From: Herbidospora yilanensis
Lineage (GTDB): Bacteria; Actinomycetota; Actinomycetes; Streptosporangiales; Streptosporangiaceae
Length of the DNA: 64,000 nucleotides
NCBI RefSeq assembly: GCF_001570565.1
Contig: NZ_BBXE01000013.1
Span: 1-64,000 of the forward strand
Reading direction: 5' to 3'
The notes beneath the pieces are model-generated. The model did no database searches and was not told the origin of the DNA. It saw nothing but the letters and a program-made list of their open reading frames with translations. Every line of letters begins with the position of its first letter. Positions within the stretch are counted from its first letter, which is position 1. The translations under genes were made by a program, and so were the position numbers. This document shows, in pieces, positions 1-64,000 of the stretch.

Positions 1-221
1 TTTTCCGGCCCTTCCGGGCTGGCCCTTCTAATTTACCATCCGCTCACCGGTGCTTCGTACCGGTGTGCTTCTCGGTTTAGAAGAAGGGGGTTTGCCGAAC
101 CAGGTCGACGGATTAAAGATTAACAGCTCTCCGGAGTGCTTCCGCACGGGCGCCGGGTCACGGCTCGGTCAGTTGATCACCAACAGTGGGTTTTCGCCGG
201 TCAGAAGGGTAGTAACCGCTC
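1..221. other. Non-coding leader at window edge
   Basis: No convincing gene is seen before the first start codon. The stretch holds a perfect 7-bp inverted repeat with a 7-nt loop (45-51 with 59-65, arms CACCGGT and ACCGGTG). It may be the end of a terminator for a gene outside the window or part of the leader of the next gene. Base composition is less G+C rich than the coding regions, as expected for a promoter area, but no clear -35/-10 pair was identified. Confidence 0.5.
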
Positions 222-1271
222 ATGATCGAGCTGCCGCGCGCACTGGTCGTCCTGCTGACCGCGGCGGCCGCGGTCGTGACACTGGCCGGAATCCAGGCCG
301 TGGGGTCGATCGTCGGCCCGGTGATGCTGGCGTTGGTGCTGGTCGTGGCGGTGTCGCCTCTCAGGGGCGTGCTGGAGAGGAAGGGCGCGCCGACCTGGCT
401 GCAGGTGGCGGTTCCCTTTCTCGTCGTGCTGCTGGTGCTCGCCGGGATGGTGGCGATCATCGCGGTGGCGGCGGCTCAGCTCGCGACGATCGCGCCGACG
501 TACACGGACAAGTTCGCCGCGCTGGCGGCCGAGGCGCGGGCCTTCGCGGCCGAGATCGGGCTGGGGGCCGACCAGATCGACAAGGCGGTCAAGTCCTTCG
601 ATCCCAGCCGGTTGTTGCCGATCGCGCAGGGGTTGCTCGCGGGGGCGCTGGGGGCGGGGTCGGCGCTGTTCCTCATCGTGGTGTTGTCGTTGTCGATGAA
701 CCTCGACGCGCCGGCGTTCACCCGGATCATCCGGGTCGCCAAGGTGGAGCGGCCCGCACTGCACGCGGCGCTGACCACCTTCGCGTCGCGGACGCGGCGT
801 TATCTGCTGGTCTCCACCGTGTTCGGGATCATCTGCGCGGTGCTCGACGTGATCGCGCTGGTCGTCCTCAGCGTGCCGCTGCCGTTGTTGTGGGGCATCC
901 TCGCGCTGATCACGAACTATGTGCCGAACATCGGCTTCATCATCGGGCTGGTGCCGCCGGCGCTGCTCGCGTTGCTGGACGGGGGGTTCTCGACGATGCT
1001 GCTGGTGATCCTCGCCTACATCGTCATCAACGTGGTGGTGCAGTCGTTCGTGCAGCCGAAGTTCCTCGGCGACGCCGTCGGGTTGACCACCACGATGACC
1101 CTGGTCTCGCTGATCGTGTGGGCCTATGTGATCGGGCCGCTGGGGGCGCTGCTGGCGATTCCGCTCTCGCTGCTGGTGCGGGCGCTGCTCATCGACAGCG
1201 ACCCGTCCGCCCGGTTCGCCCGGGCGCTCGTCTCGGGGGAAGTGCCCCCGCGGGGGCGTACACCGGCGTAG
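222..1271 (+). CDS. AI-2E/PerM family membrane protein (UPF0118)
   Basis: This 349-residue protein has the segment pattern of the AI-2E transporter (PerM/YdiK) family: two N-terminal membrane helices (about 7-45), one near 60-85, a central soluble stretch of charged helices (about 95-130), then several hydrophobic helices to about 325. The C-terminal half contains the family-like stretch around residues 225-245 (GILALITNYVPNIG) and a QPKFLG motif near 283. Family members are membrane exporters or permeases whose substrates differ and are often unknown, so no substrate is claimed. The ATG at 222 is used; a clear Shine-Dalgarno is lacking. It is followed after 9 nt by a small gene and may be co-transcribed with it. 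Confidence 0.85.
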   Translation: MIELPRALVVLLTAAAAVVTLAGIQAVGSIVGPVMLALVLVVAVSPLRGVLERKGAPTWLQVAVPFLVVLLVLAGMVAIIAVAAAQLATIAPTYTDKFAALAAEARAFAAEIGLGADQIDKAVKSFDPSRLLPIAQGLLAGALGAGSALFLIVVLSLSMNLDAPAFTRIIRVAKVERPALHAALTTFASRTRRYLLVSTVFGIICAVLDVIALVVLSVPLPLLWGILALITNYVPNIGFIIGLVPPALLALLDGGFSTMLLVILAYIVINVVVQSFVQPKFLGDAVGLTTTMTLVSLIVWAYVIGPLGALLAIPLSLLVRALLIDSDPSARFARALVSGEVPPRGRTPA

Positions 1272-1280
1272 GGTCACCGC

Positions 1281-1691
1281 GTGCGCAGATGGGACATCGA
1301 TGAGCGGCAGACCGGAATCGCCGACGGCACAGCGATGGATCCGCAGGTCCAGACCCTGCTGGCGTCGATGCGCCGGGACGGCTGGGTGACCGAGGAGCCG
1401 GAGGTCCACCTGCTGCCGCACCTGAAGAAGGCGTGCGGCGACAGGTGGCGGATCGTGGCCGACCGGCTCCTCGACGACGGGGTGTACGAGGTGACGCTGA
1501 CGATCGGGGAGGACCTGTCAGGTGTCGCGCTGCACCGTGCCGCTGTCGGTCTTCTCACGGCCATCGCCGAGCCGGTCTTCTTCGTCAGGCAGAGCGACCC
1601 CCGTGTCTTCGACTGCGTCACGGGGGTGCTCGACGGCGACCCGCCCGGCTTCAAGAGTCACGGGCACCTGGTTCGCCTGATCGTCGAATGA
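1281..1691 (+). CDS. Small hypothetical protein (136 aa)
   Basis: This GTG-started reading frame begins 9 nt after the AI-2E-family gene. It has strongly G+C-biased third positions throughout, which supports real coding. The product is soluble, has no signal peptide or membrane segment, and mixes charged helices with a hydrophobic core; a central stretch reads as alternating beta strands (RWRIVADRLLDDGVYEVTLT). I do not recognise a family. Its last 174 nt overlap the end of the convergent gene on the other strand, so one of the two ends may be mis-called; the frame statistics favour this one being real. Confidence 0.6.
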   Translation: MRRWDIDERQTGIADGTAMDPQVQTLLASMRRDGWVTEEPEVHLLPHLKKACGDRWRIVADRLLDDGVYEVTLTIGEDLSGVALHRAAVGLLTAIAEPVFFVRQSDPRVFDCVTGVLDGDPPGFKSHGHLVRLIVE

Positions 1692-2942
1692 CCGGCGGGC
1701 CCACGGCATCGCGGCGATGAGCAGCGGGAACAGGACGATCGAGCTGATCGCCCACGGCGCGTGCAGGGCGCCCCAGTCCTGGCCGCGGAACTGGGTCAGC
1801 ACCAGATAGCCGGTCGCGGCCCACAACGAGCTGCCGATGATCGCCGGCCAGGCCCACTTCGTGGGGCGGGCGACCAGGAACGGCATGAACCAGAGCAGAT
1901 ACTGCGCGCCCAGGCGCGGCGTGACGACCATGAAGCCCAGCAGGATCGCGATCGACACGTCGATCGGATCGGCCTTGCGCCACCACCACAGGCAGAACGC
2001 CGCCACTGCGTAGATCATGTACTGGCCGACGACGAGCTTCCACGGCGTGAGGTCCCATTCGCCGCCGTTGATCACGGCGGTCCAGCCCCAGTCGCCGGTG
2101 ATCGGCCGCACGTCGCTCGGCCGCAGGCTGATCTCCTTCAGCACGTCGACGAGCTGGTCCCAGCGCACCCAGCCGCCGAGCGGCATGGTCAGCAGCACGA
2201 GGATCGGCGGCACGGCCACCGCCAGCCCCGACACGATCCGCGCCCGCACCCCCGGCAGGAACATCAACATGCCCGGCACCAGGATCACGGGCCAGCTCTT
2301 CGCGCAGAGCGCCAGCCCCATGAGCAAGCCGGCGTAGACGGCCCGGCGGGTCACCCCGGCGGCGTCGCGCGTGAGGAGGCTGCGCACCATCCGGTCGGGC
2401 CGGTCGAGCAGCGGCTCGCTCCCCCGGAACTCCCCCGGCCCCCGCGCCACCACATAGGCGGCCACGGCGAACACCAGCGAAACGGGCTCCACCTGCCCGT
2501 GGACCGACGCGACCAGGACCGCGAGGGGGTTGCAGGCGTACTGGAAGGCGCGGAGCCGCTGCCGCCCCTGGCCCGCCAGCCTGCCGACCAGCGGGATCAG
2601 CGCCAGGTCGGCGACGACGGTGACCAGTCGTCCGGCGATCTCCCACGGGATGCCCAGCCACATCAGCGAGCCGTAGACATAGGGGATCGCGGGCAGGAAG
2701 TGCCATCCGCTGTTGACCGGGTTGCGTCCTTCGAGGATCGCCTCACCGGCCGGGCGGAAGCTGTTGACGAAGTCGATCGGCTGCCAGGAGTCGGCGGCCG
2801 AGAACAACATGATCAGCACCCGGACCACGATGCCGACGCCGAGGATCGCCAGGAGGGAGGGCCGCCACCCCCTCCGCTGGGCGAGGACGGCGAGCACGAC
2901 ACCGGTGACGAGAAGGATTCCCGTGGGGATTGCGTAGTCCAT
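1518..2942 (-). CDS. GT87/DUF2029-type polyprenyl-sugar mannosyltransferase-like membrane protein
   Basis: The 474-residue product is a polytopic membrane protein with about ten helices. Its architecture is that of GT-C fold glycosyltransferases of the DUF2029/GT87 group, which use polyprenyl-phosphate sugars to build cell-envelope glycans. Supporting stretches are the luminal loop near residues 55-80 (DFVNSFRPAGEAILEGRNP), where GT-C enzymes keep acidic residues, and the CNPLAVLVASVHGQVEP segment near 150, typical of this group. The ATG at 2942 is preferred over upstream codons because the N-terminal helix begins there. The last 60 residues are polar and overlap the convergent small gene, so the true C-terminus could be shorter. 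Acceptor and sugar are unknown. Confidence 0.7.
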   Translation of the reverse strand: MDYAIPTGILLVTGVVLAVLAQRRGWRPSLLAILGVGIVVRVLIMLFSAADSWQPIDFVNSFRPAGEAILEGRNPVNSGWHFLPAIPYVYGSLMWLGIPWEIAGRLVTVVADLALIPLVGRLAGQGRQRLRAFQYACNPLAVLVASVHGQVEPVSLVFAVAAYVVARGPGEFRGSEPLLDRPDRMVRSLLTRDAAGVTRRAVYAGLLMGLALCAKSWPVILVPGMLMFLPGVRARIVSGLAVAVPPILVLLTMPLGGWVRWDQLVDVLKEISLRPSDVRPITGDWGWTAVINGGEWDLTPWKLVVGQYMIYAVAAFCLWWWRKADPIDVSIAILLGFMVVTPRLGAQYLLWFMPFLVARPTKWAWPAIIGSSLWAATGYLVLTQFRGQDWGALHAPWAISSIVLFPLLIAAMPWARRSFDDQANQVPVTLEAGRVAVEHPRDAVEDTGVALPDEEDRLGDGREKTDSGTVQRDT

Positions 2943-3100
2943 GACGGCGACAACCTTAGCCACTCCGCCCGGCCGGGGAGGGGCGTCGCAAATGCTTTCT
3001 TCCGTTACGGCTCCGCCTGCCCGGCGCCGCCCGCCGTCCCCGCGTCCCGCCGTGACCTGCGCCGACCGGCCGCGCCCGCATCGCCCCGCCACGGGCGAAA

Positions 3101-3148
3101 GAGGGCGGTGCGCGCCCCGGCGTCCCGGCATGGGCGCGCACCGCCCTC
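3101..3148 (-). terminator. 17-bp perfect hairpin, second terminator of chitinase operon
   Basis: Arms 3101-3117 and 3132-3148 are perfectly complementary over 17 bp with a 14-nt loop. In the leftward transcript the stem is followed by TTTCGCCCG, a short U-containing tail typical of G+C-rich actinobacterial terminators. It lies about 70 nt past the chitinase stop codon, beyond a first hairpin. Confidence 0.75.
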
Positions 3149-3172
3149 GGCTTCGAGGGCAACCCGGCGACA

Positions 3173-3211
3173 GGCCGCCGGGGAGCCCGCGTCCCGGACT
3201 CCCCGGCGGCC
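3173..3211 (-). terminator. 13-bp perfect hairpin, first terminator of chitinase operon
   Basis: Arms 3173-3185 and 3199-3211 pair perfectly over 13 bp with a 13-nt loop. It begins only 8 nt after the stop codon of the last chitinase gene. No U-tract follows directly, so it may act as an mRNA 3'-end stabiliser in front of the second hairpin. Confidence 0.65.
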
Positions 3212-3219
3212 GTGAGGTG

Positions 3220-4764
3220 CTAGAAGCCCGCCGTGATCCTGGTGAAGTCCCAGTTCGACTGGCTGATGCCGGAGCAGTTGGACACCACGCCGCCGCCCGG
3301 GCAGGGGCGGTCGCGGTTGACCGACCAGGTCGCGAAGCGGGTCAGGCCGCGCTGCACGGCGTAGTCGCGGATCGCCGTCCAGGCCGCGGGGGTGGTGGTC
3401 TCAAGCTGGTCGGACAGGCCGACCATGCCCGAGATGCCCATCTTCGCGTAGGCCTGGGCGTCGGTGTAGCCGTAGGCCGACTTCAGGACGTTCTTCAGGC
3501 CCTCGGACGCGTTGATCGTGTCCTGCTGGATGTTCGAGCTGCCGAAGTCGAACGTCATGATCGTGAAGTTGTCGATCGGCACCGCCAGGGCCCTGGCCTG
3601 GTTGATCAGGCGCACGCCGTGGGCGGTCGGGCCGCTCGTGGAGGTCCCGAAGGTGACCGCGATCTTGATGTTCGGGTTGTTCTGCTTGACGATCTTGAGG
3701 CCGTTCAGGATGCGGTCCTGGACGGTGTAGTTCTCGAACTCGTCGGTGTTCTCGATGTCGAAGTCGACCACGGCCGGCCCGGTGGCGTTGATCACCGTCT
3801 GGACGGCCTGCGCGTAGGCCTGCGGCGTCGAGCAGTTCGGCCCGAGCTTGTTGCCCGACCAGCCGCCGAACGAGACCTGGATCGACCCGCCGGCCGCCTT
3901 GATGGCGTTGATGGCATTGACGTCGGCCGCGTTGTTGAGCGGGCGGTTGCCGTCCCAGGCCGGGTTGCAGCCGCCGGACGACAGGATGAAGGCCATCGTG
4001 AACGACTTGACCCCGGTCGCCGCCATCACCGAGGCGGGCGCGGGCGGGTCGCCCCAGCCCATGTAGAGGTAGGGCGCGCCGGGCATGCGCGGGCCGCCGG
4101 TCGGGCAGCCCGTCGTGGAGCCGGTGACGGAGCCGGACGAGGCCGACTCGCCCACGCTGTTGTACGCCCTCACGACATAGGTCTTCGAGGTGCACGCCGC
4201 GATCCCCGAGATGGTCGCCGAGGTGCCGGTGACCTGGGCGCGCTGGGTCGAGCCCTCGTACACGCGATAGCCCGCGACCGTGCCCGAGGACGCGCCCCAC
4301 GAGAGCGAGATCGACGAGCTGGTCGTACCGGTGACCGACGGGTTCCCGGGGGTGCCGGGGGCGCCCGGGTTGGTGGTGCCGCCGCCGCAGGGCTGCCCGT
4401 TCAGGGTGCAGTTGGCGGGGACGGCCGAGCCGGGCGAGGCGATGAAGCCGAAGCTGGCGGTGCCGCCGGGCGGGATGGAGCCGTTCCAGCCCACGTTGCT
4501 GAGGGTGAAGCGCTGGCCGCTGCGGGACAACACGGCGTCCCACTGGGAGCTGACGCTCCCGCCCGAGGGCAGGTCGAAGGCGACCGACCAGCCGTTGATG
4601 GTCGAGGTGGTGCCGTTGGTGATGACGTACTTGCCCTCGAAGGCGGACCCCCATTCGGAGGTCTTGGTGAAGACGGCGGTGGCGGGGGCCGCGTGGGCGG
4701 GGGTGGCGACGAGGACACCCGCGAAGGCGATCGAGGCCGCGAGGAGCACGCGTAAACGTTTCAT
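3220..4764 (-). CDS. Secreted GH18 chitinase, CBM2-FN3-GH18 (PF-ChiA-like)
   Basis: The 514-residue precursor starts with a signal peptide (about 1-25, THAHA-type Ala-X-Ala cleavage region), then a CBM2-type binding module (about 28-127, containing GSAFEGKYVITN and NVGWNGSIPPG), a fibronectin type III module (about 140-218) and a GH18 catalytic domain (about 228-514). The catalytic signature is VVDFDIE at 332-338, with Glu338 the expected proton donor. The usual DGxDxDxE begins VVDFD here, as in the archaeal PF-ChiA-like branch. It should hydrolyse beta-1,4-GlcNAc polymers outside the cell. It is the last gene of a three-chitinase leftward operon and starts 11 nt after the preceding stop. A larger upstream frame is not used because the signal peptide starts at the ATG at 4764. 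Codon 4 is a TTA leucine codon, the rare codon read by bldA-type tRNA in filamentous actinomycetes. Confidence 0.92.
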   Translation of the reverse strand: MKRLRVLLAASIAFAGVLVATPAHAAPATAVFTKTSEWGSAFEGKYVITNGTTSTINGWSVAFDLPSGGSVSSQWDAVLSRSGQRFTLSNVGWNGSIPPGGTASFGFIASPGSAVPANCTLNGQPCGGGTTNPGAPGTPGNPSVTGTTSSSISLSWGASSGTVAGYRVYEGSTQRAQVTGTSATISGIAACTSKTYVVRAYNSVGESASSGSVTGSTTGCPTGGPRMPGAPYLYMGWGDPPAPASVMAATGVKSFTMAFILSSGGCNPAWDGNRPLNNAADVNAINAIKAAGGSIQVSFGGWSGNKLGPNCSTPQAYAQAVQTVINATGPAVVDFDIENTDEFENYTVQDRILNGLKIVKQNNPNIKIAVTFGTSTSGPTAHGVRLINQARALAVPIDNFTIMTFDFGSSNIQQDTINASEGLKNVLKSAYGYTDAQAYAKMGISGMVGLSDQLETTTPAAWTAIRDYAVQRGLTRFATWSVNRDRPCPGGGVVSNCSGISQSNWDFTRITAGF

Positions 4765-4775
4765 CGGAACACGTC

Positions 4776-6542
4776 CTATCCGAGCGCGTTGAGGTAGGAG
4801 CGGTGGCTGCGGGAGAACTCGAAGTTGTTGAACCGGTCCCAGTTGATCGACCAGGTCATCAGACCCCGGAGGTTCGGGTAGACACCACGCGGCCGGTAGG
4901 GGCCGCAGTTGGTGCCCTTGGCCAGGCAGTCGAACGCCTTCTGGACCTCGGCCACGGTGGTGAAGCCGTTGCCCGCCTGCGGGGAGGACGGCAGGCCGAT
5001 GGCGACCTGGTCCTGCCGCAGCGCCGGGAAGACGTTGTTCGTGTCGCCCTGGATCGGGAACCCGGCGAGCAGCATGTCGGTCATCGCGACGTGGAAGTCG
5101 TGGCCGCCCATCGTGTGGTACTGGTTGTCCAGGCCCATGATCGGCCCGGAGTTGTAGTCCTGCACGTGGAGCAGGGTCAGGTCGTTCCGCATCGCGTGGA
5201 TGACCGGGAGGTAGGCGGCCGCGCGCGGGTCGGCGCCGCCCCACTGGCCCGAGCCGTAGAACTGGTAGCCGAGCTGGACGAAGAACGTCTCCGGAGCCAT
5301 GGTCAGGATGAAACGGCTCCCGTAACGGGCCTTCAGCGAGCGCAGCGCCGCGATCAGGTTGACGATCACGGGGGTGGTCGGGTTGCGGAAGTCGGTGTCA
5401 CCGGTGTTCAGCGACAGGCTGTGGCCCTCGAAGTCGATGTCGAGACCGTCGAGGCCGTACTTGTCGATGATGGCGCCGACCGACTGGACGAACTTGTCGC
5501 GCGCGGCCGTGGTCGTGAGCTGCACCTGGCCGTTCTGGCCGCCGATCGAGATCAGCACCTTCTTGCCGGCCTGCTGCTTGGCCCGGATGGCGGCGATGAA
5601 CTGGGCCTCGGTCTCCACGTTGGGGCATTCGGCGACCGGGCACTGGGTGAAGCGGATGTCGCCCGAGGTGACCGAGGTCGGCTCGCCGAACGACAGGTTG
5701 ACGACGTCCCACTCGTTCGGCACGTCGGCCATCCGGGTGTAGCCGGAGCCGTTGGCGAACGAGGCGTGCAGGTAGCCGACCATGACCCGTTTGGGCAGGC
5801 CCGTCGGCGGCGGCGGCACGCTGCCGACCGTCGCGGTGACGGTGTTCGAACGAGCCGACTCGCCGGCCGCGTTGACCGCGCTGACCTGGTAGCCGTAGGT
5901 CCCGGCGGCGGGCCTGTCGGTGTAGGTCGTGCCGGCCGGCGAGGCGATGAGCGACCCGGCGCGGTAGACGCGATATCCGGTGGCGCCCGAGACGGCGGGC
6001 CACGACAGGTTCACGTCGGTGGTGGTCTGGCCGAGCGAGAGGACCGGCGCGGCCGGGGGCTGCGGTCCCGGCGGGTTGCCGCCGGGGCCGTCCAGGACCA
6101 CGTCGTCGGCGTAGTAGGTGCCCTGGCCGTACCAGCCGTTCAGATAGATCGTCACGGAGGTCTGGGAGGCGCCGGTGGTGAAGGTCCGGGTGAGCTGGGC
6201 CCAGGCCGCCCCGGGCGCGGCCCAGGTCTCGGAGAACCCGATCGCGCCGAGGAAGACGTAGGGGCCGCGCACCCACGCCGAGAGCGTGTAGGCGGTGTTC
6301 GGCTGGACGGTCACGGTCTGGGAGCACCGGGCGAAGTCGCTGCCCGCCGGGGTGGCGGCCAGGGCCCCGGAGCCCGAACGGACGGGGGTGGTGACGGCCT
6401 GGGCGCCCGAGGAGCACGTCCAGCCGGTCAGGCCCGACTCGAAGCCGGGGTTGGTGGCGATGTTGGCGGCCTGGGCGGGCGACGCGACGAAGGCGCCGCC
6501 CAGCACGAGGGCCGCCGCTGCTATGAGACTGCGGATCTTCAT
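4776..6542 (-). CDS. Secreted GH18 chitinase, CenC-like CBM-FN3-GH18
   Basis: The 588-residue precursor has a signal peptide (1-26, ending SPAQA), a CenC/CBM16-like jelly-roll binding module (about 27-152, beginning NIATNPGFESGLTGW), a Pro-rich joint, an FN3 module (about 163-240) and a GH18 domain (about 250-588). The catalytic motif DGLDIDFE is at 365-372 with Glu372 as acid/base, and the substrate-site stretch ISIGGQNG is at about 331-338. The closing MTWSINWD segment is also typical. The role is extracellular endo- or processive chitin hydrolysis. Its ATG directly abuts the TAG of the upstream chitinase gene with no spacer, so translation is probably coupled. Its binding module is unrelated to the CBM2 of its two neighbours, which suggests a division of labour on different chitin surfaces. 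Confidence 0.93.
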   Translation of the reverse strand: MKIRSLIAAAALVLGGAFVASPAQAANIATNPGFESGLTGWTCSSGAQAVTTPVRSGSGALAATPAGSDFARCSQTVTVQPNTAYTLSAWVRGPYVFLGAIGFSETWAAPGAAWAQLTRTFTTGASQTSVTIYLNGWYGQGTYYADDVVLDGPGGNPPGPQPPAAPVLSLGQTTTDVNLSWPAVSGATGYRVYRAGSLIASPAGTTYTDRPAAGTYGYQVSAVNAAGESARSNTVTATVGSVPPPPTGLPKRVMVGYLHASFANGSGYTRMADVPNEWDVVNLSFGEPTSVTSGDIRFTQCPVAECPNVETEAQFIAAIRAKQQAGKKVLISIGGQNGQVQLTTTAARDKFVQSVGAIIDKYGLDGLDIDFEGHSLSLNTGDTDFRNPTTPVIVNLIAALRSLKARYGSRFILTMAPETFFVQLGYQFYGSGQWGGADPRAAAYLPVIHAMRNDLTLLHVQDYNSGPIMGLDNQYHTMGGHDFHVAMTDMLLAGFPIQGDTNNVFPALRQDQVAIGLPSSPQAGNGFTTVAEVQKAFDCLAKGTNCGPYRPRGVYPNLRGLMTWSINWDRFNNFEFSRSHRSYLNALG

Positions 6543-8156
6543 CTACGGCAGGGTGTTCAGGTGGGGACGGACGGTGCGGGAGAAGTTCCAGTTGTTGCTG
6601 GCGTCCCAGTTGATCGACCAGGTCATCGCGCCGCGGATGCCGGGGTAGGCGCGCGGCGGCACGAAGCTGCCGCAGTTGGTCCGGGTCGCCAGGCAGGTGA
6701 GGGCCTGGTTGACCATCGAGGGGGCGACCACGCCGCCGCCGGCCGCGCCGGGACCGGCCGGGAGGCCGAGGGCGACCTGGTCGTCGCGCAGGCCGTTCTC
6801 CAGTTGGATGCAGGCGAGGGCGGTCAGGAAGTTGATCGAGCCCTGGCCGTAGGCGAAGGCCTGGTCGCAGCCGAGCATCGAGCCGGAGTTGTAGTACTGC
6901 ATGTGGACGACCGTGAGGATGTCCTTGATGGCCAGGGCCAGCTTGAAGTACTCCATGCCGGTCGACTGCATGTCGATCGTCTGCGGGGCCATCGTGATGA
7001 TCAGCGACGATCCGACGCGGCTGCGGAGCTGGCGCAGGGCGTCGCCCATCCACTGGGCGTTGAGCCCGTTCTCCAGGTCGATGTCGACGCCGTCGAAGCC
7101 GTAGTTCTGCATCACCGCGTAGACCGAGTCGGCGAACTGGGTCGCGGCGGCGGCGCTGGCGACCTGCACGCGGCCGGTCTCGCCGCCGACGGAGATGATG
7201 ACCTTCTTGCCGCGTGCCTTCAGGGCCTGGACGTCGGCCTTGAACTGGGCCTCGGTGTAGCCGCCGACGGCGGTGGCCAGGCCCGGGTCGAGGGCGAAGG
7301 TGACCTGGCCGGGGGTGCTGGTGGCCTCGGCGAACGCGACGGCGATCAGGTCGTACTCGTTCGGCACCGCCGACAACTTCAGCTCGGTGGCCGGGTTGAC
7401 GAAGTTGTGCCAGTAGCCGGTGAGGAAGTGCTTGGGCAGCGGGCCGATCGGGCAGCCGGTGGTCGAGCCGCTGACGGCGTCGCTGGCGACCGACTCACCC
7501 TGCGTGTTGTAGGCCTTGACCGTGTAGGTCTTCGCGGTGCACGCCGCGAGCCCGGAGACGGTGGCGCTGGTGCCGGTGACCTGCGCGCGCTGGGTCGAGC
7601 CCTCGTACACGCGGTAGCCGGTGACCGTGCCGGACGAGGCGCCCCACGAGATCGAGATCGACGAGCCGGTGGTGCCGGTGACCGACGGGGTGCCCGGCTT
7701 GCCGGGCCCGCCCGGCGAGGGCGAGGGTGACGGGGAGGGCGAGGGGTTGACGCCGCCGCCGCAGGACACGCCGTTGATCGTGCAGTTGGCCGGGGTCGCG
7801 TCGCCGGGGCTGGCGATGAAGCCGAAGCTCACCGAGCCGCCGACCGGGATGCTGCCGTTCCAGCCGACGTTGGAGAAGGTGAAGCGCTGGCCGTTGCGGG
7901 TGAGGGTGGCGTCCCACTGGGAGCTGACCGCGCCGCCGGAGGGCAGGTCGAAGGCGAGCGACCAGCCGTTGACGACGTTGGGGCCGCTGTTGGTGATGAC
8001 GTACTTGCCCTCGAACGCCGACCCCCACGAGGAGGTCTTGGTGAAGGTCGCCGTCGCGGCGGCGCTGGCCGGGCTCGCGGCGAAGGGGATCACGACGAAG
8101 GCGAGCGCGAGCGAGAAGACCGCCGTCAGCGTTCGCCAGACATACCTACGTTGCAT
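6543..8156 (-). CDS. Secreted GH18 chitinase, CBM2-FN3-GH18
   Basis: First gene of the chitinase operon, 537 residues. Order: signal peptide (about 1-32, SPASA cleavage region), CBM2 (about 34-133), a Pro-Ser linker (138-148, PSPSPSPSPS), FN3 (about 156-234) and GH18 (about 240-537). The catalytic DGVDIDLE is at 355-362 (Glu362), and IISVGGETG at about 320-328 is the second GH18 strand motif. The CBM2 and FN3 parts are nearly identical to those of the last chitinase in the operon, while the catalytic domain is closer to that of the middle one, which points to module exchange within the cluster. A GAGG Shine-Dalgarno precedes the ATG by 7 nt. The promoter region holds a long palindrome that is the likely control point. 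Confidence 0.93.
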   Translation of the reverse strand: MQRRYVWRTLTAVFSLALAFVVIPFAASPASAAATATFTKTSSWGSAFEGKYVITNSGPNVVNGWSLAFDLPSGGAVSSQWDATLTRNGQRFTFSNVGWNGSIPVGGSVSFGFIASPGDATPANCTINGVSCGGGVNPSPSPSPSPSPGGPGKPGTPSVTGTTGSSISISWGASSGTVTGYRVYEGSTQRAQVTGTSATVSGLAACTAKTYTVKAYNTQGESVASDAVSGSTTGCPIGPLPKHFLTGYWHNFVNPATELKLSAVPNEYDLIAVAFAEATSTPGQVTFALDPGLATAVGGYTEAQFKADVQALKARGKKVIISVGGETGRVQVASAAAATQFADSVYAVMQNYGFDGVDIDLENGLNAQWMGDALRQLRSRVGSSLIITMAPQTIDMQSTGMEYFKLALAIKDILTVVHMQYYNSGSMLGCDQAFAYGQGSINFLTALACIQLENGLRDDQVALGLPAGPGAAGGGVVAPSMVNQALTCLATRTNCGSFVPPRAYPGIRGAMTWSINWDASNNWNFSRTVRPHLNTLP

Positions 8157-8233
8157 GTCACAACCTCGGGTGAGGGGGGTGGGAGGACAGGCTGTGGATG
8201 CGTCCGGTGACTTGACGCTGTGAGTGGGAGCTT

Positions 8234-8256
8234 CTTTTAGTAAAGTTTCCTAAGAG
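8234..8256. promoter_or_regulatory. 23-bp near-palindrome upstream of chitinase operon
   Basis: Arms 8234-8244 and 8246-8256 around G8245 match at 9 of 11 paired positions; the core is TTAGTAAAGTTTCCTAA. The site is 78 nt upstream of the first chitinase ATG, in an AT-rich island of otherwise G+C-rich DNA. A repressor operator is the obvious reading. LacI- and ROK-type regulators of sugar polymers bind sites of this size, but which protein acts here is unknown. Confidence 0.6.
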
Positions 8257-8326
8257 TTGTGGGGATCGTAGCCCGCCGATCCCACCGTCACAAGGCCTAT
8301 CCCGTTATCCGGTGAAACATGACGAA

Positions 8327-8349
8327 ACCGCCCCGGAACCCGAGGCGGT
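8327..8349 (-). terminator. Hairpin downstream of MarR/GbsR-type gene
   Basis: ACCGCC (8327-8332) pairs with GGCGGT (8344-8349) around an 11-nt loop, about 30 nt past the stop of the leftward regulator gene. In that direction the stem is followed by TTCGTCATGTTT. It is a modest intrinsic terminator candidate separating the regulator from the chitinase promoter. Confidence 0.5.
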
Positions 8350-8377
8350 CTATGTAAAAGATTGTCAGACCACTCTG

Positions 8378-8851
8378 TCAGTCAAGGCCGTGTTCCACCT
8401 TGTACTTCCGCCACAGGTCCATGAGCATCGGCAGCGACTCGTGCACGAACTTGAAGTATTCGTTCATCGTCAGGACCCGGCGGGCGGCCGGGGTCTCCTC
8501 CCCCAGGGCCATGCCGAGCTCCTCGGCCATGGCGGCCAGCGTGACGAACAGGTCGTTCTTCAGGACCGTGGCCTCGTACCAGGGATTGTCGGGCAGCCGG
8601 TAGACGTCGCTGCGCGAGCCGAGCTGCGGCTCCTTGGCCAGCATGCCCACCTGGAGCAGATAACGCACCGCGCCCGACACCGCCGCCGGGCTCACCGCCA
8701 GGCGCTCACCGATCTGGCCGGCCGTCAGCGCCTCTTCGTCGGCGGTCATCACCGTCATCAGCACGCGTGCGGCCATGCGGGGGAAACCCCAGCTCGTGAA
8801 CACCATGGCCATCCGCTCGGTGGCCATGCGCACCTGTTCCTCGTCTCGCAT
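8378..8851 (-). CDS. MarR/GbsR-family transcriptional regulator
   Basis: The 157-residue protein is a winged-helix regulator. Helices at about 15-45 (WGFPRMAARVLMTVMTADE) lead into a recognition helix around 50-65 (AVSPAAVSGAVRYLLQVG), and the wing contains GSRSDVYRLPDN, as in GbsR-type members. The C-terminal third is a dimerisation helix ending KYKVEHGLD. The ATG at 8851 is chosen; the much longer upstream frame runs antisense through the ABC genes. It is divergent from an ABC exporter, with 84 nt between start codons containing a perfect 18-bp palindrome. In this common arrangement the regulator represses itself and the exporter and is released by an exported compound; that part is inference. 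Confidence 0.85.
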   Translation of the reverse strand: MRDEEQVRMATERMAMVFTSWGFPRMAARVLMTVMTADEEALTAGQIGERLAVSPAAVSGAVRYLLQVGMLAKEPQLGSRSDVYRLPDNPWYEATVLKNDLFVTLAAMAEELGMALGEETPAARRVLTMNEYFKFVHESLPMLMDLWRKYKVEHGLD

Positions 8852-8898
8852 CCAACCTCCCCAACCAAAATATATACGCGATTCATACGCGTCATAGA

Positions 8899-8916
8899 TT
8901 TCACAAATTTGTGAAA
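8899..8916. promoter_or_regulatory. Perfect 18-bp palindrome, regulator/ABC exporter operator
   Basis: TTTCACAAATTTGTGAAA is its own reverse complement. It lies 20 nt before the ABC gene ATG and 48 nt before the regulator ATG. A direct repeat ATACGCG spaced by 11 bp sits beside it (about 8874-8891). The position and symmetry fit binding by a MarR-type dimer. Confidence 0.7.
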
Positions 8917-8935
8917 CGAGCGTACGGTCCGAACC

Positions 8936-9817
8936 ATGGAAAACGCCATCCTGGTGTCCGGCCTCCACAAAACCTTCGGCCGGACACACGCGCTCAACGG
9001 ACTCGACCTCACGGTCAGGACCGGGGAGGTGCACGGTTTTCTGGGCCCGAACGGATCGGGGAAGTCGACCACGATCCGTGTGCTCCTCGGGTTGCTGCGG
9101 GCCGACTCCGGGTCGGCCCGCCTGCTGGGCGGCGACCCGTGGAAGGACGCCACCGCGCTCCACCGCCGCCTCGCCTACGTGCCCGGGGACGTCACCCTGT
9201 GGCCGAACCTGTCGGGCGGCGAGGTCATCGACCTGCTCGGCCGGCTGCGCGGCGGGCTGAACCCCAAGCGCCGCGCCGAACTGCTGGAGCGCTTCGACCT
9301 CGACCCGCGCAAGAAGGGCCGCGCCTACTCCAAGGGCAACCGGCAGAAGGTCGCCCTGGTCGCGGCGCTCGCCTCGGACGTGGAGCTGCTCATCCTCGAC
9401 GAGCCCACCTCCGGCCTGGACCCCCTGATGGAGGAGGTCTTCCGCGAGTGCGTCGCCGAGGAGAAGAGGTCGGGCCGCACGGTCCTGCTGTCGAGCCACA
9501 TCCTGGCCGAGGTCGAGCAGCTCTGCGACCGGGTGAGCATCATCAGGAACGGCCAGACCGTCGAGAGCGGCACCCTGACCGACCTGCGCCATCTCACCCG
9601 CACCTCGATCAGCGCCGACCTGGCCACCCCCCTCACCACGATCCCCGGCGTGCACGACCTGGTCGTCGACGGCACCCGCGTCCGCTTCGAGGTCGACACC
9701 GACCGGCTCGACGAGACGCTCAAGCACCTCACGTCGGCGGGCGTGCGCAGCCTCACCTCGCAGCCCCCCACCCTCGAAGAGCTCTTCATGCGCCACTACC
9801 AGGGGGCGGCGAGATGA
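8936..9817 (+). CDS. ABC exporter ATP-binding protein
   Basis: This 293-residue ATPase of the drug/polyketide-export (DrrA-like) class has Walker [10 protein letters not shown] at 37-45, a signature variant YSKGNRQ (usual LSGGQ) near 137-143, Walker [13 protein letters not shown] near 157-168 and the switch histidine in LSSHILAE near 185-192. The C-terminal about 80 residues form the extra domain usual in this class. It pairs with the downstream permease, whose ATG overlaps its TGA by four bases. No Shine-Dalgarno is visible before the ATG, so the transcript may be leaderless. Substrate unknown; the associated MarR-type regulator suggests a small toxic molecule. Confidence 0.92.
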
Positions 9818-11373
9818 CCGGCCTCCGGCACCTGATCCGCCTCATCCTGCGGCGCGACCGGGTGCTCCTCCCCCTGTGGGTGCTGATCCTGGGCGCCCTC
9901 CCGGCCGTGTACGCGGCCAGCTTCGCCGAGCTCACCCCCACCGAGGAGTCGCGGGTCCTCTACGCCCGCACCACGGCGGGCATCCCGTCGATCGAGGCGA
10001 TGCTGGGCCCGGTCTACGGCCACAGCGTCGAGGCCCTGGCCACCCAGCGGGCCGGGCTGACCCTGCTGATCGTCGCGCTCATCAACGTGCTCGTGGTGAT
10101 CAGGCACACCCGCGCCGAGGAGGACGCCGGGCGGCGCGAACTGGTCGCCGCGACCGTCGTCGGACGGCACGCCCCGCTCGCCGCCGCGCTGGTCGTGGCG
10201 GCCGGCGCCGACCTGGTGATGGGCCTGCTGACCGCGGCCTTCATGGGCTTCTCCGGCGGTTCGCTGCTGCTCGGCATGTCGATGGCGTTCGCCGGGATCG
10301 TGTTCGCCGCCGTCGGCGCGGTGGCCGCGCAGCTCACCGAGAACGCCGGACCGGCGCGCGGGCTGGCCCTGGCCGCGCTCGGCGTGGCCTACCTGGTCAG
10401 GGCGGCCGGCGACGCGACCGGCTCGGACCTGTCGTGGGCCTCGCCGCTGGCGTGGAGCCAGTACACCAAGCCGTTCGCGGGCGACGACTGGCGGCCGCTG
10501 CTGGCCTCGCTCGGCCTGACGGTCGTGCTGGCCGTGGCCGCCGGATGGTTGTCGCTCCGCCGCGACGTGGGCGGCGGGCTGCTGCCGGCGCGTCTCGGCC
10601 CGGCCGGTTCGACCTCGCTGACCGGCCCGTTCGCGCTGGCGTGGCGGTTGCAGCGGGGGCTGCTGATCGGCTGGAGCGCCGGCTTCCTGATCTTCGGGCT
10701 GGCCTTCGGCGGCGCCGCCTCCGGCGCGGCCGACGCGTTCCGCGACAACGCCGAGCTGGCCGAACTGTTCGCCCGCCTGGGCGGCGGGGCCTCGCTCACC
10801 GACACGTTCATCGCCACCCTGCTCGGCATCGCGGCCATCGCCGCCGCCGCGTACGGGATCCAGGCGGCGTCGCGGATGCGCGCCGAGGAGGGCGCGATGC
10901 GGGCCGAACCGGTGCTGGCCACCGCGACCGCGCGGGTGCCGTGGGCGCTCGGCCACGTCGTCTTCGCGGCGGTGGGCCCGGTCGTGGCGCTGTTCATGAT
11001 CGGCGTCGGGCTCGGCCTCACCTATGGCGCGGACGTCGGCGACCTGGGCCAGGTCCCGAGGCTGATCGGCGCGGCGCTGGCGCAGGCTCCGGCGGCGGCC
11101 ACCCTGACGGGCCTGACGGTCGCCCTGTTCGGGCTGCTGCCCCGGTTGTCGGCGGCGGCGTGGGGGATCCTGGCGATCTGCCTGCTGCTGGGACAGATCG
11201 GCGCACTGCTCCAGCTCAGCGAGGCCGTACTCGACCTGTCGCCGTTCACCCACACGCCCCACCTCCCCGGCGGCGAGGTGACCGCGCTTCCGCTGGTCGT
11301 GCTCGCCGTGGTGGCCGTGGCCCTGACAGCGGCGGGCCTGTGGGGCTTCCGCCGCCGCGACGTCGGGGTGTGA
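9814..11373 (+). CDS. ABC-2 exporter permease (polyketide-export type)
   Basis: The 519-residue membrane protein has about twelve helices in two similar halves, each starting with a cytoplasmic arginine-rich elbow ([14 protein letters not shown] near 8-21 and the [16 protein letters not shown] segment near 273). This double-size permease is typical of the actinobacterial exporters annotated as polyketide-antibiotic exporters (TnrB2 type). Conserved-looking charged loops [10 protein letters not shown] and [13 protein letters not shown] follow equivalent helices in the two halves. It forms one exporter with the preceding ATPase by ATGA coupling. A strong bidirectional terminator follows. Confidence 0.88.
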
Positions 11374-11384
11374 AGCTACCGCCC

Positions 11385-11412
11385 GGTGGCGCCCCCGACA
11401 AGGGGCGCCACC
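11385..11412. terminator. Bidirectional terminator between convergent genes
   Basis: An 11-bp perfect inverted repeat (11385-11395 with 11402-11412) with a 6-nt loop lies 11 nt after the ABC permease stop and 58 nt past the stop of the leftward YeiH-type gene. It can serve both transcripts. Confidence 0.75.
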
Positions 11413-11469
11413 CTTAACCAGGGGTCATGCCGCAGCGAGGCACGTTCCAGGTCGGGAATGTGATTCGCG

Positions 11470-12561
11470 TCACACTGTGAAGCCGCTGAAGAGCAGCAGC
11501 GCCAGCCCGAGCGCGAGCACCAGGTTGAGCACCGCGGCCGAGGCGAACACGGCGACCGGCCGCCAGCCGGCCTCGCGGAGCGAGCCGGCCCTGAACTCCA
11601 GGCCGATGCTCACGAAGGCCAGGATCAGGAACCACACGCGCAGGTCGTTGGCGACCGCGATGACCTCCTTGCCCTCGGCACCGGAGACCGTGCCGAGATA
11701 CCAGGTCGCGATCACCGAGGCGGCCACGAACCCGAGCACGAACTTCGGGAACCGGGTCCAGAACTCCCCGATCCCCGGCGCCCTGGCGCCCGGCGTGCGC
11801 TCGACCTTGAACGCGAACCAGGCGGTCAGCGCGATCACCACGATCCCGATCAGCGCGTTCTGGGTGACCTTGACGATCGACGCGACGGCGAGGGCGTCCT
11901 CGCCGACCAGCGCCCCGGCCGCGGTCACGGCGGCGGTGGTGTCGATGTTGCCGCCGATCCAGGCCCCGGCGACCTCGTCGGTCAGCCCGAGCACCGAGGC
12001 CAGCCACGGCACCAGGAAGATCGACGGCAGCGCGAACGCGATCACCAGGCTGGCCGTGTAGGCGAGTTGTTCCTTCCGTGCCTGTACGGCCCCCGCCGCC
12101 GCGATGGCCGCGCTCACCCCGCAGATCGACACCGCGGCCGACAACAACGCCCGCAGCCTGTCGTCGAGCCCGAGCCGCCCCGCGAGCCACCAGGTGAAGA
12201 GGAACACGCTGGAGATGAGCAGGATGCCCTGGATGATGGCGGGCCCGGCGGCGGTGACGATCACCTTGAGGTTGATGGACGCCCCGAGCAGCACGAGCCC
12301 GGTCTTGATGAAGAACTCGGTCCGGAAGCCGCCCTCAAGCCGCTCCCGCCACCCGGTGGCGGTGAGGATCGCGTTGCCGATGAGTCCGAGGACGATGGCG
12401 TAGACGGGATATTCGACGGCCTTGGCGATGTCGCCCTCGAACCAGACGGGGACGTTCTTCTCCAGGAACCGGGTGGCCGCGCCGAGCACCAGCACGACGA
12501 CGACACCGAGGACCACACCGAGGACGCCGTTGGTTCTCACGGACGCCTGGGTCCGGGTCAT
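11470..12561 (-). CDS. YeiH/UPF0324 family putative sulfate exporter
   Basis: The 363-residue membrane protein has about ten helices. The family landmarks are LVLLGASINL near 93-102, the SICGVSAAIAAA stretch near 145-156, and GAWIGGNIDTTAAV near 199-212. Members of the Cons_hypoth698/YeiH family are annotated as putative sulfate or sulfonate exporters, with limited experimental support. The ATG overlaps the stop of a 42-residue upstream protein as ATGA, so the two are probably translated as a unit. The divergent gene is a LysE-type exporter. Confidence 0.88.
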   Translation of the reverse strand: MTRTQASVRTNGVLGVVLGVVVVLVLGAATRFLEKNVPVWFEGDIAKAVEYPVYAIVLGLIGNAILTATGWRERLEGGFRTEFFIKTGLVLLGASINLKVIVTAAGPAIIQGILLISSVFLFTWWLAGRLGLDDRLRALLSAAVSICGVSAAIAAAGAVQARKEQLAYTASLVIAFALPSIFLVPWLASVLGLTDEVAGAWIGGNIDTTAAVTAAGALVGEDALAVASIVKVTQNALIGIVVIALTAWFAFKVERTPGARAPGIGEFWTRFPKFVLGFVAASVIATWYLGTVSGAEGKEVIAVANDLRVWFLILAFVSIGLEFRAGSLREAGWRPVAVFASAAVLNLVLALGLALLLFSGFTV

Positions 12562-12686
12562 GGGATCAGCCCCGGCGGTATGACGCCGACGATGACGAGC
12601 ACGAGCAGGACGAGCCCGATGACGGTGGCCGCCCAGTCCTCGTTGAACTGGGTCCGGCTCTCCTGCTGGGTGGGGGGTTCGGTCAT
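12558..12686 (-). CDS. 42-aa single-helix membrane microprotein coupled to YeiH-type exporter
   Basis: An ATG at 12686 opens a 42-codon frame with strongly G+C-biased third positions. It ends at a TGA that shares four bases (ATGA) with the start of the YeiH-type gene. The product has a polar N-terminus (MTEPPTQQESRTQFNEDW) followed by one hydrophobic helix, ATVIGLVLLVLVIVGVI, and a short PPG tail. The size, topology and coupling suggest an accessory subunit or stabiliser of the exporter. I recognise no named family. Coding evidence is the coupling and codon bias rather than homology. Confidence 0.7.
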   Translation of the reverse strand: MTEPPTQQESRTQFNEDWAATVIGLVLLVLVIVGVIPPGLIP

Positions 12687-12744
12687 AATTTCATACTAAA
12701 CATATAGGAATTACAGGTAAACCCCGCGGGAGTATCGTGACCGC

Positions 12745-13380
12745 GTGTTCTTCGGCATCACCGACATATGGACCTATGTCATCGGCGCGTTCCTGATCGT
12801 CCTCCTCCCCGGCCCGAACTCCCTGTTCGTGCTCTCCACCGCCGCCCAGCGCGGCGTCCGCGACGCCTACCGCGCCGCGGCCGGCGTGTTCATCGGCGAC
12901 TCGGTGCTCATGTTCGCCTCGGCGGCGGGCGCGGCCTCGCTGCTCATGTCCAACGAACTCGTCTTCACGATCGTGAAGTACGCGGGCGCCGCCTATCTGG
13001 CCTACATCGGGCTGACGATGATCTGGGGCGCCTGGCGCACCCGCACCGTCACCGGCGAGGTCGCGACGCCCGCGCTCTCCCCCGACCCGTTCCGGAAGGC
13101 GCTGATCATCAGCCTCCTGAACCCGAAGGCGATCCTGTTCTTCGTCTCGTTCTTCATCCAGTTCGTGGACCACACGTACGCCGCGCCGGCCCTGTCGTTC
13201 CTGATCCTGGGCGCGATCCTGCAGGTCTTCTCGGTGCTCTACCTGTCGGCGCTGATCTTCGGCGGGACGTTCCTGGCCGGGCAGTTCCGGCAGCGGAAGG
13301 TGCTGTCGGCGGGGCTGACGACCGGTGTGGGCGCGGTGTTCGTGGGCTTCGGGGCGAAGCTGGCGACCACGAGCCTCTAG
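12745..13380 (+). CDS. LysE/RhtB family exporter (LeuE-like)
   Basis: This 211-residue exporter has six helices. The hallmark early motif is IVLLPGPNSLFVLSTAAQRG (about 17-36), matching the LysE/RhtB GPG(P/N) signature, and a second family motif is NPKAILFFVSFFIQF near 131-145. It should export an amino acid or related metabolite; the sequence resembles leucine-efflux LeuE members, but specificity cannot be read from sequence. The start is GTG at 12745. Its TAG stop interlocks with the TAG of the convergent gene on CTAG. Confidence 0.88.
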   Translation: MFFGITDIWTYVIGAFLIVLLPGPNSLFVLSTAAQRGVRDAYRAAAGVFIGDSVLMFASAAGAASLLMSNELVFTIVKYAGAAYLAYIGLTMIWGAWRTRTVTGEVATPALSPDPFRKALIISLLNPKAILFFVSFFIQFVDHTYAAPALSFLILGAILQVFSVLYLSALIFGGTFLAGQFRQRKVLSAGLTTGVGAVFVGFGAKLATTSL

Positions 13381-13862
13381 ACCGGCTTGCCCGTCGCCTC
13401 CCAGACCGCCGTGACCTTCCCGCAGGAGGTGTCGCCGCCCTTCGCCGCCTCCAGGCGGGCGTCGAACTCGGTGACGAACCACGCCCCGGCCCCGGGGTCG
13501 AAGGCGGCCCGGGTCGGGGTGAAGGAGAACCGCCAGCAACCGGTGGCGCCGGGCACCCCGTTGGCCTCGCCGTCGACGATGGCGACCTTCTTCCGGCCGG
13601 ACCGGTCGTGCGACACGCAAAGGCCGCCGTCGCACGGCTCGACGGTGACCCGCTTCGCCGGCCGGCACTCGCTCAGGCCGTCGCACCGCGTGCCCGTCAG
13701 GTCGAACACGATCCTCTTCCGGACGAGGACGTTCCCCTTGGTCTCGTAGCCCTCGATCGTGTCGCGCAGCCCGGCCACCTTGGCGCGGGCGACCATCGTC
13801 TGGGCGACGACGAGGGCGGCCAGCACGCAGACGAGCACGACGAGCACGCGGGTGCGCGTCAT
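13377..13862 (-). CDS. Membrane-anchored extracytoplasmic protein of SrfABC-like operon
   Basis: The 161-residue product has one N-terminal hydrophobic helix (about 5-22) and then an exported-looking domain with six cysteines (CDGLSEC, CDGGLC, GCWRF, TSCGK) that could form disulfides. No lipobox or clear signal-peptidase site is obvious, so the helix is probably an anchor. It is the last gene of the five-gene operon headed by a dynamin-like GTPase. Its ATG overlaps the upstream TGA by four bases. I do not recognise a family; a sensor or docking role on the outer face is only a guess from topology. Confidence 0.7.
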   Translation of the reverse strand: MTRTRVLVVLVCVLAALVVAQTMVARAKVAGLRDTIEGYETKGNVLVRKRIVFDLTGTRCDGLSECRPAKRVTVEPCDGGLCVSHDRSGRKKVAIVDGEANGVPGATGCWRFSFTPTRAAFDPGAGAWFVTEFDARLEAAKGGDTSCGKVTAVWEATGKPV

Positions 13863-14401
13863 GCCAGCGACACCAGGACGAGCCCGGCCAACGCCAGGGC
13901 GACGATCGCGGCCACGACCGGCACCAGCCACACCGGCGGCAGGGGCCGCACCACGACCGGCGGGGGCGGCGGCGCGGCCGGCTCGATCGTGGTGGCCGTC
14001 GGGATGCGCGGGATGCGGAGCTCCCGCGTGACCTCGGCGGCGGGTTCGGCCCAGAAGGCGGTCCGGGGATCGAAGGTGACCCGGTCGTGGGTGGCGACCG
14101 GGATCCACCGCCCGTCTATCGAGATGCCGCGGTGGTGCCAGTGCAGCGCCCCGGTCCCCTCGGCCGCCAGCCGGTGGCAGCGGTCGGAGGCCGCCGCCGA
14201 GGTGAAGCAGAGCAGCACGAGTTCGCTCTCGGCGCTCACCTCGAACCCGATCCCGCCCGGCCAGCGGAAGCTGCGCGGCCGGGCCGGGCCGTCCATGGCC
14301 ACCCAGGCGCCGCGCAACTCGCCCGCGCCGAACTCCGCCGAGTGGCTCAGCGCCCGGACGTAGTCGTCGTCGGACGGCCAGGCGACCAGGTCAGCTCGCA
14401 T
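13859..14401 (-). CDS. C-tail-anchored hypothetical protein of SrfABC-like operon
   Basis: The 180-residue protein has a soluble N-terminal domain of about 135 residues, a proline-rich spacer (about 142-156) and a single C-terminal hydrophobic helix (about 156-178). This predicts a cytoplasmic domain tethered to the inner face of the membrane. The N-terminal part has repeated aromatic positions (SFRWPGGIGFEV, ALHWHHRGISIDG) but no motif I can assign. It overlaps the previous gene by 11 nt and the next one by four, so it belongs to the same transcript as the Hsp70-like ATPase and GTPase. Confidence 0.7.
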   Translation of the reverse strand: MRADLVAWPSDDDYVRALSHSAEFGAGELRGAWVAMDGPARPRSFRWPGGIGFEVSAESELVLLCFTSAAASDRCHRLAAEGTGALHWHHRGISIDGRWIPVATHDRVTFDPRTAFWAEPAAEVTRELRIPRIPTATTIEPAAPPPPPVVVRPLPPVWLVPVVAAIVALALAGLVLVSLA

Positions 14402-15419
14402 AGATGACCCGTCCCGGCGTCTCGATCCCGTGCACGCTCGACCACGCCCGCACGCACGCCAGCACCTGGCCGGGCCGTTCCGGATAGTGGATGGCGATGT
14501 CGTGGCGGGTCAGGTCGTCGGCCGAGCGGTAGCGGCCGGGCGGGAACTTCACCGTCCCGGCGCCCGAGTCGAGCGCCGCGTCGGACAGGGCGTCGTTGCA
14601 GGCCGCCCGCCACTCGCCCCACCAGGAGTCCTCCGGCGCGGGCGGCAGGTGCACCACCGAGCACAACGCCTCGTGCAGGCGGACCACCGACTCCAGCCAC
14701 GGGCCCGAGTGTCTCCGCTGGGAGGCGACCTCCTCCAGGCGGTTGTTCAGATGTCCGACGTAGCCGGTCCGGGCGGCCGGTTCGGCCAGGCCGCGCAGGC
14801 CGGAGAACTCCAGCGTCTGGAGGCAGTGGTGCAGCCCTGGATCGAGCTCGGCCAGGACCGGGATCATCGCCGCGAAGGTGGCCATCTCGGCCGGGACCGA
14901 GCCGGCGGTCTTCGGCGCGCCGCCGCCGGACACGGCCAGCCCCGGCGCGACCACGCGGCCGTCGACCTTCAGCGCCGGGATCAGGCGTTCGTCCTTGGGG
15001 CCGTGCAGGGTGACCGCCGCCCCCGGCTTGCCCGGCCTGGCCCCCGACCGGACGGCGACCTCCTCGGCGGCCCGGCGCACCAGGTCGGCCTCGCGCCGCG
15101 ACAGGCGCAGCGCGTTGAGGTGGACGGCGGTCCACAACGTTCCCTCGTCGTGGGAGGGCGCGGTCGACCCGGGCGCGATCCGCTCGGCCAGGCCGAGCAG
15201 GGACTCGCGCAGCGGACTCGCGGCGGTCACGGCCGCGACCGGCTGCTCCGGCGCCGGGGCGGCCAGCACGGCGTCGAGGTCGGCGGCCAGGTCCGCCGTC
15301 CCGGGGCCCGGCAGGCCGTCCAGCGCCGTGCGCAGCCCGGCCAGGAATCCCCGGGTCAGGGCGGCGGGCGCGGTCCCGGTCTGGGCCAGGACCGCGCGCA
15401 GGGTCTCCTCCAGCGCCAT
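14391..15419 (-). CDS. Hypothetical soluble protein of SrfABC-like operon (342 aa)
   Basis: This 342-residue protein starts at the ATG at 15419, which shares one base with the TGA of the Hsp70-like gene (TGATG). It is soluble, Ala/Leu rich and mostly helical. Recognisable landmarks are only the aromatic EDSWWGEWRAACNDAL stretch near 268-283 and a C-terminal block with YPERPG. No enzymatic motif was found. By position it could be the counterpart of SrfA in srfABC loci, which is also the least characterised member, but I saw no sequence evidence for that. A longer frame upstream is antisense-free only because it shadows the Hsp70-like gene and is not used. Confidence 0.7.
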   Translation of the reverse strand: MALEETLRAVLAQTGTAPAALTRGFLAGLRTALDGLPGPGTADLAADLDAVLAAPAPEQPVAAVTAASPLRESLLGLAERIAPGSTAPSHDEGTLWTAVHLNALRLSRREADLVRRAAEEVAVRSGARPGKPGAAVTLHGPKDERLIPALKVDGRVVAPGLAVSGGGAPKTAGSVPAEMATFAAMIPVLAELDPGLHHCLQTLEFSGLRGLAEPAARTGYVGHLNNRLEEVASQRRHSGPWLESVVRLHEALCSVVHLPPAPEDSWWGEWRAACNDALSDAALDSGAGTVKFPPGRYRSADDLTRHDIAIHYPERPGQVLACVRAWSSVHGIETPGRVIYAS

Positions 15420-18400
15420 CAGTGGCCGCCGTTGAACGGGTTGAGCTTCTCGTCGACGTCGGGGTCGCCCGGCGTCATCGCGACGCTGAACACCGACCCC
15501 GGGTCGGCGACCACGTCGGCCGGGGACCCGGCCTCCCGGAATCGCACATAGCCGGGCTCCACGGTCAGCCGCCCCTCGGAGTCGAGCACCGGCACCATGT
15601 CGGCGCCGAGCAGCCCCGCCCTGGGTGCCCGCACGGACTCGCCGATCTGGGTCAGGGCCTCGGGCCTCCCGGGCTCGGGGGTGTAGAAGGTCCAGAGCCC
15701 GTCGCCGGGCACGTCCTTGGGCAGCGGCCGGCCGATCAGACCGGCGGCGTGGCGGCCGTTGTCGGTGAGCAGGCGCTCGGTCAGCACCGTCCCGGCCGTG
15801 AAGATCGGCTGCGGGGCGGAGGCCAGGCCGCCGGCCGTGTACGGGTTGACCACGATGTCCCGCTGGAGCACGAAGCGGCCCGCCTCGTCCTTGGCCACCA
15901 GGCCGCGGGTCGCCGGGGCGGAGCCGAAGCGGGGGGCGTACACGGGACCGGACTGGTGGCAGAAGTGGGCGGTCACCAGCTCCCGCTCGTTCACCTCGAA
16001 CGTCACCATCACCTGCCGGTACCAGGCGGCCTGCTGTTCGGCGGGCACCCGTCCCTGGAGCAGGTCGTGCATGCTCAGGTGGCTCCACAGGCTGCGCTCC
16101 TCCTCGACCGCGAACGGCTGGCGGTAGATCGCCATGTTCTGCGGCACGGGGATCCAGTCGCCGTAGCGGCGGCGGCCCTCGATCTCGCCGTCGACCTGGA
16201 TGCGGTCGAACCGCTCCCCGACCTGGAAGACCGGGAAGAGCTGCCCGCCCGTGGCGTCGAAGACGAGGGTGTTGGGGAGCGCGTGGAACAGGTTGTCCAC
16301 GTCGATGTAGAGCTCCGTCAGGCCGCGCCGCACCCGCTGGGTCGCGTGGGAGGCGCTGGCGTAGCCCTTCTGCCTGACGTGTTCGGCCCAGCAGGCGCCG
16401 ATGGAGGTGCCGGTCTTGGCGAAGGCGGGGTCGTACACGACGTCGAGGGGGTTCCAGTTCACGTGGTCGCCGGCCTGCGCGAACGTCTCCAGGAGGACCC
16501 TGCGCACCTGCGGCAGCGCCGACGTGCCGCCGGAGATGATCACCTTGTCGAGGACGTCGGGCACACCCTTCTCGTCCCGGCCCAGCCGCCGTTTGACCAC
16601 GCTGAGGGCGATGGCGAAGGCGTCCCTGACCACCTCCTCGATGATCCGGTTGATCTCCTCCCGCTTGACGACCACCTCGGCGGGCTCGGTGATCTCACGG
16701 GCCCGGCCCTCCAGTTGGAGCAGCTCGGGCACCCGGCGCACCACGTAGTCGCCCTCGTGCGTCGACTGCTGGCGTTTGGCCAGGTCGGCCTGGCTCCACA
16801 GGCGCCGGAAGCGCTCCTCGGCGGCGTGCCGGTCACCGGCCGCGCTCGCCCAGCGTGTCGGCACCACCTTTTCGATCAGGTCGGCCCGGCGCTGTTCGGC
16901 GTCGGAGCCGGCGGTGGGGGCCAGCAGCGAGCCGGGGACGTAGACGCCGCCGGTCAGGTAGCCCGGGTACTCCTCGCGCACCAGCCGGGGCGAGCGGGTC
17001 AGCACCGCGTCGGCCAGCAGCGCCTTCAGGTGCTTGAAGACGCCCAGCGTGATGCGGTCGCCGCCGAGCTGGGCCCGGCCCGCCTTCGCCAGCACGGCGG
17101 GACGCAGCGCGTAGTAGCGGCCCTGGACCCGCTCGTCGCGGCCCGTCCCGTAGACGGTCTGGTCGAGCAGGGTGATGCCGAGCAGCGCGATGTCGGTGGT
17201 GCCGCCGCCGATGTCGACGACCAGGATGTTGCGGTGCCACTGCTTGTCGCCCACCCGCCGGGTGTGCGCCCGGAACGCCTCGATGCCGACCGCCTGGTCA
17301 CCGGCGAAGTCGCGCATCAGGTAGAACATCGCGGCGGCGGTCGCCTCGTCGTAGGCGGTCACGACCTGGCGCATGCCGATGCGGCGGGCCAGCCGTTCGA
17401 CGTCCTGGCGGGTGCGGGGCGGCGACACCGTCGGATAGGTCACCACGGCGTGGGTGATCGGCTTGGTCGACACCTCGTCGGGGTGGTCGTGGCAGTATTT
17501 GGCGACCTTCTCGGTCATCAGGCCGGCCCAGGCGGCGGCGATCACGTCGTCGGGCGTCACCGGGTGGCCGGCGGGCAGGCCCGGCAGCGACCGGGACGAG
17601 CCGAGGAACTGCTTGAGGCCGCGCTGCGACCGGACCTCCGGCGCCAGCGGCTCGGCCGACCCGCCGGAGCGGTGCCCGTCGGCCGCCATGCTGACGGTCA
17701 GCGGGTCGAGCCCGTGGACGGCGATCTCGCTGTCGATCGTCTCCTCCCCCGCGTGCAGCGGGATCCTGATCATCCGCTGCTCCCGGATCGGCGGCACGTC
17801 GAAGGCCGCGCGGTAGAGCCCCTGCAGCGCCTGGGACACGATCGGCTGCCGCACCTGGGCGGCCTGGCGCTCCATCGTCAGGAGCAGCCGGTAGAGCCCC
17901 GCGCCGCTGGTGGAGGTGTCGTTGTCGAGCACGGCCCTGGCGGCCTGGAGCGGGTCGGCGGTCCCCCCGGCGGTCGCCAGGGTGCTCCCGGTGGCGGCCA
18001 GGAAACGCTGCCAGCTCTGGCCGTCGAGCCCGTAGCCGGGATGCCCGTCGAAGCGCAGGGTCAGCTCCCGGCGCAGCACCTCCCGCTGCGAGGGCGGGAA
18101 GCCGATCAGGGCGTGCTGGCGGCGCTGGTCGAACAGGGTGATCGAGGTCGTGCTGGTGCCGTAGTCCAGGGCGATCCAGCCGCTGTTGACGTCGAGGTCG
18201 GGGCGGGTCTCGGGGGTGACGGTTACGCGGCTCTCTGCCATTCGGCGGTTCCCGCCCTCGTACTCGTAGGTGATGGTCCAGGTGAAGACGACCGGGTCGG
18301 CCGGCGCGTCCGAGGGCTCGGCCGACACCGGTCCGAGCAACCGCCACGCGCTGCCGCCCCGCACGCTCAGGCCGCCCGGCGGGACCTGCGGCGTCCAGCG

Positions 18401-18544
18401 GGTGGCGAGCGCCCCGGCGGGTTCGACGGTCACCGCCCTGATGACGGCGTCCCGTTCCGGCACGACGATCGGGAGGGGCAGCGGTCCGGGCACCCGGACG
18501 TCGGTGACGCGCGCGCCGTCGGGGCCGGCGAGGTAGAGCTCCAT
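15419..18544 (-). CDS. Giant Hsp70/actin-fold ATPase, SrfB-like
   Basis: The 1041-residue protein has an N-terminal beta-rich domain (about 1-118), an Hsp70/actin-type nucleotide-binding domain (about 122-700) and a unique C-terminal region (about 700-1041). Phosphate-1 motif: IALDYGTSTTSITLFD at 124-139. Connect-type segment: AYDEATAAAMFYL at 397-409. Phosphate-2 motif: LVVDIGGGTTDIALLG at 441-456. Adenosine motif: KVIISGGTSALPQV at 667-680. A DnaK-type peptide-binding domain is not evident. Size and pairing with a dynamin-like GTPase resemble SrfB of enterobacteria, whose biochemical role is not established. It follows the GTPase gene with no spacer (TAGATG) and precedes three unknown genes, so a multi-protein complex is likely. 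Chaperone activity is inference only. Confidence 0.8.
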   Translation of the reverse strand: MELYLAGPDGARVTDVRVPGPLPLPIVVPERDAVIRAVTVEPAGALATRWTPQVPPGGLSVRGGSAWRLLGPVSAEPSDAPADPVVFTWTITYEYEGGNRRMAESRVTVTPETRPDLDVNSGWIALDYGTSTTSITLFDQRRQHALIGFPPSQREVLRRELTLRFDGHPGYGLDGQSWQRFLAATGSTLATAGGTADPLQAARAVLDNDTSTSGAGLYRLLLTMERQAAQVRQPIVSQALQGLYRAAFDVPPIREQRMIRIPLHAGEETIDSEIAVHGLDPLTVSMAADGHRSGGSAEPLAPEVRSQRGLKQFLGSSRSLPGLPAGHPVTPDDVIAAAWAGLMTEKVAKYCHDHPDEVSTKPITHAVVTYPTVSPPRTRQDVERLARRIGMRQVVTAYDEATAAAMFYLMRDFAGDQAVGIEAFRAHTRRVGDKQWHRNILVVDIGGGTTDIALLGITLLDQTVYGTGRDERVQGRYYALRPAVLAKAGRAQLGGDRITLGVFKHLKALLADAVLTRSPRLVREEYPGYLTGGVYVPGSLLAPTAGSDAEQRRADLIEKVVPTRWASAAGDRHAAEERFRRLWSQADLAKRQQSTHEGDYVVRRVPELLQLEGRAREITEPAEVVVKREEINRIIEEVVRDAFAIALSVVKRRLGRDEKGVPDVLDKVIISGGTSALPQVRRVLLETFAQAGDHVNWNPLDVVYDPAFAKTGTSIGACWAEHVRQKGYASASHATQRVRRGLTELYIDVDNLFHALPNTLVFDATGGQLFPVFQVGERFDRIQVDGEIEGRRRYGDWIPVPQNMAIYRQPFAVEEERSLWSHLSMHDLLQGRVPAEQQAAWYRQVMVTFEVNERELVTAHFCHQSGPVYAPRFGSAPATRGLVAKDEAGRFVLQRDIVVNPYTAGGLASAPQPIFTAGTVLTERLLTDNGRHAAGLIGRPLPKDVPGDGLWTFYTPEPGRPEALTQIGESVRAPRAGLLGADMVPVLDSEGRLTVEPGYVRFREAGSPADVVADPGSVFSVAMTPGDPDVDEKLNPFNGGH

Positions 18545-20887
18545 CTACGCGCCCCGCTTCCAGTCGGCGAACCGGGCGAACCCGAGGTTGACGCCGCCGC
18601 TGGGGTAGGCGGCGCGGAGTTTGCGCAGCTCCTCCAGCAGCGGGGTGCCCTTGGCCTGCGCGGGGCGGCGCACGACGTCGGCGCGGATCCGCTCCAGGAC
18701 GTCCTCCAGGGTCTCCAGGCCCGATCTGATCTGGGCGTCGGCCAGCGGGCGCAGGGCGTCGAGCCAGCCGCGGACCACCATGTCGGCGGCGTCGACGACC
18801 TGCTGCCGGAGCCGGATCACGTGGACTGGGTGCAACTGGTGCACGAACCAGGCGTCTTCGGCGGGCCGGTCGTCGTGGGGGATGGACCAGGCGAACCGGT
18901 GGGGGCGGCGCATCGGGAAGGCGTGCTCGACGCCCCCGGTGTCGGGGCGGGGCAGGTCGGCGGCGGCGTCGGTCAGGATGCCGCGCCACTCGGCGGGGCG
19001 GATCAGCGCGGCCAGCGTCTCGCGTTCCTGGTCGGGCAGGTCGACGGCGGCGAGCCGGCGGCGCAGGTCGTCGGTCACGAGGGACTGGGCCTTGGCCAGC
19101 ACCGCCCGCTCCCAGCGGTCGAGCGCCAGGTTCCGGGAGCTCGCGTAGACCTCGTGGCAGACCGTGGTGAAGGGGCCGACGAACTCCTCGGTCGACTCGG
19201 GGCCGGCCCGCAACTCGGTGCCGGTCGCCGTGGACATGATCGCCCACCACTGGGGCCAGGCGAAGACGCGGGCGATGAGGTCGGCGCGGACCTCGTCCAT
19301 CAGGGAGGGGTTACCGCCGCCGAGCGTCTCGGCCAGCAGCGGCGGCAGGTCGGCCTTGAGGCTGCTCAGCACGGTCTTGACCTGGTTCACCAGGTTCTCC
19401 GCCTCCGCGCCGGCCGAGGCGAATACGGTCCGGGAGGCCTGGTCGAGCGCGGCCTCCAGGCCGCCTTCGGCCAGGTCGAGGGCGGCGCGTTCCTTCACGA
19501 CGCGGCTGTGGCGGGCCGTGAGGCCGTAGCCGGCCAGCCGGTCGGACAGCCGGTTCAGCACCAGCTCCTTGCCGCCGTCGCGGGCGGTCTCGGTCAGCAT
19601 GGTCCGCAGCCGGCTCGACTGCGGCAGCCCCGCGGCGACCGCCCCGGCGGCCTCGACGACCCTGACCGCCTCCCCGACCCGGTTGTCGAGCGACCCTGAG
19701 AGACCCATGTGGTCGAGGGCCGTCAGCCCCGAGTAGAAGAAGGGGTCGTCGTCGGGGTTGAGCCTCCCGGCGGTGTCGAGCAGCTTGCGCAGGGTCGGCA
19801 CCTGGTCGAGCACCTCGTCGTCGGACTGCGCCTGGCGCAGGGCCGCGGTCTCGAACCGCCTGATGTCCTGGACGTCGCTCAGGTTGCCCACCCCCACCAG
19901 CACCCGCCCGCGCCGGTCGACGGGATAGACCTCGCGGAGCAGCGAGGTGAGCTCGTCGGAGGCCATGCCGTCGGGGTTGCCGCCCTTGAGCAGGGCGATC
20001 ACGGTGTCCATGTCGGGCAGCAGCGTCCTGGTGAGGGTCAGGTCGCGCTCGCCGGAGATGTCGTTGAGGAAGCCGGGGAAGTCGTAGACGACCATGCGGT
20101 CCTTGGAGACCTCGTGGTTCCAGGACGCGTCGCCGAGCAGCCGGTCGAGGTCGAGCACCTCGGGGGCGACCTCCACGGTCACCGCGACGTGGTCGACGAT
20201 CCAGAAGGGGTCGGGCTCGGAGACCGGCCGCCTCTCGGAGATGAGCAGCAGGTCCTTCGCCTCGGCCTCGGAGATCCCCGGCCGCGCGCCCAGCCGGCTC
20301 CCGAACTCGCGGACGGCCAGCGCGATGGCCACGAGCTGGGCCGACAGGCGGCGGACCTGGTTGGGGGCCTGGGCGGCGTGCGCCTGGTGCCAGCTCAGCA
20401 GCGCCCGCCCGTCGCCGTTCCGGGCGGCGGCCTCCCAGACGGCCTGCTCGAACCCGGCGGCGGCCGGGCCGGACAGGGCGCGGCCGGCGGCGTGCAGCTC
20501 CTGGCCGATCGACTCGCGGCGCTGGGCGACGGCGGTCTCCGTGAGGTAGCTCGCGTGCCGGCCGGTGATGACCGTGCGGGCGCCGGAGGGTCCCTGGCGC
20601 ACCCAGTAGGCGGTGACGTTGCCCGTCGTGGGCTGGTCGCCGATGAGCAGGCCCTCCAGTCCGAGCAGGGAGGCGATGAACATCGTCTTGCCGGCGCTGA
20701 ACTCGCCGAGCACGCCGAGCTGGTAGGGGCGCCGGGTGGCGTCGAGCAGCCGGCCCGCCTGGTCGCGGGCGCGGGCGACGGCCGGGCCGAGCTCGTCGGG
20801 CAGATCGGGGTTCTCCAGCAGGCGCCGGATCCCGGCGGCGTACTCCCCAGCCGTGCGGATGTCCTGTCTCATGTGCTCGACCGTCAC
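18545..20887 (-). CDS. Dynamin-like GTPase, SrfC-like
   Basis: The 780-residue protein has a dynamin-type G domain: G1 GEFSAGKT at 61-68, a G2-like TTGN at 87-90, G3 DFPG at 269-272 (VVYDFPGF), and a weak G4 candidate NLSD at 335-338 in place of (T/N)KxD. A roughly 120-residue insertion separates G2 and G3. The C-terminal 400 residues are mostly helical with coiled-coil potential, as expected for a stalk, and no transmembrane helix is present. The GTG at 20887 is supported by AGGAGG six bases upstream; an ATG at 20872 is the alternative. It heads a five-gene operon. SrfC-type virulence proteins and bacterial dynamins are the nearest families I can name; membrane remodelling or partner loading is inference. 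Confidence 0.82.
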   Translation of the reverse strand: MTVEHMRQDIRTAGEYAAGIRRLLENPDLPDELGPAVARARDQAGRLLDATRRPYQLGVLGEFSAGKTMFIASLLGLEGLLIGDQPTTGNVTAYWVRQGPSGARTVITGRHASYLTETAVAQRRESIGQELHAAGRALSGPAAAGFEQAVWEAAARNGDGRALLSWHQAHAAQAPNQVRRLSAQLVAIALAVREFGSRLGARPGISEAEAKDLLLISERRPVSEPDPFWIVDHVAVTVEVAPEVLDLDRLLGDASWNHEVSKDRMVVYDFPGFLNDISGERDLTLTRTLLPDMDTVIALLKGGNPDGMASDELTSLLREVYPVDRRGRVLVGVGNLSDVQDIRRFETAALRQAQSDDEVLDQVPTLRKLLDTAGRLNPDDDPFFYSGLTALDHMGLSGSLDNRVGEAVRVVEAAGAVAAGLPQSSRLRTMLTETARDGGKELVLNRLSDRLAGYGLTARHSRVVKERAALDLAEGGLEAALDQASRTVFASAGAEAENLVNQVKTVLSSLKADLPPLLAETLGGGNPSLMDEVRADLIARVFAWPQWWAIMSTATGTELRAGPESTEEFVGPFTTVCHEVYASSRNLALDRWERAVLAKAQSLVTDDLRRRLAAVDLPDQERETLAALIRPAEWRGILTDAAADLPRPDTGGVEHAFPMRRPHRFAWSIPHDDRPAEDAWFVHQLHPVHVIRLRQQVVDAADMVVRGWLDALRPLADAQIRSGLETLEDVLERIRADVVRRPAQAKGTPLLEELRKLRAAYPSGGVNLGFARFADWKRGA

Positions 20888-21203
20888 GTAGTCCCTCCTG
20901 GAACGCTCTTCACGTTCGGACTGTAGCTACGACAACCCCAACGGAACAGACGCTTCCACCACATCAGGGACAAACCTGGAATGGCCCTAATTGAGTCAGA
21001 TAAAGAAGTTGAGTGTGGACGGTTATCCGGAGGGTTAGATCCCTCTAACTCGACAGACGTCCCCTACGGGTCACCCCCGACCACCCCTAAGGGTCGGGTA
21101 CTGTAACGAATCGGCCACGGCCTCCCAAACCGGTTTTCATACTCCAGCCAAGGGGTAGGCGCGAAAGCTTTAGCGTCGGTGCTCCGACGCCTGAAGGAGC
21201 AGC
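20888..21203. other. Divergent intergenic region, SrfABC-like operon and VC0807-like gene
   Basis: This 316-nt region has no gene and carries the promoters of two divergent units. It contains GTTAGA-TCCC-TCTAAC (21034-21049), a perfect 6-bp inverted repeat with 4-nt spacer that could be an operator, and a 7-bp hairpin GCGTCGG-TGCT-CCGACGC (21173-21190) directly before the AAGGAG of the rightward gene. No confident -35/-10 pair was identified. Confidence 0.55.
21034..21049. promoter_or_regulatory. Inverted repeat in divergent promoter region
   Basis: GTTAGA at 21034-21039 and TCTAAC at 21044-21049 are perfect complements across TCCC. It lies between the divergent GTPase operon and the VC0807-like gene and is a candidate binding site for an unidentified regulator. 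Confidence 0.4.
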
Positions 21204-21836
21204 ATGAACCACCCTCAATTCACCCTGCCGAGGCTGACCGCCCTGTTCCGGCAGGCGGTCCCGCGGCTGCTCGAAGGGGTGGTCGCGCCGATGGTGGTCT
21301 TCTACACCTTCTTCGCGCTCCTCGGCCTGGTCGGCGGCCTGATCGCGGTCACCTCCTGGGTCTACCTGGGCATCGTCTACCGGCTGATCCGCCGGCGCCC
21401 GGTGCCGGGCACCATGCTGCTGGCCGCCATCGCGGTCACGGCGCGCGGGCTGATCAGCGCGTGGACGGGCGACTGGGTGGTCTACTTCATCCAGCCGGAG
21501 ATCGGCACCGTCTGCATCGCGCTGGCGTTCCTGACCTCGGTGCGCCTCAACAAGCCGCTGGTCCAGAAGCTCACGCTCGACTACATCCACCTGCCGGCGT
21601 TCATCCTGAAGCACGAGCGGATGCGGCAGTTCTTCGCCCGCATCACACTGCTGTGGGCGTTCGTGCTGATGTGCAACTCGGCGGTCAGCATCTGGCTGGT
21701 GCTGCACCAGAGCCTGGAGGGCTACCTCCTGGTTCGCACCGCGGCCGTCGCGGCGATCACCGGGGTGGCGTTCGCGGGGTCGGTGTGGGCGTTCAAGCGG
21801 GTGCTGAACCGGATGCACGCCGAGCCCGCCGCTTGA
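21204..21836 (+). CDS. VC0807-like integral membrane protein
   Basis: The 210-residue protein has five or six membrane helices (about 25-60, 70-85, 95-115, 145-170, 180-200). The pattern of a long first hydrophobic pair, an arginine-rich cytoplasmic loop (YRLIRRRPVPG, 59-69) and a helix-breaking internal stretch matches the VC0807/DUF3159-type group of uncharacterised membrane proteins; the assignment is tentative. Translation starts at an ATG with AAGGAG seven bases upstream, immediately downstream of a 7-bp hairpin that could modulate initiation. Function unknown. Confidence 0.6.
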   Translation: MNHPQFTLPRLTALFRQAVPRLLEGVVAPMVVFYTFFALLGLVGGLIAVTSWVYLGIVYRLIRRRPVPGTMLLAAIAVTARGLISAWTGDWVVYFIQPEIGTVCIALAFLTSVRLNKPLVQKLTLDYIHLPAFILKHERMRQFFARITLLWAFVLMCNSAVSIWLVLHQSLEGYLLVRTAAVAAITGVAFAGSVWAFKRVLNRMHAEPAA

Positions 21837-21842
21837 CCTGAG

Positions 21843-21858
21843 CCCCTGCGGGCAGGGG
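21843..21858 (+). promoter_or_regulatory. Small hairpin covering tspO ribosome-binding region
   Basis: CCCCTG (21843-21848) and CAGGGG (21853-21858) form a perfect 6-bp stem with a 4-nt loop between the VC0807-like stop and the tspO ATG. The right arm contains the only purine-rich Shine-Dalgarno candidate, so folding may limit initiation. Confidence 0.35.
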
Positions 21859-21864
21859 TTCGAC

Positions 21865-22335
21865 ATGAGCACTCTGACCCGGCATCGCTGGCCCGCACTT
21901 CTCGTGTTCGCGCTGGTCGTGGCCCTGGTCGCGGTGACCGGTGGGCTCGCGGCCTCGAACGCGGGGGCCGTCTACGCCCGGCTCGACCTGCCCGCGTGGG
22001 CGCCGCCGCAGTGGTTGTTCGGGCCGGTCTGGACGGTCCTCTACGCGCTGATCGCGATCTCCGGCTGGCTGGTCTGGCAGACGCGCGGGCTCGACAGCTC
22101 CTTCACCCCCTACGTCGTCCAGCTCGTGCTCAACGCCCTCTGGACGCCGCTGTTCTTCGGCGCGGGGCTCTACGGGGCGGCGTTCGTCGACATCGTGCTG
22201 CTCTGGGTGGCGATCGTCGTCACCATCGTGATGTTCCTGCGCAGGCACCGCGTCGCGGGGTGGCTGCTGGTGCCCTATCTGCTCTGGGTGACCTTCGCCG
22301 CCGCGCTCAACCTGGCCATCTGGACGGCCAATTAG
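21865..22335 (+). CDS. tspO: TspO/MBR family tryptophan-rich sensory protein
   Basis: The 156-residue protein has the five-helix TspO fold. Landmarks are the loop YARLDLPAWAPPQWLFGPVW (about 36-55), in which WxPPxxxFGPVW is the family signature, and the fourth-helix NALWTPLFFG near 88-97. Bacterial TspO binds porphyrins and other small hydrophobic ligands and has been linked to tetrapyrrole export or redox sensing. It follows the VC0807-like gene after 28 nt and probably shares its transcript. The TAG stop overlaps the convergent ROK gene by four bases. Confidence 0.92.
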   Translation: MSTLTRHRWPALLVFALVVALVAVTGGLAASNAGAVYARLDLPAWAPPQWLFGPVWTVLYALIAISGWLVWQTRGLDSSFTPYVVQLVLNALWTPLFFGAGLYGAAFVDIVLLWVAIVVTIVMFLRRHRVAGWLLVPYLLWVTFAAALNLAIWTAN

Positions 22336-23267
22336 CCGAACGTCTCGTCCCTGGCCGCGTCGAGGGCCAGCAGGGTGGCCCCGAGCAGCACCGGGTTGTC
22401 GGCGACCGTGCTGGCCGTGACCTCCACGGGGACCGGGCAGATCGCCTCGACGGCGTGCTGAACGCGTACCGAGAGCTCCGCGCCGCCCCGGTGGCCCACG
22501 CCGCCGCCGAGGACGACCAGGCCGGGGTCGACGACCTCGGCGATCGCGGCGACGCCCAGCGCGACCCGTTCTGCCAGCACGTCGACGGGGGCTTCGGAGA
22601 CGAGGTCGTGCAGGTCGCCGCCGCGCAGCGGGAGGAAGCCGACCTCGCCCGCCGCGCCCGAGACGCCCCGGCGCAACTTGTGGTCGAGGACCAGCGCGCC
22701 GCCCGTGCCCGAGTCGAGCCACAGCAGGGCGAAGTCGGCGCGGCCCACGGCCGCCCCCGCCCGGTGTTCGGCGACGGCCGCCAGGTTGACCTCGTTCTCG
22801 ATCACCACGCGGGCGCCCAGGTCGTGCTGTTCGGCGTGGCCGTCGCGGGTGCCGTGGCCGGGCGCGCCGACGACGACCGTGTGCAGCGGGCCGCGCGCCA
22901 CGGCCCGGACGGCCGCCACGATCCCGGGCCGGCCCGGCAGCTCCACCTCGCCGACCGTCTCGCCGGCCAGGTCGGCGCAGACCGCGCTCACGTGACCGGG
23001 GCGCACGTCGACGCCCACCACGTGGGCACGGGCCGCCGCGACCCGCCAGAGGCGGGCGTTGGGGCCCCGCCGGTCGGCGCCGGTCTCGCCGGCCGGCTCG
23101 ATCAACCGGGCGTCGTGGAGCCGTTCGACCAGGTCGGAGACCGACGGGCGGGACAGGCCGGTCAGCTCGCGCAGTTGCGGGGCCGTCAGGGGGCCCATCT
23201 CGACCAGCAGGTCGAGCGCCATCCGGTCGTTGATCGCCCGCGCGGTGCGGGGGGTCGCCTTAATCAT
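22332..23267 (-). CDS. ROK-family transcriptional regulator
   Basis: The 311-residue protein has an N-terminal winged helix-turn-helix (about 12-60, LTGLSRPSVSDLVERL being the recognition part) and a sugar-kinase-like ROK domain (about 70-305). The sugar-binding stretch VIENEVNLAAVAE is near 165-177. The CxCGxxGCxE zinc motif usual in ROK proteins is absent: the equivalent place reads LPLRGGDLHDLV. Divergent transcription from an MFS-SDR pair across about 50 nt suggests it controls that pair in response to a sugar or related ligand; the loss of the zinc cluster makes the ligand class uncertain. Confidence 0.85.
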   Translation of the reverse strand: MIKATPRTARAINDRMALDLLVEMGPLTAPQLRELTGLSRPSVSDLVERLHDARLIEPAGETGADRRGPNARLWRVAAARAHVVGVDVRPGHVSAVCADLAGETVGEVELPGRPGIVAAVRAVARGPLHTVVVGAPGHGTRDGHAEQHDLGARVVIENEVNLAAVAEHRAGAAVGRADFALLWLDSGTGGALVLDHKLRRGVSGAAGEVGFLPLRGGDLHDLVSEAPVDVLAERVALGVAAIAEVVDPGLVVLGGGVGHRGGAELSVRVQHAVEAICPVPVEVTASTVADNPVLLGATLLALDAARDETFG

Positions 23268-23275
23268 CAGGAAGC

Positions 23276-23286
23276 CTAACTGTTAA
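23276..23286. promoter_or_regulatory. Short near-palindrome between ROK and MFS genes
   Basis: CTAAC-T-GTTAA is a near-symmetric 11-bp element (4 of 5 pairs) in an AT-rich patch 8 nt upstream of the ROK start and 34 to 44 nt upstream of the MFS start. Its position suits a shared operator, but the match is short and the call is weak. Confidence 0.3.
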
Positions 23287-23319
23287 TTTGATCGTACCCC
23301 TCGAAACATGGAGTACGAA

Positions 23320-24456
23320 ATGCGTCGCGCGATCTCACTGGTCTTCCTGAGCCACGGGATGGTGGCGGGAAGCTGGTCCACGCGCATCCCCTGGATCCAG
23401 GAGCACCTGGGTCTGTCGGCCACCACCCTCGGTCTCGTCCTGCTGGCCACGGCGGGCGGCTCGGTCGCCGGCCTGCTCGCCGCCGGGCCCCTGTTAGCCC
23501 GATTCGGGGCGCGGGACGCCACCGCGATCCTCGTCCCGATCTACTGCCTGACGCTCGGGCTGCCCGCGCTGTCCCCCAGTGTCCCCGTTCTCTGCCTGGC
23601 CCTCGCCCTCTACGGGGCGGCGGCCGGGACCTCCAACGTCGCCGTCAACGCCGAGGCGTCCGGCATCGAGAAGGCCGCCGGTCAGCCGATCATGACCCGG
23701 CTGCACGGCATGTGGTCGCTCGGCATGCTGGCCGGCGCCGGGCTCGGGGCCTTCGCCGCCTCCTTGGCGGTCGCGGCGCCGCTCCACCTGGGCGCCGTCG
23801 CGGTCGTGACGGCGGGCGCCGCCCTGCTGTCGGCCCGGTCCCTTCCGGTACGCCCCTCCGGGCCCGCCCCCGGGCGACGGCTCGGGCTGCCGTCCAGGTC
23901 GGTGGTCGTGATCGGGCTGGTGGCCTTCTGCTCCTCCTTCGCCGAGAGCTCCGTGGTCAACTGGTCGGGCGTCTACGTGCGCGACGTGACCGGGGCCGAC
24001 GCCGTGGCGGCGGCGCTGGCCTATGTCGCCTTCGCCTGCGCCTCGGCGTTCTCCCGGCTCGGTTCGGTCGCGGTGATCGTCCGGCTCGGGATCGTGAAGA
24101 CGGTCAGGGCCGGGGCGCTGGCCGGGCTCGCCGGGGGCGTGCTGGCCGTGTTCGCGCCGGTGACCTGGGTGGCGGCCCTCGGGTTCGCGCTGATCGGGCT
24201 CGGCCTGGCCACCGTCGTGCCGCAGTCGTTCAGCGCCGCCGCCGACGCCGCGCCCACCCCCGGCGAGGGCGTGTCGGGGGTCGCCATGCTGACCCTGTTC
24301 GCCGGGCTCGGCGGGCCCACCCTCTTCGGCGTGGTCGCCGACGCGTTCTCCCCCCGCGTCTCGTTCCTGCTGGTCACCGCGGCCGTCGCGGCCATCGCCC
24401 TGGCGGCGCCGGTGCTGCGTCCACGAGTATCGGCACCTGTCCCCGTCCCGGCGTGA
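23320..24456 (+). CDS. MFS transporter
   Basis: The protein (378 residues from this start) has twelve predicted helices. The loop between helices 2 and 3 reads LLARFGARDATAIL, the MFS G-x3-D/R-R type motif in degenerate form, and LHGMWSLGMLAGAGLGA near 129-145 is a helix 5 pattern of the YbjJ-like group. The ATG at 23320 is preferred because GGAG lies six bases upstream; an ATG at 23308 has no ribosome-binding site. Leucine 59 is encoded by TTA (23494-23496), a rare codon here. The gene runs into an SDR gene whose TTG start lies within 12 nt of its stop, and is divergent from a ROK regulator. Substrate unknown. Confidence 0.85.
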   Translation: MRRAISLVFLSHGMVAGSWSTRIPWIQEHLGLSATTLGLVLLATAGGSVAGLLAAGPLLARFGARDATAILVPIYCLTLGLPALSPSVPVLCLALALYGAAAGTSNVAVNAEASGIEKAAGQPIMTRLHGMWSLGMLAGAGLGAFAASLAVAAPLHLGAVAVVTAGAALLSARSLPVRPSGPAPGRRLGLPSRSVVVIGLVAFCSSFAESSVVNWSGVYVRDVTGADAVAAALAYVAFACASAFSRLGSVAVIVRLGIVKTVRAGALAGLAGGVLAVFAPVTWVAALGFALIGLGLATVVPQSFSAAADAAPTPGEGVSGVAMLTLFAGLGGPTLFGVVADAFSPRVSFLLVTAAVAAIALAAPVLRPRVSAPVPVPA

Positions 24457-24467
24457 AAGGAAGTCTC

Positions 24468-25199
24468 TTGTCTCTCGGAACCGCTCTCGTCACCGGTGCC
24501 AGCCGCGGGCTCGGCGCCGTCATCGCCGAACGGCTCGCCGCCGACGGCCGGCACGTCGTGCTGAACTACGCCCACGACACGGCCGGGGCCACCGCCGTCG
24601 CCGACCGGGTGCGGGCCCGCGGCCACTCGATCGAGATCTCCCGGTTCGACGTCACCTCCGAGGAACAGGTCGCCGCGGCGCTGGCCGCCGCCGGGCCGAT
24701 CGAGGTCGTGGTCAACAACGCCACCGGCCCGCAGCCGGAGATCCCCGTCGAGGACCTGACCTGGGACGACCACCTCGACCAGCTCAAGTTCTTCGTCAAG
24801 GCGCCGCTGCTGATCCTGCAGGCGGTGCTGCCCGCCATGAAGGCCGCCGGAACCGGCCGGATCGTCAACATCGGCAGCGAGGTCGCCGACCTGGGCAACC
24901 CCGAGTTCAGCCAGTACGTCTCCGCCAAGATGGCCATGCACGGCCTGACCAGGTCGTGGGCCCGCGCCCTCGGGCCCCACGGGATCACCGTCAACACCGT
25001 CGAACCCGGCTGGATCCCGGTCGAACGCCACGCCTCCGTGGCGGCCGAGAACTACGAGACGTACCGGAACAGCCTCGCGCTCCCCCGCATGGGCACCCCC
25101 GCCGACGTGGCCGACGCGGTGGCCTTCTTCGCCTCCGACGCCTCCCGCTTCGTCACCGGGCAGCGCGTCGCCGTCAACGGCGGCAAGACCATGAGCTGA
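24468..25199 (+). CDS. Short-chain dehydrogenase/reductase (FabG-like)
   Basis: The 243-residue SDR starts at a TTG preceded by AAGGAAG with four bases spacing. The Rossmann motif TGASRGLG is at 9-16, NNATG-type strand motif NNATGP at 83-88, and the catalytic Ser137, Tyr150 and Lys154 (IGSEVADL and YVSAK) are intact. The asparagine often found near 110-114 is not evident. The C-terminus RFVTGQRVAVNGGKTMS is standard for FabG-like reductases. It should reduce or oxidise a small carbonyl/alcohol with NAD(P)(H); the substrate is unknown. Co-transcription with the MFS transporter suggests uptake or export of the same compound. Confidence 0.9.
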   Translation: MSLGTALVTGASRGLGAVIAERLAADGRHVVLNYAHDTAGATAVADRVRARGHSIEISRFDVTSEEQVAAALAAAGPIEVVVNNATGPQPEIPVEDLTWDDHLDQLKFFVKAPLLILQAVLPAMKAAGTGRIVNIGSEVADLGNPEFSQYVSAKMAMHGLTRSWARALGPHGITVNTVEPGWIPVERHASVAAENYETYRNSLALPRMGTPADVADAVAFFASDASRFVTGQRVAVNGGKTMS

Positions 25200-25215
25200 G
25201 AAGCGGCATTCGCCC

Positions 25216-25260
25216 GGGGTCGCCCCAGGGATGACCGGTCGGCATCTCAGGGGCGATCCC
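25216..25260 (+). terminator. Hairpin downstream of SDR gene
   Basis: GGGGTCGCCCC (25216-25226) pairs with GGGGCGATCCC (25250-25260) around a 23-nt loop. The one non-Watson-Crick position is G with T, a G-U pair in the rightward RNA only, which fits transcription from the SDR gene, whose stop is 16 nt upstream. Confidence 0.5.
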
Positions 25261-25408
25261 GGATGGATCTCCCTCCCGTTTGAACCAGGCTGCGGTTAGC
25301 AGTCAGGCACGACAGCGGAAATCTCCCACGAGTTCCCGAACCGGACGCCATTTCGCGGCGTTCCGGCCACCGTGCCATGGGTTCATCCAGGGGAGAGGAG
25401 TCCGCACC

Positions 25409-26224
25409 ATGACCATGCTCGCGGCAGCGCCGTCGGCGGCCGTAGCCCTAGTCGGTTCGCTCTTCTTCGCCCTCGGCGCCGCCCTCCAGCAGCACGTCGC
25501 GGCCACCGGCAACGAGCCCCGCCTGCGGGTGCTGCTGCGCCGGCCGCGCTGGCTGCTCGGCGGGGCGGTGATCGCCGCGGGTGGCCTCCTGCACGTCTAC
25601 GCGCTGAGTATCGGCCCGCTGACGATCGTGCAGCCCATGGGTGTCGCCAGTCTGCTCTTCGCGCTCCCCATCGCCGCCGCGCTGCACGGACGCAGGACGT
25701 CCCGGCGCGAGCTGGCGGCGGGAGCCACGGTCGCGATCGGCCTGATCGCGCTGGTCCTGATGGTTCCGGTGCCGACCCGGCCACCGAGCATGACCACCGC
25801 CGAGGTCACCCTGATGCTGGGCCTGGCGGGCGCCGCCGCCCTGATCTGCCTGGCCGCCGCCACCCGGACCGGCCCGCCGGGGCGCACCGCCCTGCTGGCC
25901 GTCTCCGCCGGGATCATGTACGGCGCCGCGTCCACCCTGATGCGGGTCGTCGCCGACGGCTGGCCCGGCCAGCTCTGGTTCCTCCTGGCCCTCCCGATCC
26001 CGCTGGTCGTGGCGCTGATGCTGCTCCAGAAGGCGTACGCGATCGGGCACTTCGGGGTGGCCTTCGCGGCGTTGCAGGTCACCGACCCGGTGACCGCGGT
26101 GTCCTTCGGCGCGCTCCTGCTCGGTGAACCCCTGCCCGCCAACGGCCTCGCGGCGACGGCGGCCGCGGCCCTCGCGGCGGCCGGAACGGTCGCGCTCGCC
26201 AGAACCACTCCTCTGTCAAGGTGA
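25409..26224 (+). CDS. DMT-superfamily transporter (EamA/NIPA-like)
   Basis: The 271-residue protein has nine to ten short helices in the DMT pattern, with the family-like segments LLHVYALSIGPLTIVQPMGV (about 55-74) and ALQVTDPVTAVSFGALLLGE (about 228-247), the latter containing the acidic residue typical of the last repeat. GAGAGGAG precedes the ATG at 25409 by 10 bases; the frame extends upstream but without a start-site signal. The TGA overlaps a GTG four bases into the following glycosyltransferase gene. Substrate unknown; proximity to a GT4 enzyme suggests an envelope or lipid role, which is inference. Confidence 0.82.
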   Translation: MTMLAAAPSAAVALVGSLFFALGAALQQHVAATGNEPRLRVLLRRPRWLLGGAVIAAGGLLHVYALSIGPLTIVQPMGVASLLFALPIAAALHGRRTSRRELAAGATVAIGLIALVLMVPVPTRPPSMTTAEVTLMLGLAGAAALICLAAATRTGPPGRTALLAVSAGIMYGAASTLMRVVADGWPGQLWFLLALPIPLVVALMLLQKAYAIGHFGVAFAALQVTDPVTAVSFGALLLGEPLPANGLAATAAAALAAAGTVALARTTPLSR

Positions 26225-26235
26225 ACGGAGCCCCC

Positions 26236-27459
26236 ATGAGCCTCACCCTCGCCGAGGCGTCCCTCGCGCACTCGCGCCCCCGCCGGGTGCTGATCGCGAC
26301 CGACACCTACCCGCCGGACGTCAACGGCGCCGCCTACTTCACCCACCGCCTGGCCTCGGGCCTGGCGGCCCGGGGCACGGAGGTGCACGTCGTGTGCAGC
26401 TCCGACGACGGCCCGCCGGTCACCGACGTGATCGAGGGCGTGCTCGTGCACCGGCTCCGGTCGGCCCGCCTGCTCGTCCACCCGACGATGCGGTTCACCG
26501 TCCCGGCCGGGCTCGGCCGCACCATGGACCGGCTGGTCCGGCGGATCGCGCCCGACGTCGTGCACACCCAGGGCCACTTCGTGGTCGGCCGGTCGGCCGT
26601 GGCCGCCGCCAAGCGGGCCGGGCTGCCCGTGGTGGCCACCAACCACTTCATGCCGGACAACCTCTTCCAGTTCACCGGGGTGCCCAACCGGCTCCGCCGC
26701 CGGGTCGGCGAGCTGGCCTGGAAGGACCTCAACCGGATCTTCGAGCGGGCCGACCACGTCACCACGCCGACCCCGCTGGCCGCCGGCCTGCTGTCGGCCA
26801 AGGGCCTGCGCAAGAAGGTCGAGCCGGTGTCGTGCGGCATCGACCTGTCCCGGTTCCACCCGCAGCCGCAGGCCTGGGCCCGGCGCCGGTTCGGCGTGCC
26901 GGAGCGTCCGACGATCCTGTTCGTCGGCCGCCTCGACGAGGAGAAGCACCTCGAAGAGATCGTGCTGGCGCTGCCGAAGCTGCTCAACGACCTCGACTGC
27001 CAGGCCGTCTTCGTCGGCCAGGGCAACCGCCGCGAGACGCTGGAGAAGCTGGCCCACCGGGTCGGCGCCGGCGACCACGTGAGGTTCCTGGGCTTCGTCG
27101 AGGACGCCGACCTGCCCCAGGCGTACGCCGTCGCCGACGTGTTCTGCATGCCCGGCACGGCCGAACTGCAGAGCATCGCCACCCTGGAGGCGATGGCGAG
27201 CGGCCTGCCGGTCGTCGCCGCCGACGCGATGGCGCTGCCGCACCTCGTCGAGGGCAACGGCCACCTCTACACGCCCGGGGACGTCTCGGAGCTGGCCCGG
27301 CACCTCAAGTCCGTCCTCACCCAGCCCGAGGAACGCGCCGCGATGTCGAAGGCGAGCCTCACCCTGGCCGCGACCCACACGCACGAGCAGTCGCTGGCCC
27401 GTTTCGAGTCGATCTACGGGGAACTCGTGCACCGCGCACCCATATCCGCTGTCCACTGA
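26236..27459 (+). CDS. GT4-family glycosyltransferase
   Basis: The 407-residue enzyme has two Rossmann-like domains (GT-B). The N-terminal domain begins RRVLIATDTYPPDVNGAAYF, with the glycine-rich acceptor loop. The donor-binding half contains FVGRLDEEKHLEEIV (about 234-248) and the EX7E region ELQSIATLEAMASGLPVV (about 317-334). It matches actinobacterial GT4 mannosyl- or glucosyltransferases that act on lipids, but donor and acceptor cannot be fixed. The ATG at 26236 is favoured by CGGAG five bases upstream; a GTG at 26221 overlapping the previous stop is the alternative. It follows a DMT transporter and precedes a DUF998-like protein. Confidence 0.88.
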   Translation: MSLTLAEASLAHSRPRRVLIATDTYPPDVNGAAYFTHRLASGLAARGTEVHVVCSSDDGPPVTDVIEGVLVHRLRSARLLVHPTMRFTVPAGLGRTMDRLVRRIAPDVVHTQGHFVVGRSAVAAAKRAGLPVVATNHFMPDNLFQFTGVPNRLRRRVGELAWKDLNRIFERADHVTTPTPLAAGLLSAKGLRKKVEPVSCGIDLSRFHPQPQAWARRRFGVPERPTILFVGRLDEEKHLEEIVLALPKLLNDLDCQAVFVGQGNRRETLEKLAHRVGAGDHVRFLGFVEDADLPQAYAVADVFCMPGTAELQSIATLEAMASGLPVVAADAMALPHLVEGNGHLYTPGDVSELARHLKSVLTQPEERAAMSKASLTLAATHTHEQSLARFESIYGELVHRAPISAVH

Positions 27460-27471
27460 ACCGGGGGACCA

Positions 27472-28107
27472 ATGATCCTGATGGCCACGGCGGGCCCGGC
27501 GACGGCCCTGCTCCTGATGCTGGCCCTGCACCTCTTCTTCGCCGACCTCATCAGCCCGATGACGGGCCTGCTGAGCGACTACGCCGTGACGGACCCGACG
27601 ACCGAGACCATCTTCGCCCTCGGCATGATGGCGCTGGCGGCCGGCTGCGTGGCCACCGCCTGGTCGCTGACCGAGCCGAACCCGGCGCGGACGGCGGCGA
27701 CCCGGGTGCTGCTGATCGTGGCGGCGGCCGGGCTGGTGCTCGGCACCATCTTCCCGACCGACCTGTCGGCCGACGTGAGCACCCTGGGCGGTGAGATCCA
27801 CCGCTGGTCGACGGCCGTGGTCTTCACCTCGTTGCCGGTGGCCGGCTGGATCCTGACGCGGCGGGGGCCGCTCGGGGCCGTCGGCGTGCTGGCGCGGGTG
27901 AGCGGGGCCTTCCTGGCCGCCTATCTGCTGAGCCACCCGACGTCGCCGGTGTCGGCGCTGATCGGCGGGGAGGCGTACTTCGGGCTGCTGGAGCGGGTCG
28001 TGGTCGTGCTGGAGATCCTGCTGGTGATCGCCCTGGCGAACGCGGGCAAGGTCGCGCAGCGGGCGGTCGCCCCGGCGCAGCGGCCGGAGCACGCGCTGAA
28101 CGGCTGA
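27472..28107 (+). CDS. DUF998-like membrane protein
   Basis: The 211-residue protein has six hydrophobic helices. It carries the DUF998 pattern: a first helix followed by DYAVTDPTTETIF, a second helix with LGMMALAAGCVA, the central GTIFPTDLS motif (about 87-95), and the GEIHRWSTAVVF histidine helix (about 104-115). Family function is not established. It starts 12 nt after the GT4 gene and is followed by a strong hairpin, so it is the last gene of the DMT-GT4-DUF998 unit. Confidence 0.75.
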   Translation: MILMATAGPATALLLMLALHLFFADLISPMTGLLSDYAVTDPTTETIFALGMMALAAGCVATAWSLTEPNPARTAATRVLLIVAAAGLVLGTIFPTDLSADVSTLGGEIHRWSTAVVFTSLPVAGWILTRRGPLGAVGVLARVSGAFLAAYLLSHPTSPVSALIGGEAYFGLLERVVVVLEILLVIALANAGKVAQRAVAPAQRPEHALNG

Positions 28108-28115
28108 CCCTTTCG

Positions 28116-28141
28116 CCGCCCCTTTCCGACAAAAGGGGCGG
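28116..28141 (+). terminator. Intrinsic terminator after DUF998 gene
   Basis: CCGCCCCTTT (28116-28125) and AAAGGGGCGG (28132-28141) form a perfect 10-bp stem with a 6-nt loop, 9 nt after the stop codon. It is followed by TGATTCATTT. Confidence 0.8.
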
Positions 28142-28177
28142 TGATTCATTTCCGGCAATTCCGGCGTTTCGAAAGGC

Positions 28178-28921
28178 ATGACCGGCTCGGCGCATCTAAT
28201 CCCAGTGAACTCGGCCGAATCCGCGAATCCGGCACCGCGGCGATGGATACTCCCGTTCATGGGAAACGCGCCGATCGCCGGCCGGATCACCGCCGCTTCC
28301 TGCGGAATCGCGGCCGCCGTGACCTGGGCATTCGCAGATCCGGACTTATCCGGAAAATACCTCGGACCGGTCAGCATTTTTGCCGGATTCGCCACTTTGG
28401 CACTTTTAGTCGTCAGCCTTCGCGGCAAACCCGAATTGTTGCCGTTCGCCATCGCCGGGTTCGCCCTGACGGTCACGGGCCTCGTCATCTCCCTCGTGCG
28501 GCAGACCGGGTTCGTTCCCCCGGTCGCCGCCGTGACGCGGGCGCCGCTCGCGGTCAACTACGGGATGGTGCACATCACCCGGCCCGTCGACGGCGGGTTC
28601 AGCCCGACCTGCGCGACCGTCACCGGCACCGCCATCCCGCCCGGGGCCGGCCGGCTCTGGCTGGTCGTCGGCGGGTCCTTCGTCCAGGAACTCGCCACCG
28701 GCGACGACGGCGGCTGGCGGGTCCCGGTCCGCGTCGGGGCCGACGACCCCCGCGACGCCGACCGCGAATACGACATCCGGGTCTACTGGGTGCCCGCCGG
28801 GAGCCGGCCGCCGGCGATCCCCGCGCAGGGGCGGATCCTCGACGAGATCACCGTCGTGAAGGACCCCGCCAGGTTGGCCTGTACCTCCCCGGAGCCGACA
28901 AACGCTGACACTCCGGGGTAA
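28178..28921 (+). CDS. Hypothetical membrane protein with extracytoplasmic domain
   Basis: The 247-residue protein has about three hydrophobic segments in its first 115 residues (about 35-52, 62-80, 88-106), then a soluble domain (about 115-235) that looks beta-rich, with repeated short strands such as RLWLVVGGSFV and YDIRVYWVPAG. I recognise no family. The first 100 codons are markedly less G+C rich than the neighbours and include two in-frame TTA leucine codons (28346-28348 and 28406-28408). The second half has normal composition. The start at 28178 has only a weak ribosome-binding site; an ATG at 28259 would remove the low-G+C start but is less favourable to the first helix. Confidence 0.6.
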   Translation: MTGSAHLIPVNSAESANPAPRRWILPFMGNAPIAGRITAASCGIAAAVTWAFADPDLSGKYLGPVSIFAGFATLALLVVSLRGKPELLPFAIAGFALTVTGLVISLVRQTGFVPPVAAVTRAPLAVNYGMVHITRPVDGGFSPTCATVTGTAIPPGAGRLWLVVGGSFVQELATGDDGGWRVPVRVGADDPRDADREYDIRVYWVPAGSRPPAIPAQGRILDEITVVKDPARLACTSPEPTNADTPG

Positions 28922-28973
28922 AGGAATCCCAAGAATGGCCTGATCACGCCTCAAAATCGGCTAATGTCCGGTC

Positions 28974-29810
28974 ATGTTCGAGGCTCGTATCCAGACCGTC
29001 GCCGGGACCGTCCCGGTCAGTTCCGTCGAAGGCCCGGTGCTCCCCTGGGAGACCCTGCGGGCCGACACCCGCTGGGGCGTCGGCGTCGAGTCCGATCCGG
29101 AGCGCTGGCTGGACGAAGAGGGCCACGTCACCGCCGAGCTGACCCGCCTCAACCGGGAGTTCGGCCTGTCCCTGGTCGTCGACCACACCGGCCTCGGGAT
29201 GGGGCGCGACACGACCGCGCTCACCCGCATGGCCGCGGGCAGCCGCGTCGCGATCGTCGCGGCCACCGGCTTCGGGCCCGAGCCGTTCGCCGGGGAGCTG
29301 ATCAAACGCGCCGGGGTCGACGACCTCACCGGCGACCTGCTGCGGGAGATCGGCGTCGGGCTCGACGGCACCTCCGCGCGGCCCGGCCTCATCGTCGCCG
29401 CCGCCCACGACGAGACGCCCACCCCGGCCGAGGAACGGGCGACGGTGGCCGCCGCCCGCGCCTCCCTGCGGACCGATCTGCCCGTCGCGGCGTCCGGGCT
29501 GGCGCTGCTGGAGACGCTGCTGCACCACCGGGTGCCGCCGCAGCGGGTCAACGTCAGGACCGCCGACCCGCTGGCCCAGCGCAAGATCTGCGAGACCGGC
29601 GCCTACGTCACGGTCACCTGCCCCGACGACGTGTTCACCCTGCTCGACGCCGGGCACGGCGAGCGTGTGCTGTTCACCTCGGGCGTCTCCCGCCGCGACG
29701 AGCTCTGCCCCTACGGCGGCGAGGGCTACGCGAAGCTGTTCGGCGTCGAGGGCGTGCCCGACCTGGTCACCCGTGTGAACCCCGTGCGGTGGCTGGCAGG
29801 TGGACGCTGA
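28974..29810 (+). CDS. Phosphotriesterase-family protein lacking metal ligands
   Basis: The 278-residue protein aligns by eye along the phosphotriesterase (PTE) family. It has the N-terminal TVAGTVPVSS-GP entry, the VVDHTGLGMGRDTTAL stretch, the TPAEERATVAAARA helix and the closing PYGGEGYAKLF. All the usual metal-binding places are changed. HxH near residue 27 is PWE, the carbamylated lysine position reads PGLIVAAA, the third histidine region is DLPVAASG, the fourth is RVNVRTAD, and the Asp position reads FTSGVS. Unless an unusual ligand set is used, it should not bind the binuclear metal centre and may be a pseudoenzyme. The 3' end overlaps the convergent hydrolase gene by 44 nt. Confidence 0.75.
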   Translation: MFEARIQTVAGTVPVSSVEGPVLPWETLRADTRWGVGVESDPERWLDEEGHVTAELTRLNREFGLSLVVDHTGLGMGRDTTALTRMAAGSRVAIVAATGFGPEPFAGELIKRAGVDDLTGDLLREIGVGLDGTSARPGLIVAAAHDETPTPAEERATVAAARASLRTDLPVAASGLALLETLLHHRVPPQRVNVRTADPLAQRKICETGAYVTVTCPDDVFTLLDAGHGERVLFTSGVSRRDELCPYGGEGYAKLFGVEGVPDLVTRVNPVRWLAGGR

Positions 29811-30663
29811 GGAACGCGCCCACGGCCTCGACCGCCTGGCTGACGTAGGGCTCGGTGTCGTAGAGGTCGACGTGCTGTTTCGCGTCGAGCCAGACGAGTT
29901 TCCGCGGCTCCGAAAGGCGGGCGTGCACCTCGTGGGCGCCCTCGGGCGCGCAGTAGGCGTCGACCACGCCGTGCACCAGTAGCGCCGGTTTCGGCGACAG
30001 GAAGTCGGCGCCCATCATGTTGTCCATCGTGATCAGCTCGCGCAACGAGGCCCTCGTCACCTCGTTGACCCAGCCGGGGGTCTCGCCTCGGGCGGTGCCG
30101 TAGTACTGGAACGGCTCGTCGCCGCCCATCGCGGCGTCGGGGCCGCCGACCGCCGGGACGTACTCGGGCCGCGCCCCGAGGTCCTGGCGCTCCAGCGCCT
30201 CGGTCAAGGACTTCAGGGCGCCGGGCCACCAGTCGCCGGTCCGCATCGTGTAGGGGCTGTTGTAGCCGCCCGCGATGCCGACGAACACCCTGACCCGGGG
30301 GTCGAAGGCGGCGAACTTCAGCGCGTAGCCGCCGCCGAGGCAGATGCCGACCGCGCCGATCGCGTCGGGCCGCACCTCGGGACGCGACCGCAGGTAACTG
30401 ACCGCGGCGCGCAGGTCCTCCAGCTTGCCCTGCGGGTCTTCGTGCCGCCGGGGCTGGCCGTCGGACTCACCCCAGTTGCGGTGGTCGAAGGCCAGCGTGA
30501 CGTAGCCGAGCTCGGTGAGGCGGGCGGCGTACAGGCCCGTGACCTGTTCTTTCACCCCGGTGAAGGGGCCGGTGAAGACGAGCGCCGGATGGGGGCCCGG
30601 GCCCGTCGGCACCCTCAGCTCGCCTGCGAGCCGGAGGGTGCCTGCGGTGAACTCGACTCTCAT
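29767..30663 (-). CDS. Alpha/beta hydrolase, dienelactone-hydrolase type
   Basis: The 298-residue protein has an alpha/beta hydrolase fold with a cysteine nucleophile: GICLGGG places Cys108 in the GxCxGG elbow typical of dienelactone hydrolases. Asp235 (GVVDAYC) and His264 (KQHVDLYD) complete the triad. The oxyanion region is LVFTGPFTGVKE (about 28-39). A 70-residue helical cap lies about 140-215. It probably cleaves a small ester or lactone in the cytoplasm. It starts 24 nt after the FAD oxidase stop and may be co-transcribed with it, which would link it to amine catabolism; that is inference from position. Confidence 0.85.
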   Translation of the reverse strand: MRVEFTAGTLRLAGELRVPTGPGPHPALVFTGPFTGVKEQVTGLYAARLTELGYVTLAFDHRNWGESDGQPRRHEDPQGKLEDLRAAVSYLRSRPEVRPDAIGAVGICLGGGYALKFAAFDPRVRVFVGIAGGYNSPYTMRTGDWWPGALKSLTEALERQDLGARPEYVPAVGGPDAAMGGDEPFQYYGTARGETPGWVNEVTRASLRELITMDNMMGADFLSPKPALLVHGVVDAYCAPEGAHEVHARLSEPRKLVWLDAKQHVDLYDTEPYVSQAVEAVGAFLSVHLPATARGSHG

Positions 30664-30687
30664 TCCCTCAGTGTTGACGTAAAGATC

Positions 30688-32088
30688 TCATGAGTCGAAT
30701 CCCAGCCCGAGCCGGTCGAGCGTGCGCAACCACATGTTGCGGCGTCCGCCGTTCGCGTCGGCCCGCGCCAGCGACCACCGGGTGAGCTGGATCACCCCCG
30801 ACCTGACGGGCTCGGGCGGGAACGGCACCGGCTTCTGGCGCACCATGTCGAGCCGCGTGCGTTCGGTGTCGCGCCCGTCGAGGAGGTCGAGCATGACGTT
30901 GGCGCCGAACCGGGTGGCCGCCACCCCCAGGCCGGTGTAGCCGACGGCATAGGCCAGGCGGGTGCCGTAGCCGGTGCCGAAGAACGCCGAGAAGCGGCTG
31001 CACGTGTCGATCACGCCGCCCCACTTGTGGGAGAACCGCACGTCCTCCAACTGGGGGAAGGTCTCGTAGAAGTGCTCGGCCAGCGTGTGGAAGGTGGTGT
31101 CGCGCTGGTCGTAGGTCGGGCGCACCCGGCCGCCGTTGTAGTAGACGGCGTCGTAGCCGCCCCACAGGATGCTGTTGTCGTCGGCCAGCCGGTAGTAGTG
31201 GAACTGGTTGGCCGAGTCGCCCATGCCCTGCCGGTTCTTCCAGCCGATCGAGTCGAGCTGCGCCTCGGTGAGCGGCTCGGTCATCAGGGCGTAGTCGTAG
31301 ACGGGCACGACGTAGTACTTGAGCCGCCGCAGCAGGGGCGAGAACACACCGGTGCCCAACGCCACCCGGCGGGCGCGCACGGTGCCGTACATCGACTTGA
31401 GCTGCAACGACGGGCCGAGCGAGGAGATCTCGCGGACCGGCGAGTGCTCGTACATGCGGACCCCGAGCTTCAGGCACGCCTGGCGCAGGCCCCACGCGAG
31501 CCGGGCCGGGTCGATCATGGCGCACTCGCCGCGTTCCCAGACGCCGGCGATGTAGGTCGGGGAGTTGACCTCGGCCCGCACCTCGTCCTGGTCGAGGTAC
31601 TGGATGTCCATGCCGAGCTCGCGGCCGATCGTGTGGATCTCGCGCATCTCGTCGATCTGCCACTGCTCGGTGGCGACGTTCATCTCGCCGGTCCGCTCGA
31701 AGGAGCAGTCGATGCCGTAGCGCTTGATCGTCTCTTCGATCTCGTTGAAGTTCTCGATGCCCATCCGGTGCAGGTCGGCGATCTCGTAGGGCCACCGCTC
31801 CAGCCCGTTGCCCAGGCCGTGGGTCAGGCTCGCGTGGCAGAAGCCGCCGTTGCGGCCGGTCGCCGCCCAGCCGACCGTCTGGCCCTCCAGGAGGACCACG
31901 TCACGCCTGGGGTCGCGCTCCTTGGCCAGCAGGGCCGTCCACAACCCGGAGAAGCCGCCGCCGACGATGGCCAGGTCGGCGGTGGTGTGGCCGAACAGAC
32001 GCGGCAGCGTCTCCGGCTCCAGTGGGTCTTCGTGCAGCCAGTAGGGCTTGCGCTCGGCGTCGGCGAGCGCGCGTCGGGGATCCATCAT
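30688..32088 (-). CDS. FAD-dependent amine oxidoreductase, PuuB-like (DAO family)
   Basis: The 466-residue enzyme has an N-terminal FAD motif LAIVGGGFSGLWTALLA (about 39-55, GxGxxG part at 43-48) and the DAO-family GWAATGRNGGFCHASLTHG (about 73-91), as in gamma-glutamylputrescine oxidase and related amine oxidases. The C-terminal FAD-contact segment AYAVGYTGLGVAATRFGANV is near 380-399. Its location next to a polyamine uptake operon and an aminoaldehyde dehydrogenase supports oxidation of putrescine, spermidine or their gamma-glutamyl derivatives. No gamma-glutamylpolyamine synthetase is seen in the window, so the free amine may be the substrate. Confidence 0.82.
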   Translation of the reverse strand: MMDPRRALADAERKPYWLHEDPLEPETLPRLFGHTTADLAIVGGGFSGLWTALLAKERDPRRDVVLLEGQTVGWAATGRNGGFCHASLTHGLGNGLERWPYEIADLHRMGIENFNEIEETIKRYGIDCSFERTGEMNVATEQWQIDEMREIHTIGRELGMDIQYLDQDEVRAEVNSPTYIAGVWERGECAMIDPARLAWGLRQACLKLGVRMYEHSPVREISSLGPSLQLKSMYGTVRARRVALGTGVFSPLLRRLKYYVVPVYDYALMTEPLTEAQLDSIGWKNRQGMGDSANQFHYYRLADDNSILWGGYDAVYYNGGRVRPTYDQRDTTFHTLAEHFYETFPQLEDVRFSHKWGGVIDTCSRFSAFFGTGYGTRLAYAVGYTGLGVAATRFGANVMLDLLDGRDTERTRLDMVRQKPVPFPPEPVRSGVIQLTRWSLARADANGGRRNMWLRTLDRLGLGFDS

Positions 32089-32391
32089 CGCCTCAGCACG
32101 GGTTCGTCACCGGCGGGGATCCCGACAATTTTTCTGGTGCGCCTCATCATTCAAGGTCTCTTTCTTGGGGGTACGGAAAATCCCGGCATGACGGAATGAC
32201 AAGCCGGTGGGGAAACGCCGATCGGCCCCGGAGCACGGCTCGACGGGGCTCAGGAGATCAGATCAGGTGGGGGCGGCGGACACGCCGGGCTCGCGCCGAA
32301 TCAGAACGGCGCGAGCGGAGTGGTGCGGGCACTTGCCCTTCGCGGTGCTAGGAGTGCGGCTGTGCGAGGGGGTCACACATTTCACGTCCCT
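32089..32391. other. Intergenic region between PotC and FAD oxidase genes
   Basis: The 303-nt gap carries no supported gene. It contains a perfect 9-bp hairpin (32290-32315) close to the end of the pot operon, a smaller GGGC-ACTT-GCCC hairpin at about 32328-32339 and, nearer the oxidase start, an AT-richer patch at about 32125-32175 that probably holds its promoter. So the oxidase is likely a separate transcription unit. Confidence 0.5.
32290..32315 (-). terminator. Hairpin downstream of pot operon
   Basis: CTCGCGCCG (32290-32298) and CGGCGCGAG (32307-32315) pair perfectly over 9 bp with an 8-nt loop, 77 nt past the PotC stop in the leftward direction. No long U-tract follows, so termination may be partial. 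Confidence 0.55.
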
Positions 32392-33180
32392 TTAGTGGGT
32401 CGTCTTCCTGCGAGCGGATATGGCGTTGGCGACGGCGAGCAGGACGCCTATCCCAAAGATAAGGGTTCCCATGACGTTCACCTGCGGCGGGATGCCCACC
32501 TTCACGGCGCCCACGATCCACAGGGGGAACGTCTGTTCCGAGCCGTTGACGAAGCTCGTCACGACGTAGTCGTCGATCGACAGGGCGAAGGCGAGCATCG
32601 CGCCCGCCGCCACGCCCGGCATGATCGACGGAAGGGTGACCAGGCGGAACGTGGTGAACGTGCCGGCCCCCAGGTCGCGGGCGGCCTCCTCCAGCGAGGG
32701 GTCGAGGCCGACCACCCTCGCCCGGACCGTCACGACGACGAACGCGAGCGAGAAGAGCGTGTGCGCGATGATGATCGTGATGTGGCCGCGCGGGGCGTTG
32801 GCCGACACGAACAGCGACAGCAGCGAGGCGCCCATGACGAGCTCGGGCGTGCTGATCGCGGCGAAGATGAGGAAGTCGGTGACGCCCTTGCCGCGGAAGC
32901 GGTAGCGGCCGACGGCCAGGCCCAGCAGGGTGCCGAGCACGGTCGCGAGGATCGTGCTGACCACCGCGATGATCAGCGAGTTGACCAGCGCGTCGGTGAG
33001 TCCGTCGATGGCGAAGAGCTGCTGGTACCACTTGAACGTGAAACCCTGCCACGAGGTGTTCGACTTCGACTGCTTGTCGTTGAAGCCGAACAGGATCATC
33101 ACGGCGATGGGCGAGGCCAGCCACAGGATGATCAGCCACGTGTAGACGTAAAGGGCCCTGTCGCCCAGCTTCCCTCTCAT
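32392..33180 (-). CDS. potC: Polyamine ABC transporter permease PotC-like
   Basis: The 262-residue permease has six helices and the binding-protein-dependent transport EAA loop, here EEAARDLGAGTFTTFRLVTLP (about 180-200). The order of helices and the FGFNDKQSKSNTSWQGFTFK loop (about 31-50) are those of PotC-type subunits that form the polyamine channel with PotB. It overlaps the PotB gene by four bases (ATGA) and is the last gene of the operon. Confidence 0.92.
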   Translation of the reverse strand: MRGKLGDRALYVYTWLIILWLASPIAVMILFGFNDKQSKSNTSWQGFTFKWYQQLFAIDGLTDALVNSLIIAVVSTILATVLGTLLGLAVGRYRFRGKGVTDFLIFAAISTPELVMGASLLSLFVSANAPRGHITIIIAHTLFSLAFVVVTVRARVVGLDPSLEEAARDLGAGTFTTFRLVTLPSIMPGVAAGAMLAFALSIDDYVVTSFVNGSEQTFPLWIVGAVKVGIPPQVNVMGTLIFGIGVLLAVANAISARRKTTH

Positions 33181-34028
33181 CGGGCCGCCGCCTCCAGCAC
33201 GTTCTCGGTGCCGAGGGCACGCGCGTAGATGAAGATGCCGATCAGCAGCACGGCCATCAGGGTGAACGAGATCGCCGACGCGGTCGGGTAGTCGTTGTTG
33301 ACCAGGTATTCGGTCTGCACGATGTTGCCGATCATCGTGTTACCGGTACCGCCGAGGACCTGGGCGTTGATCGGGTCGGCCGTGGCCGGCACGAACGTCA
33401 TCAGCACGCCGGCGAACACACCGGGCAGCGACAGCGGCAGCACCACCCGGCGGAAGGTCGAGAAGCGCGAGGCGTACAGGTCGTAGGAGGCCTCGATGAC
33501 CCGGGGGTCGACCCGCTCCAGCGCCACGTAGATCGGCAGGATCATGAACGGCAGGAAGTTGTAGACCAGGCCGCCGATGACCGCCACGGTCGTGGCCAGC
33601 ACGTGGAAGTCCTCCGGCAGCACGCCCCAGCCCTTGAGCGTGCCGAACAGGATGCCGTCGTCGGCGAGCAGGAAGCCCCACGAGATCGTCCGGAGCACGA
33701 ACGACACGAAGAAGGGCAGCAGCAGGAGGAACAGGAACATGGACTTGCGGTGCCCGGCCTTGAAGGCGATCCAGTAGGCCACCGGATAGCCGAGCACCAG
33801 CATGATCACGGTCGCGACGCCGCCGTACACCAGAGAGCGCACGAGCTGGGTGCTGTACTTCGCGATCGCGTCCGTGTAGTTGGAGACGCTGAACGTCTGC
33901 GTGAACCCGTCGATGAGGTTGCCCGTGGTCAGCGACACCGAGGCCATGGCCGCGATGGGCACCACCAGGAAGATGGCGAGCCACAACCACGCGGGCAGGG
34001 CGAGCCAGTAAGGCGTCCAGCGTCTCAT
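33177..34028 (-). CDS. potB: Polyamine ABC transporter permease PotB-like
   Basis: The 283-residue protein has six helices. The periplasmic loop after helix 1 is long (about 35-70, NYTDAIAKYSTQLVRS), as in PotB. The EAA-type cytoplasmic loop is IEASYDLYASRFSTFRRVVLPLS (about 180-202). It pairs with PotC in the transporter whose ATPase is PotA and whose binding protein is PotD. It starts five nt downstream of the PotD stop. Confidence 0.92.
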   Translation of the reverse strand: MRRWTPYWLALPAWLWLAIFLVVPIAAMASVSLTTGNLIDGFTQTFSVSNYTDAIAKYSTQLVRSLVYGGVATVIMLVLGYPVAYWIAFKAGHRKSMFLFLLLLPFFVSFVLRTISWGFLLADDGILFGTLKGWGVLPEDFHVLATTVAVIGGLVYNFLPFMILPIYVALERVDPRVIEASYDLYASRFSTFRRVVLPLSLPGVFAGVLMTFVPATADPINAQVLGGTGNTMIGNIVQTEYLVNNDYPTASAISFTLMAVLLIGIFIYARALGTENVLEAAAR

Positions 34029-34032
34029 TCGG

Positions 34033-35232
34033 TCAGCCCTGGGTGATGGTCTGGAAGAGGCCGTTGTAGACCGGCTCCTCGGCGTTGGTGAGGGTGCGGT
34101 AGGGCCGCAGCTTGGCGTAGTCGGCCTCGGTCGGGAAGATGAGCGGGCTCTCGGCCAGGGCCTTGGAGTCTTCGTCGCTCTTGCCGGCCAGGATCTGCTG
34201 CACGCCGTTCACCGGGGTGACGTACTGGATGTAGGCGGTGAGCTCGGCGGCGATCTCCGGCTTGTACAGGAAGTCCATCAGCATGAGCGCGTCGACCGGG
34301 TTAGCGGCGCCCTTCGGGATGGCCATGTTGTCGATCCAGATCGTGCCGCCCTCCTGTGGCACCACGAACTTGACCGGCTCTCCGGCGAGCTGCCGCTGGA
34401 ACACGTCGCCCGACCAGGCCTGGCTCAGCCACACGTCGCCCTTGGCGACCGCGTCGATGTAGTCCTGGGCGTAGTACTTGCGGACGATGCCGCTGTCGCG
34501 CTGCTCCTTGAGCTTGGCGGCGGCCTTCTCCCAGTCGGCCTGGGTCGACTTGTCGGGGTCGACGCCCACGGCGAACATGCCGAAGTTCCCGACCTCCTGG
34601 GCGTCGGCCATCATGCCGACCTTGCCCTCGTACTTCTTGTCGAACAGGGACTGGATGCTGGTGATGTCCTCGTCGACGTACTTGGTGTTGTACGCGATGC
34701 CCGTCACGCCCGCCTGGTAGGGGATCGTGTACGTGTTGTTCGCGTCGTAGGCCGGGTTCTTGTACGACGCCCCGGCGTTGGCGGCGAAGTTGGGCAGTTG
34801 CTTGTGGTCGAGCGCGGTCAGGTAGCCGAGCTGGATCATCTTGCCGAGCTGGAGACCGTTGGTCATCACGACGATGTCGTAGCCGAGCGGCTGCCCGGCC
34901 CGGAGCTGCGGCTCCGACTTGCCGAAGAACTCGGCGTTCTCCTGGATGACTTCCTTGTACTCGTACGAGATCCCGGTCGCCTGCTGGAACTGCTTCAGCG
35001 GGCCCTGGTCCTCGGGCATGTACTCGGGCCAGTTGGCGAAGACGACCCGGCCGTTCTTCTTCTGCGTGGACCAGAAGTCGGCGACGGCGCTGGGAGAGGG
35101 CGCCGCCGCCCTCTGGCCCTGCACGCCACAGGCGGCCAGGGCGAGCCCGGCGGCCGAGTAGCCGGCGAAGCGGAGGGCGTCACGGCGGGAGTATCGGGAC
35201 TGCGTCAGACCACGCAGGAGGGGATTGTTCAT
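34033..35232 (-). CDS. potD: Polyamine-binding lipoprotein PotD-like, Tat-type signal
   Basis: The 399-residue extracellular solute-binding protein has a twin-arginine N-terminus (SRRDALRF, about 15-22) followed by a hydrophobic stretch and a lipobox ending at Cys35 (LALAAC), indicating Tat export and lipid anchoring. The mature part has the PotD/PotF pattern, with FANWPEYMPED (about 66-76), in which the aromatic and acidic residues form the polyamine cage, and later YQAGVTGIAYN and IWIDNMAIPKGAANP. The ATG at 35232 is preceded by CGGAG; the codon before it is TTG. It binds putrescine or spermidine outside the membrane for PotB/C. Confidence 0.92.
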   Translation of the reverse strand: MNNPLLRGLTQSRYSRRDALRFAGYSAAGLALAACGVQGQRAAAPSPSAVADFWSTQKKNGRVVFANWPEYMPEDQGPLKQFQQATGISYEYKEVIQENAEFFGKSEPQLRAGQPLGYDIVVMTNGLQLGKMIQLGYLTALDHKQLPNFAANAGASYKNPAYDANNTYTIPYQAGVTGIAYNTKYVDEDITSIQSLFDKKYEGKVGMMADAQEVGNFGMFAVGVDPDKSTQADWEKAAAKLKEQRDSGIVRKYYAQDYIDAVAKGDVWLSQAWSGDVFQRQLAGEPVKFVVPQEGGTIWIDNMAIPKGAANPVDALMLMDFLYKPEIAAELTAYIQYVTPVNGVQQILAGKSDEDSKALAESPLIFPTEADYAKLRPYRTLTNAEEPVYNGLFQTITQG

Positions 35233-35292
35233 CAAAGCTCCGAGGGGGTTTCTATCTGGACGTTCCTGAAGTTATCCGCAAACTTCCCCCGT

Positions 35293-36387
35293 TTACGACA
35301 ACGTGTACGAGTGCTGCGGGCGCCACGAGAGCCACACCGTGTCACCGCGTTCGGCCGTCGTCGAACTGTCGATGGCGTTCTGCTGGAAGACGGTGATCTC
35401 GGTGCCGTCGGCCAGCGCCACCGCGTAGCTGTTGTAGGTGCCCAGGTAGGTGAGCTCGCCCACGGTGCCCTGGACCATGCTCAGCCCCGCCTCGGGCTGC
35501 TCGGTCGAGATGGTGATCTTCTCCGGGCGCACGGTCAGGTCGACGGTGTCCCCCGCCGCCGCCTTCCCGGGCACGAGGATGCGGTCGTGCTCGCCCAGCC
35601 GGACCACCAGCAGGTCGCCCTCGACGGCGTCCACGGTGCCCGACAGCAGGTTCGAGGTCCCGATGAACCCGGCCACGAACTTCGACGCCGGCCTCTCGTA
35701 GATCTCCCTGGGGTCGGCGAGCTGCTCCACCAGGCCGTCGTTCATGACGGCGATCCGGTCGCTCATGGTGAGCGCCTCGGACTGGTCGTGGGTCACGTAG
35801 ACGAAGGTGATGCCGACCTCGCGCTGGATGCGCTTGAGCTCGGTCTGCATCTGCTGGCGCAGTTTCAGGTCGAGGGCGCCCAGCGGCTCGTCGAGCAGCA
35901 GCGCCCGGGGCCGGTTGACCAGCGCGCGGGCGAGCGCCACCCGCTGCTGCTGGCCGCCGGACATCTCGCGCGGACGCCGCTTCTCCCGGCCCGTCAGGTC
36001 GACGATCTCCAGGATGTCGCCCACCCGCTGCTTGATCTCGGCCTCGGCCACCTTCTTGCGGCGCAGCCCGAACGCGACGTTCTCCCACACGTTCATGTGC
36101 GGGAACAGCGCGTACGACTGGAAGACCATGTTGATGTCGCGCTTGTTGGGCGGGACGTTGGTGACGTCCTGCCCGAGGAGTTTCACGAGGCCCTTCGTGG
36201 GCTCCTCGAAGCCCGCGATCATGCGCATCGTCGTCGTCTTGCCGCAGCCGGACGGGCCGAGGAGGGAGAAGAACTCGCCCTCCCCGATCGTCAGGCTGAC
36301 ACCCTTTACCGCCTGAACCGTCTCGCCGTGCGCGAGGTATTCCTTGACGACGCCGTCAAGCTCGATGGCGGGGACATCCTCGGGCAT
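35293..36387 (-). CDS. potA: Polyamine ABC transporter ATPase PotA-like
   Basis: The 364-residue ATPase has Walker A GPSGCGKTT (about 38-46), signature MSGGQQQRVALARAL (about 140-154), Walker B LLLDEPLGALD (about 162-172) and a C-terminal TOBE-type regulatory domain (about 275-360). It couples ATP hydrolysis to polyamine uptake by PotB/C. It lies between the aldehyde dehydrogenase and PotD genes in one leftward operon, with only 16 nt to the upstream stop. AGAGGT precedes the ATG. Confidence 0.93.
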   Translation of the reverse strand: MPEDVPAIELDGVVKEYLAHGETVQAVKGVSLTIGEGEFFSLLGPSGCGKTTTMRMIAGFEEPTKGLVKLLGQDVTNVPPNKRDINMVFQSYALFPHMNVWENVAFGLRRKKVAEAEIKQRVGDILEIVDLTGREKRRPREMSGGQQQRVALARALVNRPRALLLDEPLGALDLKLRQQMQTELKRIQREVGITFVYVTHDQSEALTMSDRIAVMNDGLVEQLADPREIYERPASKFVAGFIGTSNLLSGTVDAVEGDLLVVRLGEHDRILVPGKAAAGDTVDLTVRPEKITISTEQPEAGLSMVQGTVGELTYLGTYNSYAVALADGTEITVFQQNAIDSSTTAERGDTVWLSWRPQHSYTLS

Positions 36388-36403
36388 ATCACCTCTCGCT
36401 AAC

Positions 36404-37831
36404 TCACTCGCCGATGTAGTGCATGACGTGCTTCACGCGGGTGTAGTCGTGCAGGCCGAAGACCGACAGGTCCTTGCCGTATCCCGAGTGCTTGAAGCCA
36501 CCGTGGGGCATTTCCGACACGAAGGGTATGTGGGTGTTGACCCACACGACGCCGAAGTCGAGCCGCTTCGACATGCGCATCGCACGGCCGTGGTCGGAGG
36601 TCCAGACGGAGCTCGACAGGCCGTACTGCACGCCGTTGGCCTTGGCCAGGGCGTCGGCCTCGTCGGTGAAGGTCTGCACGGTGATGACCGGGCCGAAGAC
36701 CTCGGTCTGGATCATCTCGTCGTCCTGCTTCAGCCCGTCGACCACGGTCGGGGCGAAGAAGTAGCCCGCCTCGCCGACCCGCTCGCCGCCGGTGAGCACG
36801 GTGGCGTGCCCGGGGAGGCGCTCGAAGAAGCCCTGCACCCGGGCGAGCTGGTTCGGGTTGTTGAGCGGCCCGTAGAAGGCGTCGTCGCCGGTGCCGGTGA
36901 CGGTCGCGGCGGCGGCCTCCTTGAGGGCCTCGGCGAACTCGTCGTGGATCGACTCGTGGACGAGCACGCGGCAGGCCGCGGTGCAGTCCTGCCCGGCGTT
37001 GTAGAGGCCCGCGCCGGCGATGGCCTCGGCGGCGGCCTTGATGTCCTTGATGTCGTCGAAGACCACGACCGGGGCCTTGCCGCCCAGCTCCAGGTGGACG
37101 CGCTTGAGGTCGTCGGCCGCGCTCTTGGCGACGGCCATGCCCGCGCCGACCGAGCCGGTGATCGCGACCATCGAGGCGGTCGGGTGGGCGATGACCAGCG
37201 AGCCGGTCTCGCGGTCGCCGGTGACGACGTTGAACACGCCGGCCGGGAGGACGTCGCCGATGATCTCGGCCAGCTTGACGGTGGAGACCGGGGTGGTGTC
37301 CGACGGCTTCAGCACGATCGTGTTGCCCGCGGCCAGCGCCGGGGCGATCTTCCAGACGGCCATCATCATCGGGTAGTTCCACGGCGTGACCTGGCCGATG
37401 ACGCCGACCGGCTCGTGCCGGATGACCGAGGTGTGGTCGGCGAGGAACTCGCCCGCCGTCGGGCCCTCCAGCGTGCGCGCCGCGCCCGCGAAGAAGCGGA
37501 AGTGGTCGGCCGCGACCGGGGTCTCGTCCTCGCTCATGCGAGCGTAGGGCTTGCCGGTGTTGCGGCACTCGGCCTGGTTGATCTCGTCCGCGCGCGCCTC
37601 GATGGCGTCGGCTATCTTCAACAGCAGGTTCGCCCGCTCACCCGGAGTCGTCTGTCCCCAGGTCTCGAACGCCGCCGCGGCGGCCTCGTAGGCCGCGTCG
37701 ACGTCCTCCTGTCCCGACAGGGGGGCCTGCGCGTAGACCTCGCCGGTGCTCGGATCGACCACGTCGGAGAAGCGCCCGCTCCTGGCGTCGACGAACTTTC
37801 CGTTGATGTAGTTCTGCAGGCGGGTGGTCAC
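36404..37831 (-). CDS. Aminobutyraldehyde-type aldehyde dehydrogenase
   Basis: The 475-residue NAD(P)-dependent aldehyde dehydrogenase has the expected landmarks: PWNYPMMMAVWKIAPALAAG (150-169), the catalytic glutamate Glu248 in HLELGGKAP and nucleophile Cys283 in NAGQDCTA. The QDC rather than QxC context and overall similarity resemble gamma-aminobutyraldehyde dehydrogenase (PatD/ProR type). It should oxidise the aminoaldehyde made by the amine oxidase to GABA. It is the first gene of the polyamine operon, starts at GTG with AGGAGG five bases upstream, and faces an Lrp-type regulator across a repeat-rich promoter region. Confidence 0.9.
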   Translation of the reverse strand: MTTRLQNYINGKFVDARSGRFSDVVDPSTGEVYAQAPLSGQEDVDAAYEAAAAAFETWGQTTPGERANLLLKIADAIEARADEINQAECRNTGKPYARMSEDETPVAADHFRFFAGAARTLEGPTAGEFLADHTSVIRHEPVGVIGQVTPWNYPMMMAVWKIAPALAAGNTIVLKPSDTTPVSTVKLAEIIGDVLPAGVFNVVTGDRETGSLVIAHPTASMVAITGSVGAGMAVAKSAADDLKRVHLELGGKAPVVVFDDIKDIKAAAEAIAGAGLYNAGQDCTAACRVLVHESIHDEFAEALKEAAAATVTGTGDDAFYGPLNNPNQLARVQGFFERLPGHATVLTGGERVGEAGYFFAPTVVDGLKQDDEMIQTEVFGPVITVQTFTDEADALAKANGVQYGLSSSVWTSDHGRAMRMSKRLDFGVVWVNTHIPFVSEMPHGGFKHSGYGKDLSVFGLHDYTRVKHVMHYIGE

Positions 37832-37898
37832 TTCGACCTCCTGTGAAGGTGTTCAAAGTTGTCGCGACTCTGACAGACATATCAGACAACGACAAGGG

Positions 37899-37933
37899 AT
37901 TTCGTAGCGAAAGATATCAAATTGCTACGGAAT
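37899..37933. promoter_or_regulatory. Long-spaced inverted repeat, Lrp/aldehyde dehydrogenase control region
   Basis: ATTTCGTAGC (37899-37908) and GCTACGGAAT (37924-37933) match at 9 of 10 paired positions across a 15-nt AT-rich spacer, so the half-site centres are about 25 bp apart. Lrp/AsnC dimers often bind such separated half-sites. It lies between the divergent regulator and dehydrogenase genes. Confidence 0.6.
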
Positions 37934-37936
37934 CGC

Positions 37937-37965
37937 TTGACAAGGGACGCTGAACTGACAACATG
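37937..37965 (+). promoter_or_regulatory. Candidate promoter of Lrp-type gene
   Basis: A perfect -35 hexamer TTGACA (37937-37942) is followed 17 bp later by AACATG (37960-37965), a poor -10 match. It sits between the inverted repeat and the direct repeats, 49 nt before the regulator start codon. The weak -10 keeps confidence low. Confidence 0.35.
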
Positions 37966-37989
37966 TCGCACCTAGGCGGCAACATGTCG
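37959..37989. repeat. CAACATGTCG direct repeats at 21-bp spacing
   Basis: The 10-mer occurs at 37959-37968 and 37980-37989, exactly 21 bp apart, that is two helical turns, so both face the same side of DNA. Each is itself partly palindromic around ACATGT. They lie just upstream of the Lrp/AsnC-type start codon and look like an autoregulatory site. Confidence 0.6.
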
Positions 37990-38013
37990 GAAACATGAAG
38001 GGCTTATGCGGGG

Positions 38014-38496
38014 ATGACCACGTCGAAGGTTCGGACCACCAGGAACGGCCCCGTGGTGCTCGACGAGATCTCCAAGCAGATCGTCGAGCAACTGCAGGCC
38101 GACGGCCGCAAGCCGTACGCCGCCATCGGGAAGGCCGTCGGGCTCTCCGAGGCGGCCGTCCGCCAGCGCGTCCAGCGCCTGCTCGACGCCGGTGTCATGC
38201 AGATCGTGGCGGTCACCGACCCTCTCACTCTCGGGTTCCCCCGGCAGGCCATGATCGGCATCAAGTGCGAAGGCGACCTGGAGGCCGTCGCCGACGAGCT
38301 CGGCTCGATCGAAGAGGTCGACTACGTCGTCCTGACGGCCGGCTCGCTCGACATCATGGTCGAGGTCGTGTGTGAGGGAGATCAGCACCTCCTGGAAATT
38401 CTTGGCAAAATCCGGGCGATCCCTGCGGTCAGGGCCACCGAGACCTTTGTCTACCTGAAGCTGCACAAACAAACGTACTCCTGGGGCACCCACTGA
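38014..38496 (+). CDS. Lrp/AsnC-family transcriptional regulator
   Basis: The 160-residue protein has an N-terminal helix-turn-helix (about 15-65; LDEISKQIVEQLQADGRKPY and GLSEAAVRQRVQRLLDAG) and a C-terminal RAM domain (about 75-150; GIKCEGDLEAVADEL, with VVLTAGSLDIMVEVVC). RAM domains bind amino acids or related effectors and oligomerise. The gene is divergent from the aldehyde dehydrogenase-pot operon, so it most likely controls polyamine uptake and breakdown and itself. No GGAGG motif is present; GCGGGG directly precedes the ATG. Confidence 0.9.
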   Translation: MTTSKVRTTRNGPVVLDEISKQIVEQLQADGRKPYAAIGKAVGLSEAAVRQRVQRLLDAGVMQIVAVTDPLTLGFPRQAMIGIKCEGDLEAVADELGSIEEVDYVVLTAGSLDIMVEVVCEGDQHLLEILGKIRAIPAVRATETFVYLKLHKQTYSWGTH

Positions 38497-38528
38497 CCGC
38501 ACCTTCCTGACAGGCCTGAAAGGCGTCT

Positions 38529-39938
38529 GTGCGGGTAGCGACGGCGGCCATGAGCAGCATGCCCGCGTTCAAGGTCGCCCAGTTACCCGAGCCCCAGCCG
38601 CTGCGCCGCGTCCTCGGTCCGGGGGTGATCGCGGCCGGGGTCGGGCTCGCCTCGGGTGAGTTCGTCATCTGGCCCTACATCTCCGCCAACGTCGGCCTGG
38701 TGTTCCTGTGGGCGGCCGTCGTCGGGGTGGTGGCGCAGTACTTCCTGAACATGGAGATCGAGCGCTACACCCTGGCCACCGGGGAGACCGCGCTCACCGG
38801 GTTCTCGCGGCTGGGGCGGCACTGGGGGATCGTATTCGCCGTGATGGCGCTGCTGGCCAACATCTGGCCGGGGTGGGCGACCTCCAGCGCCACCGTGTTC
38901 ACCTACGCGGCCGGCCGGGGGGACGTCACCGTCATCGCGGTGATCGAGCTCGTGATCATCGGGATCGCGCTGACCCTCTCCCCCGTCGTCTACCGGACCG
39001 TCGAGGCCACCCAGTTCGTCAAGGTCGCGGCCGTGCTCGTGTTCCTGGTCGTCGCGCTGTTCGTGGCGATCTCGGGAGAGGCGTACCGGGGACTGGGCGA
39101 GGCGGTCACGAGCATCGGGACGGTGCCGAGCCAGCTCGGCGCGGCGCTGGTCCTCGGCGCGCTGGCCTTCGCGGGGGCGGGCGGCGGCCAGAACCTCGTG
39201 CAGAGCAACTGGATCCGCGACAAGAACATGGGCATGGGCGCCCGGATCCCCCGGCTGGTCTCGCCGGTGACCGGGGAGGACCAGGCCGCGCCGGCCACCG
39301 GCTACACCTTCGAGCCCACCGAGGAGAACCTGTCGCGGTGGCGGGGCTGGTGGCGGGTCGCCAACGCCGAGCAGCTCATCTCGTTCGTCGCGATCACCAT
39401 CTTCACGATCTTCCTGATGTCGATGCTGGCCTACTCGACGGTCTTCGGCTCGGGCGTCGCCAACGACATCACCTTCCTCAAGGCCGAGGGCGAGGTGCTG
39501 AACGAGCGGCTGAACTGGTTCGGCACGTTCTTCTGGGCCATCGGCGCGTTGTCGCTGTTCGCCGCCTCGATGGGCATCTGCGACTACGTCGGGCGGATGG
39601 TCGCCGACGTGGTGAAGACGGTCTATCTGCCCGCCTCGGCGCGGTGGACGGAGAGCCGCATCTACTCGCTCGTCGTCTGGTTCATCGTGATCTTCGGGAT
39701 TCTGATGCTGACGATCGGGTTCGACCAGCCCATCACGCTGCTGGTGATCTCCTCCAGCGTCGGCGGGATCATGATGTTCGTCTATTCGGCGCTGCTGGCG
39801 GTCCTCAACCGCAGGATGGTGCCCCAGGCGATCAGGATCCGCGGCCACCGGATGGTCGCGGTGCTGCTGACGTTCGGTTTCTTCGGGTTCTTCTCGGTGC
39901 TCACGCTGATCGACCAGATCGGCAAGCTGACGGGCTGA
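38529..39938 (+). CDS. Nramp-related transporter without canonical metal motifs
   Basis: The 469-residue membrane protein has eleven to twelve helices in the Nramp order, with family-like segments GPGVIAAGVGLASGEFVIWP (about 31-50), helix 3 NMEIERYTLATGETALTG and the RVANAEQLISFVAI run. In helix 1 the metal-binding DPGN is replaced by ASGE, and in helix 6 the MPH motif is replaced by GGGQN. Transport of Mn2+ or Fe2+ by the usual mechanism is therefore unlikely. GTG at 38529 with AAAGG upstream is used; ATGs at 38550 and 38559 are alternatives. Codon 19 is TTA. It starts 32 nt after the Lrp gene and may be co-transcribed. Confidence 0.75.
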   Translation: MRVATAAMSSMPAFKVAQLPEPQPLRRVLGPGVIAAGVGLASGEFVIWPYISANVGLVFLWAAVVGVVAQYFLNMEIERYTLATGETALTGFSRLGRHWGIVFAVMALLANIWPGWATSSATVFTYAAGRGDVTVIAVIELVIIGIALTLSPVVYRTVEATQFVKVAAVLVFLVVALFVAISGEAYRGLGEAVTSIGTVPSQLGAALVLGALAFAGAGGGQNLVQSNWIRDKNMGMGARIPRLVSPVTGEDQAAPATGYTFEPTEENLSRWRGWWRVANAEQLISFVAITIFTIFLMSMLAYSTVFGSGVANDITFLKAEGEVLNERLNWFGTFFWAIGALSLFAASMGICDYVGRMVADVVKTVYLPASARWTESRIYSLVVWFIVIFGILMLTIGFDQPITLLVISSSVGGIMMFVYSALLAVLNRRMVPQAIRIRGHRMVAVLLTFGFFGFFSVLTLIDQIGKLTG

Positions 39939-39965
39939 GGGCGGGCCCTGTCCGGAGGCCCGCCC
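39939..39965. terminator. Bidirectional terminator between convergent genes
   Basis: GGGCGGGCC (39939-39947) and GGCCCGCCC (39957-39965) form a perfect 9-bp stem with a 9-nt loop, directly after the Nramp-related stop and 9 nt before the stop of the leftward M1 peptidase gene. Confidence 0.7.
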
Positions 39966-39974
39966 CCGTGCTCG

Positions 39975-41360
39975 TTACAGGGCGGGCTTCTTGGCCACGT
40001 ACAACCACTTCTTGAACAGCGGGCCGAGGTCCTTGCCGCTGAGCTCCTCGGCGAGGGCGATGAAGTCCTTGGTGGTGGCGGTCTCGTGCTTGTTGCGGGC
40101 CGCCCACTCCTTCAGCAGGCCGAAGAAGGTCTCGTCGCCGATCTCGGTGCGCAGGGCGTGGACGGTCATCGCGCCGCGCAGGTAGATCGCCTCCCAGTCG
40201 AACATGTTCTTCTTGCCGGGGGCGCCCGTCTTGACGTCCCAGAACTTGCCGGTGTTCTTGTAGTGCTTTTCGAAGGTCGCCTGGGCCTTCGGGCCGTTGT
40301 GGGTCTCCTCGTAGAGCCATTCGGCGTAGCTGGCCAGGCCCTCGTTCAGCCAGATGTCGTTCCACGACTCCAGGCCGACGCTGTTGCCGAACCACTGGTG
40401 CGCGATCTCGTGGACGATCAGCAGATCGTCGCTGGCGTCGCCGTCGTAGACCGGGCGGCCCTGCGTCTCCAGGGCGTAGTGGACGTCGAGCTTGTCGGCG
40501 ATGCCGCCGGTCGAGCCGAAGGGGTAGGGGCCGAAGTGCTCGACGCCCCACTTGGTCGCCTCGGCGGTCTCCTTGTGGAGGTGCTTGGAGGTTTTGGCCA
40601 GTGCCGGGTCGTAGGCGGTGATGTTCAGGACGCCACCGGCCATGCCCTCGCTGACCTTGTACCTGCCGATGGCGATCATGGCGAGGTAGGGGGCCATGGG
40701 CTGCTTCATCTGCCAGCGGGAGACGACGTAGCCCTTCTTGACCCGGACGATGCCGGAATTCTGCGGCTCGCCGTTGGCCAGCACCGTGAGGCCGACGGGG
40801 GCGCTGATCTCGTACGAGAACGTGGCCTTGTCACGCGGGGTGTCGTTGGCGGGGAACCAGGTGCGGGCGCCGTCGGGCTGGGAGACGACGACGGCGCCGT
40901 CCTTGGTGCGGATGAACCCGGTGACGCCGAGCTCGGCGTCGTCGACCGGCTTCGGCCTGCCGTCGTACTCGACGACGACCTTGAACGTGGCCTCGTCGTC
41001 GATGCCCTTCTTCGGGGTGACGGTCAGCTCCTGGCCCTTACGGGACCATTTGGCCTTCTTCCCGTCGACGGTGACCGACCGGACGGTGAGCCCGGACAGG
41101 TCGAGGTTGAAGCGCGACAGGCCCTTGGTGGCCGTGGCGGTGATCGTCGCGGTGGAGTCGAGCCTGCCGGACTTGGGGGTGTAACGCAGCTTCAGGTCGT
41201 AGTGCTGGACGTCGTAACCGCCGTTGCCGGCGTGCGGAAAGTAGGGGTCGCCCACACCGGAGGAGCCCGGGGAATGAGCGTCGGCCCATGCCGGGGCTGA
41301 GGGGGCGACTAACGCGGCGACCGCGAGCAGCGCCGCGCCGGAGATTCGTGTGCGAAGCAT
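39975..41360 (-). CDS. Secreted M1-family metallopeptidase
   Basis: The precursor (461 residues from this ATG; an ATG at 41369 adds three) has a signal peptide (about 1-27, ending APAWA), a beta-sandwich domain (about 45-210) and a thermolysin-like domain. The zinc motif HEIAHQW and, 18 residues on, NEGLASYAEW give the HExxH-x18-E of the gluzincin M1 group. The exopeptidase GxMEN motif is represented only loosely by YALETQG. It is shorter than classic aminopeptidase N because it lacks the long C-terminal domain, as in other small secreted M1 proteins of actinobacteria. Secreted peptide degradation is the likely role. Confidence 0.87.
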   Translation of the reverse strand: MLRTRISGAALLAVAALVAPSAPAWADAHSPGSSGVGDPYFPHAGNGGYDVQHYDLKLRYTPKSGRLDSTATITATATKGLSRFNLDLSGLTVRSVTVDGKKAKWSRKGQELTVTPKKGIDDEATFKVVVEYDGRPKPVDDAELGVTGFIRTKDGAVVVSQPDGARTWFPANDTPRDKATFSYEISAPVGLTVLANGEPQNSGIVRVKKGYVVSRWQMKQPMAPYLAMIAIGRYKVSEGMAGGVLNITAYDPALAKTSKHLHKETAEATKWGVEHFGPYPFGSTGGIADKLDVHYALETQGRPVYDGDASDDLLIVHEIAHQWFGNSVGLESWNDIWLNEGLASYAEWLYEETHNGPKAQATFEKHYKNTGKFWDVKTGAPGKKNMFDWEAIYLRGAMTVHALRTEIGDETFFGLLKEWAARNKHETATTKDFIALAEELSGKDLGPLFKKWLYVAKKPAL

Positions 41361-41417
41361 GCCGCACATTATCGAGATGAATCAGGCAACGGACACAATC
41401 CACCTAATATCGGGGAA

Positions 41418-42119
41418 GTGCGTGCGACCAACGTCTCCTTCCGCTACCGGCGAGGCGATCCCTGGGTGCTCTCCGGCGCCTCCCTCGACCTCGCCCGCGG
41501 CGCGGTGGCCGAGATCACCGGGCCCAACGGCACCGGCAAGTCGACCCTGCTGCGGCTGCTCGCGGGCCTGTTGCGGCCGGTCAAAGGCCGGATCGAGGAG
41601 CGCCCGGCGGTCATCGGCTACGCCCCGGAACGGTTCCCCTCGGCCCAGCCGTTCACCGTGGCGGCCTACCTGCGGCACATGGCGGCGGTCCGCCGGGTGG
41701 TCGTGCCCGAGGAGCTGACCGCCCGGCTCGGCATGGACCACCTGCTCGGCCAGATGCTGCCCGACCTGTCGAAGGGCAGCGCCCACAAGGTCGGCCTCGC
41801 GCAGGCCCTCGCCGGGGAGCCGGGCCTGCTGATCCTCGACGAGCCGTTCGCCGGGCTCGACGCGACCGCCCGCGCCGAACTGTCGGTGATCGTCGCCGAG
41901 ATCGCCGCGCGCGGCGGCATCGTCGTGGCCAGCGACCACCAGGGCGACCTGCGGGCGGTGCCGGGCGTGACCCGCTACGAGGTGCGCGACGGGAAGATCA
42001 CCGAAGCCGCGCCGGTCTTCGAGGACGATCCACTGACCACTCTGACGATCAAGCTGCCGCGGTCGAAGGCGGATGTACTGGCGGCCCGGCTCCGGGCGGA
42101 AGGCCACGAGGTCTCATGA
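41418..42119 (+). CDS. ABC transporter ATP-binding protein
   Basis: The 233-residue ATPase has Walker A GPNGTGKST at 35-43, a signature variant LSKGSAHKVGLAQAL (about 115-129) and Walker B LLILDEPFAGLD (about 137-148). It lacks a long C-terminal extension. The start is a GTG with GGGGAA six bases upstream. Its TGA overlaps the ATG of the following membrane protein by four bases; together they form a small ABC-2-type exporter or a membrane-maintenance ABC unit. Substrate unknown. Confidence 0.88.
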   Translation: MRATNVSFRYRRGDPWVLSGASLDLARGAVAEITGPNGTGKSTLLRLLAGLLRPVKGRIEERPAVIGYAPERFPSAQPFTVAAYLRHMAAVRRVVVPEELTARLGMDHLLGQMLPDLSKGSAHKVGLAQALAGEPGLLILDEPFAGLDATARAELSVIVAEIAARGGIVVASDHQGDLRAVPGVTRYEVRDGKITEAAPVFEDDPLTTLTIKLPRSKADVLAARLRAEGHEVS

Positions 42120-42781
42120 TTCCCCTGGTCTCATTCCGGTTGTCCGGTTACGTCCGGTCGCACCGGATCTTCCAGCCCGTGCTCGGGCTGCTCGCCGTCC
42201 TGTCGATCCTGTACGCCACCGGCGTCCCCGCCGGCGGCGAACTCCCCAGCTACTCCGACTCGGCCGGCATCCTGATGCTGGTCTTCGCCTGGGCGGCCCG
42301 GGGCCTGCTCGACACCGAGCCCGACGAACAGCGCCTCATCGCGATCACCGCCGTCGGCCGCCGCCGCGAACTCGTGGCCGGGCTGCTCGCCGCGCTGCTG
42401 CTGACCGCGGCGCTGGCGCTGGTCGCCGTGTTGTTCCCGCTGTTCGCCGGCTTCGCCGAGACCCCCGGCGCGGCCGACCTCGGCTACGGCGCCGGGCTGC
42501 ACGTGCTGGCCGTGCTCGCCGGGACCACCCTGGGCGCCCTGACGAGCCGCCCGGTGCTGGCCTCCCCCGCCGCCTCGGCCGCCGTGCTGGTCGGCGGCTA
42601 CCTGGCGATCCTGCTGCTCAGCTCGGCGAGCCCGTGGGCGTCGGTGCCGGTCTTGGACTGGATGAACGCCGCCCACCACCACGAACTGCCCGACCGGCTG
42701 GTGGTCATCGTGGCGTCGGCACTCGCCTGGAGCGCGGCCGGGCTCGCCGGATATGCGGCGGTACGCCAGGTCAGGGGTTAG
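42116..42781 (+). CDS. ABC-2-type membrane protein
   Basis: The 221-residue protein has six hydrophobic helices after an N-terminal amphipathic stretch ([20 protein letters not shown]), with charged loop [23 protein letters not shown] (about 66-88) between helices 2 and 3, where ABC-2 permeases contact their ATPase. It is coupled to the preceding ATPase gene. Its stop overlaps the convergent rlmN gene by 11 nt. Which substrate it moves is unknown. Confidence 0.78.
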
Positions 42782-43883
42782 CCGCGGCGAGCTGGCCGCA
42801 GGCGCCGTCGATCTCACGGCCACGGGTGTCGCGGACCGTCACCGCGACCCCGTGGGACTCCAGGCGGCGCACGAAGGCCCGTTCGTCCTCCGGCCGCGAG
42901 GCCGTCCACTTCGAGCCCGGGGTCGGGTTCAGCGGGATCAGGTTGACGTGGACGAGCTTGCCCTTGAGCAGCCTCCCGAGCAGGTCGGCCCGCCACTCCT
43001 GGTCGTTGATGTCCTTGATGAGGGCGTACTCGATCGAGACCCGGCGCTTGGTCTTGGCGGCGTAGTCCCAGGCCGCGCCGAGAACCTCGGCCACCTTCCA
43101 GCGGGTGTTGATCGGGACCAGCGTGTCGCGCAGCTCGTCGTCGGGGGCATGGAGCGAGACGGCCAGCGTCACCGGCAGGCCCTCGTTGGACAACTTCTCG
43201 ATCGCCGGGACGAGGCCGACCGTGGAGACGGTGACGCCGCGCGCGGAGATGCCCAGGCCCTCGGGCGACGGGTCGACCATGCGGTGGACCGCGCCGATCA
43301 CGGCCTTGTAGTTGGCCATCGGCTCGCCCATGCCCATGAAGACGATGTTGCTGACCCGGCCGGGCCCGCCCGGCACCTCGCCCCTGGTCAGCGCCCGCTG
43401 CCCGGCGACGACCTGCTCGACGATCTCGGCGGTCGACATGTTGCGGGTCAGCCCGGCCTGGCCGGTCGCGCAGAACGGGCAGTTCATGCCGCACCCGGCC
43501 TGCGAGGAGACGCACATGGTGACCCGGTCGGGGTAGCGCATCATGACCGACTCGACCAGGGAGCCGTCGAACAGCTTCCAGAGGGTCTTGCGGGTCATGC
43601 CGTCGTCGCAGGTGATCTCGCGGACCGAGGTCAGCAGCGACGGCAGCAACTGCCCGAGCGTCTCGCGGGAGGCGGCCGGGAGGTCGGTCATCTCCTCGGG
43701 CGACCCGGTCAGCTTGGCGAAGTAGTGGCGCGAGAGCTGGTCGGCCCGGAACGGCTTCTCACCCAGCTCCGCGACGGCGGCACGGCGCTCGGCCATGGTC
43801 AGGTCGGCCAGGTGGCGCTGCGGCTTCGCCCGTCGCGGCGCGACGAACGTGAGCTGACCGGCCTTGGGGGCGGCCTCGGACAT
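42771..43883 (-). CDS. rlmN: 23S rRNA (adenine2503-C2)/tRNA methyltransferase RlmN
   Basis: The 370-residue radical-SAM enzyme has the CxxxCxxC cluster motif CGMNCPFC at 131-138 (Cys131, Cys135, Cys138), followed by [20 protein letters not shown]. The [17 protein letters not shown] segment (about 168-184) binds SAM, and the C-terminal Cys in GACGQL (about 361) is the catalytic residue that holds the RNA adduct. It methylates A2503 of 23S rRNA and A37 of some tRNAs. It is in the expected place near frr and cdsA, separated by the SUFU-type gene on the other strand. Confidence 0.95.
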
Positions 43884-43968
43884 AACGAACCCTCACGATC
43901 TCAAAAACGACGACTGCTCTTACGGCCGGGCGGCACCGGGCTTAGAGTCCTGATCTGGGAGGTGAGGC

Positions 43969-45003
43969 GTGGACAGCACCATCGTGCTCACCAGCACCAA
44001 TCCCTACGGGAGCCGCACCCTTACCGTCGAGCGCGATCAGGTGTCCTCGGTAGCTTACCTGCGCGACCCGGCCGGATCCGTCCGCGGAGCCGTCTGGCTG
44101 GCCAACCACGTGACCGCCCCGATGTCACTCGACCACGCCCGTCTCAACACCGGCCGGCCCCCGGTCATGCCCAGAGCGGGCACCCGCCGCCCTTTCGGCA
44201 CCGCCCACCTCGACGCCTCCCGGCTGCGGGTGTTGTGGTTCGAGGAGGGTGACGGCGTCGCCCTCTACGACGACGAGGGCCTGCTGGCCGTGATCCCCGG
44301 CTGGGCCGATCTGGAACGTGGCATGCCCGGCTACGCGCGCGACGCCGTCGGCGAGTGGCCGTTCGCCTGGGCGCTGCCGGAGGCGCTCGAAGGCCTGAGC
44401 CCCCGGGTCGCCAAGGCGGAGGCCTACTGGCAGTGGCGGGCCGGCGAGTCGTCGTGGGCGTCGTTCCAGCAGTTCGTGATGGGCCACCTCGACGGGCGGC
44501 TGGGCCCTCCGGGCCGCTTCTGGGACGCGAGCGGCGGCCGGTTGCCCGCCCTCGGGGTCACCGAACGCCCGCCCGCCTACGGCCGCGACTTCACGGTCCT
44601 GTCGACGGTGGGGATGAGCTGCCAGCGCATGCCATCGGCCGAGCTCTACGACACCCCCACCCGCGTCGAGCTCGCGGTCGCCACCCGGGGCGACCCCCGG
44701 TCGGCGGCGCGGCTGTTCCTGTGGCTGGGTCAATATCCGTGGCGTTCGGTGACCTGGCTCGGCGACGGCCACACGGCCCGCTGGTATCACCAGCCCGGCA
44801 CCTTCCCCATCCCCGGCGGCTACGAAGGGGTGATGATGCTGGCGGCCCCTCGCGGCCTGCCCGACCTGTCGGGGTTCCAGGTCGCCGGAGACGTGGTGCG
44901 GTGGCTCTGGCTGGTTCCGGTGACCGACGGCGAGCTCAAGGTCGCCGCCGAACGCGGCCACGACGTCGTCGCCGCCCGCCTGAGCGCCTTCCACCGCATC
45001 TAG
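43969..45003 (+). CDS. SUFU (suppressor of fused)-domain protein
   Basis: The 344-residue protein has a C-terminal half (about 205-340) with the suppressor-of-fused domain pattern: RVELAVATRGDPRSAARLFL, WLGQYPWRSVTWLGDGHT, the PGGYEGVMMLAAP strand and DVVRWLWLVPVTDGELKVA near the end. The N-terminal about 190 residues are a separate unrecognised module with EAYWQWRAGESSWASF near 145-160. Bacterial SUFU proteins occur widely in polymorphic-toxin immunity sets and as orphan genes. No toxin neighbour is visible here. GTG start with GGGAGG seven bases upstream. The TAG overlaps the stop of convergent cdsA. Confidence 0.78.
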   Translation: MDSTIVLTSTNPYGSRTLTVERDQVSSVAYLRDPAGSVRGAVWLANHVTAPMSLDHARLNTGRPPVMPRAGTRRPFGTAHLDASRLRVLWFEEGDGVALYDDEGLLAVIPGWADLERGMPGYARDAVGEWPFAWALPEALEGLSPRVAKAEAYWQWRAGESSWASFQQFVMGHLDGRLGPPGRFWDASGGRLPALGVTERPPAYGRDFTVLSTVGMSCQRMPSAELYDTPTRVELAVATRGDPRSAARLFLWLGQYPWRSVTWLGDGHTARWYHQPGTFPIPGGYEGVMMLAAPRGLPDLSGFQVAGDVVRWLWLVPVTDGELKVAAERGHDVVAARLSAFHRI

Positions 45004-45833
45004 CGGATGAAGGCCGCCAGCAGGAGCCAGCAGGGCACCAGGGTGAAGAGCAGCGAGTCGATGCGGTCCATCATGCCGCCGTGGCCCGGCAGCACCGAGC
45101 CCATGTCCTTGATGCCGAGGTCGCGCTTGATGACCGACTCGATCAGGTCGCCCACCGTGGCGCAGACGACCACCACGGCGCCGAGCAGCGCGCCCTGCCA
45201 GATCTCGCCCTTCAGCAACCAGGCGACCAGCCAGCCGCCGACCGCGACGCAGGCGACCGCCGAACCGGCGAAGCCCTCCCAGGTCTTCTTCGGGCTGATG
45301 ATCGACATCTTGTGCCTGCCGAAGAGGACGCCGGCGGCGTACCCGCCGATGTCGGAGGAGGCCGTCACGGCCACGAAGATGAGCGCCCGGTTGGCGCCGT
45401 CGGGCGGCGCCAGAAGCAGGCCCACGAACCCGGCGAACAGCGCCGGGTAGACCACCATGAAGACCGTCGCGGTCGCGTCGCGGACGAAGCCGTCGGACCC
45501 CTGGAACAACCGCCGGCCCAGCACGCCCATGACGGTGATCGCGAAGATGCCGAGGAAGACCCCCGGCCCGAAGTAGTAGGCCCCGGAGACCATCGCCGCC
45601 ATGCCCACCAGGACGGGGACCAGCGGCACGTGGATGTCGCGGGTGGCCAGCCCCTTCACCAGCTCGTGGATCCCCACGCCGACGGCGGCGATGACGACCA
45701 CGAGGAACGCGGGCTTGTACAGGTAGAGCGATCCGAGGATCACCGCCGCCAGCCCGAGCGCGGATGCGATCGCCGCCGGCAGGTTCCGTCCGGTACGGCT
45801 CCCGCCCGCCGGGGGTGACACCGTTCCGTCCAA
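45000..45833 (-). CDS. cdsA: Phosphatidate cytidylyltransferase CdsA
   Basis: The 277-residue membrane enzyme has eight helices and the CdsA signature near its C-terminus: KDMGSVLPGHGGMMDRIDSL (about 242-261), with the conserved Asp residues for metal and CTP binding. The SSDIGGYAAGVLFGRHKM stretch (about 153-170) is the second family motif. It makes CDP-diacylglycerol for phospholipid synthesis at the cytoplasmic membrane. TTG at 45833 with AGGAC upstream is used; a GTG at 45821 is possible. It follows frr after a 15-bp stem that probably attenuates read-through. Confidence 0.94.
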   Translation of the reverse strand: MDGTVSPPAGGSRTGRNLPAAIASALGLAAVILGSLYLYKPAFLVVVIAAVGVGIHELVKGLATRDIHVPLVPVLVGMAAMVSGAYYFGPGVFLGIFAITVMGVLGRRLFQGSDGFVRDATATVFMVVYPALFAGFVGLLLAPPDGANRALIFVAVTASSDIGGYAAGVLFGRHKMSIISPKKTWEGFAGSAVACVAVGGWLVAWLLKGEIWQGALLGAVVVVCATVGDLIESVIKRDLGIKDMGSVLPGHGGMMDRIDSLLFTLVPCWLLLAAFIR

Positions 45834-45855
45834 GATGTCCTACTCCCTACATGCG

Positions 45856-45895
45856 CGCGATCCCTGCCCCTTGCACTACCGGGGCAAGGATCGCG
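45856..45895 (-). terminator. 15-bp hairpin between frr and cdsA
   Basis: Arms 45856-45870 and 45881-45895 pair over 15 positions with a 10-nt loop. The single DNA mismatch (45864/45887) becomes a G-U pair in the leftward transcript, which supports it being selected as RNA made from frr toward cdsA. It starts 11 nt after the frr stop. Confidence 0.7.
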
Positions 45896-45905
45896 ATGGT
45901 GCTCG

Positions 45906-46463
45906 TCAGACTTCGAGCAGCTCGGCTTCCTTGTGCTTGAGCAGCTCGTCGATCTTGGCGACGTGCTTCTGGGTCAGGTCGTCGAGCTCCTTCACCGCGC
46001 GGTGGACCTCGTCTTCGCCCGCCTCGCCGTCCTTGACGAGCTTGTCGAGCACTTCCTTGGCGTGCCGCCGGATGTTCCGGATGGACACGCGGCTGTTCTC
46101 GGCCTTGGTCCGGGCGATCTTGATGTACTCCTTGCGGCGCTCGCCCGAGAGCTCGGGGAACACCACGCGGATGACGTTGCCGTCGTTGCCGGGGTTGACG
46201 CCCAGGTCGCTGTCGCGGATCGCCTTCTCGATGGCGCTCATCGAGCCCTTGTCGTAGGGCTGCACCAGCACCATGCGCGCCTCGGGGACGTGGAAGGAGG
46301 CGAGCTGCTGGACCGGCGTGAGCGACCCGTAGTAGTCAACATTGATCTTGTTGAACATCGCGGGGGTGACCCGGCCGGTGCGGATGGCCGCGAAGTCCTC
46401 CTTCGCGACGGTCACCGCCTTGTCCATCTTCTCTTCGGCCTCGAAGAGGGTTTCCTCGATCAC
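45906..46463 (-). CDS. frr: Ribosome recycling factor Frr
   Basis: The 185-residue protein has the complete RRF sequence: the N-terminal helix with [16 protein letters not shown], the hinge [21 protein letters not shown] split over the domain II boundary, and the long C-terminal helices ([10 protein letters not shown] end). It releases ribosomes after termination together with EF-G. It starts at a GTG 10 nt downstream of the pyrH stop, in the standard pyrH-frr pair. Confidence 0.97.
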
Positions 46464-46473
46464 TGTTGGCTCC

Positions 46474-47241
46474 CTATTTCCCTGCCGGACTCACCAGCGT
46501 GCCGATCTTCTCTCCGCGGACCGCCCGCAGGATGTTGCCTTCGCCCATCAGCTCGAACACCACGATGGGCAGGCCGTTGTCCTTGCACAGGCTGATGGCC
46601 GTGGCGTCCATCACCGCGAGGTCACGCGTGAGGACCTCGCCGTATTCGAGCCGGTCGAACCGGACCGCGTCGGGGTTCTTCCGGGGGTCGGCGTCGTAGA
46701 CACCGTCGACCTGGGTGCCCTTCAGCAGGGCCTCCGCGCCGATCTCCAGCGCGCGCTGGGCGGCGCAGGTGTCGGTGGAGAAGAAGGGCGAGCCCAGCCC
46801 GGCCCCGAAGATGACCACGCGGCCCTTCTCCAGGTGGCGGATCGCCCGGCGGGGCAGGAACGGCTCGGCGACCTGCTGCATCGTGATGGCGGTCTGCACG
46901 CGCGTTTCCACGCCGCGCTTCTCCAGGAAGTCCTGCAGCGCGAGACAGTTGATGACGGTGCCCAGCATGCCCATGTAGTCGGCGCGGGCCCGGTCCATGC
47001 CGCGCTCGGACAACGCGGCGCCCCGGAACATGTTGCCGCCGCCGACGACCACCGAGACCTGGACGCCGTCGCGAACCGCCTCCCCGATCGAGTCGGCGAT
47101 CTTGGCCACGACGACCGGGTCGATGCCCAGGGAATCCCCTCCGGCGAACGCCTCGCCGGAAAGCTTCAGCATGACCCGCTTCCAGCGCAGCGGCCCGTCA
47201 TACGACGAAGCCGCCGGGGCGGGTTCGGTGTTCTCCTGCAC
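46474..47241 (-). CDS. pyrH: Uridylate kinase PyrH
   Basis: The 255-residue UMP kinase has the amino-acid-kinase fold: [17 protein letters not shown] near the start, [13 protein letters not shown] (phosphate loop) and the [17 protein letters not shown] segment. It phosphorylates UMP in the cytoplasm. The GTG at 47241 is preferred because GAGGAGG lies eight bases upstream. The ATG at 47289 opens a longer frame but falls in the loop of a strong terminator-like hairpin and has no Shine-Dalgarno. Even so the protein has a 15-residue disordered N-terminus before the core compared with the usual 240-residue enzyme. Confidence 0.93.
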
Positions 47242-47249
47242 GGCGGCGG

Positions 47250-47256
47250 CCTCCTC
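47250..47256 (-). promoter_or_regulatory. Strong Shine-Dalgarno that fixes the pyrH start
   Basis: GAGGAGG on the minus strand, eight bases before the GTG at 47241. It lies inside the longer frame that starts at 47289, and argues for the shorter protein. Confidence 0.65.
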
Positions 47257-47275
47257 AGTGGATTTCGGGCTGAAC

Positions 47276-47305
47276 AGGTCGTCCCGCATGATTACGGGAC
47301 GACCT
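47276..47305 (-). terminator. 11-bp hairpin between tsf and pyrH
   Basis: GGTCGTCCCG (47277-47286) and CGGGACGACC (47295-47304) pair perfectly, with an outer A-T pair, around the 8-nt loop CATGATTA. It begins 18 nt past the tsf stop. The leftward stem is followed by TGTTCAGCCC, so termination may be partial and let some transcripts reach pyrH. Confidence 0.7.
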
Positions 47306-47322
47306 CGGGTGACAGCCCCAGA

Positions 47323-48156
47323 CTATGCCTGGCCGACCTTGAAGCGGGTGAAGGCCAGGACCTTGACGCCGGCCTCGTCCGCGTACTTCTTGATCGACTT
47401 CTTGTTGTCCTTCACGAACGCCTGCTGGAGCAGCGTGAAGTCCTTGTACCAGCCGTTGACGCGACCTTCGACGATCTTGGCGATCGCGGGCTCGGGCTTG
47501 CCCTCCTCGCGGGTCATCTCCTCGAAGAGCGCACGCTCCTTCTCGATGACCTCGGCGGGCACGTCGTCGGCGTCGAGGTACTTCGGCGCCATCGCGGCGG
47601 CGTGCTGCGCGATGTCCTTGGCGACCTCGGCGTTGGCCGAGTCGAGCTGGACGAGCACACCCACGGCCGGCGGGAGCTGCGGGTCGGTCTTGTGCATGTA
47701 GGCGCCGATGTAGCCGCCTTCGAGCACGGAGAACCGGCGGATCTCGATCTTCTCGCCGAGCGCCGCGTTGGTCTCGTCGAGCAGCTCCTTGACGGTCTTG
47801 CCGTCGAGCTTCGACTCGAGCAGCTCGGCCACGTCGGCCGGCTTGGTCGCGAGGATGTGGGCGACGACCTGGGCGGCCACTTCCTGGAAACGCTCGCCCT
47901 TGGCGACGAAGTCGGTCTCGCAGTTGAGCTCAAGGAGAGCGGCGGACGAGTCGCCGTCCTGCTTGAGGGCGACCAGGCCGTTGGAGGCGGTGCGGGTCTC
48001 GCGCTTGCCGACGTCCTTGGCGCCCTTGAGACGCAGGAGCTCGACCGCGCGGTCGAAGTCGCCCTCGGACTCCTCCAGCGCCTTCTTGCAGTCCATCATG
48101 CCGGCGGCCGTCAGCTCGCGAAGCCGCTTGACGTCGGCCATGTTCACGGAAGCCAT
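47323..48156 (-). CDS. tsf: Elongation factor Ts
   Basis: The 277-residue protein has the EF-Ts layout: N-terminal UBA-like domain with MADVKRLRELTAAGMMDCKKAL, then the core with ALLELNCETDFVAKGERFQ, the TDFV motif contacting EF-Tu, and a C-terminal module. It catalyses GDP release from EF-Tu. The ATG at 48156 has GAGGAA six bases upstream; an ATG six bases earlier touches that Shine-Dalgarno and is less likely. It follows rpsB across a strong hairpin. Confidence 0.97.
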   Translation of the reverse strand: MASVNMADVKRLRELTAAGMMDCKKALEESEGDFDRAVELLRLKGAKDVGKRETRTASNGLVALKQDGDSSAALLELNCETDFVAKGERFQEVAAQVVAHILATKPADVAELLESKLDGKTVKELLDETNAALGEKIEIRRFSVLEGGYIGAYMHKTDPQLPPAVGVLVQLDSANAEVAKDIAQHAAAMAPKYLDADDVPAEVIEKERALFEEMTREEGKPEPAIAKIVEGRVNGWYKDFTLLQQAFVKDNKKSIKKYADEAGVKVLAFTRFKVGQA

Positions 48157-48186
48157 TGTCATTTCCTCATGGGTTTCGTCGTGGAG

Positions 48187-48222
48187 CGGGTGGGCGTGTC
48201 ATCGTGCCGACACGCCCACCCG
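48187..48222 (-). terminator. 13-bp perfect hairpin between rpsB and tsf
   Basis: Arms 48187-48199 and 48210-48222 are perfectly complementary over 13 bp with a 10-nt loop, in the 85-nt gap between the rpsB stop and the tsf start. It could be a partial terminator that sets the S2 to EF-Ts ratio or a processing site. Confidence 0.7.
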
Positions 48223-48241
48223 GAAGAGCTTTGGGGAAGGA

Positions 48242-49165
<924 letters not shown>

Positions 49166-49359
49166 GAAATGGTCCTCCACGATCTCGGTTATACGCACGG
49201 GCCGGCGGCCCGCGCCCTGACGCCCCGAACCGTTCCAGCCGCCTTATCGGCGGACCGAGAGGACGTTTCGTGAGTGGGCGTGCGAATTCGGCCTCACCAA
49301 CGGAGACCACCGGACAGTCTACCCGGAACCGGTGGACGACTTGACCTGCCCGCGTACCC

Positions 49360-49947
49360 TCAGGACCTCTTCGGGGCCCGGGGGAAGACCCGGAGCTGGA
49401 ACTCCGTGACGCGGGCGCCGTTGGGGGCGGTCTCCGGGTCGCGGTCGGTGATGCGGTAGGGGGCGACGAGGTCGTCGACGCGCTCGGCGAGGGCGCGGAT
49501 CTCGTCGGGGTCCATGTAGAGGACCAGGTGGGCCAGCCGGGTCGCCTGACGCCAGTCGGCCGACTCGCGCGACGACTGGGCCAGGTATTCCGCCAGACGC
49601 CGCGACGCCTCGTCGAGGACGGTCCGGATGACGGCGCTCTGCGCGGCGAGGAGCTCGGCGGTGAGCTCGCCGCTCTCGGGGTCTTTCATGCCCCAGCCCT
49701 TCTGGAGCGCCCGCCATACGCGTTCGCGGCCGTCGCCGCGCGCGGGGGCCTCTTCGATGAGGCCGTGCTTGGCGAGGGTGCGCAGGTGGTAGCTGCAGGC
49801 GCTCGGGGACAACCCGGCGACCTCGGCGCACTCGGTGGCCGTGGCCGGGCCCTCCTCCTGGAGGCGGCCGAGGATCGCCAGCCGGGCCGGGTGGGCCATG
49901 GCGCGCAGCAGCCCGACGTCGTCGGTGACCATCCGATGGCTGTTCAT
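49360..49947 (-). CDS. ArsR-family transcriptional regulator
   Basis: The 195-residue protein has an N-terminal ArsR-type winged helix (about 10-85), including LLRAMAHPARLAILGRL, the recognition helix LSPSACSYHLRTLAKHGLI and the wing REERVW-like segment GDGRERVWRALQKG. The C-terminal half is helical and of unknown role; metal-binding cysteines of classic ArsR sensors are absent (only two Cys are present). It is divergent from an MFS exporter with two symmetric elements in the 72-nt gap, so it most likely represses that exporter and itself. Confidence 0.87.
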   Translation of the reverse strand: MNSHRMVTDDVGLLRAMAHPARLAILGRLQEEGPATATECAEVAGLSPSACSYHLRTLAKHGLIEEAPARGDGRERVWRALQKGWGMKDPESGELTAELLAAQSAVIRTVLDEASRRLAEYLAQSSRESADWRQATRLAHLVLYMDPDEIRALAERVDDLVAPYRITDRDPETAPNGARVTEFQLRVFPRAPKRS

Positions 49948-49976
49948 GGGGCTCCACGGTAGGGCGTCGGAAGATG

Positions 49977-49992
49977 TGAAGCATTGCCTTCA
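49977..49992. promoter_or_regulatory. Inverted repeat 1 in ArsR-MFS divergent region
   Basis: TGAAG (49977-49981) and CTTCA (49988-49992) are perfect complements with a 6-nt spacer. The centre is 22 bp from that of the second repeat. Confidence 0.5.
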
Positions 49993-49998
49993 TAACTC

Positions 49999-50014
49999 TG
50001 AAAGAGTACTTTCA
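49999..50014. promoter_or_regulatory. Inverted repeat 2 in ArsR-MFS divergent region
   Basis: TGAAAG (49999-50004) and CTTTCA (50009-50014) are perfect complements with spacer AGTA, five nt before the MFS ATG. Together with repeat 1 it forms two like-phased sites on one DNA face, typical of ArsR-type operators overlapping a promoter and start. Confidence 0.6.
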
Positions 50015-50019
50015 CAAAT

Positions 50020-51309
50020 ATGATCCCCCTTCGCCGCCAGCGCGACTACCGCCTCCTCTGGTCCGCCCGTGCCGTCACCGAAGCCGGCAGCGAGGTCTCC
50101 CGACTCGCCGTCCCGCTCACCGCCGTCACCCTGCTCGCCGCCTCGCCGATGGAGATGGGCGTGCTCACCGCCGCCGCCTCACTGCCGTTCCTCTTCATCG
50201 GCCTCCCCGTCGGGGTCTGGGCCGACCGCGTCCGCCGCCGCCGTCCCGTGCTGGTGCTGTGTGAACTGGTCGCCGGTACGGCCGTCGTCACCATCCCCGT
50301 CGCCTGGCTGCTCGGCCTGCTGACGGTCCACTGGCTGATCGGCGTGGCCCTGGTGGTCGGCGCCTGCACCGTGACCTTCCGGAACTTCACCATGCCCCAC
50401 CTGACCAGCGTCGTCGCCGAACCCCAGCGGACCGAGGCCATCGCCGGCATGCAGTCGGTCTTCTCCATCGCCCAGCTCGGCGGCCCCGGCCTCGCGGGCG
50501 TCCTGGTGAGCGTGTTGTCGGCGCCGCTGGCCCTCCTGGTGAACGCCGTGACGTTCGTGACGTCGGCGCTGCTCCTGCGATCGATCCGCGCCGAGGAGCC
50601 GGACCGCCCGGCGACCCCAGCGCGGTCGCTGCGACGGTCGCTGCGGCGGGAGATCGCGGAGGGCATGTCCGCGCTGGCCCGCCACCCGGTGCTGCGGGCG
50701 CTGGCCCTGTGCGGGATGACGGTCAACCTGTTCGCCGCCGCCCAGCTCGCCGTCTACGTCCTGTACGCCGTCCACGTGCTGAAACTGCCCGGCGGGCTCG
50801 TCGGCATCATGATGGTGGGCTTCGGTGCCGGCGGGCTCGTCGGGGCGTTCGTGGCCCCCACGTTGTCGCGGCGGCACGGAGGCCCCGCGGTGCTGCTCGG
50901 GGCCGTGTTGTTCTTCCCGCTCGGGTTCCTGGTCATGGCGGCGGTGAGCGGCCCGGTGTGGTGGTGCGTGTTGCTGATCGGCGCGGCCGAGGCCGTGGTG
51001 GGCGTGGCCGTGGTCTGCTTCAGCGTGTGCTCGGGCGCGATGTCCCTCCGGGAGACCGCTCCCGAGCTGATCGGACGGGTCAACGCGTCGATCAACTTCC
51101 TGACGCAGGGGGCGTTGGGGGTCGGCGGCCTGCTCGGCGGGGTGGCCGGAGAACTCCTGGGCCTGCGTCCGGCGATGTGGGTGTGCTTCGCCGGGGCCCT
51201 GCTGACGATCCCCTGCCTGTGGTTCTCGCCGCTCGTGGGTCTCACCAGGCCGGCGCGTGTTCTCCGGGACGCGGCGGAGGCGACCACGCCGGAGGCCGCC
51301 CGGCGATGA
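50020..51309 (+). CDS. MFS exporter (EntS/tetracycline-efflux type)
   Basis: The 429-residue protein has twelve helices. Helix 2-3 loop GVWADRVRRRRPVLV (about 66-80) is the MFS motif A of drug and siderophore exporters, and GMQSVFSIAQLGGPGLAGVL (about 142-161) is a helix 5 motif C-like stretch. Its layout matches the MFS_3 (EntS-like) group common next to ArsR-family repressors. The ATG at 50020 lies only 72 nt from the regulator start. The 3' end overlaps a convergent CoA-transferase gene by 68 nt. Substrate unknown. Confidence 0.87.
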   Translation: MIPLRRQRDYRLLWSARAVTEAGSEVSRLAVPLTAVTLLAASPMEMGVLTAAASLPFLFIGLPVGVWADRVRRRRPVLVLCELVAGTAVVTIPVAWLLGLLTVHWLIGVALVVGACTVTFRNFTMPHLTSVVAEPQRTEAIAGMQSVFSIAQLGGPGLAGVLVSVLSAPLALLVNAVTFVTSALLLRSIRAEEPDRPATPARSLRRSLRREIAEGMSALARHPVLRALALCGMTVNLFAAAQLAVYVLYAVHVLKLPGGLVGIMMVGFGAGGLVGAFVAPTLSRRHGGPAVLLGAVLFFPLGFLVMAAVSGPVWWCVLLIGAAEAVVGVAVVCFSVCSGAMSLRETAPELIGRVNASINFLTQGALGVGGLLGGVAGELLGLRPAMWVCFAGALLTIPCLWFSPLVGLTRPARVLRDAAEATTPEAARR

Positions 51310-52507
51310 GGCCGGGCGGGCGGACGAAGGTGTGGCCGTCACGGGTCTCCAGCAGATCGTCCACCTCGGGTTCGCCGCCCGGCGGAGTGCGGCCCAGGGC
51401 GTCCAGCCAGTGAGCGGTCGCGGCGAGCGAGAGGGTCGCGTGCCACGACCCGCCCTCCCGCCGCCGGCGGATGAGCCCCGCGACCGCCGCGAACGCGGCG
51501 AGATAGCCGGTGGCGTGGTCGAGCGCCTGACACGGCAGCGGACCGGCTTCGGCCGCGATCCCCGTCGCCATCTGCACGAGACTGTCGAACCCGCGCCTCC
51601 CCTGCCACGGCCCCGGCCCGTAGGCGGAGACGTCGACCACGACGAGACCGGGCCGAAGCCCGACGAGATCGGCCACCCCGAACCCGAGCCGGTCGAGCGC
51701 CCCCGGACGATAGCCGCGAATGACGACGTCGGCCCCTCTGACGAGCTCTCTGAGCAGGTCGGCCCCGGCGGGCAGATCGATCAGGCACGACCGCTTCCCG
51801 GCGGCCGTCTCCAGCACCAGCCCGGGAACCTCGGGAACCCCTGACCCGCAGACGTGCATGACATCAGCACCCCACGAGGCGAGAAACCGGCTCGCGACCG
51901 GGCCGGCGATCACCCGCGTCAGATCGACCACCCGCATCCCCGTCTCTTCCGGCGGCGGTCCCGGAAGCCGGTCGAGCGTGAGAAGCGGCCGCTCTGCCAC
52001 CACCCGCCCCTGGGGGTGCTCCGCCCATTCGGCCCTGCCGCGCATCGCGGCCGCGCACCCTCCGGCCCGGGTGACCGCCTCCTCGATCTCCATGCCCGTA
52101 CGTCTTCCGCACGCCTCCTCCACGTCCTCCCGGCCGGCGCCCGGGGGGAGGCCGAGGGCGACCAGGGCCGCGTCCCGATGGTGATCGAAGTTGGCGTGGA
52201 TCCTGACCCGGCCGTCGGCGCAGGCGTAGTCGCCGCTGAGCGGCGCCCACAGCGGGATCGCCGCGTGCCCGATGCGGAAGTGCCGCTCACTGCGGAATGC
52301 GACGGCGGCGTGTCTCATGTCGACCTCCGCCCGCCCGTGGTCTCCGGTCAGTGTCGCGACCGCCGCGGTCGCCGCCCCGACGGAGGCCGCCGCGGCGGTC
52401 CCGATGCGGAACGGCGAGGGCATGACCGGCTCCCGGCCGGTGACCCTCACGTGGCCCAGATCCACTCCGGCGAGCCGACCGAGCTCGCGGATGACGTCGC
52501 CGGTCAC
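51242..52507 (-). CDS. Class III CoA-transferase family protein
   Basis: The 421-residue protein has an uncommon layout. An N-terminal about 190 residues resemble the second part of a CaiB/BaiF fold (DYACADGRVRIHANF and WAEHPQGRVVAERPLL). The classic start motif VVDLTRVIAGPVASRFLASWGADV follows only at about 195-220, then RRGFDSLVQMATGI, and the catalytic Asp in ALDHATGYL (about 345). The order suggests a circular-permutation-like arrangement or two fused half-domains. Class III enzymes exchange CoA between carboxylic acids. Its start at 52507 is adjacent to the M23-type gene on the other strand. Substrate unknown. Confidence 0.75.
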   Translation of the reverse strand: MTGDVIRELGRLAGVDLGHVRVTGREPVMPSPFRIGTAAAASVGAATAAVATLTGDHGRAEVDMRHAAVAFRSERHFRIGHAAIPLWAPLSGDYACADGRVRIHANFDHHRDAALVALGLPPGAGREDVEEACGRRTGMEIEEAVTRAGGCAAAMRGRAEWAEHPQGRVVAERPLLTLDRLPGPPPEETGMRVVDLTRVIAGPVASRFLASWGADVMHVCGSGVPEVPGLVLETAAGKRSCLIDLPAGADLLRELVRGADVVIRGYRPGALDRLGFGVADLVGLRPGLVVVDVSAYGPGPWQGRRGFDSLVQMATGIAAEAGPLPCQALDHATGYLAAFAAVAGLIRRRREGGSWHATLSLAATAHWLDALGRTPPGGEPEVDDLLETRDGHTFVRPPGLIAGRPPAWSPPPRPGEHAPAW

Positions 52508-52519
52508 CGCATCCCCACG

Positions 52520-52583
52520 TTATCCACAAGCTGTTCCACAGATTGATCTCTCATCTCGGGACATACCTCGGACGCTTTCCACA
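52520..52583 (+). promoter_or_regulatory. Cluster of three DnaA-box-like 9-mers
   Basis: TTATCCACA (52520-52528, exact classical consensus), TGTTCCACA (52532-52540) and CTTTCCACA (52575-52583) lie in one direction within 64 nt between divergent genes. They may be genuine DnaA sites that titrate or sense DnaA, or coincidence; the first is exact, the others differ at two positions. Confidence 0.4.
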
Positions 52584-52635
52584 AGCGGCCCGCCGACAAG
52601 TAGCCGGGGGCAACGATTCGGCCAGGCTGTGGCCC

Positions 52636-53085
52636 ATGTTGTTCCCAGCATCGGTGGCGCTCCTGATCGCGAGCCAGTGGGGGTGGCCTCTGGTGGGCGA
52701 ACCCCGGCCCAGCCGCCTGTTCACTCCCCCGCCGGAACGCTGGCTGTCCGGGCACCGCGGGGTCGACCTGCCCGCGACGGCGGGGCAGGAGGTGCTGGCG
52801 GCGGGAGAGGGGGTGGTCACGGTGGCGCGGAAGGTGGCGGGGCGCGGGGTGGTGACGGTGGCACATGCCAACGGGCTGCGGACGACGTACCTGCCGGTCG
52901 ACGCGGCGGTGACGGAGGGGCAGCCCGTGCGGACGGGAGAGGTATTGGGGACGGTGGGCGGGGCTGACGGGCACTGTCCGGCCACGTGCCTGCATTGGGG
53001 GTTGCTGAGTGGGGGTCTGTATCTGGACCCGCTGCTTCTGATGGGCCTGGGACAGGTCAGGCTGCTTCCCACCGGAGAGGACTGA
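52636..53085 (+). CDS. M23-family (LytM-like) peptidase
   Basis: The 149-residue protein starts with a hydrophobic stretch (MLFPASVALLIASQWGW) that may be a signal peptide or anchor, then an M23 core (about 32-140). HRGVDLP (about 46-52) supplies the first His and Asp. In the HxH place it reads CLHWG (about 117-121), so the first His is Cys and a disulfide with the preceding HCPATC cysteine is possible. Cell-wall peptidoglycan cleavage is the family role, but the changed metal site leaves activity in doubt. The start at 52636 is chosen over 52543 because the hydrophobic N-terminus begins there. It is the expected neighbour upstream of rpsB in this housekeeping order. Confidence 0.75.
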   Translation: MLFPASVALLIASQWGWPLVGEPRPSRLFTPPPERWLSGHRGVDLPATAGQEVLAAGEGVVTVARKVAGRGVVTVAHANGLRTTYLPVDAAVTEGQPVRTGEVLGTVGGADGHCPATCLHWGLLSGGLYLDPLLLMGLGQVRLLPTGED

Positions 53086-53400
53086 CGAGAGGCGCCCGCC
53101 CGCTGTGACCCCCGTTCACCCTGGAACGGTGGAGACGGCTCGTATGGCGAGTCGGCGAAGGAGCCGGTCCCGCGCAACATCGCCGCCTGCCATTCACGGT
53201 TTCATGACCGCCATTCCGTGATGCGTCGGTCAACCAGCACGAGCCTCCTCTCTCGCATCGGCCGCCATCACAACAGCCGATCGGCCGGAATGCGGGCATG
53301 ACGACATGGGACGCGTCGCCGTCAGGGTGTGGGAATCGTGTGGCTGCTGGATCCACCGGAGTCGGCAATCGCGGCTCTGCGTCTCGGCAGATTCCCCCGG
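53086..53400. other. Intergenic region between M23 and xerC genes
   Basis: The 315-nt gap between the convergent M23-type and recombinase genes has no supported gene. It contains a 6-bp hairpin (53112-53129, CCGTTC/GAACGG) suited to terminating the rightward transcript, and ATCGGC/GCCGAT arms at about 53258-53283. Longer frames across it lack start-site and codon-bias support. Confidence 0.5.
53112..53129 (+). terminator. Hairpin downstream of M23-type gene
   Basis: CCGTTC (53112-53117) pairs with GAACGG (53124-53129) across a 6-nt loop, 26 nt after the stop codon. The stem is short and no U-tract follows, so this is a weak terminator call. Confidence 0.4.
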
Positions 53401-54846
53401 TCAAGCGCGGGGGTGGGCCTGTTGATAGGCGGCTCTGAGACGCTCGATCGAGACGTGCGTGTAGATCTGGGTGGTGCCCAGTGACGCGTGGCCGAGTAGT
53501 TCCTGCACGCTGCGGAGATCGGCGCCGCCTTCCAGAAGATGGGTGGCCGCCGTGTGGCGCAGGCCATGTGGCCCCATGTCGGGCACTCCCGCCTCACCCA
53601 GCCGGGCGTGAACGACCCGTCGCACGGCGGTCTGGTCGATACGACCACCCCTGACCCCGAGGAACAGCGCCGCGCCGGAGCGCCCGCAGACGAGGACGGG
53701 CCGCCCGCGCCCGCACCAGGCGTCCACGGCGTCGAGCGCCGGCATTCCCAGTGGCACGACCCGCTCCCGGCCGCCTTTGCCCAGGACCCGGATGGTGCGT
53801 CGCTGCCGGTCGACGTCATCGACGTCGAGCCCGCAGAGTTCGCTGACCCGGATCCCGGTGGCGTAGAGCACCTCCAGCAGAGCCTGGTCCCGCAGTTCCT
53901 TCGCCACGACGAGGGGGTCGTTCTCGGCGGGCTCCGATCCCGTGCCGCGCCCTTGTCCCGGATCGCCATCCGAGATCGGCTCCCGGTCACGAGAAACGCC
54001 GTGGGAGGCGGTTGATCTCCACTTGGAGGGCGGGCTTCCACCATCCGAAGCGCGTGACACCGGCCGACCGCCGAGATCGCCTCCGGCAGAGGCGATGCCC
54101 CCATATCCAGCAGCCGGCTCGGCCACTTCAAGACCTGGAGCCGGGCGGTCAGTGGTAACACGGCGTTCGGAGTGCTCAGGCTGATCATCGCGGCGCCCGG
54201 ACCGCCCACGTAGATCATCGCGATGCTCGGACTGCCCGGGTAGATCATCAAAGCGTCCGGACCGCCCCGGCAGATCACCGCAGCACCCGGACTGCTCGGA
54301 GCAAGAACGGGCCATGTCGAGTTCTGAATCGCTGAGGCGAGGCCGGCCTGTTCGGGCAGTGCCGGTTTCGGAAGCCGAGCCGCTCAGGTCGGCCCCTTCG
54401 GACTCGCCCCGCAGGCCGCCACCCGATCGCTCGCCACCACGTGAAGCCCTTCCTCCGTCGGGTCGCCTGAGGTCCAGCATCCGTACCGCTTCCGCCTGGT
54501 CGAGGACCTTCGGGAGGGTCCTTCTGGCCCGAGCCGTGCCGAGGAGGAGGCCCGGGTCGGCCATCAGCCACCCCGCCCGGTGGCAGAACGCCGTGAAGGC
54601 TCGGGCGCACGCCGTGCGACGGGCCAGGGTCGCGCGGGACTTGCCGGTGTCGTGCTGTTCGCCCAGCCAGTCCCGCAGCACCCCCACGTCGATCAGTTCG
54701 ACCCGGTCGACGCCCACGTCGATGAGATGTTCCGCCAAGGAGGACATGTCGCCCATGTAGGCCCGGACCGTGTTGGCCGCCAGGCCGCGTTCGACCCGGA
54801 GGTGGCGTTCGAAGGCCTGAATCGCGTCCTCAAGATCTCCCGACAT
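53401..54846 (-). CDS. xerC: XerC-like tyrosine recombinase with a long repeat-containing insertion
   Basis: The 481-residue recombinase has a SAM-like core-binding domain (about 1-125) and a catalytic domain (about 308-481). The active-site set is intact: Arg333 (GIRVSEL), Lys357 (GKGGRE), His427 and Arg430 (HGLRHT), His453 (LGHASLG), Tyr462 (IYTHV). Usual XerC is about 300 residues; here about 180 extra residues (about 128-309) lie between the two domains. The insert is low complexity, rich in Gly, Ser, Asp and Arg, and residues 183-228 are imperfect ten-residue repeats encoded by a 30-bp tandem array. The insertion sits at the domain linker, which could explain tolerance. It resolves chromosome dimers with a partner in most bacteria. 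It follows dprA after six nt. Confidence 0.88.
   Translation of the reverse strand: MSGDLEDAIQAFERHLRVERGLAANTVRAYMGDMSSLAEHLIDVGVDRVELIDVGVLRDWLGEQHDTGKSRATLARRTACARAFTAFCHRAGWLMADPGLLLGTARARRTLPKVLDQAEAVRMLDLRRPDGGRASRGGERSGGGLRGESEGADLSGSASETGTARTGRPRLSDSELDMARSCSEQSGCCGDLPGRSGRFDDLPGQSEHRDDLRGRSGRRDDQPEHSERRVTTDRPAPGLEVAEPAAGYGGIASAGGDLGGRPVSRASDGGSPPSKWRSTASHGVSRDREPISDGDPGQGRGTGSEPAENDPLVVAKELRDQALLEVLYATGIRVSELCGLDVDDVDRQRRTIRVLGKGGRERVVPLGMPALDAVDAWCGRGRPVLVCGRSGAALFLGVRGGRIDQTAVRRVVHARLGEAGVPDMGPHGLRHTAATHLLEGGADLRSVQELLGHASLGTTQIYTHVSIERLRAAYQQAHPRA
54163..54300 (-). repeat. 30-bp tandem repeat array inside xerC
   Basis: Four complete 30-bp units (54163-54192, 54193-54222, 54223-54252, 54253-54282) and a partial fifth share CGGAC(C/T)GC(C/T)C near the start and GATCA(T/C)C near the end. 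The period is a multiple of three, so the xerC frame is kept as ten-residue units of the form xRxDDxxGxS. It is the only clear minisatellite in the window. Confidence 0.8.
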
Positions 54847-54852
54847 ATCCGT

Positions 54853-55962
54853 CTATCTTCCCCTTCCTCTGGCGGTCAGCCGCCAACCGTTCCCCTCCCG
54901 CTTCAGATAGCCGGCGGCCTCCAGACCACCCAGGCAGCCCAGCGCCACCGGCAGGGACAGACCGGCCTTGAGCGCCACCTCGGCCGGACCGATCACCCCG
55001 AGCCCGCCCGGCATCGCGTCGAGGATGCGCTTGGACTCCAGGCTGAGCAGGTCGCGAGGGGTGACCGGGCCTTTGGGGATGGGGGCGATGTCGTCTCCGG
55101 CCTGGCCGACCTGTTCCAGGATCTCGTCGGCCGACGTCACGCACACCGCTTTTCCGAGACGGATCAGGTTGTTGCAGCCGGCCGATACGTCACTGGTCAC
55201 CGGGCCCGGTATGGCCATCAACTGGCGGTTCAGCTGAAAGGCGTGGTGGGCGGTGTTCAACGCTCCCGAGCGGGGAGCGGCCTGCACGACCACCGTCCCC
55301 CGCGACAGCGCCGCGATGACCCGGTTCCGGACGAGGAAGCGCAACCGCGTCGGGTTCACCCCCGGCGGCGATTCGCTGATCATCAGGCCCTCCTCCCGGA
55401 TGGCGGCGAACAGGTCCTGATGGGCGGCCGGATAGGGGACGTCGACGCCGCAGGCCAGGATCGCGACCGTCGGCGACGGGCCGGCCAGGCAGCCTCGGTG
55501 GGCGGCGGCGTCGATGCCGTACGCGCCCCCGGAGATCACCGAGTAGCCCCGGTCGGACAGGCGGCAGGCCAGTTCGGAGGCCACGTTCACCCCGTAGGCG
55601 CTGGCCGCCCGCGCCCCGACCAGCGCGATCGAGCGGGTGCAGGCCCGCCTCAGGTCGCCTCTGCCGTCGGCCCACAGGCCTATCGGACGGGCGTCGCGCA
55701 GGTCGTCAAGTTGATCCGGCCAGTCGGGGTCGCCGGGAATGACGAACCGGAACCGGGCCAGGTCGTCGTCGGGGTCGCCTGCGGCCAGGGCCCGCATCCG
55801 CCAGGCCGCCGCCTTGCGTTCGTCGACCCCGTCGAGGGTTCCGGCACGGATGCCGGCCACAACCGCCTCCGCGCCGTGAGCGGCGAGCTGGCGGCCCATG
55901 GTCTCGTCGCCGGTCTCGGCGATCCGGGTCAAGGCCGCTCGTGCGGCCCGGTCAAGGGTCAC
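54853..55962 (-). CDS. dprA: DNA-processing protein DprA
   Basis: The 369-residue protein has the DprA/Smf Rossmann domain (about 95-290): IALVGARAASAYG, SGGAYGIDAAAHRG (about 147-160), SESPPGVNP, RFLVRNRVIAALS and AGCNNLIRLGKA. A C-terminal winged-helix domain is about 305-369. It loads RecA onto incoming single-stranded DNA during transformation, or performs related single-strand protection in non-competent bacteria. The GTG at 55962 overlaps the comM TGA by four bases and has GGGAGA nine bases upstream; the longer frame is antisense-free but lacks this signal. Confidence 0.93.
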   Translation of the reverse strand: MTLDRAARAALTRIAETGDETMGRQLAAHGAEAVVAGIRAGTLDGVDERKAAAWRMRALAAGDPDDDLARFRFVIPGDPDWPDQLDDLRDARPIGLWADGRGDLRRACTRSIALVGARAASAYGVNVASELACRLSDRGYSVISGGAYGIDAAAHRGCLAGPSPTVAILACGVDVPYPAAHQDLFAAIREEGLMISESPPGVNPTRLRFLVRNRVIAALSRGTVVVQAAPRSGALNTAHHAFQLNRQLMAIPGPVTSDVSAGCNNLIRLGKAVCVTSADEILEQVGQAGDDIAPIPKGPVTPRDLLSLESKRILDAMPGGLGVIGPAEVALKAGLSLPVALGCLGGLEAAGYLKREGNGWRLTARGRGR

Positions 55963-57494
55963 AGTTCTTCTCCCATCCACATCGTGAGTGCCAGTGAGAT
56001 CTCGTCGGCCGACGGCCGGGGACGCCGGCTGATGTCGGCGATCGTCCAGGCCACCCGGAGCACGCGGTCGACCCCGCGGGCGCTGAGGGTGCCCAGGTCG
56101 ACGGCCCGGTGCAGCGGGGCCAGGACCCGGTGGTCGAGGCGCCAGCCGCCGTGCAGTAACGACGAGGGGACTTCCGCGTTCAGGCGCCACGGGGTGCCGG
56201 CCAGGCGGTCGGCCGCCCGTTCCCGGGCCTCCACGACCCGTTCGGCGACGGTGGCGCTGGATTCGGTGAGCGCGCGGTCGGCGAGGAGCTCGGCCCGGGT
56301 GGGCGGCGCGAGCCGTACTTTCACGTCGACCCGGTCGAGCAGCGGCCCCGACAGGCGGGACAGATAGCGCCGCCGGACGGCCGGAGTGCAGGTGCAGAAC
56401 CGCCCGGCTTCCCCGCTGAGCCCGCATGGGCACGGGTTGGCGGCCAGCACCAGCGTGAAACGGGCCGGGAACGTCACCGAGCCGTTCACCCTTGAGACCG
56501 TGACCTGGCCCGACTCGACCGGTTGGCGGAGCGAGTCGAGCACCCGGGCGGAGAACTCCGGCGCCTCGTCGAGGAACAGGATGCCGCGATGCGCCAGCGA
56601 CACCGCGCCGGGGCGGATCTGGCCGGTCCCGCCGCCGATCACCGCCGCCGCCGAGGCGGTGTGGTGGGGCGCGACGAACGGCGGCCGGGCCAGCAGGGGG
56701 CGGCCAATGGGGAGGGCACCGGCGATGGAGTGGATCGCGGTGACCTCAAGGGCCTGTTCACGGTCGAGCGGCGGGATGATCGTGGTCAGCCGCTCGGCCA
56801 GCATGGTCTTGCCGGTGCCGGGCGGGCCGAGGAACCACAGGTTGTGACCCCCGGCGGCGCAGATCTCCAGAGCGCACCGACCCTGTGCCTGACCTGCGAC
56901 CTCGGCAAGATCGAGGGTCTTCTCCTCGGCGGGCACGGCGAGCTCCATCGGGTCGAAGTAGGGCGCCCGCGCCCGCGCGTCGCCCTCCCGCAGGATCGCC
57001 ACGAGCTCCCCCAGCGAGGCCACCGGCAGCACGGCCAGCTCCGGCACGAGGGCCGCTTCCGCGGCGTTCGCGGCCGGCACGACCATCGTCCGCGCCCCGG
57101 CGGCGACCGCCGCGAGCGCGGCCGGCAGGACCCCGCGGACCGGCCGCACCCGCCCGTCGAGGCCCAGCTCGCCGAGGAAGAACGGCTCCGCGATCCGCTC
57201 GGGCGGCACCATCCCCGCCGCGCCCAGCACGGCCATGGCGATGGCCAGGTCGAAGGACGAGCCCTTCTTGGGCAGCGAGGCGGGCGAGAGCGAGACGGTC
57301 ACGCGGGCGTCGGGCCAGTCGAACCTGCTGTTCAGCAGGGCCGACCTGACCCGGTCCCTGGCCTCGCTGATCGCCGTGTCGAGCAACCCGATGAAGTGGG
57401 TCGCGACCAGCCCCCGGCCGACGTCGGCCTCGACCTCGACCGTGTGCCCCGCCACCCCGACCAGCGCGGCGGACCGCGTACGTGCAACAGGCAT
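55959..57494 (-). CDS. comM: YifB/ComM-family Mg-chelatase-like AAA+ ATPase
   Basis: The 511-residue protein has an N-terminal Lon-protease-like domain (about 1-165; KKGSSFDLAIAMAVLGAAG), an AAA+ core with Walker A GPPGTGKT (about 215-222), LVAPHHTAS, Walker B LFLDEAPEF, and a C-terminal ComM helical domain (RVLRVAWTIADI). ComM is a helicase that promotes branch migration during natural transformation. The Mg-chelatase label reflects fold only. It is coupled to dprA downstream, the usual comM-dprA pair. Confidence 0.94.
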   Translation of the reverse strand: MPVARTRSAALVGVAGHTVEVEADVGRGLVATHFIGLLDTAISEARDRVRSALLNSRFDWPDARVTVSLSPASLPKKGSSFDLAIAMAVLGAAGMVPPERIAEPFFLGELGLDGRVRPVRGVLPAALAAVAAGARTMVVPAANAAEAALVPELAVLPVASLGELVAILREGDARARAPYFDPMELAVPAEEKTLDLAEVAGQAQGRCALEICAAGGHNLWFLGPPGTGKTMLAERLTTIIPPLDREQALEVTAIHSIAGALPIGRPLLARPPFVAPHHTASAAAVIGGGTGQIRPGAVSLAHRGILFLDEAPEFSARVLDSLRQPVESGQVTVSRVNGSVTFPARFTLVLAANPCPCGLSGEAGRFCTCTPAVRRRYLSRLSGPLLDRVDVKVRLAPPTRAELLADRALTESSATVAERVVEARERAADRLAGTPWRLNAEVPSSLLHGGWRLDHRVLAPLHRAVDLGTLSARGVDRVLRVAWTIADISRRPRPSADEISLALTMWMGEEL

Positions 57495-57823
57495 CGAACA
57501 CCCCTCACGCCTTCCACCGAAGGCGACCCCCGCGACCACCGGAAAGAAACAGCCCCGTCACAGCCCGGGGAAGAAGACCGTCAGCGAGAACCCACCGCAT
57601 CCGAGATGAAAGCGCCGCTGACAGGACGCGTGTAGACGACGCACCTGCCGACCGCCGCCTCCCGCCACGACAGCGACCGTGATGGCGACGACCGCGACCG
57701 CAGCCCCGCCCCCGGCCCCGGTCGCTCCGCGACCGCCACCGCAGCCGCTTTGATCTGGACGCCTCCCACGACGCTCGCTATATGGCCCAGCCCATCGCGA
57801 GCTCCTTCCGGCAAAGGGCGTCA
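57495..57823. other. Intergenic region between yraN and comM
   Basis: The 329-nt gap between two same-direction genes contains no supported gene. A 77-codon frame at 57581-57814 has a TTG start and biased low-complexity sequence. A perfect GGAAGGAG upstream of an ATG near 57794 opens only a five-codon frame. No clear terminator or operator was found. The stretch may hold the comM promoter. Confidence 0.45.
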
Positions 57824-58180
57824 TCAGAACACCCCCTTCTCGTGCCGGATCGAGAAGGTCCCCGCGAACCCGTCCAGCGCCACCACGTCGATCCGCACCG
57901 ACGCGAACCGCTCGAACTGCCCCGCCAGCCACCGAGCACCCAGCCGCCGCAACCGCGCCAGCTTCGCCTCGGTCACGGAAGCGAACGCCGACCCATAAGC
58001 CCCGGAAGAGCGGGTCCGCACCTCCACGACCACCAGAACCGCCCCGTCCCGGGCGACGATGTCGATCTCGCCCTCCCGGCACCGCCAGTTCCGGGCGAGG
58101 ATCTCCATCCCCTCGCCCACCAGATATCCGGCGGCCAGTTCCTCACCGGCCCGGCCGAGCTCGTCCTTCGCCGCTCCCAT
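57824..58180 (-). CDS. YraN/UPF0102 family protein
   Basis: The 118-residue protein is an endonuclease-like fold member: the GRAGEELAAGYLVGEGMEIL start and the catalytic-type pattern GEIDIVARDGAVLVVVEVRTR (about 37-57) with conserved D, E and K/R spacing of the PD-(D/E)XK superfamily. Function in bacteria is not established, though its fixed place next to comM-dprA and rnhB suggests nucleic-acid processing. ATG at 58180. Confidence 0.9.
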   Translation of the reverse strand: MGAAKDELGRAGEELAAGYLVGEGMEILARNWRCREGEIDIVARDGAVLVVVEVRTRSSGAYGSAFASVTEAKLARLRRLGARWLAGQFERFASVRIDVVALDGFAGTFSIRHEKGVF

Positions 58181-58231
58181 GCGGCCAACGCTGGCAGACC
58201 CCGTCCCGCCGCGAACTCCCCCGCGACCGCC

Positions 58232-58258
58232 TGTGGACAACCCCGGGCCTGTGGAAAA
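58232..58258 (-). promoter_or_regulatory. Two DnaA-box-like 9-mers upstream of yraN
   Basis: On the minus strand TTGTCCACA (58232-58240) and TTTTCCACA (58250-58258) are 18 bp apart in the same orientation. TTGTCCACA is the form preferred in high-G+C actinomycetes. They lie between the yraN start and the terminator of the upstream gene. Confidence 0.4.
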
Positions 58259-58263
58259 GCGAA

Positions 58264-58294
58264 GGGCCGGGCCCGCAGTAAGCGGACCCGGCCC
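58264..58294 (-). terminator. Terminator after DUF2469 gene
   Basis: GGGCCGGGCCC (58264-58274) pairs with GGACCCGGCCC (58284-58294) around a 9-nt loop. The one mismatch (58272/58286) is a G-U pair in the leftward RNA. The stem is followed by CTTCGCTTTTCC, a U-containing tail, so it resembles a true intrinsic terminator. It lies 14 nt past the DUF2469 stop. Confidence 0.72.
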
Positions 58295-58308
58295 CGGGAA
58301 GCGCAACC

Positions 58309-58632
58309 TCAGCTCGAGAAGCCCTCCTTCGGCATCTCCAGGTCAGGCTTGGCGAGCTCTTCGACGTTCACGTCCTTGAACGTCACCACTCGCACGTTCT
58401 TCACGAATCTCGCCGGTCGATACATGTCCCACACCCATGCGTCCTGCATCTTCACGTCGAAGAAGACTTCGCCGTTCTCAGCGGTGCGCACCTCCATGTC
58501 GACCGAGTTCGTCAGGTAGAACCGACGTTCGGTTTCGACGACGTACGTGAACAGACCGACCACATCGCGGTACTCGCGGTAGAGCTGCAGCTCCATCTCG
58601 GTCTCGTACTTCTCGAGATCCTCCGCGCTCAT
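58309..58632 (-). CDS. DUF2469 family protein
   Basis: The 107-residue acidic protein is typical of the actinobacterial DUF2469 family: [20 protein letters not shown] at the start, then [16 protein letters not shown], a beta-rich middle and [19 protein letters not shown]. Its function is unknown. Its ATG overlaps the rnhB stop by four bases (ATGA), and the pair is conserved across actinobacteria. Confidence 0.92.
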
Positions 58633-59336
58633 TCCGGTCCTCCTGTTCCCAACCCCGTTTCGGCCCCTGGTTCATTCTCCCGCATCCTCATACCCGGCAT
58701 CGTCCGAGCCACTGTCACGAACGAGAACCGATGGTGCTGGCTCGGCCCGTGATGCGCGAGGGCGGCTCTGTGGTCTCTGGTCACATAGCCCTTATGCCCG
58801 GCGAAACCGTATTGGGGGAATGATTCGTGCAGGGTTGTCATCATGCGGTCCCGGGTCACCTTCGCGATGATGGACGCGGCCGCTATGCACGCGGCCACCT
58901 GGTCGCCCTTCCAGACGGCGAGCGAGGGCGCCGGGAGGCCGGGGACCGGGAATCCGTCGGTCAGGATGTATCCGGGTGTGAGACCCAACCCGGCGACCGC
59001 GCGGCGCATTCCCGCCACGTTGCACTTGTGGAGGCCGCGCTGGTCGATCTCGGCGGGCGGGATGACGACGACGCTGACGGCCTTCGCGGTCGCCATGATC
59101 CTGGCGTAGTGCTCCTCGCGGCGGGCCTCGGTCAGCAGTTTGGAGTCGTTGAGGCCGTCGATCTCGCGTCCGAGGACCACGGCGGCGACCACCAGCGGGC
59201 CGGCGCAGGCGCCACGGCCCGCTTCGTCGACGCCGGCGACGGGCTTGAGGCCCCGGCGGGCCAGGGCGCGCTCGTAGCCGTAGAGGCCGGAGTCACGGCG
59301 GACCACGCTCGGGCGCGGACGGTAAGCGACTGTCAT
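58629..59336 (-). CDS. rnhB: Ribonuclease HII
   Basis: The 235-residue enzyme has [15 protein letters not shown] (about 28-42), which holds the first Asp and Glu, then [14 protein letters not shown], the [20 protein letters not shown] third acidic region, and [13 protein letters not shown]. It cuts the RNA strand of RNA-DNA hybrids and removes ribonucleotides from DNA. The ATG at 59336 is chosen; an upstream frame has no signal. The C-terminal tail of about 30 residues after FSFVTVART is longer than in many bacteria and disordered-looking. Confidence 0.94.
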
Positions 59337-59358
59337 GACAGAAGCAGCGTACGCCCCA

Positions 59359-59976
59359 TCACCGGACGTTGGAGAAGGTGTCCGGTCGCGATATGAGACT
59401 GAGCCGGTCAAGCGGCCAATAACGGGCGAAGGCGAAGCCGATGACGTCGTCTTCGGAGATCGTTCCCTTGAACTCGTCGTCGATGTAGGACCGCGAGTCC
59501 ATCGAGTTGGACCGGTGGTCTCCCATCAGCCACAACCGTCCCGCGGGCACCTTCACCTCGAAGGTGCGGCCGGCGTAGTCGCCGGGGTAGAGGTATTTGC
59601 CCTCTTCCTCGATCGGGGTGCCGTTGACCGTGATGCGGCGCTGGTCGTCGCAGCACTTGACGGTGTCGCCGCCCTTGCCGATGACCCGCTTGATCGTGTC
59701 TTCGCCGTCCCAGCCCTTGAAGACGACGATGTCGCCGCGGTCGATGGAGCCGAACTGGAGGACGACCACCCGGTCGTTGACCAGCAGGGTGTTCTCCATC
59801 GACTCCGACGGGATCCAGAACGACCGCATGACGAAGAAGTGGACCAGGAGGGCGACGACGATGCCGCCGATCGTGAAGGTGATCGTCTCCCGGAGGGCGG
59901 ACTTCTTCTTTTTCTCCGGCTTGCCGGATTCCTCGGGCTTGCCGGAGGCGTTGGTCTCTTCTTCTGCGACGGCCAC
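59359..59976 (-). CDS. lepB: Signal peptidase I (second copy, no C-terminal anchor)
   Basis: The 205-residue protease has an N-terminal charged tail, one membrane helix (about 33-49), and the S26 catalytic pair: Ser59 in [11 protein letters not shown] and Lys96 in DTIKRVIG. The later [11 protein letters not shown] motif (about 150-160) is conserved. It cleaves signal peptides of Sec and Tat cargo at the outer face of the membrane. Unlike its upstream paralogue it ends at the catalytic domain without a second helix. It follows the other lepB after 11 nt. Confidence 0.94.
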
Positions 59977-59987
59977 GGGAGCGAAGA

Positions 59988-60788
59988 CTACCGCTTGACG
60001 CGTATGCGGCGCCTAAGGGCCATGAGCGGGAAGGCCCCCGCGAAGCCCAGCAGCAGCGGGGCCGCGCCCGCCGCGGCGGCCAGGCCCTTCTGGCCGAACG
60101 TCTCGGGGATCGGCAGGATCCCGGCCCGGTCGAACGGCCAGACCTTCACGAACGCGCGGCCGATGACCTGGTCGATCGGGATGGCGCCGCCGCCCGGGTC
60201 GCCGCCGTGGGCGCGCGAGTCGAGCGAGACGGAGCGGTGGTCGCCCATGACCCACAGGCGGCCGGGGGGCACGTCGATCTCGAAGTTCCCCAGTGACGGG
60301 ACGTCACCCGGGTAGAGGTAGCTCTCTTCGTCGAGGGGCACCCCGTTGACGGTGATGCGGCCCTCGTCGCAGCACTTGACCTTGTCGCCGGGGACGCCGA
60401 TGACCCGCTTGATGTAGTCCTTCTCGCCGGGGACCACGCCGAACGCGGTGCCGACCCAGCGGAAGAACCCGGCGACCGGGTTGGCGGGCGGGTCGAACTG
60501 GACCTCGCCGGCCCAGGAGTCGACGCCGGAGAAGACGACGATGTCGCCGCGCTCGATGTCACGCACGCGGTAGACGAGCTTGTTGACCAGGACCCGGTCG
60601 TTCTTCAGGAGGGTGTTCTCCATCGACTCCGACGGGATGTAGAACGCCTGGACCACGAACGACTTGATCAGCAGGGCGAGCACCAGCGCCACCACGATCA
60701 GGACGGGCAGTTCACGCCAGAACGAGCCGCCCTTTTTGTCTTTACCGGGCTTGGCGTTCTGATGGGTGTCTTCGGCGACCACGTCCAC
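59988..60788 (-). CDS. lepB: Signal peptidase I (first copy, with C-terminal anchor)
   Basis: The 266-residue protease has an N-terminal membrane helix (about 27-47), catalytic Ser55 in [11 protein letters not shown] and Lys127 in DYIKRVIGVPGD, the loop CCDEGRITVNG and the GDHRSVSLDSRAHGG motif. A second helix is near the C-terminus (about 236-256), followed by a basic RRRIRVKR end. The loop between the two catalytic residues is about 35 residues longer than in the second copy. The start is GTG at 60788. Tandem lepB copies are standard in actinomycetes. Confidence 0.94.
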   Translation of the reverse strand: MDVVAEDTHQNAKPGKDKKGGSFWRELPVLIVVALVLALLIKSFVVQAFYIPSESMENTLLKNDRVLVNKLVYRVRDIERGDIVVFSGVDSWAGEVQFDPPANPVAGFFRWVGTAFGVVPGEKDYIKRVIGVPGDKVKCCDEGRITVNGVPLDEESYLYPGDVPSLGNFEIDVPPGRLWVMGDHRSVSLDSRAHGGDPGGGAIPIDQVIGRAFVKVWPFDRAGILPIPETFGQKGLAAAAGAAPLLLGFAGAFPLMALRRRIRVKR

Positions 60789-60905
60789 CCCGTCCTGGTC
60801 TGGGAAGTCAAGAGATGCGGCGCGCCCGCGCGTGCCTAGACGAGCCTAAATCATGGTCACAGTACGCGACGTCGCCGACTCGGCTTCGGTGCGCCAAAAC
60901 TGCGA

Positions 60906-60932
60906 AAGCCCGTGCCGGTCAGGCACGGGCTT
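60906..60932 (-). terminator. Strong intrinsic terminator after rplS
   Basis: AAGCCCGTGCC (60906-60916) and GGCACGGGCTT (60922-60932) pair perfectly over 11 bp with a 5-nt loop. The leftward RNA then reads TTCGCAGTTTTGG. It lies 16 nt after the rplS stop and separates the ribosomal operon from lepB. Confidence 0.85.
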
Positions 60933-60948
60933 GCAGGGAAATGCCGCT

Positions 60949-61311
60949 TTACTTCGCGGGCAGGGCGTCGCGGCGCTCGCGGATGCGGGCGGCCTTGCCG
61001 CGCAGTTCACGCATGTAGTAGAGCTTGGCGCGGCGGACGTCGCCACGGGTCACCAGCGTGATCTTCTCGATGACCGGGCTGTGCACCGGGAAGGTCCGCT
61101 CGACGCCGACGCCGTAGCTGATCTTGCGAACGGTGAACGTCTCACGGAGGCCACCGTTCTGGCGGCGCAGCACGAAGCCCTTGAAGACCTGGATTCGGGA
61201 GCGGTTGCCTTCGACGACACGGACGTGCACTTCGAGGGTGTCACCCGGGCGGAACGCCGGGATGTCGCTGCGGAGGGCAGCCTTCTCGAGCTCCTGGATC
61301 TGCGTGTGCAT
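60949..61311 (-). CDS. rplS: 50S ribosomal protein L19
   Basis: The 120-residue protein matches L19 throughout: [20 protein letters not shown] (about 20-39), [15 protein letters not shown] and [18 protein letters not shown]19 sits at the subunit interface of the large ribosomal subunit. It follows trmD in the usual rpsP-rimM-trmD-rplS order, with a 116-nt leader that contains only short hairpins (for example 61402-61416). Confidence 0.98.
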
Positions 61312-61427
61312 GACTGAGGTTCCTCATCAGTTGAGAGAGCGCCCGGAGGTCCGTCCGTCCCCTGCGAGGCGGGGCGTCGAGAAGGACGCGGGCACGACTA
61401 ACCTGCGAACGGCAGGCATTCAGCGCT

Positions 61428-62198
61428 TCAGTCTGCCACAGGATCGCCATCGGCGCGAAACGACTCGATCGCCCGGAGATCGGCGGGCGACAACTCCCCG
61501 CGCTCGATCAGTTCGGGGCGCTTGCGGAGGGTTCGGCGCAGCGCCTCGTCCCGGCGCCACCGCGCGATCTTGCCGTGGTGGCCCGAGAGCAACACTTCCG
61601 GCACCTCGTGGCCGCGCCACACGGGCGGTTTGGTGAACACCGGGCCTTCGAGCAGGTTCTCCATGGCCCCGGGCGCGAACGAGTCGTCGACGGCCGACAC
61701 GGCGTTGCCGAGCACCCCGGGCAGCAGCCGGGCGACGGCCTCGACCATGACCAGCACGGCCGCTTCGCCCCCTGCCAGCACGTAGTCGCCGATCGAGACC
61801 TCGTCGAGCCGCAGGCGGGGGCCGTACTCGATCATGACCCGGCTGTCGATGCCCTCGTAGCGGGCCGGCGCGAACAACAACCACGGCTCGGCGGCGTATT
61901 CGAGCGCCACGGCCTGCGTGAACGGCCGCCCGCTCGGGGTGGGCACGATCAGGCGCGGCAGGCCCTCGCCGCTCGCCACCACGTCGTCGATGGCCGCGCC
62001 CCAGATCTCGGGCTTCATGACCATGCCCGGCCCGCCCCCGTAGGGGGTGTCGTCGACGGTCTTGTGCACGTCGTGCGCCCACTCCCGCAACTGGTGGAGG
62101 CGCACGTCGAGGATGCCCCTGGCGCGCGCCTTGCCCATCAGGGACACGTCGAGGGGCGCGAAGTACTCGGGGAAGATCGAGATGACGTCGATGCGCAT
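61428..62198 (-). CDS. trmD: tRNA (guanine37-N1)-methyltransferase TrmD
   Basis: The 256-residue SPOUT enzyme has MRIDVISIFPEYFAPLDVSL at the start, DDTPYGGGPGMVMKPEI, the knot region LFAPARYEGIDSRVMIEYG and IGDYVLAGGEAAVLVMVEA, the SAM-binding trefoil, then the conserved HGKIARWRRDEAL helix. It makes m1G37 in tRNA and prevents frameshifting. It starts one base after the rimM stop. Confidence 0.97.
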   Translation of the reverse strand: MRIDVISIFPEYFAPLDVSLMGKARARGILDVRLHQLREWAHDVHKTVDDTPYGGGPGMVMKPEIWGAAIDDVVASGEGLPRLIVPTPSGRPFTQAVALEYAAEPWLLFAPARYEGIDSRVMIEYGPRLRLDEVSIGDYVLAGGEAAVLVMVEAVARLLPGVLGNAVSAVDDSFAPGAMENLLEGPVFTKPPVWRGHEVPEVLLSGHHGKIARWRRDEALRRTLRKRPELIERGELSPADLRAIESFRADGDPVAD

Positions 62199-62199
62199 G

Positions 62200-62712
62200 T
62201 CAGGCGTCGAGGTCGAACAGGCCCGGAGGCGCGGAGACGACCAGCCGCCCGGCCGCCAGGTCGACGTCGGGCACCAGCGCCTTCACGAAGGGCACGTAGG
62301 CGTCGTCGCGGCCGGGCCGCTTGACCACCAGCAGGTCCTGCCCGTGGTGCAGCACGTCGGTCACCTCGCCCAGGCTCTCGCCTTCGGTGTCCACCACGGC
62401 CAGCCCGATGAGCTGGTGGTCGTGGAACTCGTCGGGGTCGTCGGAGGGCGCGATGTCGGCCGAGTCGATGACGAGCATCGTGTCGCGCAGCGCCTCGGCG
62501 GCGTCCCGCCCGTCGACGCCGTCGAGCGACAGCAGCAGGATGCCCTTGTGCCAGCGGGAGTGGCGGACGGTGAGCGGACCACGGGAGGCCGGGTCGGTGG
62601 TCAGCCGCGCGCCGGGCGCGAACCGCTCCCCCGGCTCGTCGGTGCGTACCTCGACGGTCACCTCACCGCGGACGCCGTGGGGACGGCCGATCCGGCCGAC
62701 GACGAGCTGCAT
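62200..62712 (-). CDS. rimM: Ribosome maturation factor RimM
   Basis: The 170-residue protein has an N-terminal RimM domain (LVVGRIGRPHGVRGEVTVEV, about 3-22) and a C-terminal PRC-barrel (about 95-165, with DHQLIGLAVVDTEGESLGEV and DLLVVKRPGRDDAYVPFV). It helps S19 binding and 30S head maturation. The ATG at 62712 is preferred because the family motif starts five residues later; the longer frame runs into the KH-protein gene. Confidence 0.96.
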   Translation of the reverse strand: MQLVVGRIGRPHGVRGEVTVEVRTDEPGERFAPGARLTTDPASRGPLTVRHSRWHKGILLLSLDGVDGRDAAEALRDTMLVIDSADIAPSDDPDEFHDHQLIGLAVVDTEGESLGEVTDVLHHGQDLLVVKRPGRDDAYVPFVKALVPDVDLAAGRLVVSAPPGLFDLDA

Positions 62713-62776
62713 AAGAAGTTCTCCAGAAACGACGATCCCGGGAGACCGATACGGTCTCCCGGGATGACGGGCTGCT

Positions 62777-63019
62777 TCAGCGGGCCTCGTTGAGGTCGAC
62801 CAGGTCGACCCGCACGTATTTGCCGTCGGACAGGGCGTTGACGACGGTGCGCAACGCCTTGGCCGTGCGGCCCCCGCGCCCGATGACCTTGCCGAGGTCT
62901 TCGGGGTGGACCCGCACCTCCAGGACACGCCCGGTGCGGATCTTCCGCGCGCGAACGCGGACCTCGTCGGGATGTTCGACGATGCCCTTCACGAGGTGCT
63001 CGAGGGCCTCCTCGAGCAC
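62777..63019 (-). CDS. khpA: KH-domain RNA-binding protein (KhpA/YlqC)
   Basis: The 80-residue protein begins with VLEEALEHLVKGIVEHPDEV and has a KH domain with GKVIGRGGRTAKALR (about 46-60), the GxxG loop being GRGG. Orthologues pair with KhpB and bind RNA in cell-division control. The GTG at 63019 starts one base after the rpsP TGA, so translation is coupled. Confidence 0.93.
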   Translation of the reverse strand: MLEEALEHLVKGIVEHPDEVRVRARKIRTGRVLEVRVHPEDLGKVIGRGGRTAKALRTVVNALSDGKYVRVDLVDLNEAR

Positions 63020-63020
63020 G

Positions 63021-63470
63021 TCAGGCCTCGGTTTCCGAGGTGGGCTCGGCGGGCGCCTCGGCGGCGGTCTCGGCCTTGGGCTCGGCCTTCTTCGACTTCC
63101 GCGGCGTGGTGGCGGCGCCGGTGTCGGCCGACAGGGCCTCCTTGGCGGCGGCCTCGTAGGCGGCGTGACGGTCGGCGGCGGCCTCGGCGACCAGCAGCGG
63201 GGCCGGAGCGGCCTCGCCCTTGAACTTCTGCCAGTCACCGGTCAGCTTGAAGAGCTTCAGGACCGGGTCGGTCGGCTGCGCGCCGACACCCAGCCAGTAC
63301 TGCGCCCGCTCGGAGTTGACCTCGATGCGCGAGGGGTGCTCCTTCGGGTGGTACAGCCCGATCTCCTCGATCGCACGGCCGTCACGCTTGGTGCGGCTGT
63401 CGGCGACGACGATGCGGTACTGCGGGTTGCGGATCATGCCGAGCCGCTTGAGCTTGATCTTGACTGCCAC
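63021..63470 (-). CDS. rpsP: 30S ribosomal protein S16
   Basis: The 149-residue protein has the S16 core [20 protein letters not shown] (1-20), [20 protein letters not shown] and the [18 protein letters not shown] segment. The last about 65 residues are an Ala/Glu/Lys/Pro tail ([19 protein letters not shown]) seen in many actinobacterial S16 proteins. It is an early 30S assembly protein and heads the rpsP operon. Confidence 0.97.
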
Positions 63471-63626
63471 GGGTGTGGTCTCTCCTGCTTCAAAAATGGA
63501 TGAGCGGCGTCACATCGAGTGGGGCACGAGGTGGCGGCCACTCCAGGGACAGGCGCGGAGGCGGGGATTAGAGGGCGCCCGCCGGACCACGATGTTCCAA
63601 CATGACATTGTGCCAGATCTGAGCGG
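63471..63626. other. Intergenic region between ffh and rpsP
   Basis: The 156-nt spacer holds the rpsP leader with an AGGAG-type ribosome site close to the start and G+C-rich arms such as GGAGTGG/CCACTCC at about 63521-63546. No gene was found. It probably contains the rpsP promoter. Confidence 0.5.
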
Positions 63627-64000
63627 CTACTTCTGCCCGGGCAGCTTGAAGTTCGACGGGTCGAACCCCGGCGGCAGCTCCAGGCCCTTGGGCAGTTTGC
63701 CGGGGTTGAGGTTGCCCAGCATGCCGCCCGGCTGCTTGGCCGGCGCGTCGGCGGCGGGCTCCTTCGGCAGACCGGCCTTGCGCGGGTCGCCGCTCACGCG
63801 CCGGCCCTTCTTCGGCTTGGCCTGCTTCTGGTTGCGCTTGCCCCCCGGCATGCCGGGGATGCCCATGCCCTGCGACATGCGCTTCATCATCTTCTGCGCC
63901 TCGAAGAAGCGTGTCACCAGGTTGTTGACCTCGGTGACGCTCACGCCGGAACCGCGCGCGATGCGGGCCCGGCGGGAGCCGTTGATCATCTTCGGCTCGG
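63627..64000 (-). CDS. ffh: Signal recognition particle protein Ffh, C-terminal part
   Basis: The frame is open to the window edge, so the gene is truncated at its 5' end. The visible 124 residues are the SRP54 M domain: KMINGSRRARIARGSGVSV and VNNLVTRFFEAQKMMKRM form the helix that binds SRP RNA and signal peptides, followed by the Gly/Met/Pro-rich loop GMGIPGMPGGKRNQK and a long disordered tail. The G domain with its GTPase motifs is outside. Ffh-rpsP adjacency is the standard actinobacterial order. Confidence 0.95.
   Translation of the reverse strand, partial: EPKMINGSRRARIARGSGVSVTEVNNLVTRFFEAQKMMKRMSQGMGIPGMPGGKRNQKQAKPKKGRRVSGDPRKAGLPKEPAADAPAKQPGGMLGNLNPGKLPKGLELPPGFDPSNFKLPGQK

What the first reader, a model, noticed from the sequence alone, without database searches (positions are those of the whole stretch)
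13377..20887. SrfABC-like operon: dynamin-like GTPase, giant Hsp70-fold ATPase and three unknown partners in an actinomycete
Seen: five genes overlap or touch (TAGATG, TGATG, 11 nt, ATGA). The first encodes a dynamin-type GTPase (GEFSAGKT, DFPG, weak G4), the second a 1041-residue protein with all three Hsp70/actin nucleotide motifs and no visible DnaK peptide-binding domain. Known: srfB and srfC of enterobacteria pair an Hsp70-like and a GTPase-like protein of similar size, with no settled biochemistry. Inference: a conserved two-NTPase machine, here with membrane-anchored parts. It could be a stress, defence or trafficking system; nothing in the sequence tells which.
Basis: partly seen in the sequence, partly recalled or inferred. 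Interest (0 to 1): 0.75.

Follow-up and report, generated by a model that had tools for sequence, protein, structure and literature searches.

The report
Dynamin-GTPase, Hsp70-like and GrpE-like operon
A soil actinomycete carries a compact gene set pairing a dynamin-type membrane GTPase with its own Hsp70-like motor and a protein that resembles the GrpE helper of Hsp70, which suggests a dedicated chaperone-driven membrane machine of unknown purpose.

Summary
In detail: five tightly packed minus-strand genes (13377-20887; Herbidospora, Streptosporangiaceae). The conserved unit is a three-gene core: dynamin-family GTPase, giant Hsp70-like ATPase, third protein. In 40 loci read, the GTPase is always directly upstream of the ATPase; the third gene is recognised in 36. 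(1) The ATPase does not clearly lack a DnaK-type peptide-binding part: profile alignment runs through the linker into a diverged SBD-beta; the helical lid is missing. (2) The third protein is probably GrpE-like: 9 of the top 11 PDB fold matches are GrpE chains (E>=0.09, low TM), and its C-terminal half matches GrpE at P 0.001, above 48 unrelated families, 20 shuffles and a reversal (HH probability only 20%). SrfB kinship is supported but partial, SrfC kinship weak, SrfA untested. In relatives the core carries DUF4407 membrane proteins, vWA plus Tubulin_2, or vWA plus PP2C: modules also described for DO-GTPase/HSP70/GrpE systems (Kaur 2020) and FtsZl1 systems (Makarova and Koonin 2010), here with a dynamin-type GTPase. 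Most likely: an Hsp70/GrpE-like pair dedicated to a dynamin-like GTPase at the membrane. Physiological role unknown; no clear defence signal.

The parts
18545..20887 (-). core gene 1: dynamin-family large GTPase, 780 aa (P0001); P-loop GEFSAGKT, DFPG
   Evidence: Dynamin_N 28.2 bits, cut-off 27; Dynamin_N in 19 of 19 aligned members at E<=0.1; profile hits Slr0869 dynamin 7zw6/9em9 at about 1e-8 and BDLP 2j68 at 2.3e-7, but also Der/EngA GTPases at 5e-8
15419..18544 (-). core gene 2: giant Hsp70-like, SrfB-like ATPase, 1041 aa (P0002): N-terminal beta region about 1-110, Hsp70 nucleotide-binding domain about 120-730, linker and diverged SBD-beta-like region about 740-860, further beta-rich C-terminus, no helical lid
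14391..15419 (-). core gene 3: 342-aa protein (P0003), predicted GrpE-like nucleotide-exchange factor (helices, then C-terminal beta strands about 288-341)
   Evidence: for; against: and the low TM-scores
13859..14401 (-). accessory gene 4: 180-aa protein with Pro-rich stretch and C-terminal TM (tail anchor) (P0004)
   Evidence: homologue in L031 at the same place, 41.5% identity, E 1.4e-27
13377..13862 (-). accessory gene 5: 161-aa protein with N-terminal TM and a Cys-rich, presumably extracytoplasmic domain (P0005)
   Evidence: homologue in L031 by clustering
13377..21029 (.). segment absent as a block from two Herbidospora genomes (in G433 13377-21029; in G436 13377-20849, where the ribosome-binding region and first codons of gene 1 still match)

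Best explanation
A dedicated chaperone-driven dynamin machine at the cytoplasmic membrane. Shown: the three core genes travel together; gene 1 is a dynamin-family GTPase with intact P-loop and DFPG; gene 2 is an Hsp70-type ATPase with the catalytic set (DxGT, Lys311, Glu400, DIGGGTTD) and a linker plus diverged SBD-beta-like region but no lid. Suggested: gene 3 is a GrpE-like exchange factor for gene 2. Inferred: gene 2, recycled by gene 3, takes gene 1 (its fixed genomic neighbour) as dedicated client and loads, remodels or strips its oligomers on the membrane, as Hsc70 does with clathrin coats. Genes 4 and 5 (tail-anchored and signal-anchored) would tether the machine and pass on an envelope signal; in relatives other membrane or cytoskeletal modules (DUF4407, vWA plus Tubulin_2, vWA plus PP2C) take that place. 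The trigger and the benefit to the cell are not known.
Confidence: 0.45

Rival explanations
1. Biological-conflict (anti-phage or abortive infection) system analogous to the DO-GTPase/HSP70/GrpE/tubulin systems of Kaur et al. 2020: the GTPase and chaperone set a threshold and assemble a membrane-damaging effector on infection.
For: Same module vocabulary in relatives (vWA 11, Tubulin_2 7, DO-GTPase2 4, PP2C 3 of 69 neighbour proteins; themes in PMC7159879, passages); patchy distribution (22 of 341 family genomes hit, 21 with core loci; 18 of 354 in a second family; besides G000 only one of the 396 genomes sampled across the phylum); block presence/absence in one genus.
Against: PADLOC on 69 of the 127 listed neighbours shows no clear defence system: its strongest hits (STK_OB in 2; PycTIR/TIR/PycC in 2; UvrD-type helicase in L031) probably reflect PfkB kinases, CRP-type regulators and a helicase seen with Pfam, though I did not trace each; no P0002 match in the plasmid or phage collections; in G436 the absence looks like loss with a scar, not recent gain; no variable effector in the window's operon; PADLOC on P0001-P0005 gives only weak matches (LeoA 0.0012 for P0001).
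Confidence: 0.3
2. Gene 2 works as an actin-like filament or scaffold rather than as a chaperone, and gene 3 is a filament-binding partner: a two-filament cytoskeletal system with the dynamin.
For: MreB and FtsA models also touch the phosphate-2 region; tubulin-like genes join the locus in 8 of 40 cases; the authors suggest that SrfB may form a homomeric complex.
Against: The similarity is far stronger to Hsp70 and extends past the NBD; the partner resembles an Hsp70 exchange factor.
Confidence: 0.1
3. It is a true SrfABC orthologue and acts as a secreted or injected tripartite cytotoxin, as claimed for Xenorhabdus.
For: SrfB model over cut-off; three proteins of similar sizes (464/1006/893 aa from the ORF lengths in PMC6950479, against 342/1041/780 here).
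Against: SrfC model hit by only 3 of 19; reversed gene order; no hydrophobic N-terminus in core proteins 1-3 (hydropathy only; no signal-peptide program run); an ATP/GTP-driven machine with TM partners in a soil actinomycete fits a toxin poorly; in Salmonella the operon is reported to affect swarming (PMC4219756, passages).
Confidence: 0.05

Closest known systems
SrfABC (Pfam SrfB PF07520; SrfC taken, from recall, as Virul_Fac PF10139), Gammaproteobacteria
   Same: Three-gene set with an Hsp70-like protein of about 1000 aa, a large second protein and a smaller third; SrfB model passes its cut-off for P0002; the three Xenorhabdus proteins form a complex (PMC6950479)
   Different: SrfB match covers about 70 of 992 positions; SrfC match weak or absent; gene order GTPase-ATPase-third instead of A-B-C; SrfA not compared
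DO-GTPase GAP1-N2 systems (Kaur, Burroughs, Iyer, Aravind 2020, PMC7159879)
   Same: GTPase-centred systems with HSP70 plus GrpE, tubulin plus vWA, or kinase, PP2C and vWA themes, mainly in actinobacteria and firmicutes
   Different: Here the core GTPase is dynamin-type, the Hsp70 is giant and SrfB-like, the GrpE-like protein is highly diverged, and GAP1 was not detected; a DO-GTPase is only an optional neighbour (L103, L036, below cut-off in L033; a fourth of 69 not traced)
FtsZl1/vWA/GTPase membrane-remodelling systems (Makarova and Koonin 2010, PMC2875224)
   Same: About 1000-aa Tubulin_2 proteins next to vWA genes in 8 of 40 core loci (that Tubulin_2 equals FtsZl1 is inferred from size and layout); predicted membrane remodelling
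   Different: No Tubulin_2 match in the window's genome; Hsp70, DnaK, GrpE and dynamin do not occur in that paper's text
DnaK-GrpE
   Same: NBD, catalytic residues, linker and SBD-beta-like region in P0002; GrpE-like C-terminus in P0003
   Different: 1041 aa with extra beta regions and insertions; no helical lid; no J-protein in the operon; P0003 family is below Pfam GrpE thresholds
Bacterial dynamins (BDLP 2j68, Slr0869/SynDLP 7zw6, LeoA 4aur)
   Same: Dynamin_N domain; profile hits from 1e-8 to 2e-5
   Different: None recalled with a dedicated Hsp70 and exchange factor

Membership tests
SrfABC | SrfB (PF07520) over Pfam cut-off | tested here: met
   P0002 28.1 vs 27.1 bits, but over about 70 of 992 positions; 18 of 19 members at E<=0.01; 0 of 14 control genomes, and among 21 genomes only the 5 Herbidospora with the operon, not G604 although it has a core locus
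SrfABC | SrfC (PF10139) match of the GTPase | tested here: not met
   none for P0001 at E<=1; 3 of 19 members at E<=0.1, best 0.0023
SrfABC | SrfA homologue as third gene | not tested
   no SrfA model among NCBIfam hits of the gene-3 family; no SrfA sequence was fetched
SrfABC | gene order A-B-C | tested here: not met
   order here is GTPase, ATPase, third
DO-GTPase GAP1 systems | DO-GTPase and GAP1 genes | tested here: not met
   P0001-P0005 hit neither in Pfam (flanking window genes not scanned); 2 of 19 GTPase members touch DO-GTPase2 weakly; GAP1 not among the 25 of 39 families shown for 69 neighbours in relatives
FtsZl1 (Tubulin_2) system | Tubulin_2 gene present | tested here: not met
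   no match in the own genome; present in 8 of 40 related loci
Hsp70 superfamily | NBD with catalytic residues | tested here: met
Hsp70 (DnaK type) | SBD-beta after linker | tested here: inconclusive
   P 0.009 and above 48 other families, carried by the full alignment, but weak alone
Hsp70 (DnaK type) | helical lid after SBD-beta | tested here: not met
   secondary structure of the model after residue 860 is almost all strand
GrpE | Pfam PF01025 over threshold | tested here: not met
   0 of 21 at E<=0.1
GrpE | C-terminal beta-wing related to GrpE | tested here: inconclusive
GrpE | dimer with long paired helix, exchange activity | not testable with these tools
   needs biochemistry
Dynamin superfamily | Dynamin_N GTPase domain | tested here: met
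   28.2 vs 27 bits; 19 of 19 members at E<=0.1
Dynamin superfamily | membrane binding and self-assembly | not testable with these tools
   needs biochemistry

The most novel reading that the evidence does not exclude
Bacteria have a dedicated Hsp70/exchange-factor pair that drives the assembly cycle of a dynamin on membranes, a functional parallel of clathrin uncoating, and the enterobacterial SrfABC proteins are a branch of the same machine with SrfA as a cryptic GrpE, so that SrfABC is an intracellular chaperone-dynamin device rather than a toxin.
Probability: 0.25. Interest if true: 0.85.

Novelty: new variant of a known kind. Interest (0 to 1): 0.6.

Why it matters
A GrpE-like third partner, a diverged SBD-beta and a dynamin-type GTPase turn the set into a concrete hypothesis that purified proteins can test. 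It would be the first case known to me (recalled) of a bacterial dynamin with its own Hsp70 system; none of the papers listed by the ten searches made reports one in title or abstract start, but these were neither exhaustive nor outside one open-access library. It also links two separately predicted families of membrane/conflict systems (DO-GTPase and FtsZl1) through shared modules.

Tried and rejected

Mechanical failures: script errors, corrected and rerun. hhalign warned that one option was unknown and ignored it.
Full report
What is there. The window lies in a 7.85-Mb actinomycete genome (G000:C13). The nearest named records are four Herbidospora species, 95-96% identical in P0002; Herbidospora is in Streptosporangiaceae. 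My codon-usage gene caller recovers all five.

Gene 1 is a dynamin-family GTPase. Dynamin_N passes its cut-off, all 19 aligned members hit it at E<=0.1, and the family profile finds the bacterial dynamins Slr0869 and BDLP in the PDB at 1e-8 to 2e-7, though Der/EngA GTPases score as well. P-loop and DFPG are intact. In a 40-row alignment (two rows unrelated GTPases) the G4 region is poorly kept; Asp338 is present in 33 rows and gapped in 7.

Genes 4 and 5 have one TM segment each, at the C- and N-terminus. They occur in the window and the four named Herbidospora loci; L031, from another genus, has both in the same places (gene 5 by clustering; gene 4 by tblastn, 41.5% identity). BLAST clustering showed them in no other locus; only L031 and L032 were checked by tblastn for gene 4, L032 without a match.

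How conserved is it. P0002 finds 22 of 341 family genomes, of which 21 carry the core and one (L047) does not; 18 of 354 genomes of a second actinobacterial family, all with the ATPase; and, besides G000 itself, one true case among 396 genomes drawn across the phylum. The 40 loci read lie in 39 genomes. The GTPase is directly upstream on the same strand in 40 of 40. Gene 3 is recognised downstream in 36 of 40 (L109, whose ATPase is broken, is counted); L097, L110, L111 and L112 lack a recognisable one, L110 and L111 having an unassigned 270-aa gene in its place. The reverse search with P0001 hit 24 of 338 genomes: 16 matches lie in core loci, 8 are short (under 140 residues) and elsewhere. Two of seven Herbidospora genomes lack the operon: flanking DNA is 88-90% identical and the segment from 13377 to 20849 (G436) or 21029 (G433) is missing. 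In G436 the ribosome-binding region and first codons of gene 1 still match (46 of 55 bases), which points to loss rather than recent gain.

What it travels with. DUF4407 membrane proteins adjoin the GTPase in 8 loci. Eight loci add a vWA protein and an about 1000-aa Tubulin_2 (FtsZ-like) protein (L109 by clustering only). Three add a small vWA protein and a PP2C phosphatase (L046, L110, L111), and L112 shares the vWA gene. DO-GTPase2 proteins follow the core in L103 and L036 (over cut-off) and L033 (below); the census counts a fourth that I did not trace. In the six tubulin-bearing loci of the second family whose GTPase gene is readable (L100, L101, L102, L104, L105, L108), the dynamin-like protein has no P-loop and no D[FLV]PG motif, while in L044, the tubulin-bearing locus of the window's own family, both are intact. 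These six may reflect one event. L110 also has a degenerate P-loop.

How it probably works. The fixed core is a dynamin-type GTPase, an Hsp70-type motor and a probable exchange factor for that motor. The economical reading is that the motor acts on the GTPase, its constant neighbour, loading or stripping it on the membrane, as Hsc70 strips clathrin (established knowledge; the abstract of PMC4436892 in the listing says so). Tail-anchored and signal-anchored proteins (here), DUF4407, or tubulin/vWA modules supply the platform. The client, the direction of action and the trigger are inferences. Support from outside: SrfA, SrfB and SrfC of Xenorhabdus co-precipitate (PMC6950479: abstract, introduction, section 2.5 and passages read).

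Comparison with what is known. SrfB kinship has support that ordinary DnaKs do not give but rests on a short conserved stretch; SrfC kinship is weak and SrfA was not compared. Kaur et al. 2020 (PMC7159879: passages) describe DO-GTPase systems with HSP70 and GrpE, with tubulin and vWA, or with kinase, PP2C and vWA; the words dynamin and SrfB do not occur in its text. Makarova and Koonin 2010 (PMC2875224: parts 1-2 of 5 read plus a term search) predict membrane remodelling by FtsZl1, vWA and a GTPase. The window's operon shares their modules through its relatives but fails the defining features of both (no DO-GTPase or GAP1 in the operon, no Tubulin_2 match in its genome). I therefore call it a new variant of a known kind.

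Limits. Families and genera of most loci are unnamed in the tool. Gene starts come from my own caller. Homologues were sought in Actinomycetota genomes, plasmids, phages and one scan each of GTDB contigs and IMG/VR; wider bacterial distribution was not surveyed. I saw no interaction, expression or phenotype data for this operon.

Noticed in passing
L100, L101, L102, L104, L105, L108: Dynamin-like core protein without P-loop or D[FLV]PG motif in the readable tubulin-bearing loci of one family: a pseudo-GTPase beside a tubulin-like protein.
   Followed up: partly
L109: Core genes of this tubulin-bearing locus are broken into pieces (Hsp70-like gene in two frames, short GTPase); left as found.
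   Followed up: no
L097: The ATPase gene is followed by no recognisable third gene; a convergent 1182-aa gene is called on the other strand and ends 3 bases away.
   Followed up: no
G000 contigs C22, C45, C52: Three GrpE matches over Pfam's cut-off in the window's own genome (117, 111 and 43 bits), so this lineage keeps several GrpEs.
   Followed up: no
L048 and L095: A second, unrelated GTPase (641 and 588 aa, P-loop GEFRQGKS) lies within the 20-kb stretches around the core.
   Followed up: no
window 52654-53907: The two ORFs called here have the weakest coding signal of the window (scores 10 and 10).
   Followed up: no
L099:12337-12807: Small gene after the core with a sub-threshold match to flagellar FlhE (E 0.00065); srfABC of Salmonella is described as clustered with flagellar genes, so perhaps worth a look, more likely chance.
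   Followed up: no
L113-L124: Twelve IMG/VR loci encode short relatives of the actin-fold core, all over residues 324-455 of P0002.
   Followed up: no
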